IMG/VR virus record: IMGVR_UViG_3300025009_000261
Span: 1-37,189 of that record
Length of the DNA: 37,189 bases
Direction: 5' to 3' (one strand)
Origin: a virus
Shown piece by piece: positions 1 to 37,189 of the stretch. Position 1 is the first letter of the stretch, and each line of letters starts with the position of its first letter. Under the pieces are notes generated by a model. It had not been told where the DNA came from. It was given only the letters and a program-made list of their open reading frames with translations, and did no database searches. Position numbers and translations under genes: made by a program.

Positions 1-1
1 C

Positions 2-1066
2 GCCCCGGTTCCTGCGCCACCGGCCATGCCAACGTCAACCCCTACGGCTCCACAGCCGACGCCAACTCCTACTGCTACTCCTGCACCCGCCCCTGCCGGT
101 CAAGTTAATCCCAATGACGCCAATTCTATAAAAGCGGCATATCAAGGTTATGCCGGGTGGAACGATCCTAACGCCATAATTGCTGATTTCAAAGCGACTG
201 GTGGTCAGGGCAAGGGTGGGCCAGTTAGTGCTCCCACGGGGACTCCGGGGGGCGCGGGAACTGCTTTTACCGGCTTAACCAATCAACCAACTATTGATCT
301 GCCGAAGATTTATCAGAATCTGTATACCTCATCCGGAATTTCTGACAAAGAAGCTCAAATTACTCAAAAAGAAAAACAATATCTTGAAGCCAGGACCAAA
401 ATATCGGACAACCCATTCTTGTCGGCTTCAATGGTGGACAAAAGGCTGGCCAGGCTCCAGAATCTTTACAATACTGAAACCCTACCCTTAAAGAACGAGA
501 TTGCCATGAAAAAGGCAGACGTAGAAACGCAATTAAATCTCCAGATGAAGCAGTTTGATATAAATAGCCAACAGGCTCAATTAGCCATGAGCCAGTTTAA
601 TGCTCTTCTTGCCACTGGCGCGTACAATAATGCCAGTGGAGAAGATATAGCCAATATCACAAGGGCAACGGGATTAAGTAGCACTATAATTCAGTCGGCG
701 ATAGGGGCCACAAAAAAGAAGGGGACAGTAGATGACGCTAGTGGCCAATGGGCATTTATAATTGACAAGAACACTGGCGCCTTAATTTCCAAAACGAAAA
801 TAGCGGAGGCAAAACCAAAAGAACCTACTGCTACAAATCAAAAGATTGCAGATGAACAACAAACCCAAAAAAATGCAGTTGGAGATATACAGAGAGGTGT
901 AAGTTTGCGAGACATTGTTAATCACTATGGAATTGCTGGTGGCCTAGCTGTGGAAGATTTACTTAGAATTTACAATAGTTACTCTCCATATGGGGTGGCC
1001 ACGGAATCGATGGAGGAAGTCAAAAGTGGAATTTTTTATGATTTACAATCAAAATCAAAAAAGTAA
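2..1066 (+). CDS. Virion-associated protein with Pro/Thr-rich N-terminus and coiled coil (5'-partial)
   Basis: The frame is open from the first complete codon at position 2, upstream of the first visible ATG at 26, so the true start probably lies outside the window. The visible product begins with a Pro/Thr/Ala-rich linker of about 35 residues. A glycine-rich segment follows, then a long charged helical region (about residues 110-190, rich in K, E, Q and L) that looks like a coiled coil. It has no catalytic motif I recognise. It ends 6 bp before the large virion protein gene, so it is probably co-transcribed and virion-associated. The function is inferred from position only. Confidence 0.7.
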   Translation, partial: APVPAPPAMPTSTPTAPQPTPTPTATPAPAPAGQVNPNDANSIKAAYQGYAGWNDPNAIIADFKATGGQGKGGPVSAPTGTPGGAGTAFTGLTNQPTIDLPKIYQNLYTSSGISDKEAQITQKEKQYLEARTKISDNPFLSASMVDKRLARLQNLYNTETLPLKNEIAMKKADVETQLNLQMKQFDINSQQAQLAMSQFNALLATGAYNNASGEDIANITRATGLSSTIIQSAIGATKKKGTVDDASGQWAFIIDKNTGALISKTKIAEAKPKEPTATNQKIADEQQTQKNAVGDIQRGVSLRDIVNHYGIAGGLAVEDLLRIYNSYSPYGVATESMEEVKSGIFYDLQSKSKK

Positions 1067-1072
1067 ATATGT

Positions 1073-4000
1073 ATGGTAATACAGCCAATTGGATCAACGA
1101 CCATAATTTCTAAAACCTCTCAAGGGAGTAGGGTGATTCAGCCTCTTGTTAGTACGAGCCAACCAATATTACAAGGACGGGAAACTCCATCTTCAACGTC
1201 AACTCCGACCCCACTTTCAGGACTTGTCAAATTATCATCATCTGTTATCAAAAAAGTCCAATCCTATTTTCAGCCGGGAGCCAGAATAAATATTCCCTCT
1301 GTGGATTTTTCAGGAATTAAGCCCGAAATTGTTCGACCAAAAACTGACTTACTTGGACCAACTCCTTCGGTAGCGGGGGCATCGGCACAATTAACTCCGC
1401 AGGCAAAAAGATTAGCAACGGGCAGAATACAAAGTTATATAGAAAAAGTAAAACCCGGACTTAAAGAAGCTGTTATGTCCCCCATTGATCCGACAATTGG
1501 ATTTTTTGGTGAGTATATTGCGGCTTTTAAGCGGGCTGAAGGAGATCAAACAGTCAAATTTGAACCCCAGACCACCAATCAGGCTATTGGAGTCGTTGCT
1601 CATAATTTTCTTAGAGACTTGACAGCGATGGAAGCTGGAGGCATTAACACTGCATTTATCAATGGTATGAAAACTTTAGACGCTGTGATTGGAGCTAGTC
1701 CCACATTAACTGCTATTAATAACATTCCGGATGCTGTTACCAAAAAGATTATGAAGGCTATCTCCCCCAAATTGGGATATCTGGAGAATTATTATGCCAA
1801 AAACAAACTCACTTTTGATGTGGTTCGTGAAGTGCAGGCAGGCCGGGGAACTCCGGAACAAATATCCGCAGTTAAAAAAGCAAATGCGCGTGGGTCACTA
1901 CCGGAAATTGTCAGAGCAAGCAGAAAAATGGGGGTGAAGGAAAATTCAAAGATTTCCGAATTTGTCAGACAACTTGTGGGTGGAGTTAAAAAAGTATTTT
2001 CCGGCGTTGGAAAAGACAGAAGTGGAGTTAAATTATTTTCGGAGATAAAACCCGGAGAAAAAGTAGACCCAAGAATTTTGGAAACCGGGAAAGCGCCGGC
2101 AGCGCCACCGACAGAAGTCGGGGGGAGACTTGCAATTCCAATGGACAAGTCAAAATACACTGGTCTCAAGACAGCCTCGGTTGTTGTTAGACCTGACGGT
2201 ACAGGTTCTATGTTTGTTGAGTTCAACAAAGAAGCGCAAGGGCAGGGACAGGGGACAGCTTTTGTAAAAGAAGCCGAGCAAAAACTTTTAGAAAAGGGAG
2301 TAAATAAAGTACAGATTCAATCTTTCAAAGAATCTTTAGGTTTTTGGGAAAAGTTAGGCTACAGAGAAACAGGAGTATCGACAGGTAGAGGGGACTTAGT
2401 AAATATGGAGAAAAGTTTAACCGTTCTCCCCCCTAGTGTTAAGCCAGTTATCCAGTCCCAAGAAGCCCCAGTTAAGCCGATAGGGGAGGGGATACCCAAA
2501 GAACTAGAATCTCTTGCCCAAGAAGCAAGGAAGTACAAGAGTGCGGAGGAGTTTGTAAAAGGAATTTCAAAAGACACTTATGCCCCAGAATATAGAAATC
2601 CTTTGGCTGATTATTACAGGAAGTCTGTTTATGAACCATTGTCACACGAGGCATATCAAAAAGGTGTTGGGTTTAGTACAAATCCAATTCAACTTGAAGG
2701 TAACTTAGATATGGTTTTGGAGAAAACCATTAGTAAAAACAAATTAGAAAATATGTCAGTTAAACAGAAGGCTGAAATGGTATTGGGTAAGAATTGGACT
2801 AAAAGGTATCTAGATTCGTTAAACAAGGGAGGAGTAATAGGTTTTGTTAAAGACTTCTACACCCAAGCTACTAAGGGAGTAGAAGCTAAACCCCAAGGCA
2901 TCGAGATGCCACCCACCGCTAAAACAGCCGTTGTAGAGGCCCCAAGCGGGATAAAGGCAGTTGAAAAAGAATTGGCTGGTGAAGTTGAAAAAAGGATCGG
3001 TGAAATTGTTCCCCCCATAGGGCTCGGTATTAAGCGGGTTTTCAAACCAGCCATAAGTGATAAGGTAATAGGCTTAAAAAAACAAGTGAAGTTTAACGAT
3101 CCAGAAATAGAAAGTCGGTACAAAAATGCAAAGGGAATAAATACACGGGGATATTATATGAAAAGAGTTAAAGATTTTGTACAAAATTTTTATCACCGGG
3201 CTACAAGAACTTATCCAGACTTGCCCAACAAACCGGAATTTGCGGAAGTGAAAATTATTCTTGGCAGAACCCAAAATGTGAGGTCAGTAGTTCAGGACAA
3301 AACCGCTAGAATCTTACAAGGTATCACCGCTGACATTGGCCCCAATAAATTAGACGTGTTTACCAGAAAAGTAATTTTGGACGATTTGGTACAGGAGGCA
3401 AAAGAAAAAAGAGCTTTGCCCTTGGGATATTCCGAATATGATGACGCCGGTAATTTAACTATCAAGGAAGAACTGTTAAATGTTGACAAGGAAAAGATTG
3501 ATAAATTGGTATTTGCAAATCCAGACATTGCGGAAGCATTGGCTCGGAGAGACAAAATGTGGAAAGCAATTACAGATGAGTTGGTCGAGTACGATATTTT
3601 GAAAGAGGAACAAGTCAAAAAAGATTACTTTAGACATCAAATTTTGGAATATGTCAATGCAAAAAGCCGTGTGACTAAAGGGGTCGGCCCAGCTCTCAAA
3701 CAGAGAAAGCCTGGTTATGCCAAACAAAGGCAGGGTTCTACTTATGATATAAATACAGACTATTTGCAAGCGGAATTTGAGGTTATGTCCCAAGCTCTGC
3801 ACGATATTGAAATAGCAAAACTTTTAAAGAGAGTCGAGAGGCTTCCAATTAACATAAAATCTGATCTAGTAAAAAAGGCCAAAGAGGGAGAAGACTGGCA
3901 CGATCTAATTCCGGAAGGATATGTAACATGGCAACCAAAAGACGGCAGAGTTTTTTATCAAGTCAACACAATTCCAGAAAGAATCGTTAATCAGTTTATT

Positions 4001-5770
4001 GATGACATCGGCGCCGGAGTCCTCAAAATAGACCAGGGTTTGATAAACAAGGCTCTTGCTGTCGGCGGAAAAAGAAAAGAACTTGTCTTGCCAGAGGAGG
4101 TTGCGAAAACTCTTGATAATTTATGGATAGCCAAGCAGCCAAATTGGGTAACAGATTCGACAAAAGCCTTAACGACTTTGTGGAAAAAATGGGTATTGTT
4201 CAACCCCCGCAGGGCTATCAAATATAACTACCAAAACTTTTTGGGAGATGCAGATGCGGTGTTTGCTGCAAATCCCGCTGTTTTCAAGAAAATGCCACAA
4301 GCGACCAAAGAACTTTATGCTGTTTTTAAGGAAGGTGCCCCCATGACAGATACAATGAAAGACTTTTTTGAAAGAGGAGGATTTTCCAGTATGCTTACTA
4401 TTCAAGAAATCCCAGACATTAAGAATATAAGAATTTTTGAGAGACTTTATGAAAAAGCGGGGCGGGCGAAAACTCTGTCCCAAAAATTAAACATTGTTAA
4501 AGGATACTGGGACGGCGTGATTAAGTTTACACAGTTTAGGGAGAGTCAACTTCGGTACGCCGCCTACTTGGATTATGTCGAAAGGTTTACCTCTGGAAAG
4601 AATCTCAACTATGGGGCAAGCAATAGATTAGAAGTTGATGCTCTAGGCGACATTAAAGACAAGGCGGCAAAAGTTGCAACTGAATTACTGGGTGATTATG
4701 CCAACATTACAGCACTGGGTAAAGATTTACGAGAATCCGCAATCCCTTTCTATTCTTGGATGGAAATAAATATGAGACGTTATCCCGCCATTTTAAGAAA
4801 TGCTTGGCAGGAAGGGGCTGGAAAGGGAATGGGAACTTCCGCAAAGGTATTGGGGTTAGGAACTATTAAGGGGGCATGGGCCACCTTGGGAACCCTACTT
4901 AGAATAATTGCGCTTACGGGGGGAGTAATGACTTACAACCAACTGTTTCATTCTGACGCTGAACAAGATTTGCTCGATTATGATCGAGGACGGATGCACA
5001 TAAATTTGGGGTATGACAAAAATGGAGAGGTTTCCATCCTGCGTGGGCAGGGGGCGCTTTCTGATTTCTTGGAATGGTTTGGACTGGACGAAGCCCCTAT
5101 TTTATGGAGAGAGTATTTTGAAGGAAAGGCTTCCTTGACAGACATTTTCGGGAAGATTCCTCTTGTAACTGGAAAGATTGGAATAAAACCCATTGTCTCC
5201 AAATTCATGGGAAGTATTACCCCCACCTATAAAATTCCTTTTGAAATCATAAGTGGCCGGAGCTGGCCGTTTCAGGGTACAGAGAGTTATCCCATTGAAG
5301 ATAAGTGGAGAAAATTATTCCAGAACATTCAACTTGAAAATGAGTACGATTTCATATTTCAAAAACCATCGCGGGGCTATCTAAAATCGTGGGGGATGGC
5401 GGTTATCACTAAAACTAATCCGCAAGAAAACGCTTATCGCCACATTCAAAGTCAAAAGTATGCGTATCTTGAAACAAAGGGAAAAGGAGGATCCAGCAAT
5501 TATTATAGCCCCAGAAGCATTGTCTATCGTGCGTACAAAAAGGCTCTGATATATGGTGACAAAAGGGCAGAAGAAAAGGCGTGGGACGAAATGAAAAAAC
5601 TGGGAGTAAAGCCAGCCGATCTAAAAAAGTCATTAGAATGGACTGATCCTTTATCGGGATTAAGTAAAGAGGAAAAGAAAGAATTTGTTAATGAATATCT
5701 TAGCCAGTCTGATAGGGAGAGACTTAAAAAGGCAAATGAATACTACAAAAAAGTTTTTCTCAATCGTTAA
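1073..5770 (+). CDS. Very large internal-virion-like protein with embedded GNAT acetyltransferase domain
   Basis: A 1565-aa protein. Residues 1-340 are low in predicted structure and rich in Ser, Pro and Lys. Residues about 348-445 look like a GNAT N-acetyltransferase: a GQGQGTA acetyl-CoA-binding loop preceded by a beta strand ending VEFN and followed by SLGFWEKLGYRETG. The middle and C-terminal parts (about 690-1500) are Lys/Glu-rich helices with one hydrophobic stretch near residues 1266-1292 (TLLRIIALTGG). This resembles phage polyvalent or internal virion (ejection) proteins, which carry embedded enzyme domains into the host. The start at 1073 is preferred because an ATG at 1069 is in a frame that closes quickly. 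The virion role is inferred from size and neighbours; the GNAT call is motif-based. Confidence 0.75.
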   Translation: MVIQPIGSTTIISKTSQGSRVIQPLVSTSQPILQGRETPSSTSTPTPLSGLVKLSSSVIKKVQSYFQPGARINIPSVDFSGIKPEIVRPKTDLLGPTPSVAGASAQLTPQAKRLATGRIQSYIEKVKPGLKEAVMSPIDPTIGFFGEYIAAFKRAEGDQTVKFEPQTTNQAIGVVAHNFLRDLTAMEAGGINTAFINGMKTLDAVIGASPTLTAINNIPDAVTKKIMKAISPKLGYLENYYAKNKLTFDVVREVQAGRGTPEQISAVKKANARGSLPEIVRASRKMGVKENSKISEFVRQLVGGVKKVFSGVGKDRSGVKLFSEIKPGEKVDPRILETGKAPAAPPTEVGGRLAIPMDKSKYTGLKTASVVVRPDGTGSMFVEFNKEAQGQGQGTAFVKEAEQKLLEKGVNKVQIQSFKESLGFWEKLGYRETGVSTGRGDLVNMEKSLTVLPPSVKPVIQSQEAPVKPIGEGIPKELESLAQEARKYKSAEEFVKGISKDTYAPEYRNPLADYYRKSVYEPLSHEAYQKGVGFSTNPIQLEGNLDMVLEKTISKNKLENMSVKQKAEMVLGKNWTKRYLDSLNKGGVIGFVKDFYTQATKGVEAKPQGIEMPPTAKTAVVEAPSGIKAVEKELAGEVEKRIGEIVPPIGLGIKRVFKPAISDKVIGLKKQVKFNDPEIESRYKNAKGINTRGYYMKRVKDFVQNFYHRATRTYPDLPNKPEFAEVKIILGRTQNVRSVVQDKTARILQGITADIGPNKLDVFTRKVILDDLVQEAKEKRALPLGYSEYDDAGNLTIKEELLNVDKEKIDKLVFANPDIAEALARRDKMWKAITDELVEYDILKEEQVKKDYFRHQILEYVNAKSRVTKGVGPALKQRKPGYAKQRQGSTYDINTDYLQAEFEVMSQALHDIEIAKLLKRVERLPINIKSDLVKKAKEGEDWHDLIPEGYVTWQPKDGRVFYQVNTIPERIVNQFIDDIGAGVLKIDQGLINKALAVGGKRKELVLPEEVAKTLDNLWIAKQPNWVTDSTKALTTLWKKWVLFNPRRAIKYNYQNFLGDADAVFAANPAVFKKMPQATKELYAVFKEGAPMTDTMKDFFERGGFSSMLTIQEIPDIKNIRIFERLYEKAGRAKTLSQKLNIVKGYWDGVIKFTQFRESQLRYAAYLDYVERFTSGKNLNYGASNRLEVDALGDIKDKAAKVATELLGDYANITALGKDLRESAIPFYSWMEINMRRYPAILRNAWQEGAGKGMGTSAKVLGLGTIKGAWATLGTLLRIIALTGGVMTYNQLFHSDAEQDLLDYDRGRMHINLGYDKNGEVSILRGQGALSDFLEWFGLDEAPILWREYFEGKASLTDIFGKIPLVTGKIGIKPIVSKFMGSITPTYKIPFEIISGRSWPFQGTESYPIEDKWRKLFQNIQLENEYDFIFQKPSRGYLKSWGMAVITKTNPQENAYRHIQSQKYAYLETKGKGGSSNYYSPRSIVYRAYKKALIYGDKRAEEKAWDEMKKLGVKPADLKKSLEWTDPLSGLSKEEKKEFVNEYLSQSDRERLKKANEYYKKVFLNR

Positions 5771-5876
5771 AAAAATGAGTATTATTGTCCTAGCGGCCTA
5801 TTTTGTTTTTGGTGTTATTTACAATGTGTGGAATATCTTTTCCAGGGTGTTTCCTTGCCCAGATGGTATTTGTTGA
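5736..5876 (+). CDS. Small single-pass membrane protein
   Basis: A 46-aa frame starting inside the 3' end of the 1565-aa gene (35-bp overlap). It has a basic N-terminus (TTKKFFSIVKK) followed by one hydrophobic segment (IIVLAAYFVFGVIYNVW) and a short tail with two cysteines. An ATG at 5775 would give a 33-aa version that still contains the membrane helix. An earlier in-frame start at 5685 lies deep inside the upstream gene and is less likely. Lying just before the lysis genes, it could be a lysis accessory or spanin-like peptide. There is no family match that I recognise. Confidence 0.5.
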   Translation: MNTTKKFFSIVKKMSIIVLAAYFVFGVIYNVWNIFSRVFPCPDGIC

Positions 5877-5881
5877 ACAAT

Positions 5882-5911
5882 TTGCTTATAAATAGATTTA
5901 TCAAACATAAT
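5882..5911 (+). promoter_or_regulatory. Late-type promoter candidate upstream of XhlA-like gene
   Basis: TTGCTT (-35) and CATAAT (-10) are separated by exactly 18 bp, with an AATAGAT box at positions 10-16 of the 30-mer. This is the same layout as the promoters at 18204, 20462, 21612, 26927, 33488 and 35868. The -10 ends 7 nt before the ATG at 5919, which has no Shine-Dalgarno, so transcription would begin at or next to the start codon. Confidence 0.5.
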
Positions 5912-5918
5912 TAAAAAC

Positions 5919-6134
5919 ATGGCAACTAACTACGACTTACTAAAAGAAACTTATGTTATTGTCGGCCGGGTAGAAACCAAACTGGATAAAATTGATGGCC
6001 GGGTAAGCGACTTAGAAATCTGGCGGGCGGGAGTGAAAGGCCAAGTGGCAACTATTGCGGCAGTCTTTTCTATTGTAATTGGTGTCCCCATCGCATTGTT
6101 CACCGATTGGATAAGAAAAAAATTAAACACCTGA
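5919..6134 (+). CDS. XhlA-like holin/lysis membrane protein
   Basis: A 71-aa protein. An N-terminal amphipathic coiled-coil-like region (ETKLDKIDGRVSDLEIW) precedes a single membrane helix (about 46-62, TIAAVFSIVIGVPIALF) and a short basic tail (RKKLNT). This architecture, a leading coiled coil followed by one C-terminal membrane segment, is that of XhlA (haemolysin XhlA) accessory lysis proteins. It lies 13 bp before an M23 endopeptidase and upstream of a second holin-like gene, a typical lysis cassette. The role is inferred from topology and context. Confidence 0.6.
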   Translation: MATNYDLLKETYVIVGRVETKLDKIDGRVSDLEIWRAGVKGQVATIAAVFSIVIGVPIALFTDWIRKKLNT

Positions 6135-6140
6135 TATAAT
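6132..6140 (+). promoter_or_regulatory. Extended -10 promoter candidate before endolysin
   Basis: TGATATAAT is a perfect extended -10 (TG, one base, TATAAT). It overlaps the stop codon of the XhlA-like gene and ends 7 nt before the endolysin ATG at 6148. No good -35 is seen. The AAAGG that follows could instead act as a short ribosome site for read-through transcripts. Confidence 0.4.
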
Positions 6141-6147
6141 AAAGGCA

Positions 6148-7119
6148 ATGGCAATACGGTTGTCAGACATTTTTATAGGAAAATTTCCCCAAACGCAGGG
6201 CTTTGGAGAACGGCCAGAATATTACAAACAATTCGGACTTGCGGGACATGAAGGCGTAGATTTTGGAACCCCCAATGGTACACCCATAATTTCAGCCACC
6301 GACGGCGTGGTGGTTAGAGACATAGACGATCCTAAGTCCGGGGCCTATGGAATACATTGTGTGGTATGGGACAAAATTCAATCTTGTGCCACATGGTATT
6401 GTCATTTACAAGAAAACAAAGTCAATATAGGCCAAGTGGTTGTCAAAGGTCAACTTTTAGGATATTCAAACAACACGGGCAATTCCTCTGGTCCCCATTT
6501 ACATTTCAATCTTTGTCGGACAAATGCCGCTGGAGCAAGAATAGACACCGATAATGGCTACAAGGGCTTTATCAACCCCAATGATGGCAGGATCGCCAGA
6601 TGGAACATTACCAATCCTACTAAACCCACAGAGCCTAACGCCATCGTCACCCCCCCGCCTATTGTGCTTGCCAGCGACCAAACAAAAGTAGATTTGGGTT
6701 CCCTGGGGATAATGGAAGTTCAAGCCATCCGTTCCCTCATTACTGATTTACAAAAGAACATTCCCGTTTTTGAAGCCAAAGCCAAACAACTGGATGGATT
6801 TATCTCCAAGTGGGTGGAAGAACTAAAACTCCCCACAGGAAGCAATCTGGTGGAAATCGAAGCAGACTTGGCTCAATATCTTCCTATCCTCGACACCATG
6901 CAAAAGTATCGTGATGCCATCGAGGGGGTAGTAGGACCCAGGAATGGAGACAACGCCCTTTTACAAGCACTAGGCGACTTCAAGGGCGATTCTGACAAGG
7001 CCGTCAAAGACTTGGCGGACAGAATAACAGAACTCGAAAACAAACTCACTAATCGCAAGGTTCTATTTGTGTTGCCTCTATGGAAATTCTTATTAAAGAT
7101 TTATCCAAACGAGAAATGA
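6148..7119 (+). CDS. M23-family zinc metallopeptidase (endolysin)
   Basis: A 323-aa protein. Residues about 20-125 carry the full M23/LytM signature: HxxxD (GHEGVDFG, near 34-38), a central His (WYCHL, near 84) and the HxH pair (SGPHLHF, near 116). These residues bind zinc and catalyse cleavage of peptidoglycan cross-bridges. Residues about 185-300 form a helical, coiled-coil-like region, and the C-terminus is hydrophobic (VLFVLPLWKFLLKI), perhaps a membrane anchor. No export signal is seen, consistent with holin-dependent release. It lies between an XhlA-like and a holin-like gene. The enzyme class is clear; a virion-borne role cannot be excluded. Confidence 0.9.
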   Translation: MAIRLSDIFIGKFPQTQGFGERPEYYKQFGLAGHEGVDFGTPNGTPIISATDGVVVRDIDDPKSGAYGIHCVVWDKIQSCATWYCHLQENKVNIGQVVVKGQLLGYSNNTGNSSGPHLHFNLCRTNAAGARIDTDNGYKGFINPNDGRIARWNITNPTKPTEPNAIVTPPPIVLASDQTKVDLGSLGIMEVQAIRSLITDLQKNIPVFEAKAKQLDGFISKWVEELKLPTGSNLVEIEADLAQYLPILDTMQKYRDAIEGVVGPRNGDNALLQALGDFKGDSDKAVKDLADRITELENKLTNRKVLFVLPLWKFLLKIYPNEK

Positions 7120-7129
7120 GGTGATTTTT

Positions 7130-7354
7130 ATGATAGTCTCACAAAGATTTCAACTAATCAAACAAGACTTGATGGCATGGTTTCCTAAAGCGCTACTGTT
7201 TTTAGCACCAGCTCTAATTGCGGGTATTACTGCACTAGTCGCAAGTGTTCAGGGTCTAAATATAAACCCGATGTGGGTTGCCGTTATTGTCTGGGTTTTA
7301 CAGCAAGCAACTGCATTATTAAAAGCGTATTTACAAGAATCAAAATACAAATGA
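7130..7354 (+). CDS. Holin-like two-helix membrane protein
   Basis: A 74-aa protein starting at the ATG at 7130, chosen over a GTG at 7121 because a good ribosome site (GAGGTGAT) overlaps that GTG with proper spacing to the ATG. Two hydrophobic segments (ALLFLAPALIAGITALVASV and WVAVIVWVLQQATALL) are joined by a short loop, with a charged basic C-terminus (KAYLQESKYK). This is the topology of small class II holins. It starts 10 bp after the M23 endolysin, supporting a role in membrane permeabilisation. Confidence 0.65.
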   Translation: MIVSQRFQLIKQDLMAWFPKALLFLAPALIAGITALVASVQGLNINPMWVAVIVWVLQQATALLKAYLQESKYK

Positions 7355-7683
7355 AACCCCCATACCAAGGCTACCGAAAATCTAAAAATAGATGGAGGCT
7401 TTGGCTCGTTGACCTCGACCACACTCTTACGGATAGTAATTGCTTTACAGCAGAAGAGTGTTTGAAAGCTAAACCCATTCAAGTAATGATAGACAAGGTT
7501 AACCAGCTTGCTATTAGAGACTATGTAATTATTTACACCGCCAGACACGACGAACTTATTCCCACTACGCTCAAATGGTTAAGGAAAAACGATGTTCATT
7601 ACCACGGCATAAGTAACAACAAGGTCCCCGGATTTTATATAGACGACCGCTCTCTTACTTTTAGCGAGTTTCTAAAGTTATGA
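7351..7683 (+). CDS. HAD-like phosphatase/nucleotidase
   Basis: A 110-aa protein whose ATG overlaps the holin stop (ATGA), so it is translationally coupled. HAD motifs are visible in order: motif I LVDLDHTLT (nucleophile and acid/base Asp), motif II IIYTAR (Thr) and motif IV FYIDDRS (metal-binding Asp pair). A Lys-containing motif III is less clear (LRKNDVHYHG). It lacks a cap domain, so the substrate could be a nucleotide or a polynucleotide end such as the phosphatase half of Pnkp. The length suits a minimal phage HAD. Family confident, substrate unknown. Confidence 0.75.
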   Translation: MKPPYQGYRKSKNRWRLWLVDLDHTLTDSNCFTAEECLKAKPIQVMIDKVNQLAIRDYVIIYTARHDELIPTTLKWLRKNDVHYHGISNNKVPGFYIDDRSLTFSEFLKL

Positions 7684-8351
7684 GCCCAGACCGCATCAGG
7701 GATTGGAAACGGGCCTATGATCCAGATTATGACGTGGAAAATCCGGAATATCCTCAACGGATAGATTTGTCTTCCGCTCAAAAGAATTGGATTAAAAGAG
7801 CTTGGACATGGGCCTCTACTATCCTCTTGGGAATGTCGGAAGAGGTCTTGCCGGATGCGGTTTTCCGGTACAACGAAGAAAGGGGTATTCATTACGTTCC
7901 CGCTATTAAACCCGACCTCAATCATATCCGACCTGTAGGGGAAAGTTTGAGATTAGATGGCAATGATGGCTACAACGACCCCCGCAATGTCGTTCCTGTT
8001 AGCAGGAGAACCCATACAGGTTTAGGAGTACATGAGTCCGAAGCTGAAGACGAAACCATAATTCACCCTGATACTTATAGAGCCAGAAGCGGTTGGGGAG
8101 CTTGGTATCGGGGGGGACGAAAGGGTCCAAATCCCATGCAAGAACTCCACGAAGAAAGAAAAGGGAAAACCGAAAGGGGCGAGGGGTATCATGACACAGC
8201 TTATGATGAACATTTCGAGAAACTGACTGACCAAGTAGTCACCGTTTACACTGCTACCCATCCCAAAGACAAATGGCCCAAACATCCCAAAGAGAAAAAA
8301 CCGAAAAATACCTGGGATCCCGTTCTGATGAGATGGAGAGAGGGGGAGTAA
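7680..8351 (+). CDS. HNH-like protein, possible nuclease
   Basis: A 223-aa protein with an ATGA overlap with the HAD gene. The central part (about 80-117) reads NHIRPVGES, then NDPRNVVPVSRRTHTG, which resembles the His/Asn/His arrangement of an HNH core, but without zinc-binding cysteine pairs. The C-terminal 60 residues are very rich in Lys, Pro and charged residues (HPKDKWPKHPKEKKPKN) and could contact nucleic acid. It is the last large gene of the plus-strand block. The HNH call is tentative. Confidence 0.5.
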   Translation: MSPDRIRDWKRAYDPDYDVENPEYPQRIDLSSAQKNWIKRAWTWASTILLGMSEEVLPDAVFRYNEERGIHYVPAIKPDLNHIRPVGESLRLDGNDGYNDPRNVVPVSRRTHTGLGVHESEAEDETIIHPDTYRARSGWGAWYRGGRKGPNPMQELHEERKGKTERGEGYHDTAYDEHFEKLTDQVVTVYTATHPKDKWPKHPKEKKPKNTWDPVLMRWREGE

Positions 8352-8360
8352 AATAATATA

Positions 8361-8477
8361 ATGAAAGAAACACCACTTGGCATGAACAGAAGAACGGCTC
8401 TTAAATGGGGCTTGTTAGGATTGGAAACAATCGCTCTAGGAAAAAGCAATCGATTATTTTTCTGGAAATCGTTATAA
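8361..8477 (+). CDS. Micro-ORF with twin-arginine-like N-terminus
   Basis: A 38-aa frame with an upstream purine-rich ribosome site (GAGGGGGAG). The product reads MNRRTALKWGLLGLETIAL near its N-terminus: a twin-arginine motif (RRTALK), then a short weakly hydrophobic stretch, then only a few residues (FFWKSL). It looks like a Tat signal peptide with no cargo, either a remnant of a degraded gene or a tiny membrane peptide. It ends 9 bp before the convergent minus-strand operon. Confidence 0.35.
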   Translation: MKETPLGMNRRTALKWGLLGLETIALGKSNRLFFWKSL

Positions 8478-8485
8478 TTCGACTT

Positions 8486-8569
8486 TCAAAATAGAATCTT
8501 GATTAAAGTCTTTTTCTGCTCTAATCCTTTAGTCTTTGCTTTCTTCTCTACTGATGGTGATTTAGTCAT
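8486..8569 (-). CDS. 27-aa basic peptide
   Basis: A very short frame with an excellent ribosome site (GGAGAAAAACC before the ATG), starting inside the stop of the preceding minus-strand frame (ATGA overlap). The product is Lys-rich (VEKKAKTKGLEQKK) with a hydrophobic end. It is the last gene of the leftward operon. The function is unknown. Confidence 0.4.
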   Translation of the reverse strand: MTKSPSVEKKAKTKGLEQKKTLIKILF

Positions 8570-8658
8570 GGTTTTTCTCCTGGTATCATCCATTTATTTG
8601 AGGTGTCTATCCAAACGGGATTTACTATTTCCTTTACTACGGTTTGTGGACTTCCCAT
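8566..8658 (-). CDS. 30-aa hypothetical peptide or C-terminal part of the neighbouring gene
   Basis: This frame starts at an ATG with an AGGA ribosome site 7 nt upstream and ends in an ATGA overlap with the 27-aa gene. The same frame remains open upstream of the ATG for about 25 more codons, overlapping the 3' end of the zinc-ribbon gene at 8672-8947 in a +1 relation. It may therefore be the true C-terminus of that gene, reached by a frameshift at the A4 run near 8700, and not a separate gene. Confidence 0.35.
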   Translation of the reverse strand: MGSPQTVVKEIVNPVWIDTSNKWMIPGEKP

Positions 8659-8671
8659 TTTTAGTCCTAAT

Positions 8672-8947
8672 TCAAAACCCGTAAGATAACAATATTCCCA
8701 ATGTTTTCCTTTTGTCTTTGTAGGTAGTAATTGCTATACTGGGTCTGTTTACTTCACCCGCCAAGGTCGCACCGAGGCGGGGTCTTTGTTTAATGGATTT
8801 ATTCTGTCCCTTGGGGTTTGTGAATTTGGACTCGCAATATTTCCCTTTTCTAGCTGTTTCGCACTCAATACAAACACACTCTCCTGGATGTGAATTGGGC
8901 CAGCGATCAACTTCGGAGACTATCTTAATTTTCTTCTTGCTTGTCAT
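8672..8947 (-). CDS. Small Cys-rich (zinc-ribbon-like) protein
   Basis: A 91-aa protein. Four closely placed cysteines (ECVCIECETARKGKYC) near residues 24-38 suggest a zinc knuckle, flanked by Lys-rich segments, consistent with nucleic-acid binding. It overlaps the upstream gene (stop at 8925) by 23 bp. The last about 15 residues may be out of frame with the ancestral protein (see the 8566-8658 entry). I do not recognise the family. Confidence 0.5.
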   Translation of the reverse strand: MTSKKKIKIVSEVDRWPNSHPGECVCIECETARKGKYCESKFTNPKGQNKSIKQRPRLGATLAGEVNRPSIAITTYKDKRKTLGILLSYGF

Positions 8948-9395
8948 TTTCTTTCAAACTAGATAACTTTTGGAGGCGGTCAGGCCAAACTCCTTTATCT
9001 ATCGCCTCCCAACTCATTGCTCCCCAAACTTCATCACTTGCATTCCGCCACTCCCTGACAACATCCTTCCCCCAACTGGTAGGGCGGGATTTTATCGCTC
9101 GGGAAAGAATTTTTATCCAATCTAACCGTGCCAAATCAAATCTAACCGCCCCCACCACTCGGTCTATTTCAGATTGAAGAAGATCATCTAGTTTGCTGAT
9201 AGCAAGAGAGTATTCGTCTTTCATGTCTGCCGATATGAGCATACCATTCATAATTCTTGTATAAATTTCGGCCCAGCGAAGATTAGTCAAGAACAGATAA
9301 TCTTTAATGATTTTCTCCCGCTTTCCGGCGTTTTGTTTTATATTATCAAAGGGAGTCTTGGGATTAGTTTTCATTTTATTTGTTGGGTTGGTCAT
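8925..9395 (-). CDS. Hypothetical helical early protein
   Basis: A 156-aa protein. The start at 9395 is set by a strong ribosome site (AAGGAG, 6 nt before the ATG); further upstream the frame would run through the neighbouring YopX-like gene. It is mostly alpha-helical and charged (ISKLDDLLQSEIDRVVGAV), with a Trp-rich C-terminal third (WGKDVVREWRNASDEVWGAM). No motif that I recognise. It overlaps the YopX-family gene (stop at 9376) by 20 bp. Confidence 0.6.
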   Translation of the reverse strand: MTNPTNKMKTNPKTPFDNIKQNAGKREKIIKDYLFLTNLRWAEIYTRIMNGMLISADMKDEYSLAISKLDDLLQSEIDRVVGAVRFDLARLDWIKILSRAIKSRPTSWGKDVVREWRNASDEVWGAMSWEAIDKGVWPDRLQKLSSLKENDKQEEN

Positions 9396-9807
9396 ATTTC
9401 TCCTTAAATAATTCTGGGTTTTCGTAGATATTACCGATAACTTCAAAATCCCACAGACTATCGACATTACAATTACAAACCCTCCCCAAAATATCACTAA
9501 AAAAACAGTCCCCAAACTCCATACTTACTAGAGACTTTCTTTCCATCAATTTGAAACTTGCATTGCACCACAAAACATCAAACTCACATTCCTTGTGTAA
9601 AACAATATCCCCCTCATATATCTCTTTACCGTTTTTATCTTTTAAGCCTGTGAATTGCATGAGTTCAAATTCTCCACTTGATTCTTTGGTATGATCTTGA
9701 CGGAAAAATAACAGACCTTCACTTTCCTCGGTCAGAATTCCATAATTAGCAAACTCTGTCATTTCCTTATTCTTTTTATCCCAAGCTCTAAAGCGAATGC
9801 TACGCAT
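9376..9807 (-). CDS. YopX-family protein
   Basis: A 143-aa protein with the YopX hallmarks: N-terminal IRFRAWDKKNKEM, central MQFTGLKDKNGKEIYEGDIV and C-terminal FEVIGNIYENPEL. YopX-family proteins are widespread in phages and prophages and form small beta-rich oligomers; their role is not established. The start at 9807 was chosen over 9861 because MRSIRFRAWD is the usual family N-terminus and an AAAGG site lies 7 nt upstream. It overlaps the upstream HNH gene by 8 bp. Family assignment is confident, function unknown. Confidence 0.85.
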   Translation of the reverse strand: MRSIRFRAWDKKNKEMTEFANYGILTEESEGLLFFRQDHTKESSGEFELMQFTGLKDKNGKEIYEGDIVLHKECEFDVLWCNASFKLMERKSLVSMEFGDCFFSDILGRVCNCNVDSLWDFEVIGNIYENPELFKEKYDQPNK

Positions 9808-10171
9808 TTTTAGCCTTTCTAGCCCTGATAGTTTCCCAGAGCTTATATCCATGTCCATCAAATTTTCTGTGGCAAGAAGTACATAATCTTTTCCAATCTG
9901 ATAAGTCCCGCAAATAATGTTTACTTTTACTAGCCCATTCGTATTTCCTTTTTCTATAAGAGTGGCAAGTTACACAATATCTTGGTTCTCCTAAATATCT
10001 TTTGACCCAATCATGCAAAGCTCCATAACCAACAGCATCGCCCTTCCATATAGGATTTTCTTCACCAACCATACCTTTATGTCCTTTCTGGAATACACCA
10101 GAATTAGATTTTGACTTTGCTCTGTCGTATTGACCTCGTTTTGGATACCTTTTTATTTCTCTTGTTTTCAT
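9800..10171 (-). CDS. HNH-type zinc-finger endonuclease
   Basis: A 123-aa protein. The N-terminus is basic. It then has the phage HNH pattern GYGALHDWVKRYLGEPRYC, a CxxC pair (CVTC), YEWASKSKHYLRDLSDW and a second CxxCH (LCTSCHRKFD). The two cysteine pairs bind structural zinc around the nuclease core. Such free-standing nucleases are either homing endonucleases or helpers of terminase and recombination. It overlaps the preceding 58-aa gene by an ATGA junction. Confidence 0.8.
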   Translation of the reverse strand: MKTREIKRYPKRGQYDRAKSKSNSGVFQKGHKGMVGEENPIWKGDAVGYGALHDWVKRYLGEPRYCVTCHSYRKRKYEWASKSKHYLRDLSDWKRLCTSCHRKFDGHGYKLWETIRARKAKNA

Positions 10172-10344
10172 GTCTGTTTTTTGGTGGAAAGAAAATTAAA
10201 AGCGTCTTCTACTTTTTTTAGATCATCACTATTCAATGTCCAAACCCCAACACTATTGCCTTTTACTTGTAAGTGAAGATTAAGTGTACTAAATATCTCC
10301 TTCCGTATTTTCTTTGCCCATTTCTCTTTATTAGTAAGTTTCAT
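10168..10344 (-). CDS. Small hypothetical early protein (58 aa)
   Basis: A complete frame with a good ribosome site (GAGGAA, 6 nt before the ATG) and ATGA overlaps at both ends, so it is translationally coupled to its neighbours. The product is basic and helical at the N-terminus (TNKEKWAKKIRKEIF), followed by a likely beta strand and helix (VWTLNSDDLKKVEDAFNFL). I do not recognise the family. The coupling makes it a convincing gene despite its size. Confidence 0.65.
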   Translation of the reverse strand: MKLTNKEKWAKKIRKEIFSTLNLHLQVKGNSVGVWTLNSDDLKKVEDAFNFLSTKKQT

Positions 10345-10484
10345 TTTATTTCCTCCGCACGGACTTGGATAACTCCTTTTGAAAGGGGGAGAGAGATATC
10401 AATCCCACAGTCTTGACATTTTCTCCCCCCCTTAATTTTTAAGTTAATATATCGCTCGTGCCTTTTTTGTTTATCGTATGCCAT
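10341..10484 (-). CDS. Small CxxC protein (47 aa)
   Basis: A 47-aa frame between the transglycosylase stop (10471, 14-bp overlap) and the 58-aa gene, to which it is joined by ATGA. It contains one zinc-knuckle-like pair (KCQDCGIDISLPLS) after a basic N-terminus. One CxxC alone could bind zinc only as a dimer. The ribosome site is weak, so it probably relies on coupling. Function unknown. Confidence 0.55.
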   Translation of the reverse strand: MAYDKQKRHERYINLKIKGGRKCQDCGIDISLPLSKGVIQVRAEEIK

Positions 10485-10941
10485 GGCATTTTATTGAGCT
10501 GGCCCAGGGCTGATACCCGCGCTTGAGAAATAACTGATAACCAATGTCAATATTGTCGCGCCAATCAAGAAGCCGAGACATAGGTATCCCGTGTACTGGA
10601 GCAATTTGGAGTAATCCTCCATCCCCCGTTTTACTGATAACTGTGGGGCGAAAACTACTTTCGCAAGCGATGATTTTAAGTATCTTTTGACAGCTCCATT
10701 TGAATCTGGGGTCGCAGACATATCTTTTAATTTCTTCCACTTCTCTGCTTCTTTGGTTACCGGTCGCAGAAAGTTTGGGTCTACCCGGATTTTCTCTGGT
10801 GCCGTAGATTTGTAATGTTTGAGGGTAGGCATACTTTACTGATGAATCAGCCAAATAACCAGCATGAGCAGTAGCAACCCCAGCAAGAATCCCTGCACCA
10901 AGGCCGATAAGGATAAGTCCCAAAATTGTTTCATGTCGCAT
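10471..10941 (-). CDS. Secreted lytic transglycosylase (SLT/lysozyme-like)
   Basis: A 156-aa protein. The N-terminus is a signal peptide: short charged start, hydrophobic core (ILGLILIGLGAGILAGVA) and an AHA cleavage-like site. The C-terminal half has the transglycosylase signature: catalytic Glu in ACESSF (about residue 93), then GGLLQIAPVH, a stretch ending NIDIGYQLF, and a final PWASS. It would cut the glycan strands of peptidoglycan outside the membrane. The start at 10941 is supported by AAAGGA 5-6 nt upstream. Unusually, it lies in the early operon, apart from the lysis cassette at 5919-7354, and its signal peptide makes it holin-independent. Confidence 0.8.
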   Translation of the reverse strand: MRHETILGLILIGLGAGILAGVATAHAGYLADSSVKYAYPQTLQIYGTRENPGRPKLSATGNQRSREVEEIKRYVCDPRFKWSCQKILKIIACESSFRPTVISKTGDGGLLQIAPVHGIPMSRLLDWRDNIDIGYQLFLKRGYQPWASSIKCHGIR

Positions 10942-11707
10942 TTTTCCTTTCTTTTTCTTTGAAATACTCTGTCTTCATAAACTGCTGCCATTCCCATAGC
11001 TTTTTTGCGCTCAAAAAAGCCTCAAAACATTTATCTATATTATTAGCCGTCTTAAACTCAAACGATCCGTCCCGGCCGATCCGGATGATCCCCTGATGTT
11101 TGTATTTCTCTTGAGGGAACTCTTCCTGCCGGGCAATTCCATAAGAAGATAACTGAATAAAATATTCGTCATATATTCCAGTAGATGTTTTTATATCTCC
11201 CAAAAACAGTTCACCATTCACCTTGGCTACAAAATCCAGCGTCCCGCAATATCCATGAATTTTGGAGTATACCGGCTGTTCAGACAAAAGGAAATTTACT
11301 TTATGTTCTTCTTTCCAGGCCAAGAAATTATTGATGGAATCCCGCAACTGTTGGTTGATTGGCATTTCTGGGTTCTCACCTTTTATGTGTTTGCTGATCC
11401 ACTCGTGTACCATGCTGCCAATATCGGCAGTCTCTTGCTTGCGTGTCATGTGAGCTTTTCTGGCTGTCGTAAAAAGACTGTTTAGTTGAATTTCGTCATA
11501 AGATACTCCTGGTTTGATATTCGCCACCAAATAGTCTACCGCTTGTCCGGCGGCCCAGTTAATAAGCGCCGGCTTATTTATAACCGACAAGACAGTAGTC
11601 ACACTGGGAATCTTTTTGCCTTCTGGCAAAAGAGTGTAGACATGCCGGAAAGAATCGAACTCCAATTTAATCTTACCCTTATATAATTCAAGAAGAGTTT
11701 TAGCCAT
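10931..11707 (-). CDS. PD-(D/E)XK exonuclease (Cas4/RecB-like)
   Basis: A 258-aa protein. Catalytic residues can be followed in order: an N-terminal SMVHEW helix, GTLDF (Asp, about 156), GDIKTS (the D-x-K core, about 170) and QLSSYG (about 186). These match the RecB/PDDEXK nuclease fold used by phage recombination exonucleases. The neighbouring 193-aa candidate ssDNA-binding protein (12220-12798) would form a recombination pair with it. It overlaps the transglycosylase start by 11 bp. Confidence 0.8.
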
Positions 11708-12164
11708 GTCTCTTATTTTTATAATTGTCAGTTAATTTGTGACAGTCTAAACAAAGAGTTACTCCATTATCCAAAATATAACGCAACCCTGGATGTTGAG
11801 ACCAAGACTTAATATGATGGGCCTCTAGATAACATCCCCGATTACCACAAGTTTGACATGTCCAGTTATCCCTCTGAAAAATATTACTTAACCATTGTTT
11901 GTAATTTTTGTCACGAATATGTATATATCTTTTATATTTCTTTCGTCCAACCCTGTCATACCTTTTTATTTGAGCAGTAGACATTTTTTCAATAGCTTTT
12001 TTGGTTGGATGTTTTCCCTTGTGGGCGAGAACAGCCGCATCTCTAGTTTTTTGTGATGGAACTCGTCCTTTCATCACCACAGAAATTTTTGCACCAGCCA
12101 TTTTATAGCTTTCCTCCGTGCGAAATCCGGAATGATTCCTTTGAAATCCTTGTTTACCTTTCAT
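11700..12164 (-). CDS. HNH homing endonuclease with NUMOD3-like motif
   Basis: A 154-aa protein. The N-terminal [17 protein letters not shown] and [19 protein letters not shown] segments resemble NUMOD3 DNA-binding repeats. The C-terminal HNH core has [24 protein letters not shown] and LCLDCHK: two zinc-binding Cys pairs around the His-rich active site. The start at 12164 is chosen for its GGAG ribosome site; a longer frame to 12266 would overlap the upstream gene. Free-standing homing endonucleases of this type copy themselves into related phages. Confidence 0.8.
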
Positions 12165-12219
12165 AAGTTTCTCCATTCTGGCCGCCATCCTGCCCGGTTG
12201 ACGGCCAGCAAGCAGAATC

Positions 12220-12798
12220 CTATGCTTTGACCTTTTTGGCCACCGCTTTGTCCATTTCTGCCTCAAAGTCCTCTCCGGAATCGACTACTGCCGGAGCGCT
12301 TTTCCTGACCGCTTCTTTACGGTTGGACGCAAACTCGCTGTCATCATACTTTTCGAGTTGCTTATCCGCTTTGGAAAATGACAAGATTTTGTTGCCGATA
12401 CTGCCATCCTCGCGGTTCTTCTGTCCTACCAACAGGCACAACTGTTTACCCAAAAGGTCTGTTTCGTCGAAGACCTCTACCTCTGCTGGTTCAAGTTCGT
12501 GACCAAAGACCGCGGCTACCAGCTGGGTTAAATTGGTTGACTTCTTTGATCCGACAGGAGAAAACTTAGTGGTTGTTTGCAACCACAGTCTCCGTCCTCT
12601 TGCTGGAACTTCTATGTCACCTTCAGGAATCATCTTGTCGTTATTTAGCACAACGAAAGTAAACTTAACCTGATCTTGGGGATTCGAGGTTCCGTACTCT
12701 GTGCCGGTAAATGGTTTAGCCTCATATATTTCGGCAGTATATTTATCAGCAGGCAAAGCCTCAAAAACTCGTCCTTCACTCACTACATATTTTCCCAT
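12220..12798 (-). CDS. Candidate ssDNA-binding/recombination accessory protein
   Basis: A 192-aa protein with a beta-rich N-terminal two-thirds ([41 protein letters not shown]) and an acidic, probably disordered C-terminal tail ([14 protein letters not shown]). This layout, an OB-like core with an acidic tail, is common in phage ssDNA-binding proteins, and the adjacent PD-(D/E)XK nuclease fits. A strong ribosome site (GGAGGTGA) precedes a TTG/ATG pair; the ATG is used here. The function is inferred from layout and context. Confidence 0.55.
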
Positions 12799-12801
12799 CA
12801 A

Positions 12802-13401
12802 CTATTCACCTCCCCCCGCAAAGCTGTAAAGGTAATTAACAGCGTTGTTCATTACCGATAAGTCTTCCTTAAAATTTCCGATTGCGGAATTACAATGTCT
12901 GCATAATAATTTCCTTAATTGTCCACTCTGATGGTTATGGTCAACAAAAGCTCGGCTCTCGTCAGTCCTTTTAACATCCATTGATATTTCATGTAAACAA
13001 ATAGCACATTGGCCATTCTGTTTTTTAAGCATATCTAGGAGAAAATCTATATTAACCCCATATGCTTTCTTATAGTGATATTCTTTATAAAGATTTTCGT
13101 GGGTCAGATAATGTTTTTTCTGTTTTTCAAGAATTAAATCACGATTCTTCAAATGATAAACTTTACCTAACTCCTTGAATTTGTCCTTGTGGGTTAAATA
13201 ATATTCTCTTTTGTATTTAAGTATCTTGTCCCTGTTTACTAAATAGTATTCCTTTTTATGTTCAGCACATTTTAAGGAAGATTTTTTATAAATTCCTTTA
13301 ATTTTTTCGGGATGGGCTACGCGGTATTTTTTATCATATTCTTTGAAATATTCTTTGTTAGCCATACGATATCTTTTTCTATATTCTTTCTCGTTAAACA
13401 T
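12802..13401 (-). CDS. Recombination endonuclease VII-like protein
   Basis: A 199-aa protein. The C-terminal 85 residues match the endonuclease VII family: YGVNIDFLLDMLKKQNGQC, a zinc pair (CAIC), FVDHNHQSGQLRKLLCRHC with the catalytic DHNH, then NSAIGNFKED. The N-terminal half consists of about seven degenerate Tyr/Lys-rich repeats (for example KEYYLVNRDKILKYK), likely helices that grip branched DNA. The family resolves Holliday junctions and branched DNA before packaging. The start at 13401 follows from AAGGAG 7 nt upstream; the longer frame overlaps the HTH gene. Confidence 0.85.
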   Translation of the reverse strand: MFNEKEYRKRYRMANKEYFKEYDKKYRVAHPEKIKGIYKKSSLKCAEHKKEYYLVNRDKILKYKREYYLTHKDKFKELGKVYHLKNRDLILEKQKKHYLTHENLYKEYHYKKAYGVNIDFLLDMLKKQNGQCAICLHEISMDVKRTDESRAFVDHNHQSGQLRKLLCRHCNSAIGNFKEDLSVMNNAVNYLYSFAGGGE

Positions 13402-13615
13402 TTTCTTCTCCTTCTTTATCCTCCATATGGGAATTTTCAAAAACGCCAGCCAGCCAACCTTCCAAGATAGCGCGGGAGACGCGGGGGCTTTGTTCACCAA
13501 TGTTTCTGATTACAGGCAAAGGGTCTTGTTTCCTTTTAATCAACTCATATACTTTTTGCCTAGACACTTGTAAGTATCCGGCAACTTGCGTCACAGTCAT
13601 CAATTCGTTAACCAT
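13394..13615 (-). CDS. Excisionase-like helix-turn-helix protein
   Basis: A 73-aa protein. Residues 6-35 (MTVTQVAGYLQVSRQKVYEL) form the winged helix-turn-helix seen in MerR/excisionase-type (HTH_17) proteins, followed by a wing and an acidic tail. It is the first gene of the leftward operon, directly at the divergent promoter, and overlaps endonuclease VII by 8 bp. It could be the operon's own regulator. The ATG lies 6 nt from a -10 box, so its mRNA may be leaderless. The exact DNA target is unknown. Confidence 0.75.
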   Translation of the reverse strand: MVNELMTVTQVAGYLQVSRQKVYELIKRKQDPLPVIRNIGEQSPRVSRAILEGWLAGVFENSHMEDKEGEENV

Positions 13616-13621
13616 AGCCTC

Positions 13622-13649
13622 ATATTATCACAACTAAACTACTTGTCAA
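13622..13649 (-). promoter_or_regulatory. Leftward early promoter
   Basis: On the minus strand, TTGACA (13649-13644) is followed after 16 bp by TAATAT (13627-13622), 6 nt before the ATG at 13615. An alternative reading is an extended -10, TGTGATAAT, ending 8 nt before the ATG. Either way the transcript would have almost no leader. It drives the whole minus-strand operon. Confidence 0.65.
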
Positions 13650-13673
13650 GCACCAACTAATACCCACTTGACA
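13644..13673. promoter_or_regulatory. Inverted repeat between divergent promoters (candidate operator)
   Basis: TGTCAAG (13644-13650) and CTTGACA (13667-13673) are perfect inverted copies 16 bp apart, and each contains the -35 box of one divergent promoter. A dimeric regulator bound here would block both. The symmetry could also be just the two -35 consensus boxes facing away from each other. Confidence 0.4.
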
Positions 13674-13696
13674 GGCTATTAAGATTAGAGTAATGT
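13668..13696 (+). promoter_or_regulatory. Rightward early promoter
   Basis: TTGACA (13668-13673), a 17-bp spacer and TAATGT (13691-13696), 9 nt before the ATG at 13706. No Shine-Dalgarno fits in the predicted leader of 2-3 nt. It drives the split primase and helicase genes. Confidence 0.6.
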
Positions 13697-13705
13697 GGTC
13701 ATACC

Positions 13706-14011
13706 ATGTTAAATTCCAAGCCCCGATACATTGTCCACTCCGCATGGAACCGGTACACAAAAGACAACAATCTCTCCACGGCAAAGAAATTTCCCATTGA
13801 AAAAATGTACGAGGGAAGATTGAGACAGGTAGGCAAGGTGATGATGGGCCGTTGCCCCTTCCATGAAGAAAAGACCCCCAGCTTTGCTATCTATCCGGAA
13901 AATAACACCTGGTATTGCTTTGCTTGTTCATCCGGCGGTGATGCAGTTACATATTATATGAAGAAAACCGGAAGTAATTTTGCCCAGGCAGTGGAGGAAT
14001 TATCAAGATGA
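13706..14011 (+). CDS. Stand-alone CHC2 zinc-finger subunit of primase
   Basis: A 101-aa protein. The DnaG-type zinc-binding domain is clear: CPFH (about 50-53) and CFAC (about 71-74), with the intervening KTPSFAIYPENNTWYC typical of CHC2 domains that recognise the template trinucleotide. The polypeptide stops right after this domain, and the TOPRIM-helicase gene starts in an ATGA overlap. In T7 gp4 these parts are one chain; here they are two proteins made from one mRNA. The C-terminal helix (FAQAVEELSR) is the usual end of the zinc domain. Confidence 0.9.
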   Translation: MLNSKPRYIVHSAWNRYTKDNNLSTAKKFPIEKMYEGRLRQVGKVMMGRCPFHEEKTPSFAIYPENNTWYCFACSSGGDAVTYYMKKTGSNFAQAVEELSR

Positions 14012-15612
14012 CAGCCGACCAATATTTCAAAGACCACGGCGTAAATCCGGACTATGCCAAATCCATGGGTCTGTCGTGGGACGACCAAGAGATACACATT
14101 CCCATCAAAGACGCCGAAGGCAATACTATATTCTCGAAGCACCGGAACCTCCATTACAGCAAAGACAATCCCGAATCAGCCAAGTACCGCTCCGATAGCG
14201 GTTCCCGCGCCGCTCTGTTTAATTATCACGTTGTCAAGGGCAGGCCCTATGTGGTGATCTGCGAGGGAGAAATCGACTCCGTGAGACTTAATCAGGAGGG
14301 CATACCCTCGGTGTCTTCAACAGGCGGGAGTCAAAAGTTCGACCAAGACTGGTCGACTCTATTGGAGTCAACGCAGACCTTTGTCTGCTACGACTCTGAT
14401 TTCGCCGGCCAGTCTGGGGTCAAAAAAGTATTGGAGCTGCTGCCAGAAGCCAAAGTAATCCAGCTTCCAAACAAGTACAAAGACGTGTGCGACTTCTTTG
14501 TAGACGGCCACAACAAGGCGGATTTTATAGCCCTGATGCGCAAGGCGCTGACAAAAGAAGAATGGGAGAGAGTGAACCGCCCGGAGGATTATGCCCGGAT
14601 TAGCGCTCAAGAACTGGCCAATATGATGTTTCCTCCAGAGCAATGGCTGGTGGACAAGATCATATATAAGGAAGGGTTTTGTTTTATATATGGCGCTGAA
14701 GGTACCGGCAAGAGTTTCATCACTCTTTCACTGGCCCAAGCCGTAGCCTCTGGCACCGACTGGTTGGGCCAATTCAAAGTCCCGCAAGCCGGCAAAGTGA
14801 TGTTTATAGACAAAGAGAACCCCAAGCCCATGCTGGCCCGCAGACTCAAAGCGCTGGGAATGGATAGCCCGAACATTACTTGGATCAAGTACCCGGAGAA
14901 GTTGCAGTTGGTGGATGAGAAAGGCCAAGTGACCCCATTCGCTCAAGCCTTAGCCGATGATGTGGTCGCGGAAGGAATCCAAATGATAGTTATAGACAGT
15001 TTTGTAGACCTCATGGTCGGGAATGAGAATGCTGCCTCAGACACTCAAATGTTCTTTGATACCATGCGGGCGCTGTTTCCAAACGTGGCCATGGTAGTCA
15101 TTCACCACGAGAACAAACCCAGCCAGGGAGTGTTTAGATCAGATAGTCAAAGGGCCAGAGGTTCCAGTAACATCAGCGCCCAGACTGTTACCCAGTTTAG
15201 GTTGGAAGCGGTAGCCAAAAGTAAAACCGATTTGACGCTCAAGCAAACTAAAGCCAGGGACGCCCAGAAGATAGATAAGTTTATGGTTCGGATGGTGGTA
15301 GCTACCAACGAAGATGGCGCTACTCAAGTAACGGGATTTGAGTATGTGGGGATAGTCGCTGGAGACATAGATGAGAAAACCGATGAAGCTCGAGCAACCA
15401 TAGAAGAAATGTTGAGCGTAGAATCTCTCATTTCCCGAAAGGAGATTATAGAGTTATGTCAGAATAGAGGAATATCCGAAAGCACTGTCAGAAGAAGTCT
15501 GAAAAAAATGCTGGAGGATGAAATTATTGATGAGACAAGTGATCCGCAAAACAAAAGCAAAAAGAACTATTTTTTAATTAACGCCGTGAAAATTGAAGAG
15601 GATGGGGAGTAA
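14008..15612 (+). CDS. TOPRIM primase-helicase fusion
   Basis: A 534-aa protein. Residues about 80-135 are TOPRIM: catalytic Glu in VICEGEID and the DxD pair in CYDSDFAG. A RecA-like ATPase follows, with Walker A GAEGTGKS (about 228) and Walker B MIVIDS (about 325), and an HHENK segment downstream; it resembles RepA/AAA_25-type phage helicases more than DnaB. Residues about 465-520 form a winged helix (SRKEIIELCQNRGISESTVR). It makes primers and unwinds DNA at the phage fork, needing the CHC2 protein encoded just upstream. No DNA polymerase is present in the window. Confidence 0.88.
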   Translation: MTADQYFKDHGVNPDYAKSMGLSWDDQEIHIPIKDAEGNTIFSKHRNLHYSKDNPESAKYRSDSGSRAALFNYHVVKGRPYVVICEGEIDSVRLNQEGIPSVSSTGGSQKFDQDWSTLLESTQTFVCYDSDFAGQSGVKKVLELLPEAKVIQLPNKYKDVCDFFVDGHNKADFIALMRKALTKEEWERVNRPEDYARISAQELANMMFPPEQWLVDKIIYKEGFCFIYGAEGTGKSFITLSLAQAVASGTDWLGQFKVPQAGKVMFIDKENPKPMLARRLKALGMDSPNITWIKYPEKLQLVDEKGQVTPFAQALADDVVAEGIQMIVIDSFVDLMVGNENAASDTQMFFDTMRALFPNVAMVVIHHENKPSQGVFRSDSQRARGSSNISAQTVTQFRLEAVAKSKTDLTLKQTKARDAQKIDKFMVRMVVATNEDGATQVTGFEYVGIVAGDIDEKTDEARATIEEMLSVESLISRKEIIELCQNRGISESTVRRSLKKMLEDEIIDETSDPQNKSKKNYFLINAVKIEEDGE

Positions 15613-15616
15613 ACCC

Positions 15617-15770
15617 TGTTCATGGAGTCTGTTCATGAACACACTTTACAATATAGCTTATTATAGCCATAATTATAAAACAGTGTTCAAAAGCCTGTTC
15701 AAAATTCCTGTGTTATCTAAAAAAGTGTGTTCACTGTTCACTATGTAATAGTGAACACTCTTTTTGAACA
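15617..15770. repeat. Cluster of nine TGTTCA motifs (candidate origin or operator array)
   Basis: TGTTCA occurs on the plus strand at 15617, 15630, 15684, 15696, 15728 and 15735, and inverted (TGAACA) at 15636, 15752 and 15765. Two copies form the perfect palindrome TGTTCATGAACA (15630-15641). About 0.08 copies would be expected by chance in this length. The array fills the only sizeable gap after the primase-helicase gene, the position expected for replication iterons, though operators for a dimeric repressor are also possible. Confidence 0.75.
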
Positions 15771-15775
15771 CACTT
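15723..15775. promoter_or_regulatory. Nested inverted repeats (hairpin within hairpin)
   Basis: Outer arms AAGTGTGTTCA (15723-15733) and TGAACACACTT (15765-15775) are perfect 11-bp complements. Inside them TGTTCACTAT (15735-15744) and ATAGTGAACA (15748-15757) form a perfect 10-bp stem with a 3-nt loop. The inner stem is followed by CTCTTTTT, so it could also end primase transcription as an intrinsic terminator. The outer pair and shared TGTTCA cores suggest a more elaborate structure. Confidence 0.65.
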
Positions 15776-15793
15776 GTTTTCACGAATAATTTT

Positions 15794-16009
15794 ATGAATG
15801 GTGAATTGTTAGAAATTAAATCCTTATTTAAGAAGCTGGCGTCCGCCAGTGTGTGGTGTCAGTCGCACCAGCAAACAGAGCAATCGCAGCTCTTGATTGA
15901 AAGCTACTGCGAAGCGCTGGAACGATTAGGAGTGTGGCGGCAGTTTGCGGAGGCGGTGTTCGTGTTTGGAATAAACAGTGAAGTAGCATACAGGGCGTGG
16001 AGAGGTTGA
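15794..16009 (+). CDS. Hypothetical helical protein
   Basis: A 71-aa protein beginning at the ATG at 15794; a TTG at 15764 is possible but sits in the hairpin. It is helical, with a Trp/Cys-containing middle (SVWCQSHQQTEQSQ) and a hydrophobic C-terminal part (FAEAVFVFGINSEVAYRAW). No Shine-Dalgarno is visible. I do not recognise the family. A gene-free stretch of 72 bp follows. Confidence 0.5.
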   Translation: MNGELLEIKSLFKKLASASVWCQSHQQTEQSQLLIESYCEALERLGVWRQFAEAVFVFGINSEVAYRAWRG

Positions 16010-16081
16010 GGCTAATGCAGAGGTAGGAAGGGCAGGGGAACCACTGGAACCGCCGTTTACGGGGCTTACAGAGGGTGTATA

Positions 16082-16384
16082 ATGGCTAAAGTTGGTATGA
16101 AAATGCCCCAAGCTGTTTATTCTAGTCTTAGTGAGATAACGAAACTACAAACTGATATAATGACTTTTGTGAATTCTTGGGCGAGGGAGAAAAAGACTCC
16201 CATCCCCCAAAAAGAAATAGTTGAATATATGATAATTGCAGAAGTAGGACAACCGACGACGTTGAATGCTTTGACTGGTTTGTTGCAGAAGGGTTATTTG
16301 AGGAAAGCTACGATGACGATATGCCCTTATTGTTCGTCATCGTTATCTAATAAGGCTTTTTATGTAGGATTGAGGACAGTATGA
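16082..16384 (+). CDS. Winged-helix-like protein with CxxC tail
   Basis: A 100-aa protein with a GAGGG ribosome site 6 nt before the ATG. Residues about 40-75 (PIPQKEIVEYMI, then TTLNALTGLLQKGYLRKA) have the helix-helix-wing pattern of a winged helix-turn-helix. A single zinc-like pair (CPYC) follows. It could bind DNA as a regulator of the packaging genes downstream, to which it is coupled by ATGA. The inference rests on pattern only. Confidence 0.55.
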   Translation: MAKVGMKMPQAVYSSLSEITKLQTDIMTFVNSWAREKKTPIPQKEIVEYMIIAEVGQPTTLNALTGLLQKGYLRKATMTICPYCSSSLSNKAFYVGLRTV

Positions 16385-16629
16385 GTGAAGAAGTTAAGGA
16401 CAAGGGATTGAGAGTCAGGAGCAGTGCGCCGTTTAAGTTGAAGGATAGACCGGGGCGGAACTTTATGCCTATTCATCTTTTAAAGAACTTTGGATTTGTG
16501 CCGGAGATTATTATAATTGAAAAGGTGCGGGGTGAGTCTAATCGTTTGATTGTTAGGGCGGTGCTGACGCCGGAGGAGATTAAAAAAGAGGATGTGGAGT
16601 TGGCAAAGCAGAAGAAGGAGAAAAAATGA
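16381..16629 (+). CDS. Hypothetical basic protein
   Basis: An 82-aa protein joined by ATGA to genes on both sides. The core (FMPIHLLKNFGFVPEIIIIEKV) looks like helix plus strand, followed by RLIVRAVLTPEEIKKED and a Lys-rich tail. I do not recognise it. Coupling and position just before the terminase genes support a real gene. Confidence 0.6.
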   Translation: MSEEVKDKGLRVRSSAPFKLKDRPGRNFMPIHLLKNFGFVPEIIIIEKVRGESNRLIVRAVLTPEEIKKEDVELAKQKKEKK

Positions 16630-16718
16630 TTGTCTTGGCTATATTGTTTTTGGCTATTGGATATGTGTTCGGTGTGAAATTGTGTGATGAGTTATATAGA
16701 GATATGGAAGGAAAATAA
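16626..16718 (+). CDS. 30-aa single-pass membrane peptide
   Basis: The ATG overlaps the previous stop (ATGA) and its TAA shares a base with the next ATG (TAATG), so it fits the operon without a gap. The product starts with one membrane helix (IVLAILFLAIGYVFGV) and ends in a short charged tail. Its role is unknown. The double coupling makes it credible despite its size. Confidence 0.6.
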   Translation: MIVLAILFLAIGYVFGVKLCDELYRDMEGK

Positions 16719-17074
16719 TGGCAGAAGAGGGGGTTATTGTTGTGCAATCCACACAGCAGTTAAGTAACAGGGATGAGCGGGGGAAGTTTAAGCCTGGTTT
16801 TTCTGGCAATCCCGGGGGGCGTCCCAAGGGTTTTTTAACTTCGATAATGTACGATATTTTGAAGAAAGACGGTAATCAGTCAGAAAATATCATAAAAAAA
16901 TTATTAGAAATGGCCTTATCTGGTGATATTGCTGCGATTAAAGAGATACTTGATCGGATAGAGGGCAAGTCGGTGATGAAAGCTGAAGTTAAAACAGTGG
17001 ACGCGCCAAAGTCTATTTTGGAAACCTATGTACCAACAAACGACAGCAACCAAGAAATTAAGGGCGTTGAGTAG
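16718..17074 (+). CDS. DUF5681-type protein, probable terminase small subunit
   Basis: A 118-aa protein. The N-terminal part holds the DUF5681 signature GKFKPGFSGNPGGRPKG, a short basic motif frequent in proteins encoded just before the large terminase. A helical region follows (ENIIKKLLEMALSGDIAAIK). Small terminases bind the packaging site and regulate the large subunit. A ribosome site (GGAAGG) lies in the end of the preceding micro-gene, and the large-subunit frame begins inside its 3' end. Confidence 0.7.
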   Translation: MAEEGVIVVQSTQQLSNRDERGKFKPGFSGNPGGRPKGFLTSIMYDILKKDGNQSENIIKKLLEMALSGDIAAIKEILDRIEGKSVMKAEVKTVDAPKSILETYVPTNDSNQEIKGVE

Positions 17075-18203
17075 GCGTATCCGGGGGGTTGGTGGGGGAA
17101 CTTCGGCTTCAAAGACTGTTTCAATTCTTCTCATCTTAATTGATTATGCTCAATCGCGCGCTGGTGAGTTAATAAGTGTAGTTTCAGAGTCTTTTCCGCA
17201 TTTAAAACGGGGCGCTATTAGGGACTTTATGAGTATTATGGTTGAGCATGGATATTTTTTAGACGATAGGTGGAATAAAACAGATTGTGTTTATACTTTT
17301 GAAACGGGTTCTATTATAGAATTTTTCAGCGCCGACCAGCCGGGTAAGGTACGCGGTCCCAGGCGGGATGTGCTTTTTATCAATGAGGCGAACAATATTT
17401 CTTATGAAACTTATACCCAACTCGAAATTCGGACAAAGAAAGTAGTCTGGCTTGACTGGAACCCGGTGAGTGAGTTCTGGTGGTACACAGAGGTGGTAAA
17501 TAAGCAAGACGTGGATTTTATTACTTTGACTTATCGGGATAATGAGGCATTAGACCCGCAGATTATTCAGGCTATTGAAGCTCGGCGGGATAATAAGCGT
17601 TGGTGGGTTGTGTATGGCGAAGGCCAGCTTGGGGAGGCGGAGGGCAAGATTTACCGGGATTGGCAGATTATAGATGAAGTGCCACATGAAGCTAGACTTG
17701 AAAGATACGGGTTGGACTTTGGTTACAGCAATGATCCAACTGCGTCAGATGCTATTTATCGATGGAACGGGGCGTACATCGTGGACCAGGTAATTCATCA
17801 AGTTGGGTTAAGTAACAAACAGATTGCTGACATTTATATCAATATGGCGAGAGCGTTGGTGGTCGCAGATAGTGCGGAACCGAAAAGTATTGATGAAATA
17901 AAGAGCTATGGAATTAACATCTTAGCTTCAACTAAGGGTAAGGGGAGTGTTTTGCAGGGGATACAATATGTTCAGGACCAACGGATTTACGTCACCAAGA
18001 GGAGTACAGAGACACTGAAAGAGTACCGGAACTACTTTTGGATAACGGACAAGGATGGAAAAAATGTGAATGAGCCTAGCCCGATTTGGAATCATCACAT
18101 GGATGATGTTCGGTATGGTATTGTGAGTTGTGCTGGTCGGACGTTATGGAAACCCAATGACCCCGGTGGTGTTAAACCATTATTCGAAGGCCTACCGGGT
18201 TAG
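17028..18203 (+). CDS. terL: Terminase large subunit
   Basis: A 391-aa ATPase/nuclease motor that pumps DNA into the prohead. A variant Walker A lies at about 21-33 (GVGGGTSASKTVS), Walker B at DVLFINEANN and the coupling motif near WLDWNPVS. The RNase H-like nuclease carries its acidic residues in GLDFGYSNDP (about 228), VVADSAEP and HHMDDVRYG (about 356). The start at 17028 overlaps the small-subunit gene by 47 bp; the short N-terminus before Walker A leaves little room for a later start. All expected catalytic elements are visible. Confidence 0.92.
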   Translation: MYQQTTATKKLRALSRRIRGVGGGTSASKTVSILLILIDYAQSRAGELISVVSESFPHLKRGAIRDFMSIMVEHGYFLDDRWNKTDCVYTFETGSIIEFFSADQPGKVRGPRRDVLFINEANNISYETYTQLEIRTKKVVWLDWNPVSEFWWYTEVVNKQDVDFITLTYRDNEALDPQIIQAIEARRDNKRWWVVYGEGQLGEAEGKIYRDWQIIDEVPHEARLERYGLDFGYSNDPTASDAIYRWNGAYIVDQVIHQVGLSNKQIADIYINMARALVVADSAEPKSIDEIKSYGINILASTKGKGSVLQGIQYVQDQRIYVTKRSTETLKEYRNYFWITDKDGKNVNEPSPIWNHHMDDVRYGIVSCAGRTLWKPNDPGGVKPLFEGLPG

Positions 18204-18233
18204 TTGCGTCTGCATACTTTGGTGGTTTAATGT
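18204..18233 (+). promoter_or_regulatory. Late promoter candidate before portal gene
   Basis: TTGCGT (-35), 18-bp spacer with CATACTT at positions 10-16 of the element, and TAATGT (-10). The -10 ends exactly 6 nt before the portal ATG at 18240. It matches 20 of 30 positions with the element at 33488. Confidence 0.6.
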
Positions 18234-18239
18234 ATAAAT

Positions 18240-19967
18240 ATGGCAGACCAAAAAGTAATCATTGACCCAATGAGCTTGGAACTCCAGACACTTTTGCTTA
18301 ACAAAGATGGTGGGTATAACTATCAACAGCGCCGGCATGATCCCTGGGAGGAAACGTACAGCTTTTACAGGGACAAAGTGGTTATCAATCGCTTGACCCA
18401 GCGTCAGTCGGTGCATCTTCCCATGATGAAGTTGGCTTGTCAGACAAACTTGGCCAGCATGGATGATATGCCGGTGAATTACTTTGAGAATTTGGACAAC
18501 GACAAACAAGCAGAGTATTTTAAGAATGAGTATTGGAGAATTACTGGGGAAGACAATAACTTTGAGTTGCAGGACATTGTGGACAAAAAGCAGGAGTGGT
18601 TGTTTGGACGCACATTCGATCAGTGGCAAGTTGTAGACGGCAAAATTAAGATGACAGTAACTGATCCGCAGGACATTTTGGTGGATAGATATTGTGATCC
18701 ATACAATCTTCACTCCTCGCGGTTTCTGATTCACTCACATATCTTCGTGCCGTTATCCTCGCTGGAGAAAAACCAGGACTATGACCAGAAGAAAGTGGCG
18801 GAACTGAAAGAATGGCACGCTACGAATCAGGGATTGATAAAGAATGTGGCTAATCAGAGGATGTTGACTGAAAAGAACCGCAAAATGTCTAATATGGGAG
18901 TACCGGATGTAGACAATCCTATACTTGGAGAAGTGATAGTCGAACTTAGTCTGCATTTTGTTTTCAGGAAAGAGGGGAACGAGGAAGAACAGATTTGGTT
19001 GTATGTTGAAGCGGATGACCAGAAGATTTTGATGAAAAAGAGGCTGGAAGAAGTGATTGGTACAACCAAGGATCATTTCTTCAGAAACCATTACCCATAC
19101 GTTACTTGGGCTGGCGACGTGGAGAAACAGGACTTTTGGAGCGACGGCAAAGGGGATTCAGTTAGACCGTTGAATAAGGTGCTGGATTCGTGGTTCTCGC
19201 AGCTGGTTGAGAATCGGACGCTTAGAAACTTTGGGATGCACTATTACGATTCAACGATTGAGGGTTTTGTTCCGTCTACATTTAATCCCATTCCTTGGGG
19301 ATGGTACGGGGTGCCGGGCAAACCAGACGAGGTAATGAAGAAAGTGGAGATTCCAGACTTGTCAGAGTCTTTGGACGAGATGAACTTTATCATGCAGATG
19401 ATTGAAAAGAATACAGCAGCTACACCAACTCAACAGGGTGTCCAGACTCAAAACAGAATTACATTAGGAGAGGTAGAGTTAGCCCTCGGTCAGGCTCAAG
19501 AGAGGTCGAAAAGTGTCTCTAAGTTTTACACCCAAGCATGGTTGGATCGGGGAAATATGTTTATCAAGTTGATTGAAGCTGCCAGCAATAGATTGGATGT
19601 TGTAAAGTTTTATAAGAGCGGCAAAAATACGCAGGATTTGTATGCCCGTGAGATTGGTCCTAAAGATTGGATGACGGCGTCCGGGTATCGGTGCCGGGTT
19701 TGGAGTCAAGATGAAAGAAACAAGCAAAGTACAGACACTCTCCAGAAGTTAAATGCGGTAAAGGCGGTTATGCCGTTTAATAAAAAGTTGAATGAGGTGT
19801 ATCAGAGGAAGTTGCTGGAGTTTGCTAATCTTACTCCAGAAGATACCAATGCTATAATGCAGGAAGAGAAACAAACTATGGAAGTGGGACAAAATATGCC
19901 AAGTGCTCAACCGACAGGTTCTTTAATGGCGCAGCCAGTTGTTAGTGGTCAACCTACACAAGCATGA
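18240..19967 (+). CDS. Portal protein
   Basis: A 575-aa protein located directly after the large terminase and before scaffold and capsid, the usual portal position. The sequence is rich in Trp, Tyr and charged residues. It includes VTDPQDILVDRYCDPYN, a central FVFRKEGNEEEQIWLYVEAD strand region and a C-terminal helical part (TLGEVELALGQAQERSKSVS) typical of the long portal stem and clip. The tail is Met/Gln/Pro-rich. It forms the dodecameric ring through which DNA passes. The call rests on size, order and general pattern, as portals lack catalytic motifs. Confidence 0.8.
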   Translation: MADQKVIIDPMSLELQTLLLNKDGGYNYQQRRHDPWEETYSFYRDKVVINRLTQRQSVHLPMMKLACQTNLASMDDMPVNYFENLDNDKQAEYFKNEYWRITGEDNNFELQDIVDKKQEWLFGRTFDQWQVVDGKIKMTVTDPQDILVDRYCDPYNLHSSRFLIHSHIFVPLSSLEKNQDYDQKKVAELKEWHATNQGLIKNVANQRMLTEKNRKMSNMGVPDVDNPILGEVIVELSLHFVFRKEGNEEEQIWLYVEADDQKILMKKRLEEVIGTTKDHFFRNHYPYVTWAGDVEKQDFWSDGKGDSVRPLNKVLDSWFSQLVENRTLRNFGMHYYDSTIEGFVPSTFNPIPWGWYGVPGKPDEVMKKVEIPDLSESLDEMNFIMQMIEKNTAATPTQQGVQTQNRITLGEVELALGQAQERSKSVSKFYTQAWLDRGNMFIKLIEAASNRLDVVKFYKSGKNTQDLYAREIGPKDWMTASGYRCRVWSQDERNKQSTDTLQKLNAVKAVMPFNKKLNEVYQRKLLEFANLTPEDTNAIMQEEKQTMEVGQNMPSAQPTGSLMAQPVVSGQPTQA

Positions 19968-20287
19968 GCATCATAGATGATTTATTATCGAAAGCCGGAC
20001 TTAAATATGAAGAGTTAAAACCTATAGAGAAGGAAACGCTTAATACTTGGCTTCAAGCGTTTCAGCAGTCAGAATTGAATGTGGGAGTAATTAAACAGTA
20101 TATCGCTACAATGCGGGACGCTGTGGAGCAGGAACTCACTAAAACAGGAAATACCAAGGATCAAGATATTTTGTTAAAAGCTAGACTAAGGAACTATATG
20201 TTACTTGAAGCGTTTTTATCTACGCCAGAGAAGGCTAAACAGCAAATGGAGAATGCGATAGCTGGACTGGCTAATTCATTGAGGTAA
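19964..20287 (+). CDS. Hypothetical helical head-module protein
   Basis: A 107-aa protein coupled to the portal by ATGA. It is almost entirely helical (LKPIEKETLNTWLQAFQQSE, then KARLRNYMLLEAFLSTPEKA). The position between portal and scaffold suggests a head-assembly or DNA-packaging accessory. I do not recognise the family. Confidence 0.6.
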   Translation: MSIIDDLLSKAGLKYEELKPIEKETLNTWLQAFQQSELNVGVIKQYIATMRDAVEQELTKTGNTKDQDILLKARLRNYMLLEAFLSTPEKAKQQMENAIAGLANSLR

Positions 20288-20297
20288 GGTGATTTCA

Positions 20298-20465
20298 ATG
20301 CAACACGGAAAACGCATGGGCAATGGGAAGAAATTGACCAGTGCTAAAGCCAAGAAGATTTTGGCTGACGGCACGGTTCGTGGTCACAAATTGACTAAAA
20401 AACAAAGGAGATTCATGGGTGCGATTGCTGGCGGCCAAAAACCACGAAAGAGCAAAAGAGCTTGA
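20298..20465 (+). CDS. Small basic head-module protein with LTKKQRRFMGA motif
   Basis: A 55-aa protein with a ribosome site (AAGGTGA) just upstream. It is strongly basic (Lys and Arg make up about a third of residues). The motif GHKLTKKQRRFMGAIAGG resembles small proteins often found in phage structural clusters next to portal and capsid genes. Their role is unclear to me; nucleic-acid or capsid contact is plausible. Its stop codon lies inside the -35 box of the scaffold promoter. Confidence 0.6.
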   Translation: MQHGKRMGNGKKLTSAKAKKILADGTVRGHKLTKKQRRFMGAIAGGQKPRKSKRA

Positions 20466-20491
20466 CACCTGATAATTCTTGTGGTTAATAT
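20462..20491 (+). promoter_or_regulatory. Late promoter candidate before scaffold gene
   Basis: TTGACA, an 18-bp spacer holding GATAATT at positions 10-16, and TAATAT. Its first 16 bases differ from the capsid-gene promoter at only one position. A leader of about 35 nt with a hairpin separates it from the ATG at 20533. Confidence 0.65.
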
Positions 20492-20503
20492 CTAATTGTT
20501 GAA

Positions 20504-20528
20504 CCTAACCCCGTAAGGGACTGGTTAG
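20504..20528 (+). promoter_or_regulatory. Leader hairpin of scaffold mRNA
   Basis: CTAACC (20505-20510) pairs with GGTTAG (20523-20528), ending 4 nt before the start codon. CCTAACC and GACTGGT, spaced 8 nt here, recur with 9-nt spacing in the capsid leader at 21661-21683. A shared regulatory element is possible. Confidence 0.45.
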
Positions 20529-20532
20529 AATT

Positions 20533-21333
20533 ATGCCTAAAGGACATACAAAACCAACTAAAGAAGAACTTGATGCGGATATTAAGAAGTCCCTTGAAGA
20601 AGCGGAAGCGTTGAAAGATCAGCCGGAACCAAAACTAGATGAGCCAGCACCTGAACCTGAACCTGTTGTGGAGCCAGGGCTTGTTGTAGAGCCAGCACCT
20701 GAACCTGAACCTGTTGTGGAGCCGGAGCCGGAAATAGATTACAAGAAAAGATTTGTGGAATCCACTAAAGAGGGGCAAATTCTTCATTCTAAGACGAAGA
20801 AGATGGCCGAGGCGATTGATAAGGCTGGTGAGATACCTGAATCTACTGATGAAGAAATGATTAAAGAATATCCAGATTGGGAAATCATGGACGAGGCGAC
20901 CAAGAAGATCGCCAAAAGCAATACTCGCAACGAACGCAGATTTGCCATTATTGCTGAAGCGCACAAAGAATCTAAAGATATAGAAGTATGGCATGAAAAG
21001 GTGGATGCTTTTATATCTGATCCCCGGACTTTGATAGATAACTCGGAACTTGAGGGGCGTGAGACTGATTTCAGGGTGTTTGCCACTAAACCAACTCGTC
21101 GGGGGGCCGATCTTAAAGACATAGTATCTTCATTTTTGTGGGAATTGGGCAGAAGTGTTAAACCGGCCAGCAAAGGACAAATGTTTCCTACGGGGTCGGG
21201 GGGTCCGAACGACAGGCCTAAGCCAAAATCCGATAAATTGTCTATTGACGAGGCTCGTATGCTTCGTAAAAATGACTATCCTAAGTATGTAGAGCTTCTG
21301 AAGGCGGGGAAAATTGATCTAACTACCATTTGA
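20533..21333 (+). CDS. Scaffold-like/head assembly protein
   Basis: A 266-aa, very acidic protein. Residues about 37-75 are Pro/Glu/Val repeats (EPEPVVEP), encoded by two copies of a 30-bp unit at 20641 and 20689 (period 48). A helical charged middle and a Gly/Pro/Lys linker (GSGGPNDRPKPKSDKL) follow. The C-terminus is a small helical motif ending DYPKYVELLKAGKIDL, typical of scaffold C-termini that bind coat protein. The position just before the capsid gene and the shared promoter type fit. The call is from composition and order. Confidence 0.6.
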   Translation: MPKGHTKPTKEELDADIKKSLEEAEALKDQPEPKLDEPAPEPEPVVEPGLVVEPAPEPEPVVEPEPEIDYKKRFVESTKEGQILHSKTKKMAEAIDKAGEIPESTDEEMIKEYPDWEIMDEATKKIAKSNTRNERRFAIIAEAHKESKDIEVWHEKVDAFISDPRTLIDNSELEGRETDFRVFATKPTRRGADLKDIVSSFLWELGRSVKPASKGQMFPTGSGGPNDRPKPKSDKLSIDEARMLRKNDYPKYVELLKAGKIDLTTI

Positions 21334-21561
21334 TCCATTTCTTATCTGATAGACTCGTTGTCTTGATATTCCGAGATGCTTGGCGATGAATTCATAAGAC
21401 TTTCCTTGGGCCCGTATTTCCTCAATAATCTCTAATGTAGGGTGTGAGAAGCTAAGTGCTTGACCATGTGCTTCGGCATGACAGTTTTTACATAGCCGGC
21501 GTTTGTCGTGTATCACTAACAGTTCTTCAGACCCGCATTCATCACAAGATTTACTTGCCAT
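21319..21561 (-). CDS. Zinc-finger plus helix-turn-helix protein, antisense between scaffold and capsid genes
   Basis: An 80-aa protein on the opposite strand to all neighbours. Residues 6-29 form a zinc module (CDEC and CKNCH, about 18 residues apart) like that of HNH-type proteins. Residues about 45-75 (EEIRAQGKSYEFIAKHLGIS) form a classic helix-turn-helix similar to resolvase and sigma-factor types. It overlaps the end of the scaffold gene by 15 bp. It may be a reduced homing endonuclease or a regulator of head genes. No clear ribosome site is seen upstream. The domains are convincing; the role is not known. Confidence 0.65.
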   Translation of the reverse strand: MASKSCDECGSEELLVIHDKRRLCKNCHAEAHGQALSFSHPTLEIIEEIRAQGKSYEFIAKHLGISRQRVYQIRNGSNGS

Positions 21562-21611
21562 TAGTAAAATACTTTACACTGTCAGCCTCGTTGAAGACAA
21601 CTCAAGAAGTA

Positions 21612-21641
21612 TTGACACCTGGTAATTTGGCAGATTATAGT
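21612..21641 (+). promoter_or_regulatory. Late promoter candidate before major capsid gene
   Basis: TTGACA, an 18-bp spacer with GGTAATT at positions 10-16, and TATAGT. It is followed by a leader of about 60 nt with two competing hairpins before the ATG at 21708. Confidence 0.65.
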
Positions 21642-21660
21642 TGCAGATAGATAACATCTT

Positions 21661-21707
21661 CCTAACCTCCCAGTGAGACTGGTAAAGAAAAATCTACAAA
21701 CTTTACC
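21661..21707 (+). promoter_or_regulatory. Capsid mRNA leader with two mutually exclusive hairpins
   Basis: CCAGT (21670-21674) pairs with ACTGG (21678-21682) over a 3-nt loop. GGTAAAG (21681-21687) pairs with CTTTACC (21701-21707), which directly abuts the ATG. The two stems share bases 21681-21682, so both cannot form fully at once. No Shine-Dalgarno is present. A translational switch is possible but unproven. Confidence 0.4.
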
Positions 21708-22814
21708 ATGTCAGCATACGCAACAAAAATAGCCGAAGGATTTTCCCAGAGATTGATGTTGGAGTTCTATGACCGGAATTTGGTGGATTCAATTGTAAAC
21801 CGTGATTATGAGGGTGGAATTAACGCAGTGGGTTCTAAATTAAATATTCTTAATCTGGACAGACTTTCCGAGAAAACTTACACTGGCGCGAACTTGACTG
21901 CAGACTCTTTAACTGAAAACAATGCTACTCTAACGATTGACCAATATAAATCCTTCTATTGGAAAGAATTAACTCTGGACCGTTGGCTGTCCTACATCAA
22001 GAATCCCCATGCAACTGTCGTGTCTCAAAAAGCGGATGAGAGATCCAAAAATGTAGACTCCTTTGTGTTTGGCCTATATGGAGATGTGGGAGGCGGAAAC
22101 TGGGTGGGAACTGATTACACAGATGGCACGGTTACGGTGGCCGTGACAACCGGAGTTGTGACCGGAAGTTCAACGGTCTTTACTTCCGCGATGGTTGGTC
22201 GCCCGTTCAAAGCAACCGGACACACAAGATGGTACAGAGTTAAGACTTTTACTTCCACAACCTCTATTACCATTGAAGATGACCTTGACGATGCGACTTC
22301 TGCCTACACTGGTGGAGCTATCGTTGCGGGTGCAACTTACACGATTCAGGCTGCGACTGTTCTGCAGATTACTACGGCCAATATTCTGAACAATGTTGCT
22401 AAATTAAAGCAAGCTCTGGATCTGGCTGAAAAGAATGGTTACTCCAGCGTCCCCGACTCTGACCGCTGGCTGATTGTTCCCCCAGAGTTTGAGACACTAT
22501 TGGTGCAAGGAACCGGCATTGCTCTGCACGTGCCGGCAGTCTACGAAGGATTGGTGCAAAAGGGCATGATTACTGAATTGCAAGGATTTAAGGTATTCAA
22601 GTCTAACCGCTTGACCGGCGACAACACTGATGGTTACCGTGTCCTGGCTGGCCACAGCAATTGGATGACCTTTGCCGAGAAATTGCTTGAGGCAGACATT
22701 GAGGAAGACCTAATTGGAAACTTCGGTTCAGCATACAAAGACCTCTTTGTATACGGGGCTAAAGTGACAGACGCCCGCAGACATTTCGCTGCACAGGGCT
22801 TCTGGAAGTTCTAA
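21708..22814 (+). CDS. Major capsid protein with inserted beta domain
   Basis: A 368-aa protein. The N-terminal part (VDSIVNRDYEGGINAVGSKL, then TIDQYKSFYWKELTLDRW) and the C-terminal part (SDRWLIVPPEFETLLVQG, then GFKVFKSNRL and RRHFAAQGFWKF) follow the HK97-fold coat pattern of P22-like major capsid proteins. Between them, residues about 140-220 are Thr/Val/Gly-rich (GTVTVAVTTGVVTGSSTVF and YRVKTFTSTTSITIEDDL), an Ig-like or I-domain-like beta insertion probably exposed on the capsid surface. Position after scaffold and its own promoter agree with the highest-expressed virion protein. Confidence 0.85.
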   Translation: MSAYATKIAEGFSQRLMLEFYDRNLVDSIVNRDYEGGINAVGSKLNILNLDRLSEKTYTGANLTADSLTENNATLTIDQYKSFYWKELTLDRWLSYIKNPHATVVSQKADERSKNVDSFVFGLYGDVGGGNWVGTDYTDGTVTVAVTTGVVTGSSTVFTSAMVGRPFKATGHTRWYRVKTFTSTTSITIEDDLDDATSAYTGGAIVAGATYTIQAATVLQITTANILNNVAKLKQALDLAEKNGYSSVPDSDRWLIVPPEFETLLVQGTGIALHVPAVYEGLVQKGMITELQGFKVFKSNRLTGDNTDGYRVLAGHSNWMTFAEKLLEADIEEDLIGNFGSAYKDLFVYGAKVTDARRHFAAQGFWKF

Positions 22815-22850
22815 TCGTAGATTCCTAAAATTTATAGTCCGGTTTCTCTT

Positions 22851-22911
22851 AAAGCCTAGAGTTTTAAGCCTAGAGTTTAATGATCTCCAGGTTTTAACGA
22901 AAGGCTTTTTT
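22851..22911 (+). terminator. Candidate attenuator/terminator with duplicated left arm
   Basis: AAGCCTAGAGTTT is repeated directly at 22852-22864 and 22866-22878. Either copy's AAGCCT can pair with AGGCTT at 22902-22907, which runs into a T-stretch. The hairpin loop is long (30-44 nt), so termination is likely partial. It lies between the capsid gene and the first Ser-rich gene, where reduced downstream expression would make sense. Confidence 0.4.
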
Positions 22912-22918
22912 CATTATT

Positions 22919-23938
22919 ATGGCTATATTCAAAATCAAAACAGATTTGTCAAAGGCGGTTCAAAACGAGATTGACAGGGTTCTCGCGATTTCCAGTGCTA
23001 ATCGAACTACGGCGGAGGCCAATTTCTTGGCGGCCTTACTTCCTTATCAGACTAATGCCATTCTCCGGTGGGATACTGACCAAATCTATGGCGCCCAGAC
23101 TCCTAATGCCCAACTTTCTACAGATTTGATTGCAGAGGCCGAAGGTGACAGTCTGCCAACCGGAGACTCTGGATTCAAAAGGGGAGCGCTTTTTTACAAG
23201 CTGAACAAAGACGGGAACAGGATATTTGTCAATGTTGGTACGGGCACGTCTGCCGTTTGGGAACTGATAACCTCGGCTACAACGACTGATCTATCGAGTT
23301 CTCCATCAGCATCAGTATCACCAAGTGCAAGTCTCTCACCATCAGCCAGTCTCTCGCCGTCAGCGTCACAGTCGCCGTCAGCGTCCAGTTCGGCTTCAGC
23401 CTCTAAGTCTGCATCTGCCAGTCTTTCACCGTCAGCGTCGGCGTCGTCTTCTGTATCAGCTTCTCTTAGCCCATCTGCGTCTGCTTCAAAGTCACTATCG
23501 CCATCAGCGAGTGCTTCCGCGTCTAAATCCGCGTCAGCTTCGCCATCTCTTAGTCCGTCTGGGTCTGCCAGTGGTTCTGCCTCGGCTTCTCTTAGTCCGT
23601 CAGCATCAGCATCAGCGTCCGCATCGGCTTCTGCTTCTAAGTCTGCCAGTGCGTCAGCTTCTGCCTCTCTCTCGCCGTCTGCATCAGAATCAGCGTCGGC
23701 CAGCGCTTCGCTGTCACCATCTGCTAGTCAGTCACCATCGGCTAGTGCAAGTGCTTCTCTTAGTCCTTCAGCGTCTGGGTCTGCGTCAGGATCGGCGTCT
23801 GCTTCAAAGTCGTTGTCTCCGTCTGCGTCAGCCTCGGCTTCAGGATCGGCCAGTGGTTCAGCTTCAGCGTCTAAGTCTGCAAGTCCATCTGCGTCTATTT
23901 CACCATCGGCATCGCCGTCACCATCTTTGCCTTTCTAG
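22919..23938 (+). CDS. Virion fibre-like protein with long Ser/Ala/Pro repeat tail (SPS1)
   Basis: A 339-aa protein. Residues 1-120 form a folded head (LSKAVQNEIDRVLAISSAN, then FKRGALFYKLNKDGNRIF and GTGTSAVWELI), a pattern seen in phage head fibres and decoration proteins. From about residue 124 to the end nearly every residue is Ser or Ala, with Pro, Leu, Lys, Gly and Gln at intervals (units like [11 protein letters not shown]). Serine is encoded by a mixture of TCN and AGY codons, so the repeat is kept at protein level. The tract resembles serine-rich glycoproteins and may be an O-glycan acceptor for the enzymes encoded downstream. The function is inferred. Confidence 0.75.
   Translation: MAIFKIKTDLSKAVQNEIDRVLAISSANRTTAEANFLAALLPYQTNAILRWDTDQIYGAQTPNAQLSTDLIAEAEGDSLPTGDSGFKRGALFYKLNKDGNRIFVNVGTGTSAVWELITSATTTDLSSSPSASVSPSASLSPSASLSPSASQSPSASSSASASKSASASLSPSASASSSVSASLSPSASASKSLSPSASASASKSASASPSLSPSGSASGSASASLSPSASASASASASASKSASASASASLSPSASESASASASLSPSASQSPSASASASLSPSASGSASGSASASKSLSPSASASASGSASGSASASKSASPSASISPSASPSPSLPF
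23295..23937 (+). repeat. Low-complexity Ser-Pro-Ser-Ala-Ser coding repeat 1
   Basis: About 214 codons of degenerate SPSAS/SASAS units. Nucleotide copies are diverged by synonymous changes. Long open frames on the other strands here are artefacts of the repeat. Confidence 0.9.
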
Positions 23939-23949
23939 TCTGAAGATAT

Positions 23950-24267
23950 ATGCAAGTAATAAACTACAACATCATCAAAACAGGAGAAATAGCCGGATCG
24001 CTTTCCATCGAACAGTTGCCGGACATTCCTTGTGTTATGGTTAAAATCAAAGCTAAGGCAGGCAACTCCGGCAAAGTGTATATTGGTGGGTCAAGCGTAA
24101 CTGTTGTGGATGGGACAACCGATACTACTACTGGCTATCAATTGGCTGCCAGCGCAGACACCGACTGGTTATACGTCGGAAATTTGAATCAGCTTTATGC
24201 TATTTGCGACACCGGGGGGGATGGTTTAGTATACATCGCTCTTATGTCAAAAATAACTGCGGCTTAG
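23950..24267 (+). CDS. Small beta-rich virion protein
   Basis: A 105-aa protein, all beta by pattern (CVMVKIKAKAGNSGKVYIGG, then YQLAASADTDWLYVGNLNQL). Gly-rich, mostly without charged clusters, it resembles phage head-tip, decoration or receptor-binding domains. It lies 11 bp after the first Ser-rich gene and before the glycan cassette promoter. The assignment is by composition only. Confidence 0.6.
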   Translation: MQVINYNIIKTGEIAGSLSIEQLPDIPCVMVKIKAKAGNSGKVYIGGSSVTVVDGTTDTTTGYQLAASADTDWLYVGNLNQLYAICDTGGDGLVYIALMSKITAA

Positions 24268-24297
24268 TTGACACACACCTCTTTTCATGGATATAAT
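24268..24297 (+). promoter_or_regulatory. Strong promoter candidate for the glycan cassette
   Basis: TTGACA (24268-24273), an 18-bp spacer and a perfect TATAAT (24292-24297). It ends 8 nt before the ATG at 24306, so the leader would be about 2 nt and would exclude most of the GGAAG that might otherwise serve as ribosome site. It lacks the mid-spacer GATAATT box of the other late promoters. Confidence 0.7.
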
Positions 24298-24305
24298 GGA
24301 AGACA

Positions 24306-25211
24306 ATGTTGTCAGTGATAATTCCGAGCCGGAATTGCCAGTTTTTGACCCGTACGATTCAGGATATTTTGGAAAAAGCAGTAGACGAGATCGAGGTAAT
24401 CGTAAATATAGACGAGAATTTGCCAGATACGCGCGTAGAGGATTCAAGGGTCACATATCTTCATCCAGACGCTCCAATAGGTTTGAGGAAGGGTATTAAT
24501 GCTTGTGTAGCAGTGGCTAAGGGTAAGTACATAATGAAAACAGATGACCACTGTTTGTTTGGTCCCAAGTTTGACAGGATCCTCATAGAGGCCCATTTAG
24601 ACGACAAGTGGGTACAGATACCCCGTAGGTACTCTTTAGACGCAGAGAACTGGTGTATTAATTATTCAAGACCATACAGGGACTATATGTATATAGATTT
24701 TCCCCGGAAGGGAAAAGACCACGACGACGGTATGCATGGGGTGGAGTGGTATGGGAGACAACGAGAACGAATCGGTCCGGAGTACGACATGGATGATACA
24801 GCCTCAATGCAGGGGAGCTGTTATTTTATGGCTAAAAATCATTTTGATAACTTTTTGCATGGATTAGAAGAGTATCCAGTACCAGGAGAGGTGGGGTACG
24901 GCCAGTTTTCGCAAGAGTCACAAGAAATTGGATTCAAGACATGGTTGGGTGGAGGAGCGATGAAAGTCAACAAAAAGACCTTCTACGCTCATTTACACAA
25001 AGGTAAGACTTATGGACGGATGTACAGTATACCCAGCTGGAACGACTACACGGTCAAGGCTTCGGCTTGGAGTGCCGATTATTGGTTAAATAATAAGTGG
25101 AAGGACAGAGTACATGACTTTGAGTGGTTTGTTGATGAGAAGTTTCCAAGTATGCCGAGTTGGCCGTTAGATTGGAAGAGACAAGTAAAGGAGATGGGAT
25201 GGATACTATGA
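24306..25211 (+). CDS. Family 2-like glycosyltransferase (GT-A fold)
   Basis: A 301-aa protein. N-terminal SVIIPSRN is the nucleotide-binding strand of GT-A enzymes; MKTDDHC near residue 77-83 is the metal-binding DxD-type motif; ASMQGSCYFMAKNHF and QESQEIGFKTWLGGG form the acceptor-side region with conserved Gly and Glu. No membrane segment is seen, so it is probably cytoplasmic. It transfers a sugar from an NDP-sugar. It opens the cassette, and two later genes (26053, 31187) are paralogues by motif. The sugar and acceptor are unknown; Ser-rich virion proteins are candidate acceptors. Confidence 0.88.
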   Translation: MLSVIIPSRNCQFLTRTIQDILEKAVDEIEVIVNIDENLPDTRVEDSRVTYLHPDAPIGLRKGINACVAVAKGKYIMKTDDHCLFGPKFDRILIEAHLDDKWVQIPRRYSLDAENWCINYSRPYRDYMYIDFPRKGKDHDDGMHGVEWYGRQRERIGPEYDMDDTASMQGSCYFMAKNHFDNFLHGLEEYPVPGEVGYGQFSQESQEIGFKTWLGGGAMKVNKKTFYAHLHKGKTYGRMYSIPSWNDYTVKASAWSADYWLNNKWKDRVHDFEWFVDEKFPSMPSWPLDWKRQVKEMGWIL

Positions 25212-25327
25212 AATGGCTAGTTTTTTGTTTAGCTGCTACTTATGGTGGTTTTGCATCATTATCTGGAAACGTGGCAGCAGTATTATACTCAATCTTTATT
25301 ATGTTAATAGTTTTGTTAAGTAAATGA
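25208..25327 (+). CDS. 39-aa two-helix membrane protein
   Basis: The frame is joined by ATGA to both neighbours. The product has two hydrophobic segments (WLVFCLAATYGGFASL and VLYSIFIMLIVLL) with a short turn and almost no soluble part. It could anchor cassette enzymes to the membrane or be a small superinfection factor. It is unrecognised but well supported by coupling. Confidence 0.6.
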   Translation: MKWLVFCLAATYGGFASLSGNVAAVLYSIFIMLIVLLSK

Positions 25328-25866
25328 ACGATCTTGATACTTTGGCCTTGAAATATAATGCGGATAAATGGGGTAAACATCATTACACCCCTGTTTATTA
25401 CGACTTATTCAAAGACCGGAGGGAATCTGTAAAAAAAGTAGTCGAGTTGGGAATAGGAGAAGGAGCAAGCCTAAGAATGTGGAATGAATTTTTCCTTAAT
25501 GCGATTATATATGGGGCAGACATTGATCCTGATAGATATGTTGCCGAACCCGGCGATCCTCGTATCCAGATAATAAAATGTGACCAAACTTCTGATGATA
25601 GTTTGATTGACCTGACAAACTTGACGGATTCAGATGTAGATTTGTTTATTGATGATGGTTCACACAAACCGGAGGATCAGATTTTTACTGCGTTAACTCT
25701 TTTACCTTTATTAAAAGAGGACGCAATTTACGTTATAGAAGATGTAGCAGATGTTTCTATTGATAAACCCATTCGTATCTTTGCACATAATTTAAATCGG
25801 CTCGTAGAGTTGAAAAGACTTGGTAAAAGACGTGACGATCAGTTAATAATTATTAAACCTATATGA
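25324..25866 (+). CDS. Class I SAM-dependent methyltransferase, sugar O-methyltransferase-like
   Basis: A 180-aa protein. The N-terminus LALKYNADKWGKHHYTPVYY and SAM-binding loop VVELGIGEGASLRMW, followed by YGADIDPD, match the family of macrocin/tetracenomycin-type sugar O-methyltransferases. LFIDDGSHKPEDQ carries the metal-binding acidic residues. It would methylate a hydroxyl of a sugar made or transferred by the surrounding enzymes. ATGA junctions lie on both sides. Confidence 0.8.
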   Translation: MNDLDTLALKYNADKWGKHHYTPVYYDLFKDRRESVKKVVELGIGEGASLRMWNEFFLNAIIYGADIDPDRYVAEPGDPRIQIIKCDQTSDDSLIDLTNLTDSDVDLFIDDGSHKPEDQIFTALTLLPLLKEDAIYVIEDVADVSIDKPIRIFAHNLNRLVELKRLGKRRDDQLIIIKPI

Positions 25867-26060
25867 GTATATTTTCGACAGCGGGAATGAAAGAGTTAGT
25901 AAAGCCAAAACCTATTAAGTGTCCAGTCTGTAAAAAACTGCTTGATTGGTATATTTATGACGATCAGAAACACTATACAACGAGTCACCATTTTGTTTGG
26001 GAGAATACCGAGGCATTATTGCACCATACCTTTTATTTAATTAAACCCAGATATGTCTAG
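25863..26060 (+). CDS. Small zinc-ribbon-like protein
   Basis: A 65-aa protein with CPVC near residue 20 and a His-rich second half (KHYTTSHHFVWENTEALLHH), possibly completing a zinc site. It is coupled to the methyltransferase by ATGA and overlaps the next glycosyltransferase by 8 bp. The function is unknown. Confidence 0.5.
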   Translation: MSIFSTAGMKELVKPKPIKCPVCKKLLDWYIYDDQKHYTTSHHFVWENTEALLHHTFYLIKPRYV

Positions 26061-26940
26061 AGTAAGTATCATTATTCCCGCAAGGAATGAGAACCCAGAT
26101 AATCTTAATAGAACAATACAGAGTATTTTTGATAATGCTACTGGTGAATATGAGATTATAGTTGGGTTTGATGGTAATTATCCTTACGATCTTCCTATGA
26201 AAGTAGGAGTAGAGATAGAAGAAATTAGGTTCCCCGATGTGGTGGGTATCAAAACCAATATCAACGCCATGTGTGCTATGGCTACTGGTAAATATATCTA
26301 TAAGTCAGATGCGCATTGTTCATTCAGTAAAGGTTTTGATGAGGTTTTACAGGCAGACATGAGAGAAGACTGGATTGTCACTCCAAGATTCTATGTACTT
26401 AATGGTGAGACCTGGAAATGGCAAGATGGGAGATTCTATGACTATTTTTATTTGTGTTGTCCGTTCACTGATCCCAAAGGCTTTAGATTTAAAGCTGGTG
26501 GCCATTGGCCAGAGAGAACCCAAGAGAGGTTATTAAGTCACCTAGATATAGACGAAACTCCGCAGATACATGGATCGGGTTGGTTTATCAGCAAAGACAG
26601 ATACTTTGAGTTGGGCGGATTCCCAAACATCGATCCCTATGGTCATGCTCAAGAACCTATTTGGTTGGGACTAAAGAACTGGTTGGCCGGAGGAAAAGTC
26701 ATGGTAAACAAGAAATGCTGGTATGCGCATCTGCATCAGCAGGGTAATGAGAGGGGATATAACATGGATCACGCACAAGAAGTTAAGAGTTACGACATTG
26801 CAGCGAAGTATTGGGTTGGTGACAAATGGCACGAAAGGAAATATGACTTTAGTTGGTTTGTAGAGAAATTTGGTCCAATGCCAACATGGCCAGATAACTG
26901 GATAGAACTCTATTCAAAATGGCTAGTTGACAACCGATAA
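26053..26940 (+). CDS. Family 2-like glycosyltransferase (GT-A fold), second copy
   Basis: A 295-aa protein. VSIIIPARNE (nucleotide strand), IIVGFDGN, and KSDAHCSFSKGF (metal-binding DxH) are clear. GSGWFISKDRYFELGGF and HAQEPIWLGLKNWLAGG match the acceptor region of the 24306 enzyme, and WYAHLHQ and KYDFSWFVEKFGPMPTWP align with its C-terminus. The two genes are probably old duplicates with different specificity. Cytoplasmic enzyme; donor and acceptor unknown. Confidence 0.87.
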   Translation: MSRVSIIIPARNENPDNLNRTIQSIFDNATGEYEIIVGFDGNYPYDLPMKVGVEIEEIRFPDVVGIKTNINAMCAMATGKYIYKSDAHCSFSKGFDEVLQADMREDWIVTPRFYVLNGETWKWQDGRFYDYFYLCCPFTDPKGFRFKAGGHWPERTQERLLSHLDIDETPQIHGSGWFISKDRYFELGGFPNIDPYGHAQEPIWLGLKNWLAGGKVMVNKKCWYAHLHQQGNERGYNMDHAQEVKSYDIAAKYWVGDKWHERKYDFSWFVEKFGPMPTWPDNWIELYSKWLVDNR

Positions 26941-26956
26941 TTTGTGTGTGTAAAGT
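26927..26956 (+). promoter_or_regulatory. Late promoter candidate before Tad2-like gene
   Basis: TTGACA, an 18-bp spacer with GATAATT at positions 10-16, and TAAAGT. The promoter starts inside the last codons of the preceding gene and ends 12 nt before the ATG at 26969. It gives the Tad2-like gene its own transcription start within the cassette. Confidence 0.6.
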
Positions 26957-26968
26957 TATGGGTGAAAT

Positions 26969-27220
26969 ATGGATGACTTTAAAACATTGGATTTTTACGA
27001 AGCACTGAAGGCTGTAGCCGAAGGTAGGAGAATTACCAAACTTGAGTGGAATGACAAGCGAAGTTATGGGTTTATGAGAGCTGGTTTACTAGAACTCCAT
27101 AAGGCTGGGGAAACAGATGACAAATTTCATGCCTGGATTCTGAACGATGGCGACCTTGGAGGACTCGACTGGATAGTTTTAGAGGATAAACCTAAGGTCG
27201 TCACCCAGGTTGTAAACTAA
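26969..27220 (+). CDS. DUF2829/Tad2-like protein, candidate anti-Thoeris sponge
   Basis: An 83-aa protein with the DUF2829 pattern: DFYEALKAVAEGRRITKLEW (an N-terminal helix, then the Gly-Arg/Lys-Arg-Ile-Thr turn and Trp), and a C-terminal DLGGLDWIVLED that corresponds to the family's usual D-L-x-x-x-D-W end. Members include Tad2, which sequesters the cyclic ADP-ribose isomer made by Thoeris immune systems. Length is normal for the family. Its own promoter allows expression apart from the glycan genes. Family likely; the anti-defence role is inferred. Confidence 0.7.
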   Translation: MDDFKTLDFYEALKAVAEGRRITKLEWNDKRSYGFMRAGLLELHKAGETDDKFHAWILNDGDLGGLDWIVLEDKPKVVTQVVN

Positions 27221-27221
27221 C

Positions 27222-27983
27222 ATGAAAGTAGGGATAATCGGTTTGGGTTGGGTAGGAAACTCAATGTCTAAATTGTTTCCGGATAATTATGTATATGATC
27301 CTGCCATTGGATTTGATGACAAAAAAAGAGTCAATCAAGCCCCAGTTGCTTTTATTTGTGTACCCACGTCAAACATCAAAGAGGGAAAACTAGATACATC
27401 TATAGTCGAAGAAACAATTAAGTGGTGTAAGTGTAAATTGTTAGTAGTCAGATCAACAGTAAACCCGGGCGATTGCGATAGGTGGGTTAAAAAGTATAAA
27501 AAGAAAATTGTATTCCAGCCGGAGTATCTTGGGGAGACACCATCTCATCCCATGCTTAATCCAAAGACTCGGCAATTCTTAATCCTTGGGGGAGACAAGA
27601 AAGACACCAGAGAACTCATCAACCTGTATGCAACCGTCTACAATGCCAACATAACGATCCGGCAGACCACTTTGTTAGAAGCAGAAATAATCAAGTTGAG
27701 CGAGAACCGGGCGATTTCCTTCAAAGTAGCCCAATGCCAAGAGCTTTACGATGTCTGCGAGAGAGCTGGTGTAGATTACTACACGATCCGTGACGCAGTA
27801 TACGGTGACGATTCCCGCTTCAATCTGTGGTGGACGTTTGTATATCCGAATAAGCGTGGTTTTAATTCCAAGTGTGTTCCCAAAGACGTCTATGCGTGGT
27901 GTGCGTGGGCGGAATCTGTGGGATATAAACCGGATATAACCAGAGCATTACTTAAAAGAAATAAAATATGGCTCAAAGAATGA
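27222..27983 (+). CDS. Short nucleotide-sugar dehydrogenase (UDP-glucose/GDP-mannose dehydrogenase-like)
   Basis: A 253-aa protein. Motifs in order: NAD-binding VGIIGLGWVG, FICVPTS, RSTVNPG, FQPEYLGE, the EAEIIKLSENRAISFKVA helix (catalytic Lys and Asn) and FNSKCVPKDVYAW, which contains the catalytic Cys. These are the core motifs of enzymes oxidising UDP-glucose or similar to the uronic acid. The usual C-terminal nucleotide-binding domain (about 130-150 residues) is absent, so it may act in a different arrangement or on another sugar. It supplies the cassette with modified donor sugar. Confidence 0.85.
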   Translation: MKVGIIGLGWVGNSMSKLFPDNYVYDPAIGFDDKKRVNQAPVAFICVPTSNIKEGKLDTSIVEETIKWCKCKLLVVRSTVNPGDCDRWVKKYKKKIVFQPEYLGETPSHPMLNPKTRQFLILGGDKKDTRELINLYATVYNANITIRQTTLLEAEIIKLSENRAISFKVAQCQELYDVCERAGVDYYTIRDAVYGDDSRFNLWWTFVYPNKRGFNSKCVPKDVYAWCAWAESVGYKPDITRALLKRNKIWLKE

Positions 27984-28477
27984 ACGTAAGTGGAAATTAT
28001 GGTACTCATTTGCCGGCATTGATTAAAGCTATGGAAAAAACTACGGGCGATGTGCTTGAGTTGGGCCTGGGCGTATTTAGCACCCCCTTTCTACATTACC
28101 AGTGTATTCTTCAAAACAGAAAGCTAGTATCCTATGAAAACTACAAAGAGTGGATAGATTTTTTTTTGAAATATAATTATTTGTGCGAGAACCACGAGAT
28201 AAAATTTGTCGAAAAATATGAAGATGCGGATATAGATAAGCCTTGGAGTGTAGCGTTGATAGACCAGACTCCCGACTCAAGTCGGATAGAGACAGTCAGA
28301 AGACTCGCAAACTTGGCCAAGTACATAATTATTCACGATTCAAATGGCAGAAAAGAAAATGTGTATCACTATTCGGAGATTTACCCTTTGTTTAAGTACC
28401 GGACAATTTGGGATAAAGACAGTAATCACGCTACTGTATTATCAAATTTTGTTAATTTGGATGATTTTTGGAAATGA
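27980..28477 (+). CDS. Class I methyltransferase-like protein
   Basis: A 165-aa protein using the ATG at 27980, which gives the ATGA overlap typical of this cassette; an ATG at 27968 is also possible. The motif I-like loop is VLELGLGVFSTPFLH and a later WSVALIDQTPD matches the motif-IV region. YIIIHDSNG resembles the HDS ending seen in related sugar methyltransferases. The C-terminal part is short. The substrate is probably a sugar, by context. Confidence 0.65.
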   Translation: MNVSGNYGTHLPALIKAMEKTTGDVLELGLGVFSTPFLHYQCILQNRKLVSYENYKEWIDFFLKYNYLCENHEIKFVEKYEDADIDKPWSVALIDQTPDSSRIETVRRLANLAKYIIIHDSNGRKENVYHYSEIYPLFKYRTIWDKDSNHATVLSNFVNLDDFWK

Positions 28478-28719
28478 AGATCGTAATTCGCATTTACAAC
28501 AAGAAAAACAAGCTGGTGGCTAGAAGGATGGGTGGTCGGGATAATTGGCCGAAACTATATGGGAAGCTAGCCTCGGCAGTCGGCCACAAGTGGGTTATAA
28601 GGGTTGATTATGGTTACGCTGAGAATGTTTTTGGTGAAAGAGTGATGTTTAAGAATGAAGGAGTCTATTACAATGTTTTAGAGGCAAGACGGGCTCTTGC
28701 GGTGTTTATAGAGAAATAG
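28474..28719 (+). CDS. Hypothetical basic protein
   Basis: An 81-aa protein that starts at an ATGA overlap with the methyltransferase (an upstream TTG is possible). Beta-rich and basic (KIVIRIYNKKNKLVARRMGG, then WVIRVDYGYAENVFGERV). It resembles no family I know. It lies between two methyltransferase-like genes. Confidence 0.5.
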   Translation: MKIVIRIYNKKNKLVARRMGGRDNWPKLYGKLASAVGHKWVIRVDYGYAENVFGERVMFKNEGVYYNVLEARRALAVFIEK

Positions 28720-28720
28720 C

Positions 28721-29374
28721 ATGGATACTTTTGACTACATTATCAATAAATACAATATCAAGGTCAAAAATCAATACATCATTGAAATTCCCGATATGGG
28801 CCGGGATGACCTGGCTAAATTGTTTGCGGAGTTAGATTTTAAGGTTGGTGCAGAAATTGGCGTTTGGAGAGGAGAATACTCTGAAACTTTGTGTAAGGCC
28901 AACCCCAATCTTCATTTGTACAGCGTCGATTCCTGGCAGTTATCCTCTTACGAGAAACTGGAACAGGAAATTGCTCTAAATGCGCCCCAATCTTATTTTG
29001 ATACTAAATACAGGGAAGCGGTACAAAGACTGAAACCGTATAACTGCACTATCGTCAAAAAAGATTCTATGCCGGCGTTGGCTGATTTTGCCGATAACTC
29101 ACTTGATTTTGTGTATATTGATGCCAATCATGATTTTGTAAATTTTACCAATGATTTGCATTATTGGCTAAAGAAAGTCAGGCCCGGCGGAATTATGTCT
29201 GGACATGATTATGTTTACTACTCTTACAAGAAGTTTAATCACGTCAAGCGGGCGTTAATTCCCTATGCTCGGTGTTACCGCATGATCCCGTTATTTATTG
29301 TGGGGGCAGGAACTTACGACGAGGGGTTCACTAGAGACAAATATAGGAGCTTTTTCTGGGTTAAAGACAAATAA
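28721..29374 (+). CDS. Class I SAM-dependent methyltransferase
   Basis: A 217-aa protein of the Methyltransf_24 type. The SAM loop [22 protein letters not shown] (acidic residue binding the ribose), [19 protein letters not shown] and [12 protein letters not shown] are all in order. GGIMSGHDY is typical of O-methyltransferases acting on sugars or lipids. It ends 1 bp before the HNH gene's start. Substrate by context: a glycan of this cassette. Confidence 0.82.
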
Positions 29375-29375
29375 T

Positions 29376-29837
29376 ATGAGAAATAAAATGGGTGGATTTT
29401 TATCGGGAGTAAATCACTGGAATTGGAGAGGGGGAATAACTCCAGAAATCAAAAAGATTAAAAACTCTATTGAATTTAAGATGTGGCGTAAATCTATCTT
29501 TGAAAGAGATGGTTATGTTTGTATCTGGTGTGGCTCAAAAGATAGGTTAATTGCTGACCATATAAAACCTTTTGCTTATTATCCCGAATTGAGATTTGCG
29601 ATAGATAATGGAAGGACACTTTGTGATGGGTGTCACCGAACTACAGAAACTTATGGTAGTCATCCTGTATTAAAAGAATCAGTTGAAACCCTGATCGCAT
29701 ACAACCATAGCAAAAAAGGTAAACCACTCCCAGCACAACACCGACATAATATAAGCAAGGCTAAGAAGGGTAAAAAATTTACTCCCGAACACATAAAACA
29801 TTTAAGCGAATCTCATAAAAGAAAGAAGTCAATTTGA
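29376..29837 (+). CDS. HNH homing endonuclease with NUMOD3 repeats
   Basis: A 153-aa protein. The N-terminal HNH core has [24 protein letters not shown] and [13 protein letters not shown]. The C-terminus has NUMOD3-type DNA-binding repeats ([20 protein letters not shown] and HLSESHKRK). The core resembles the 11700-12164 enzyme (both have HIK, YxPxLR and DNGxTLC), but the domain order is reversed. It is a likely selfish element sitting between cassette genes. The start at 29376 fits the end of the preceding gene. Confidence 0.85.
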
Positions 29838-30331
29838 TTATCGGCCATGGAGATATTGCGAGTGCATTGGTAGATAGAGAAGATAAACTTTTCTTCGCCA
29901 GTGGCGTATCCAATTCCCTTGAAACCAGAGAGTCAGAATATCAAAGAGAAAAAGATCTCTTATATAAACAACATCCGGAGTTTGGTCATTTGCAACTGGT
30001 CTATTTTAGTTCTTTGGCAATCTTCTATTCTGAAACCCGATATACCCGACACAAAAAAGAAATGGAAGACCTAGTTAAACAGTGGCCATGCTATGCAATA
30101 GTGAGACTGGGAACTATCACTTGGGGCGATAACCCCAATACGATCATCAACTCTATGAAGAGTAAGGTTGCAAGGGGTGAACCTTTAGAAATAAGGGACA
30201 CGACTAGATATGTTATAGATAAGCCAGAATTTCAACACTGGGTTAGTTTAATACCCAAGTGGAATGTAGAAATGATGCTCACCGGTCAACCATATAAAGT
30301 TAGTGAAATCGTCAAAAAGTATGTCTTGTAA
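29834..30331 (+). CDS. Short NAD-dependent epimerase/reductase-like protein (SDR)
   Basis: A 165-aa protein that begins with TTG in a TTGA overlap. The N-terminus [13 protein letters not shown] is a Rossmann-type glycine motif. [10 protein letters not shown] and [11 protein letters not shown] give the Ser and the Tyr-x-x-x-Lys pair of extended SDR sugar enzymes, followed by [13 protein letters not shown]. About half of the usual 300 residues is present, so it is a reduced version. It probably converts an NDP-sugar used by the glycosyltransferases. Activity needs testing because the fold is trimmed. Confidence 0.6.
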
Positions 30332-31199
30332 CCTTTCAATTTTTGCCAAGCGGGTGTTTCTAAACATAAATCCCGGTCAGGATTTTGATCCCGCCAGAAA
30401 ACTTAAAGATGGCAAGGGCCATTTAATGCGTGTCTCATCCATGATCCGAGGGGATCAGATCGCCGACAAACTTGGGGCCAAACTTAATCCCACAAGCGGA
30501 TATGAGAATGACGTTTGTGTTTACGTCAAGCCCATGGTCAGAAAAGGTGACGACTTTAAGTTTGAAGGTAAAAAAGCATACATAGATATAATTGACGGCC
30601 ATAATCTCGGACAGTTGGCAGAAAAACATCCAGAGGTAGACGTGATTGTTTGTTCACGAGCCGATTTTGAAACCATGTCCAAGGTAATATCCAACAGAAT
30701 AGTTGTAATTCCGCAGCATCACTGTAATTTTGAGCGTGTTAAAAAAACTAGAACCGAGGTAACGACAGTTGGCGTTATTGGAACGTCTAAAGCCTTCGCG
30801 TATTTGCCAGAAGGATTAAAAGGAGAGTTAATTAAGAGGGGTATGAATCTTATTGAGTATTCTCGCTTCTTTTCTCGGCAAGACATTGTAGATTTCTACC
30901 AGAAGATAGATGTGCAGATAGTTTGGAGGCCATATAAGAAACTATTGTCTAATCCTCTTAAAATAGTCAATGCTATGTCCTTCGGGATTCCCACCATTGC
31001 CCTTGATGAGTTGGCTTTTCGGGAAGTGGGTGGTTGTTATGACCCGGTACATACTTTGGAAGAATTTTTAGACCGTTTGGATGTTATTAGATTGGACTCG
31101 GCTGTTTATGCTGATTACTCGGTCATGTGTTTGGCGGGGGCTGAAAAATATCACATAGACAATATAGCTAAACTTTATAAAAATTTATGTACGATTTAA
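30321..31199 (+). CDS. GT-B type glycosyltransferase (family 4-like)
   Basis: A 292-aa protein from the ATG at 30321 (a GTG at 30303 is possible). The C-terminal half has the donor-binding signature of GT4-like enzymes, NPLKIVNAMSFGIPTIALDE with the downstream REVGG, after a Rossmann-like VTTVGVIGTSKAFAYLPEG. The N-terminal half is shorter than in full GT4 enzymes. It belongs to a different fold class from the three GT-A enzymes here, so at least two kinds of linkage can be made. It overlaps both neighbours by 11-13 bp. Confidence 0.75.
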   Translation: MSCNLSIFAKRVFLNINPGQDFDPARKLKDGKGHLMRVSSMIRGDQIADKLGAKLNPTSGYENDVCVYVKPMVRKGDDFKFEGKKAYIDIIDGHNLGQLAEKHPEVDVIVCSRADFETMSKVISNRIVVIPQHHCNFERVKKTRTEVTTVGVIGTSKAFAYLPEGLKGELIKRGMNLIEYSRFFSRQDIVDFYQKIDVQIVWRPYKKLLSNPLKIVNAMSFGIPTIALDELAFREVGGCYDPVHTLEEFLDRLDVIRLDSAVYADYSVMCLAGAEKYHIDNIAKLYKNLCTI

Positions 31200-33481
31200 G
31201 TGTAATTATCCCCGGGAAAAATGAGGAATTTATTGGAGTGACAGCTGGTGATGTTCTGCAAAACATTGAGGGAAACACACAAATAGTTGTAGTTTTAGAT
31301 GGATTTGAGACTTCTATACCAGATATTTCAAATGACTCCAGAGTGAAAGTTTTAAAGTTTGATGCTTCTCTAGGTCAGCGTGCTGCCACTAATCGTGGAG
31401 TAGATGCAAGTGATGCCAAGTATGTGATGAAATTAGATGCCCACTGTGCGGTAGACAAGGGGTTTGATGTAAAAATGCTTGGGGCATTTAAGGAAATCGG
31501 AGATGACGTGACCATGATCCCGACTCTTTATAACCTCCATGCTTTTAACTGGCGGTGTAAAAAGTGTGGAAAAGAATGGTACCAAGGCTTAATACCGGAA
31601 CATTGTAAAGTGGAAGAGAATAAGCAGCAAATAAATAATCTGAATTGCGACAATATGACTGATTTTGAGAAAGTCATCGTGTGGAAGCCCAGATTGAACC
31701 GTAAAAGCGAGTTTTACCGTTTTGATACCACACTACATTTTCAATATGCGGGAGTATTCAAAAGTAGACCAGAAATAATGAGAGGTATATTGTTGGGGTA
31801 TGAATTATCTCTTGATCCTCAATTTGTATCTCCTGGCGTCATAGGTCTTTTTGCAAACCTTACAAGTTCTCATCCTTTTTTTATTAACACCGACTATTCT
31901 GGATGGGGGAAGGACATGGCCGTTAATGCAGTGTGTTTTTCGCCTATTAACAATGGCGGGGGCGTTAGAGCGGTTGAGATTTTCACCATCGGAGACAAGT
32001 TCAAGATGCAGGGGATTACAACAGGATCGGTTTTTACAAAGATGGTCAATGACGGGGATATCTTTTCCTCTCCCTCTGGGAATTTTACTAAACAGCCAAG
32101 CATAGATAAAGCGGTGGGCCATGTGAGTTTCTCCAAAATAGACGATATATCCATAACCAAACTTATCAATTCCGCCGATCCAGTTCCAACACCCAGTAGT
32201 TCTATCAACATTAATGTTGTTGAAGAATTTAACAACATATTTGGCGGGAGGTTTATTTACAATGAAAAATCGGGAAGTCTCCATAATGGAAGTGTACTAC
32301 TTACCCCAATTTATTGCAATGACTTTGTAGAAACGATGTCCATTCAAGGATCATGTTTTATGTGTACCAAGCAAAAGTACAATGAATTAAACTTGTGTGA
32401 CGAAACGTGGGGAAGTTGGGGCAATCAGGGAACTGAAGTGGCGTGTAAGACTTGGCTATCTGGCGGACGAGTGGTTACCAATCGTAGGACTTGGTACTCG
32501 CATATGTTTAGAACCCAAGGCGGGAGTTTTGGTTTTCCTTATCATCAGTCAGGAAATGAAGTAGAACGGGCCAGAAAAGCCTCACGGGATTTATTCTTAA
32601 ATAATAAATGGGAGAAGCAGATTTATCCTCTGTCTTGGTTGGTCGAGAAGTTTAAGCCCGTGCCGATTTGGCACGATCCAGAAGGAAAGGATATGTTAGA
32701 TTTTGTGAATAAGAAAGGTAAACAGTTTTATATGCAAAAGTCAGGGCAGTTCACCAAAGAAATAATTTTTTATACAGATAACCAACTCGACCTAAAAGTA
32801 GCGGAGCCAGTCAGGAATGTCTTGAAAAAGATAAGTAGGGAGAAGGGGATACCGATTGTCTGTTCCTCTCTCAAAAGGATGGACTTCGGGGATACAAACA
32901 TACACTTTCCTTCAATGAAACGTGGGTACTTGGCAATGTTCAAACAGATTTTGGGAGCGTTGGAGAATAGTACCGCTGACATTATTTTTTTTGCGGAGCA
33001 TGACGTTTTGTATCACCCATCCCATTTCGACTTTACCCCCCCAGACAAGAACACCTATTACTATAATCAGAACGTGTGGTTTTTGAGGATGCCGGATGGT
33101 CACGCTCTACATTATGACGTTAATCAATTATCGGGACTTTGTGCGTATCGTGATGTATTGATTACGCATTTTAGAGAACGGTATGAGATGGTTAAACAAG
33201 AATTTGATAAAGGATTCCCAGAAGCAGACTTTGTTAAATTCGTACGCAATATCGGTTTTGAACCCATGACTCACAACCGGATTCAATGGAAGAACTGGTT
33301 TAAGTATGAAACATGGAAGTCTGAATATCCGAATGTAGATATTAAACATGGGGCTAATGCTACTGGCCAGAGGTGGAATAAGGATCAATATAGAAACCAG
33401 CAACTTTTAGTAAATTGGACTGAATCGGAAGAGATACCGGGGTGGGGTAGGGGAATTGATGTTGTGAGTACGCTTCAGTAG
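31187..33481 (+). CDS. Two-domain glycosyltransferase, frame continuing through an antisense HNH gene
   Basis: A 764-aa open frame. Domain 1 (about 1-205 plus 380-515) is a family 2 GT-A enzyme: LSVIIPGKNEE, MKLDAHCAVDKG (DxH), a zinc-like CKKCGKEWY, FYRFDTTLHFQYAG, and then, after the insert, ETMSIQGSCFMCTKQKY and QGTEVACKTWLSGGRV. Domain 2 (about 530-764) holds ADIIFFAEHDVLYHP and looks like another GT-A-type domain. Residues about 207-366 correspond exactly to the antisense HNH gene at 31805-32284 and do not resemble glycosyltransferase sequence. Whether the product tolerates this insert is unknown. Confidence 0.8.
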   Translation: MYDLSVIIPGKNEEFIGVTAGDVLQNIEGNTQIVVVLDGFETSIPDISNDSRVKVLKFDASLGQRAATNRGVDASDAKYVMKLDAHCAVDKGFDVKMLGAFKEIGDDVTMIPTLYNLHAFNWRCKKCGKEWYQGLIPEHCKVEENKQQINNLNCDNMTDFEKVIVWKPRLNRKSEFYRFDTTLHFQYAGVFKSRPEIMRGILLGYELSLDPQFVSPGVIGLFANLTSSHPFFINTDYSGWGKDMAVNAVCFSPINNGGGVRAVEIFTIGDKFKMQGITTGSVFTKMVNDGDIFSSPSGNFTKQPSIDKAVGHVSFSKIDDISITKLINSADPVPTPSSSININVVEEFNNIFGGRFIYNEKSGSLHNGSVLLTPIYCNDFVETMSIQGSCFMCTKQKYNELNLCDETWGSWGNQGTEVACKTWLSGGRVVTNRRTWYSHMFRTQGGSFGFPYHQSGNEVERARKASRDLFLNNKWEKQIYPLSWLVEKFKPVPIWHDPEGKDMLDFVNKKGKQFYMQKSGQFTKEIIFYTDNQLDLKVAEPVRNVLKKISREKGIPIVCSSLKRMDFGDTNIHFPSMKRGYLAMFKQILGALENSTADIIFFAEHDVLYHPSHFDFTPPDKNTYYYNQNVWFLRMPDGHALHYDVNQLSGLCAYRDVLITHFRERYEMVKQEFDKGFPEADFVKFVRNIGFEPMTHNRIQWKNWFKYETWKSEYPNVDIKHGANATGQRWNKDQYRNQQLLVNWTESEEIPGWGRGIDVVSTLQ
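31805..32284 (-). CDS. HNH endonuclease nested antisense within the glycosyltransferase gene
   Basis: A 159-aa protein with unmistakable HNH features: GCWNWIGGIDKFGYGYIVYF, AHRFIYAWL, the core DHLCKNRSCCNPLHLE, DGENLNRSN, and a C-terminal zinc ribbon (CINGH and CKVCKK). Codons are exactly aligned with those of the plus-strand frame, so sense stops would need TTA, CTA or TCA codons here, and none occur. A promoter-like TTGCAA, 17 bp, TACACT lies upstream (32319-32291, minus strand), ending 6 nt before the ATG. It is a mobile gene inserted in reverse. Confidence 0.88.
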   Translation of the reverse strand: METSRFFIVNKPPAKYVVKFFNNINVDRTTGCWNWIGGIDKFGYGYIVYFGETHMAHRFIYAWLFSKIPRGRGKDIPVIDHLCKNRSCCNPLHLELVSDGENLNRSNAPAIVNRRKTHCINGHVLPPSRIVGVNKKRMRTCKVCKKTYDARRYKLRIKR

Positions 33482-33487
33482 TTAAAA

Positions 33488-33517
33488 TTGCCTCCAGATA
33501 GTTTTGTTGGTTAATCT
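33488..33517 (+). promoter_or_regulatory. Late promoter candidate before second Ser-rich gene
   Basis: TTGCCT, an 18-bp spacer with GATAGTT at positions 10-16, and TAATCT, ending exactly 6 nt before the ATG at 33524. No Shine-Dalgarno is present. It is closely similar to the element at 35868. Confidence 0.65.
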
Positions 33518-33523
33518 TTCAGT

Positions 33524-35866
33524 ATGATAAATCCAGATAGCCCCTATGTATTTGGCCCGCAGTTTTTTGAACAACACCAAGAAAAGTTATTGCGGCTAGC
33601 CAATAATCCAATCGGTAGATGGATCCTTCGTATACATGGAAAAAGAAGCAGTGTAGGCAAAAATAGAATTACAAAAATTCTTCCCAATGCTATTTTTTGG
33701 GATGGTGAAAAAGAAGGACAAGTCGTTGCTGAATTTCGTGTCAAAAATAAATTCTCTAACCGCATCTATTACGCTTTTTATCCTATTTGGTTTCTGATGC
33801 ACGGATGGGATATAAATGTAGCTAATCCACTTCGGGATCTGCTAATTCCAATTTCTCCAGTCGTACCAAATTGGAATCTGGGGTTTGACACTTTAACTGT
33901 TTACCCTGATCCGGTTCCTACATATTCGGATGACTCTATCTATTTTTATGATCCGACATATTTAACAGCAAGAAACGCAGCCACAGGAACTCGCCGTGGG
34001 GGAATATCCATGTATGTCCAGGCCACCTGGACTTCCCCCAATTATTTTATAGAGGGATTATTTATTAACTGGGACACATCGGACTTGGGAGCTAGTGCCG
34101 TTATCAGTGCAGCCACCGCTAGTCCCTGGGTTATTGCTAAAACTGTCACAGATGCCAGTTTTAACGCCAGGCTATACAACTCTACCGCCAGTAATCCGCT
34201 TATAGACGGTGACTTCGATCAAAGGGGGTCTACGGAACAGTCAAACACTAATTTTAGCACTTCTACCGTTACCACAGGAGCTTACAATGACTATCCCCTA
34301 AATGCCACAGGAATTTCTAATATTTCTCTAACTGGAATAACGAAATTTTGTTTAAGGGATCAATTTTACGATACAGCGTCAAACGTACCAACGGGTACGA
34401 ATTATTTTGAGGTGGCCACATCTCGTACGGCAGGTACGACAAATGACCCCAAATTAGTGGTTACTTATACTCTAAGTTCAGCATCAGCATCAGCCAGTTT
34501 GTCTCCTTCGGCGTCTTTGTCTCCCAGTGCATCCGCGTCTGCCTCTCTTTCTCCATCAGCAAGTGCTAGTGCATCCTTATCTCCAAGTGCCTCATTATCA
34601 CCTAGCGCTTCAGCTAGTGCATCATTAAGTCCGTCAGCCAGTGCCAGTGCAAGTCTAAGTCCTTCGGCCTCACTTAGCCCAAGTGCCTCCGCTTCTGCAT
34701 CCTTGTCACCATCGGCTTCAGCTAGTGCATCATTAAGTCCCTCTGCTTCATTATCACCGTCTGCCTCTGCTTCACCATCAATCCCCGGCTCTGCCAGTTT
34801 ATCGCCAAGCGCAAGTTTATCCCCATCAGCCAGCGCGTCTGCTTCCCTTTCACCCAGTGCCTCCGCTTCTGCATCCCTGTCTCCTTCGGCCTCTGCTTCA
34901 GCCTCTTTGAGTCCTTCGGCTTCGTTATCTCCCAGCGCCAGTGCATCGGCTTCGCTTAGCCCTTCAGCCTCCGCATCTAAATCTCTAAGTCCATCCGCCT
35001 CGCTTAGTCCTTCTGCATCGGCTTCAGCTTCTTTATCACCTTCGGCTAGTGTATCCGCATCGTTGTCACCTTCAGCCAGCTTGAGTCCCAGTGCATCAGC
35101 GTCAGCCTCCCTGTCTCCCTCTGCTTCTGCAAGTAGAAGTTTGAGTCCTTCAGCCTCCCTTAGCCCATCGGCATCAGCCAGTGCTTCATTAAGCCCATCA
35201 GCATCATTAAGTCCATCAGCTTCGGCTTCGGCGTCTATTTCCCCCTCGGCTTCGGCATCGGCTTCAGTTTCCTTCAGTGTTAGTCCTTCCCCCAGCACGG
35301 GATATTCAGATTACAGCCGGGGAGATTACGTTACCCTTCCAACAAACGATGATGATTTGGAAACCTTATACTCCGCTCAAGAAGAATTAGACGTGGCCTC
35401 CAACGATGATGCTGGGGTGGGTCAAGCCGGCACCTCTCAATACTTAGTTCATCAATACAAAAGTTTTGTGGGTCAAAGAACCTATGCGGATATTAAAGTT
35501 GAGTTACAATCAACTTTTGCTGGCACATCGTCTACGATTTATTTGCAAATCTACAATAGGACCACTTCAACTTGGACAACTATTGACTCTAACAGTTTCG
35601 CTACTGCCAGTACAGATTTTGAATTTAATTACTCCTTGCCTAGTCTAACTGATTACAAAGATTCTCGGAATGTTATCTCGGTAAGGGTTTATCAACTGGC
35701 TGATGCCAGTAGCCGAACTTTATCGATTGATTTATATGAGGTGTGTTTCCCCCTTGTGTATGCAAACAAATATTCCGCTCAATCAAATACTTATATAGAC
35801 AAATATTCCGCTCAATCAAATACTTATGTGGATAAATACTCAAAAGTTTGTGTCAGCGATAATTAA
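33524..35866 (+). CDS. Virion fibre protein with Ser/Ala/Pro repeat stalk (SPS2)
   Basis: A 780-aa protein in four parts. Residues 1-95 form a virion-attachment-like domain ([20 protein letters not shown]). Residues about 100-315 are a beta-rich domain ending in [10 protein letters not shown], like DNRLRE/carbohydrate-binding modules. Residues about 317-589 are degenerate [11 protein letters not shown] repeats. The last about 190 residues are another beta domain ([20 protein letters not shown]) ending in KYSAQSNTY repeats. The overall plan is a tail or head fibre with a flexible, possibly glycosylated stalk. It directly follows the glycan cassette with its own promoter. The role is inferred. 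Confidence 0.75.
34476..35292 (+). repeat. Low-complexity Ser-Pro-Ser-Ala-Ser coding repeat 2
   Basis: About 272 codons of [11 protein letters not shown] units with occasional Lys, Arg, Val, Gly and Ile. Serine codons are mixed, reducing exact DNA repetition. A long frame on the opposite strand is a by-product of this composition. Confidence 0.9.
35768..35829 (+). repeat. 33-bp tandem repeat at SPS2 C-terminus
   Basis: Two copies with period 33 start at 35768 and 35801 and encode KYSAQSNTY units followed by a partial third (DKYSK). The first 29 bases of each copy are identical, so the duplication is recent compared with the diverged SPSAS repeats. Confidence 0.85.
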
Positions 35867-35867
35867 A

Positions 35868-35897
35868 TTGCCTACCGATAGTTTTTAGGTTTATCCT
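35868..35897 (+). promoter_or_regulatory. Late promoter candidate before third Ser-rich gene
   Basis: TTGCCT, an 18-bp spacer with GATAGTT at positions 10-16, and TATCCT, ending exactly 6 nt before the ATG at 35904. It lies in the 37-bp gap after SPS2. Confidence 0.65.
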
Positions 35898-35903
35898 TTA
35901 GGT

Positions 35904-37189
35904 ATGGCTGTTTATGAAATTTATCATTGGCTTGGCGGCATCGCAGATTACGAAGACCGAGGGATAAGGGGAGCTTTTAAGTTTGGCTCAAATTTGGATA
36001 TACGCCGTGACGTTGACTCTCTAAAAGTCGGACAAGCGTTAGAAGAAGAAGGATTAAACGCTTCGCAAAGTACGTCTGCTTCACAATCTCCCTCCAGAAG
36101 CGTGAGTGTCAGCGCCTCTGCGTCTGTCTCCTCGTCTCGATCTCCCAGTCCTTCCCCTGGAACGCACAGCCAGAGTGCCTCCGGGTCTCCATCGGCTTCT
36201 CCCAGTGCCAGCCAGTCCCAAAGTTCATCTGTCAGTGGCAGTCCTAGCCCATCGTCTGCCCTTACAACCGTATTCAAAGATTTAATCCACACTTTTGTTA
36301 AGTGTACTGATGGAAATACTTACGGATTTGGAAATGCCGGTTACATTTACAAAAGAGATTCGGGGGGGGACTGGACCCAAGTATACAAAGATCCCGATGG
36401 GGCAATTAAAGGGGCGGCGGAGTGGTATTCGGACGCTGGTAAGACTTATTTATATTGGGCTTGTGACACCGAATTAAAAAGAAAAGAGATACCCGGTGTG
36501 TCAAATTGGAACGATGTGCAAACGGTGGCCGACAATTTAACATCTGCCACTTGGCATACCATGAGAGAAGCCGGTGGATCTTTGATAATCGCTAACAAAA
36601 CAAAATTGGCTCTTGTTGGGTATGACAGTTCATATACTCCCGAAGCTCTTAACTTAATTCCTGGCAATTTGGCCAATACGATAGTTGAAAGAAATGGAAG
36701 AGTGATAATCGGAACGGCCAGAGTCGCTGACCCGACAAAAGGAATAAATGCCGCCATAGATACAGAGGTTCCTCTGGCCCAAGTCGGAGACGACGGCAAG
36801 GTATTTTTTGCCAATATGACCGATACGGTGCCGGCGATAGTATTCCCCGGTGGGGGCAAGGTTAATCCTGGTGGAGTAACCAATGAGGTCGAGTCGGTTA
36901 ATTTCTTTGAATGGGAGGAAGGAGAGAGTTCGTGGATTGACAAGCAATCAATCGGAAATTTAGCTCTGTTCGGGGTTTTTGGAGGTGATGCCGGCAAGGG
37001 CGGAATTTACAGTTACGGGCGGAAAAAGAAAAACCATTCAATCACTCTGAATTTGGAGTATTTATTGGATGAAGACGAAATTGGGGCAGTAGCTAGTGTT
37101 GGTGGTACGGTTATTGCCAGTTATAGGGATGGAACGGATTTTGGGGTGCAGGCTGTAGATGGTACTACTAAAGCCACTGGCACATACGA
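35904..37189 (+). CDS. Virion protein with short Ser-rich linker (SPS3, 3'-partial)
   Basis: The frame is open for 428 codons to the window edge. It starts MAVYEIYHWLGGIADYEDRG, a compact N-terminal domain of about 50 residues with IRGAFKFGSNLDIRRDVDSL. Residues about 52-117 are a Ser/Pro/Ala linker less regular than in SPS1 and SPS2. Beyond it is a beta-rich region with repeated motifs (YGFGNAGYIYKRDSGGDW, YTPEALNLIPGNLANTIV and RVIIGTARVADPTKGINA), suggestive of a beta-propeller or adhesin-like fibre. Its promoter places it in the late class. Probably a receptor-binding or tail protein; the end is missing. Confidence 0.75.
   Translation, partial: MAVYEIYHWLGGIADYEDRGIRGAFKFGSNLDIRRDVDSLKVGQALEEEGLNASQSTSASQSPSRSVSVSASASVSSSRSPSPSPGTHSQSASGSPSASPSASQSQSSSVSGSPSPSSALTTVFKDLIHTFVKCTDGNTYGFGNAGYIYKRDSGGDWTQVYKDPDGAIKGAAEWYSDAGKTYLYWACDTELKRKEIPGVSNWNDVQTVADNLTSATWHTMREAGGSLIIANKTKLALVGYDSSYTPEALNLIPGNLANTIVERNGRVIIGTARVADPTKGINAAIDTEVPLAQVGDDGKVFFANMTDTVPAIVFPGGGKVNPGGVTNEVESVNFFEWEEGESSWIDKQSIGNLALFGVFGGDAGKGGIYSYGRKKKNHSITLNLEYLLDEDEIGAVASVGGTVIASYRDGTDFGVQAVDGTTKATGTY

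Follow-up and report, generated by a model that had tools for sequence, protein, structure and literature searches.

An HNH endonuclease gene inserted antisense and codon-aligned into a phage glycosyltransferase gene whose reading frame remains open

How an endonuclease gene can lie on the opposite strand inside the coding sequence of another gene without truncating it is the question raised by one locus of a 37,189-base virus record (IMGVR_UViG_3300025009_000261, from one metagenomic assembly), the whole of which is called here the window. Homing genes located in coding sequences are usually thought to be made safe by riding in introns or inteins. In the window, the frame of a GT2 glycosyltransferase (31187-33481, plus strand; PF00535, E 7e-12, residues 5-111) stays open for 764 codons and reads through an HNH gene that is encoded on the minus strand (32284-31805, 159 amino acids plus the stop codon), and the codon boundaries of the two frames coincide (offset 0). 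The HNH gene contains 8 leucine and 6 serine codons, none of which is TTA, CTA or TCA, the three codons that are designated antisense-stop codons in this work. An earlier sequence-only reading of this DNA had described the HNH gene, the frame that passes through it, the shared codon boundaries and the avoidance of these codons, and each of these observations was reproduced.

The HNH protein matches PF13392 (HNH_3) with an E-value of 5e-7 and 29.7 bits, above the curated cut-off of 24.8, and its His, Asn and Cys positions are conserved in an alignment of 12. Its structural model reached a pLDDT of 81; the fold search carried out with this model gave no match at E 0.001 or better, the best ones being weak matches to I-PpoI (E 2.4e-3). 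Two weak relatives of this HNH were found among genome contigs, and one pattern search led to a single contig. The analysis of the region 31500-32700 revealed 2 promoter-like sites compared with 2.8 expected, which is not above chance. By sequence, the leader of the HNH gene corresponds to 32285-32311 (minus strand), within the insert, and no clear ribosome-binding site was found there on inspection by eye.

The HNH gene is confirmed as an insertion into the glycosyltransferase gene, the frame of which was not truncated. A close relative (contig L001) carries an empty allele that encodes a glycosyltransferase of 585 amino acids, with 91% amino acid identity and about 85% DNA identity to the window where they are alignable. 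The motifs HFQY and ETMS are separated by 15 residues in this relative but by 194 in the window, whose net gain of 179 codons agrees with the insertion of about 180 codons anticipated between two nearly adjacent motifs. The loop comparison, which took in the best 80 of the 341 relatives of the glycosyltransferase, included 87 loci from 81 distinct contigs, six of which were represented twice. The HFQY-ETMS loop was of 13 to 26 residues in all 87 loci. The insert of the window was found in none of the 81 homologous contigs (the best 80 of 341 relatives included), nor did any of them show the same 180 residues in a glycosyltransferase lacking the HNH match, a control proposed by the sequence-only reading. 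Searches at both the DNA and the protein level gave no match to this glycosyltransferase among phage records.

Eight of the 87 loci have 25 or 26 residues in this loop, such as YSEYSKRPEVQKGIEINGVYNKDLR in L045, whose loop resembles that of the window on both flanks (RPEIMRGILLG before and YCNDFV after). Since homologues with the same type of loop have 25 residues at this position, the insert proper is nearer to 170 codons than to 179, and homology to these long loops places its edges at about 31799-32311, uncertain by a few codons and inside the span 31775-32330 initially suggested. Thus defined, the insert consists of the HNH gene, 6 nt past its stop codon and 27 nt ahead of its start, with only about 33 nt located outside the HNH ORF. 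The glycosyltransferase part upstream of the insert (31187-31798, plus strand) is alignable to L001 and to other homologues and ends in the motif RPEIMRGILLG, as in the long-loop homologues, and the downstream part (32312-33481, plus strand) is alignable to L001 from the motif ETMSIQGSC. This insert is known as a single metagenomic copy, and relatives of its HNH occupy another place in the same glycosyltransferase family.

Outside the insert, the dN/dS values against L001 are 0.16 on the left (first 558 nt) and 0.041 on the right (from 32330); much of the divergence from L001 may predate the insertion, so these values indicate that the gene family is constrained, without bearing on the time after the insertion. 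The dS against L001 was 0.31 to the left of the insert (31187-31746), 1.22 to the right (32325-33481) and 1.21 in the upstream gene, as if the start of the glycosyltransferase gene had been recently exchanged. In the AlphaFold model of the 764-residue protein (48 sequences), most pLDDT values outside the insert are close to or above 90, whereas those of residues 202-361 and 364-373, corresponding to about 31790-32305, are below 50; low values are to be expected within the insert because aligned relatives are missing. In a Foldseek search the model was similar to GalNAc-transferases (E 3.9e-11), the TM-scores being modest (0.27 and 0.42). Judging from the sequence alignment, the insert immediately precedes a stretch that aligns with the segment TPMIAGG of GalNAc-T2.

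Other genes around this enzyme deserve description. Two more glycosyltransferase-like genes (24306-25211 and 26053-26940, plus strand) match both halves of the 31187-33481 enzyme, and the next gene downstream (33524-35866, plus strand) encodes a 780-amino acid protein with a long serine-alanine-proline repeat, similar repeats being present downstream of the glycosyltransferase of contig L002. In the phage with the empty allele, a different HNH gene is located immediately upstream in the same operon (L001, 2719-3147, plus strand), and sense-oriented HNHs similar to it were found near this glycosyltransferase in several contigs (for example L002, L043, L051 and L078).

With the codon usage of the phage, the chance that the aligned antisense frame of the window HNH is open was 0.018 by analytical calculation and 0.019 by resampling, and with the local codon usage it was 0.0115, so that the rough figure of a few percent previously given was about right, if slightly high. 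Among 435 overlapping segments of 159 codons taken from 23 stretches of the phage's own genes, 2 were equally open. Antisense-stop codons (at least one) are present in 18 of 20 relatives of the window HNH, and a long codon-aligned antisense frame in none of these 20; in L022, a non-aligned antisense frame covers part of the HNH gene.

Within the surveyed HNH genes, the best matches to the window HNH belong to L008 (48.9% over 137 amino acids) and L047 (46.5% over 129 amino acids), each lying in antisense orientation where a gene from the same glycosyltransferase family begins. The L008 HNH, with 2 antisense-stop codons versus 6.3 expected, occupies the gap between the glycosyltransferase and a putative nucleotide-sugar dehydrogenase gene upstream of it. 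In L047, a remnant of the beginning of the glycosyltransferase gene (MAMAYKISILIPSR) continues into a frame on the plus strand (2412-3005). This frame is uninterrupted across the entire HNH antisense (2457-2999), with 0 antisense-stop codons versus 7.6 expected, and ends just past the ATG (2977 or 2992) that serves as the new start of the glycosyltransferase. The coexistence of this remnant and the new start indicates that the target is partly repeated. The HNH of L235 (the same HNH as in L120; GC 0.29) is antisense between two genes and has 0 antisense-stop codons versus 12.9 expected, the end of its antisense frame overlapping the probable start of the following gene.

A survey of antisense-stop codons has been carried out with 461 sequences (3.9 Mb, the window included, some of them overlapping), in which genes were called automatically (ORFs of 80 codons or more, with priority to the longest) and the expectation was derived from the neighbouring genes. 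In the first survey (80 of 120 loci), 12 of the 80 HNH genes lacked antisense-stop codons, 11 of these 12 having a GC content above 0.5, and none of the 12 was nested as in the window; the remaining one, the AT-rich L120, prompted the inspection of junction cases. L147, L165 and L169 were omitted from an early step because the neighbouring sequence was too short. In the complete set, 428 HNH ORFs were reduced to 406 after dropping those with repeated cores or with neighbours containing too few leucine and serine codons. Outside the antisense/sense comparison remained 93 HNH genes with missing or distant neighbours (ratio 1.16) and 89 flanked by genes of different strands (ratio 1.34).

The 49 HNH genes with both neighbours on the opposite strand (antisense) contain 131 antisense-stop codons versus 161.5 expected, and the 175 flanked on either side by genes of their own strand (sense) contain 915 versus 707.1 expected (1.29-fold). 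Genes free of antisense-stop codons were 13 in the antisense class (6.2 expected) and 11 in the sense class (19.4 expected). Control codons ending in A (Val, Ala, Thr, Pro and Gly) showed no depletion, with 1.27-fold the expected number in antisense and 1.24-fold in sense HNHs. The permutation analysis of all antisense against sense HNH genes gave a ratio of 0.63 (P 5e-5), and with 60% clusters and without L235 (45 antisense versus 160 sense genes) the ratio was 0.73 (P 7e-4); the cluster mates of L235 (L278, L388 and L149), all below expectation, were also excluded from this clustered test.

With gaps shorter than 60 bp (25 antisense versus 73 sense genes), observed/expected values were 0.75 and 1.25, respectively (ratio 0.60, permutation P 3.5e-4), and with wider gaps they were 1.24 and 1.33. 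The 60 bp limit for tight junctions was chosen by us; a limit of 100 bp yields 0.78 versus 1.25 (rank P 0.004). Rank tests gave P 0.004 overall, 0.005 in tight and 0.17 in loose junctions and, according to GC content, P 0.0066 below 0.5 and 0.086 at 0.5 or more. For the 25 tight antisense cases, P was 0.009 when the three strongest were removed and 0.049 when five were removed. The two remaining antisense frames showed no shortage of stops, so the depletion is confined to the aligned frame. It originates from CTA, TCA and codon-box choice; TTA within TTA+TTG was hardly lower (1.17 in antisense versus 1.26 in sense genes at tight junctions).

Because part of the loci had prompted the idea, the test was rerun on other loci, excluding those that had formed the idea and the clusters of the earlier antisense genes. 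With these new loci (35 antisense versus 127 sense genes) the ratio was 0.70 (P 3.5e-4); at tight junctions (20 versus 60 genes) the values were 0.77 in antisense and 1.26 in sense genes (P 4.5e-4, or 0.0023 without L047), and at loose gaps P was 0.18. Non-HNH antisense genes in tight junctions displayed no depletion (0.94-0.96), although this control is thin, with 2 genes at GC below 0.45 and 11 at 0.45-0.55, and none of 311 non-HNH sense genes at GC below 0.45 lacked all three codons. Counter-cases include antisense HNHs with an excess of antisense-stop codons, such as that of L323, with 7 versus 1.2 expected. The sense HNH of L036 (824-1289, plus strand, GC 0.39), also a counter-case, has 0 versus 2.7 expected. 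The long aligned antisense frames of L205 and L406 were taken as chance, considering that their GC content is 0.66-0.70 and that the genes beside them share the strand of the HNH.

Taken as a whole, the survey suggests that antisense HNHs in tight operon junctions are depleted of antisense-stop codons, with a moderate effect that leans on few genes. Avoidance of TTA, CTA and TCA throughout the HNH family is rejected on account of the 18 of 20 relatives that carry one of them and of the excess in the sense-flanked class. The sequence-only reading had envisaged a homing gene that avoids these codons and can thereby invade genes without truncating them, and had advised the search for antisense stops in HNH homologues; the insertion and the intact frame were upheld, the general avoidance was contradicted by that same search, and what remains is an avoidance conditional on tight antisense junctions.

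Hidden HNH genes were also located in phage methylases. A 774-amino acid methyltransferase in L141 (PF01555, E 3.4e-27) holds an antisense HNH (PF13392, E 9e-10), and its relatives have 416, 437 and 487 amino acids in three mycobacteriophages, 529 in KBurrousTX and 691 in Filuzino, which has an insert of its own. In phage MKC-IRE-02, an antisense HNH lies inside a methyltransferase in the same register as in L141. The same-strand HNH of Filuzino has matches of 84-99% in nine other mycobacteriophages, at places that bear a methylase or methyltransferase annotation, or in one record a hypothetical one, and this same-strand mycobacteriophage methylase element is the ShiLan domain. The frames themselves were inspected in Filuzino, Mantra and Cr-LKS3. 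By synonymous resampling, the chance of an open host frame was 0.15 and 0.033 for L141, 0.049 for MKC-IRE-02, 0.024 for Filuzino, 0.058 for Mantra and 0.016 for Cr-LKS3; these methylase cases were found via the open frame and are therefore not independent proofs. A second hidden ORF of L141 (2782-3333, minus strand), on the methyltransferase's own strand, displays a zinc-finger and an HNH-like motif; it gave no Pfam match and two uninformative phage matches, so the label HNH-like is a reading of the motif. In the methylase of the cyanophage Cr-LKS3 of Cylindrospermopsis (L466, 1977-3827, plus strand), a same-strand hidden HNH shows 49% identity to the ShiLan-type HNH of Filuzino.

The frame-preserving insertion of a hidden HNH is already known from the ShiLan domain, and what is new here is the antisense, codon-aligned form and the new host gene. 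In the accessible part of its description, the ShiLan domain is a hidden out-of-frame HNH in the mycobacteriophage DNA methylase gp65, in a methylase frame without stops and, according to the authors, without signs of an intron or intein; Pacc40 gp60 provides a second case (PMC11855218, Genes 2025). The term also appears in PMC9957025, and an out-of-frame HNH within a methylase is mentioned in a genome note (PMC12613952), as far as the accessible parts of both go. From the accessible text of PMC11855218, both systems have in common that the HNH gene fills the insert, the host frame is stop-free, no intron or intein was found and the predicted loop is disordered. The ShiLan domain shows a scattered distribution; the window insert was found in one copy, with relatives of its HNH at another place of the gene family. 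The ShiLan domain has its HNH on the host's strand in a methylase, whereas the window HNH is antisense and codon-aligned, in a glycosyltransferase and with another sequence. The broad traits of the ShiLan type were found in the window (insert absent in homologues, HNH in a non-host frame with a stop-free host frame, no intron detected), and its identification as the ShiLan domain itself is rejected because of the antisense orientation and the glycosyltransferase host. The words antisense, reverse, opposite and complement are absent from the accessible text of PMC11855218, and a selection test was not found in it.

Two other systems are comparable, according to the portions available of their descriptions. 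The seg genes of T4, which are free-standing homing endonucleases, are also compact endonuclease genes without an intron, and segD is the only T4 homing gene opposite to its neighbours, but they are described between genes and the window HNH lies inside an open coding frame (PMC2988022). The split cox2 of Campsomeris mitochondria shares with the window an in-frame insert, ORFs that overlap in antiparallel orientation and a putative nuclease resembling HNH enzymes, but it is mitochondrial, yields two separate mRNAs and proteins and contains several ORFs in the insert (PMC5374615). No published description of an antisense HNH kept open in the host frame was found in titles and abstract openings, a search with most subscription journals outside its coverage.

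The open frame could simply be the result of luck, a recent insertion whose antisense frame happens to be open (about 1-2%), with no antisense selection and with an enlarged enzyme that may be dead. The calculated chance (0.0115-0.019) in combination with the many HNH insertions sampled, the fact that the case was noticed because its frame is open and the absence of a second allele for a constraint test favour this explanation; nevertheless, the junction relatives L047 and L235 are open far beyond chance (0 versus 7.6 and 12.9 expected) and the tight antisense depletion recurs on new loci, and luck is considered unlikely. Production of the glycosyltransferase as two pieces that are then assembled is very unlikely: phage enzymes in pieces after the insertion of a homing gene are known and an in-frame ATG is present after the insert, at ETMS, but the frame has no stop and the break would lie within the GalNAc-transferase-like domain. 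Removal of the insert as a self-splicing intron or intein, elements in which homing genes often ride, appears extremely improbable, as Rfam gave no match in 30000-34000 at E up to 1, the insert has only about 33 nt outside the HNH ORF, Pfam revealed no intein domain in the 764-amino acid frame and the junction as placed does not display, by eye, the usual terminal Asn and following Cys, Ser or Thr.

The preferred reading, with a probability of about 0.7, is that of a compact mobile HNH homing gene placed in reverse orientation in a glycosyltransferase loop and tolerated through the read-through of its antisense strand by host ribosomes. It is preferred because of the empty allele, the lack of the insert in the 81 contigs (including the best 80 of 341 relatives), the presence of the L008 and L047 HNHs at the same glycosyltransferase family, the depletion at tight junctions, the recurrence in methylases, the confident model of the enzyme on both sides of the insert and the lack of an Rfam match. 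Counted against it were the absence of a promoter above chance and, by eye, of a clear ribosome-binding site, the single copy of the insert, the moderate depletion, the counter-cases L323 and L036 and the fact that the relatives do not generally avoid these codons.

According to the homing gene reading, the HNH enzyme would cut glycosyltransferase genes that lack the insert, and repair would copy the insert into them. Host ribosomes would pass through the insert and produce a 764-amino acid enzyme in which about 170 residues form a floppy loop and which may still work well enough. HNH alleles whose antisense strand halts host translation would be lost, and selection would in this way hold one antisense frame open; the same selection could act on an HNH that is antisense between two operon genes, where the antisense frame would carry ribosomes to the next start. 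That selection keeps antisense HNHs in phage genes and operons stop-free in one antisense frame for host ribosomes to cross, either fused into the host protein (the window, MKC-IRE-02 and L141) or as an ORF coupled to the next start (L047 and L235), is a proposal with even odds. For the proposed class of ribosome-transparent antisense homing genes, depletion was found in antisense and not in sense genes, with a moderate effect.

These results go beyond the work on the ShiLan domain in the antisense form, the new host gene, the empty allele of the closely related L001 and a test across the survey that suggests constraint on the opposite strand. The antisense HNH of MKC-IRE-02, unlabelled beneath a methyltransferase annotation, is a warning to annotators; where a phage enzyme shows an extended disordered region, a second gene hidden there may be responsible. 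If selection does act on the antisense strand of such HNHs, homing genes would have a third way, beside introns and inteins, of residing without harm in expressed sequence.
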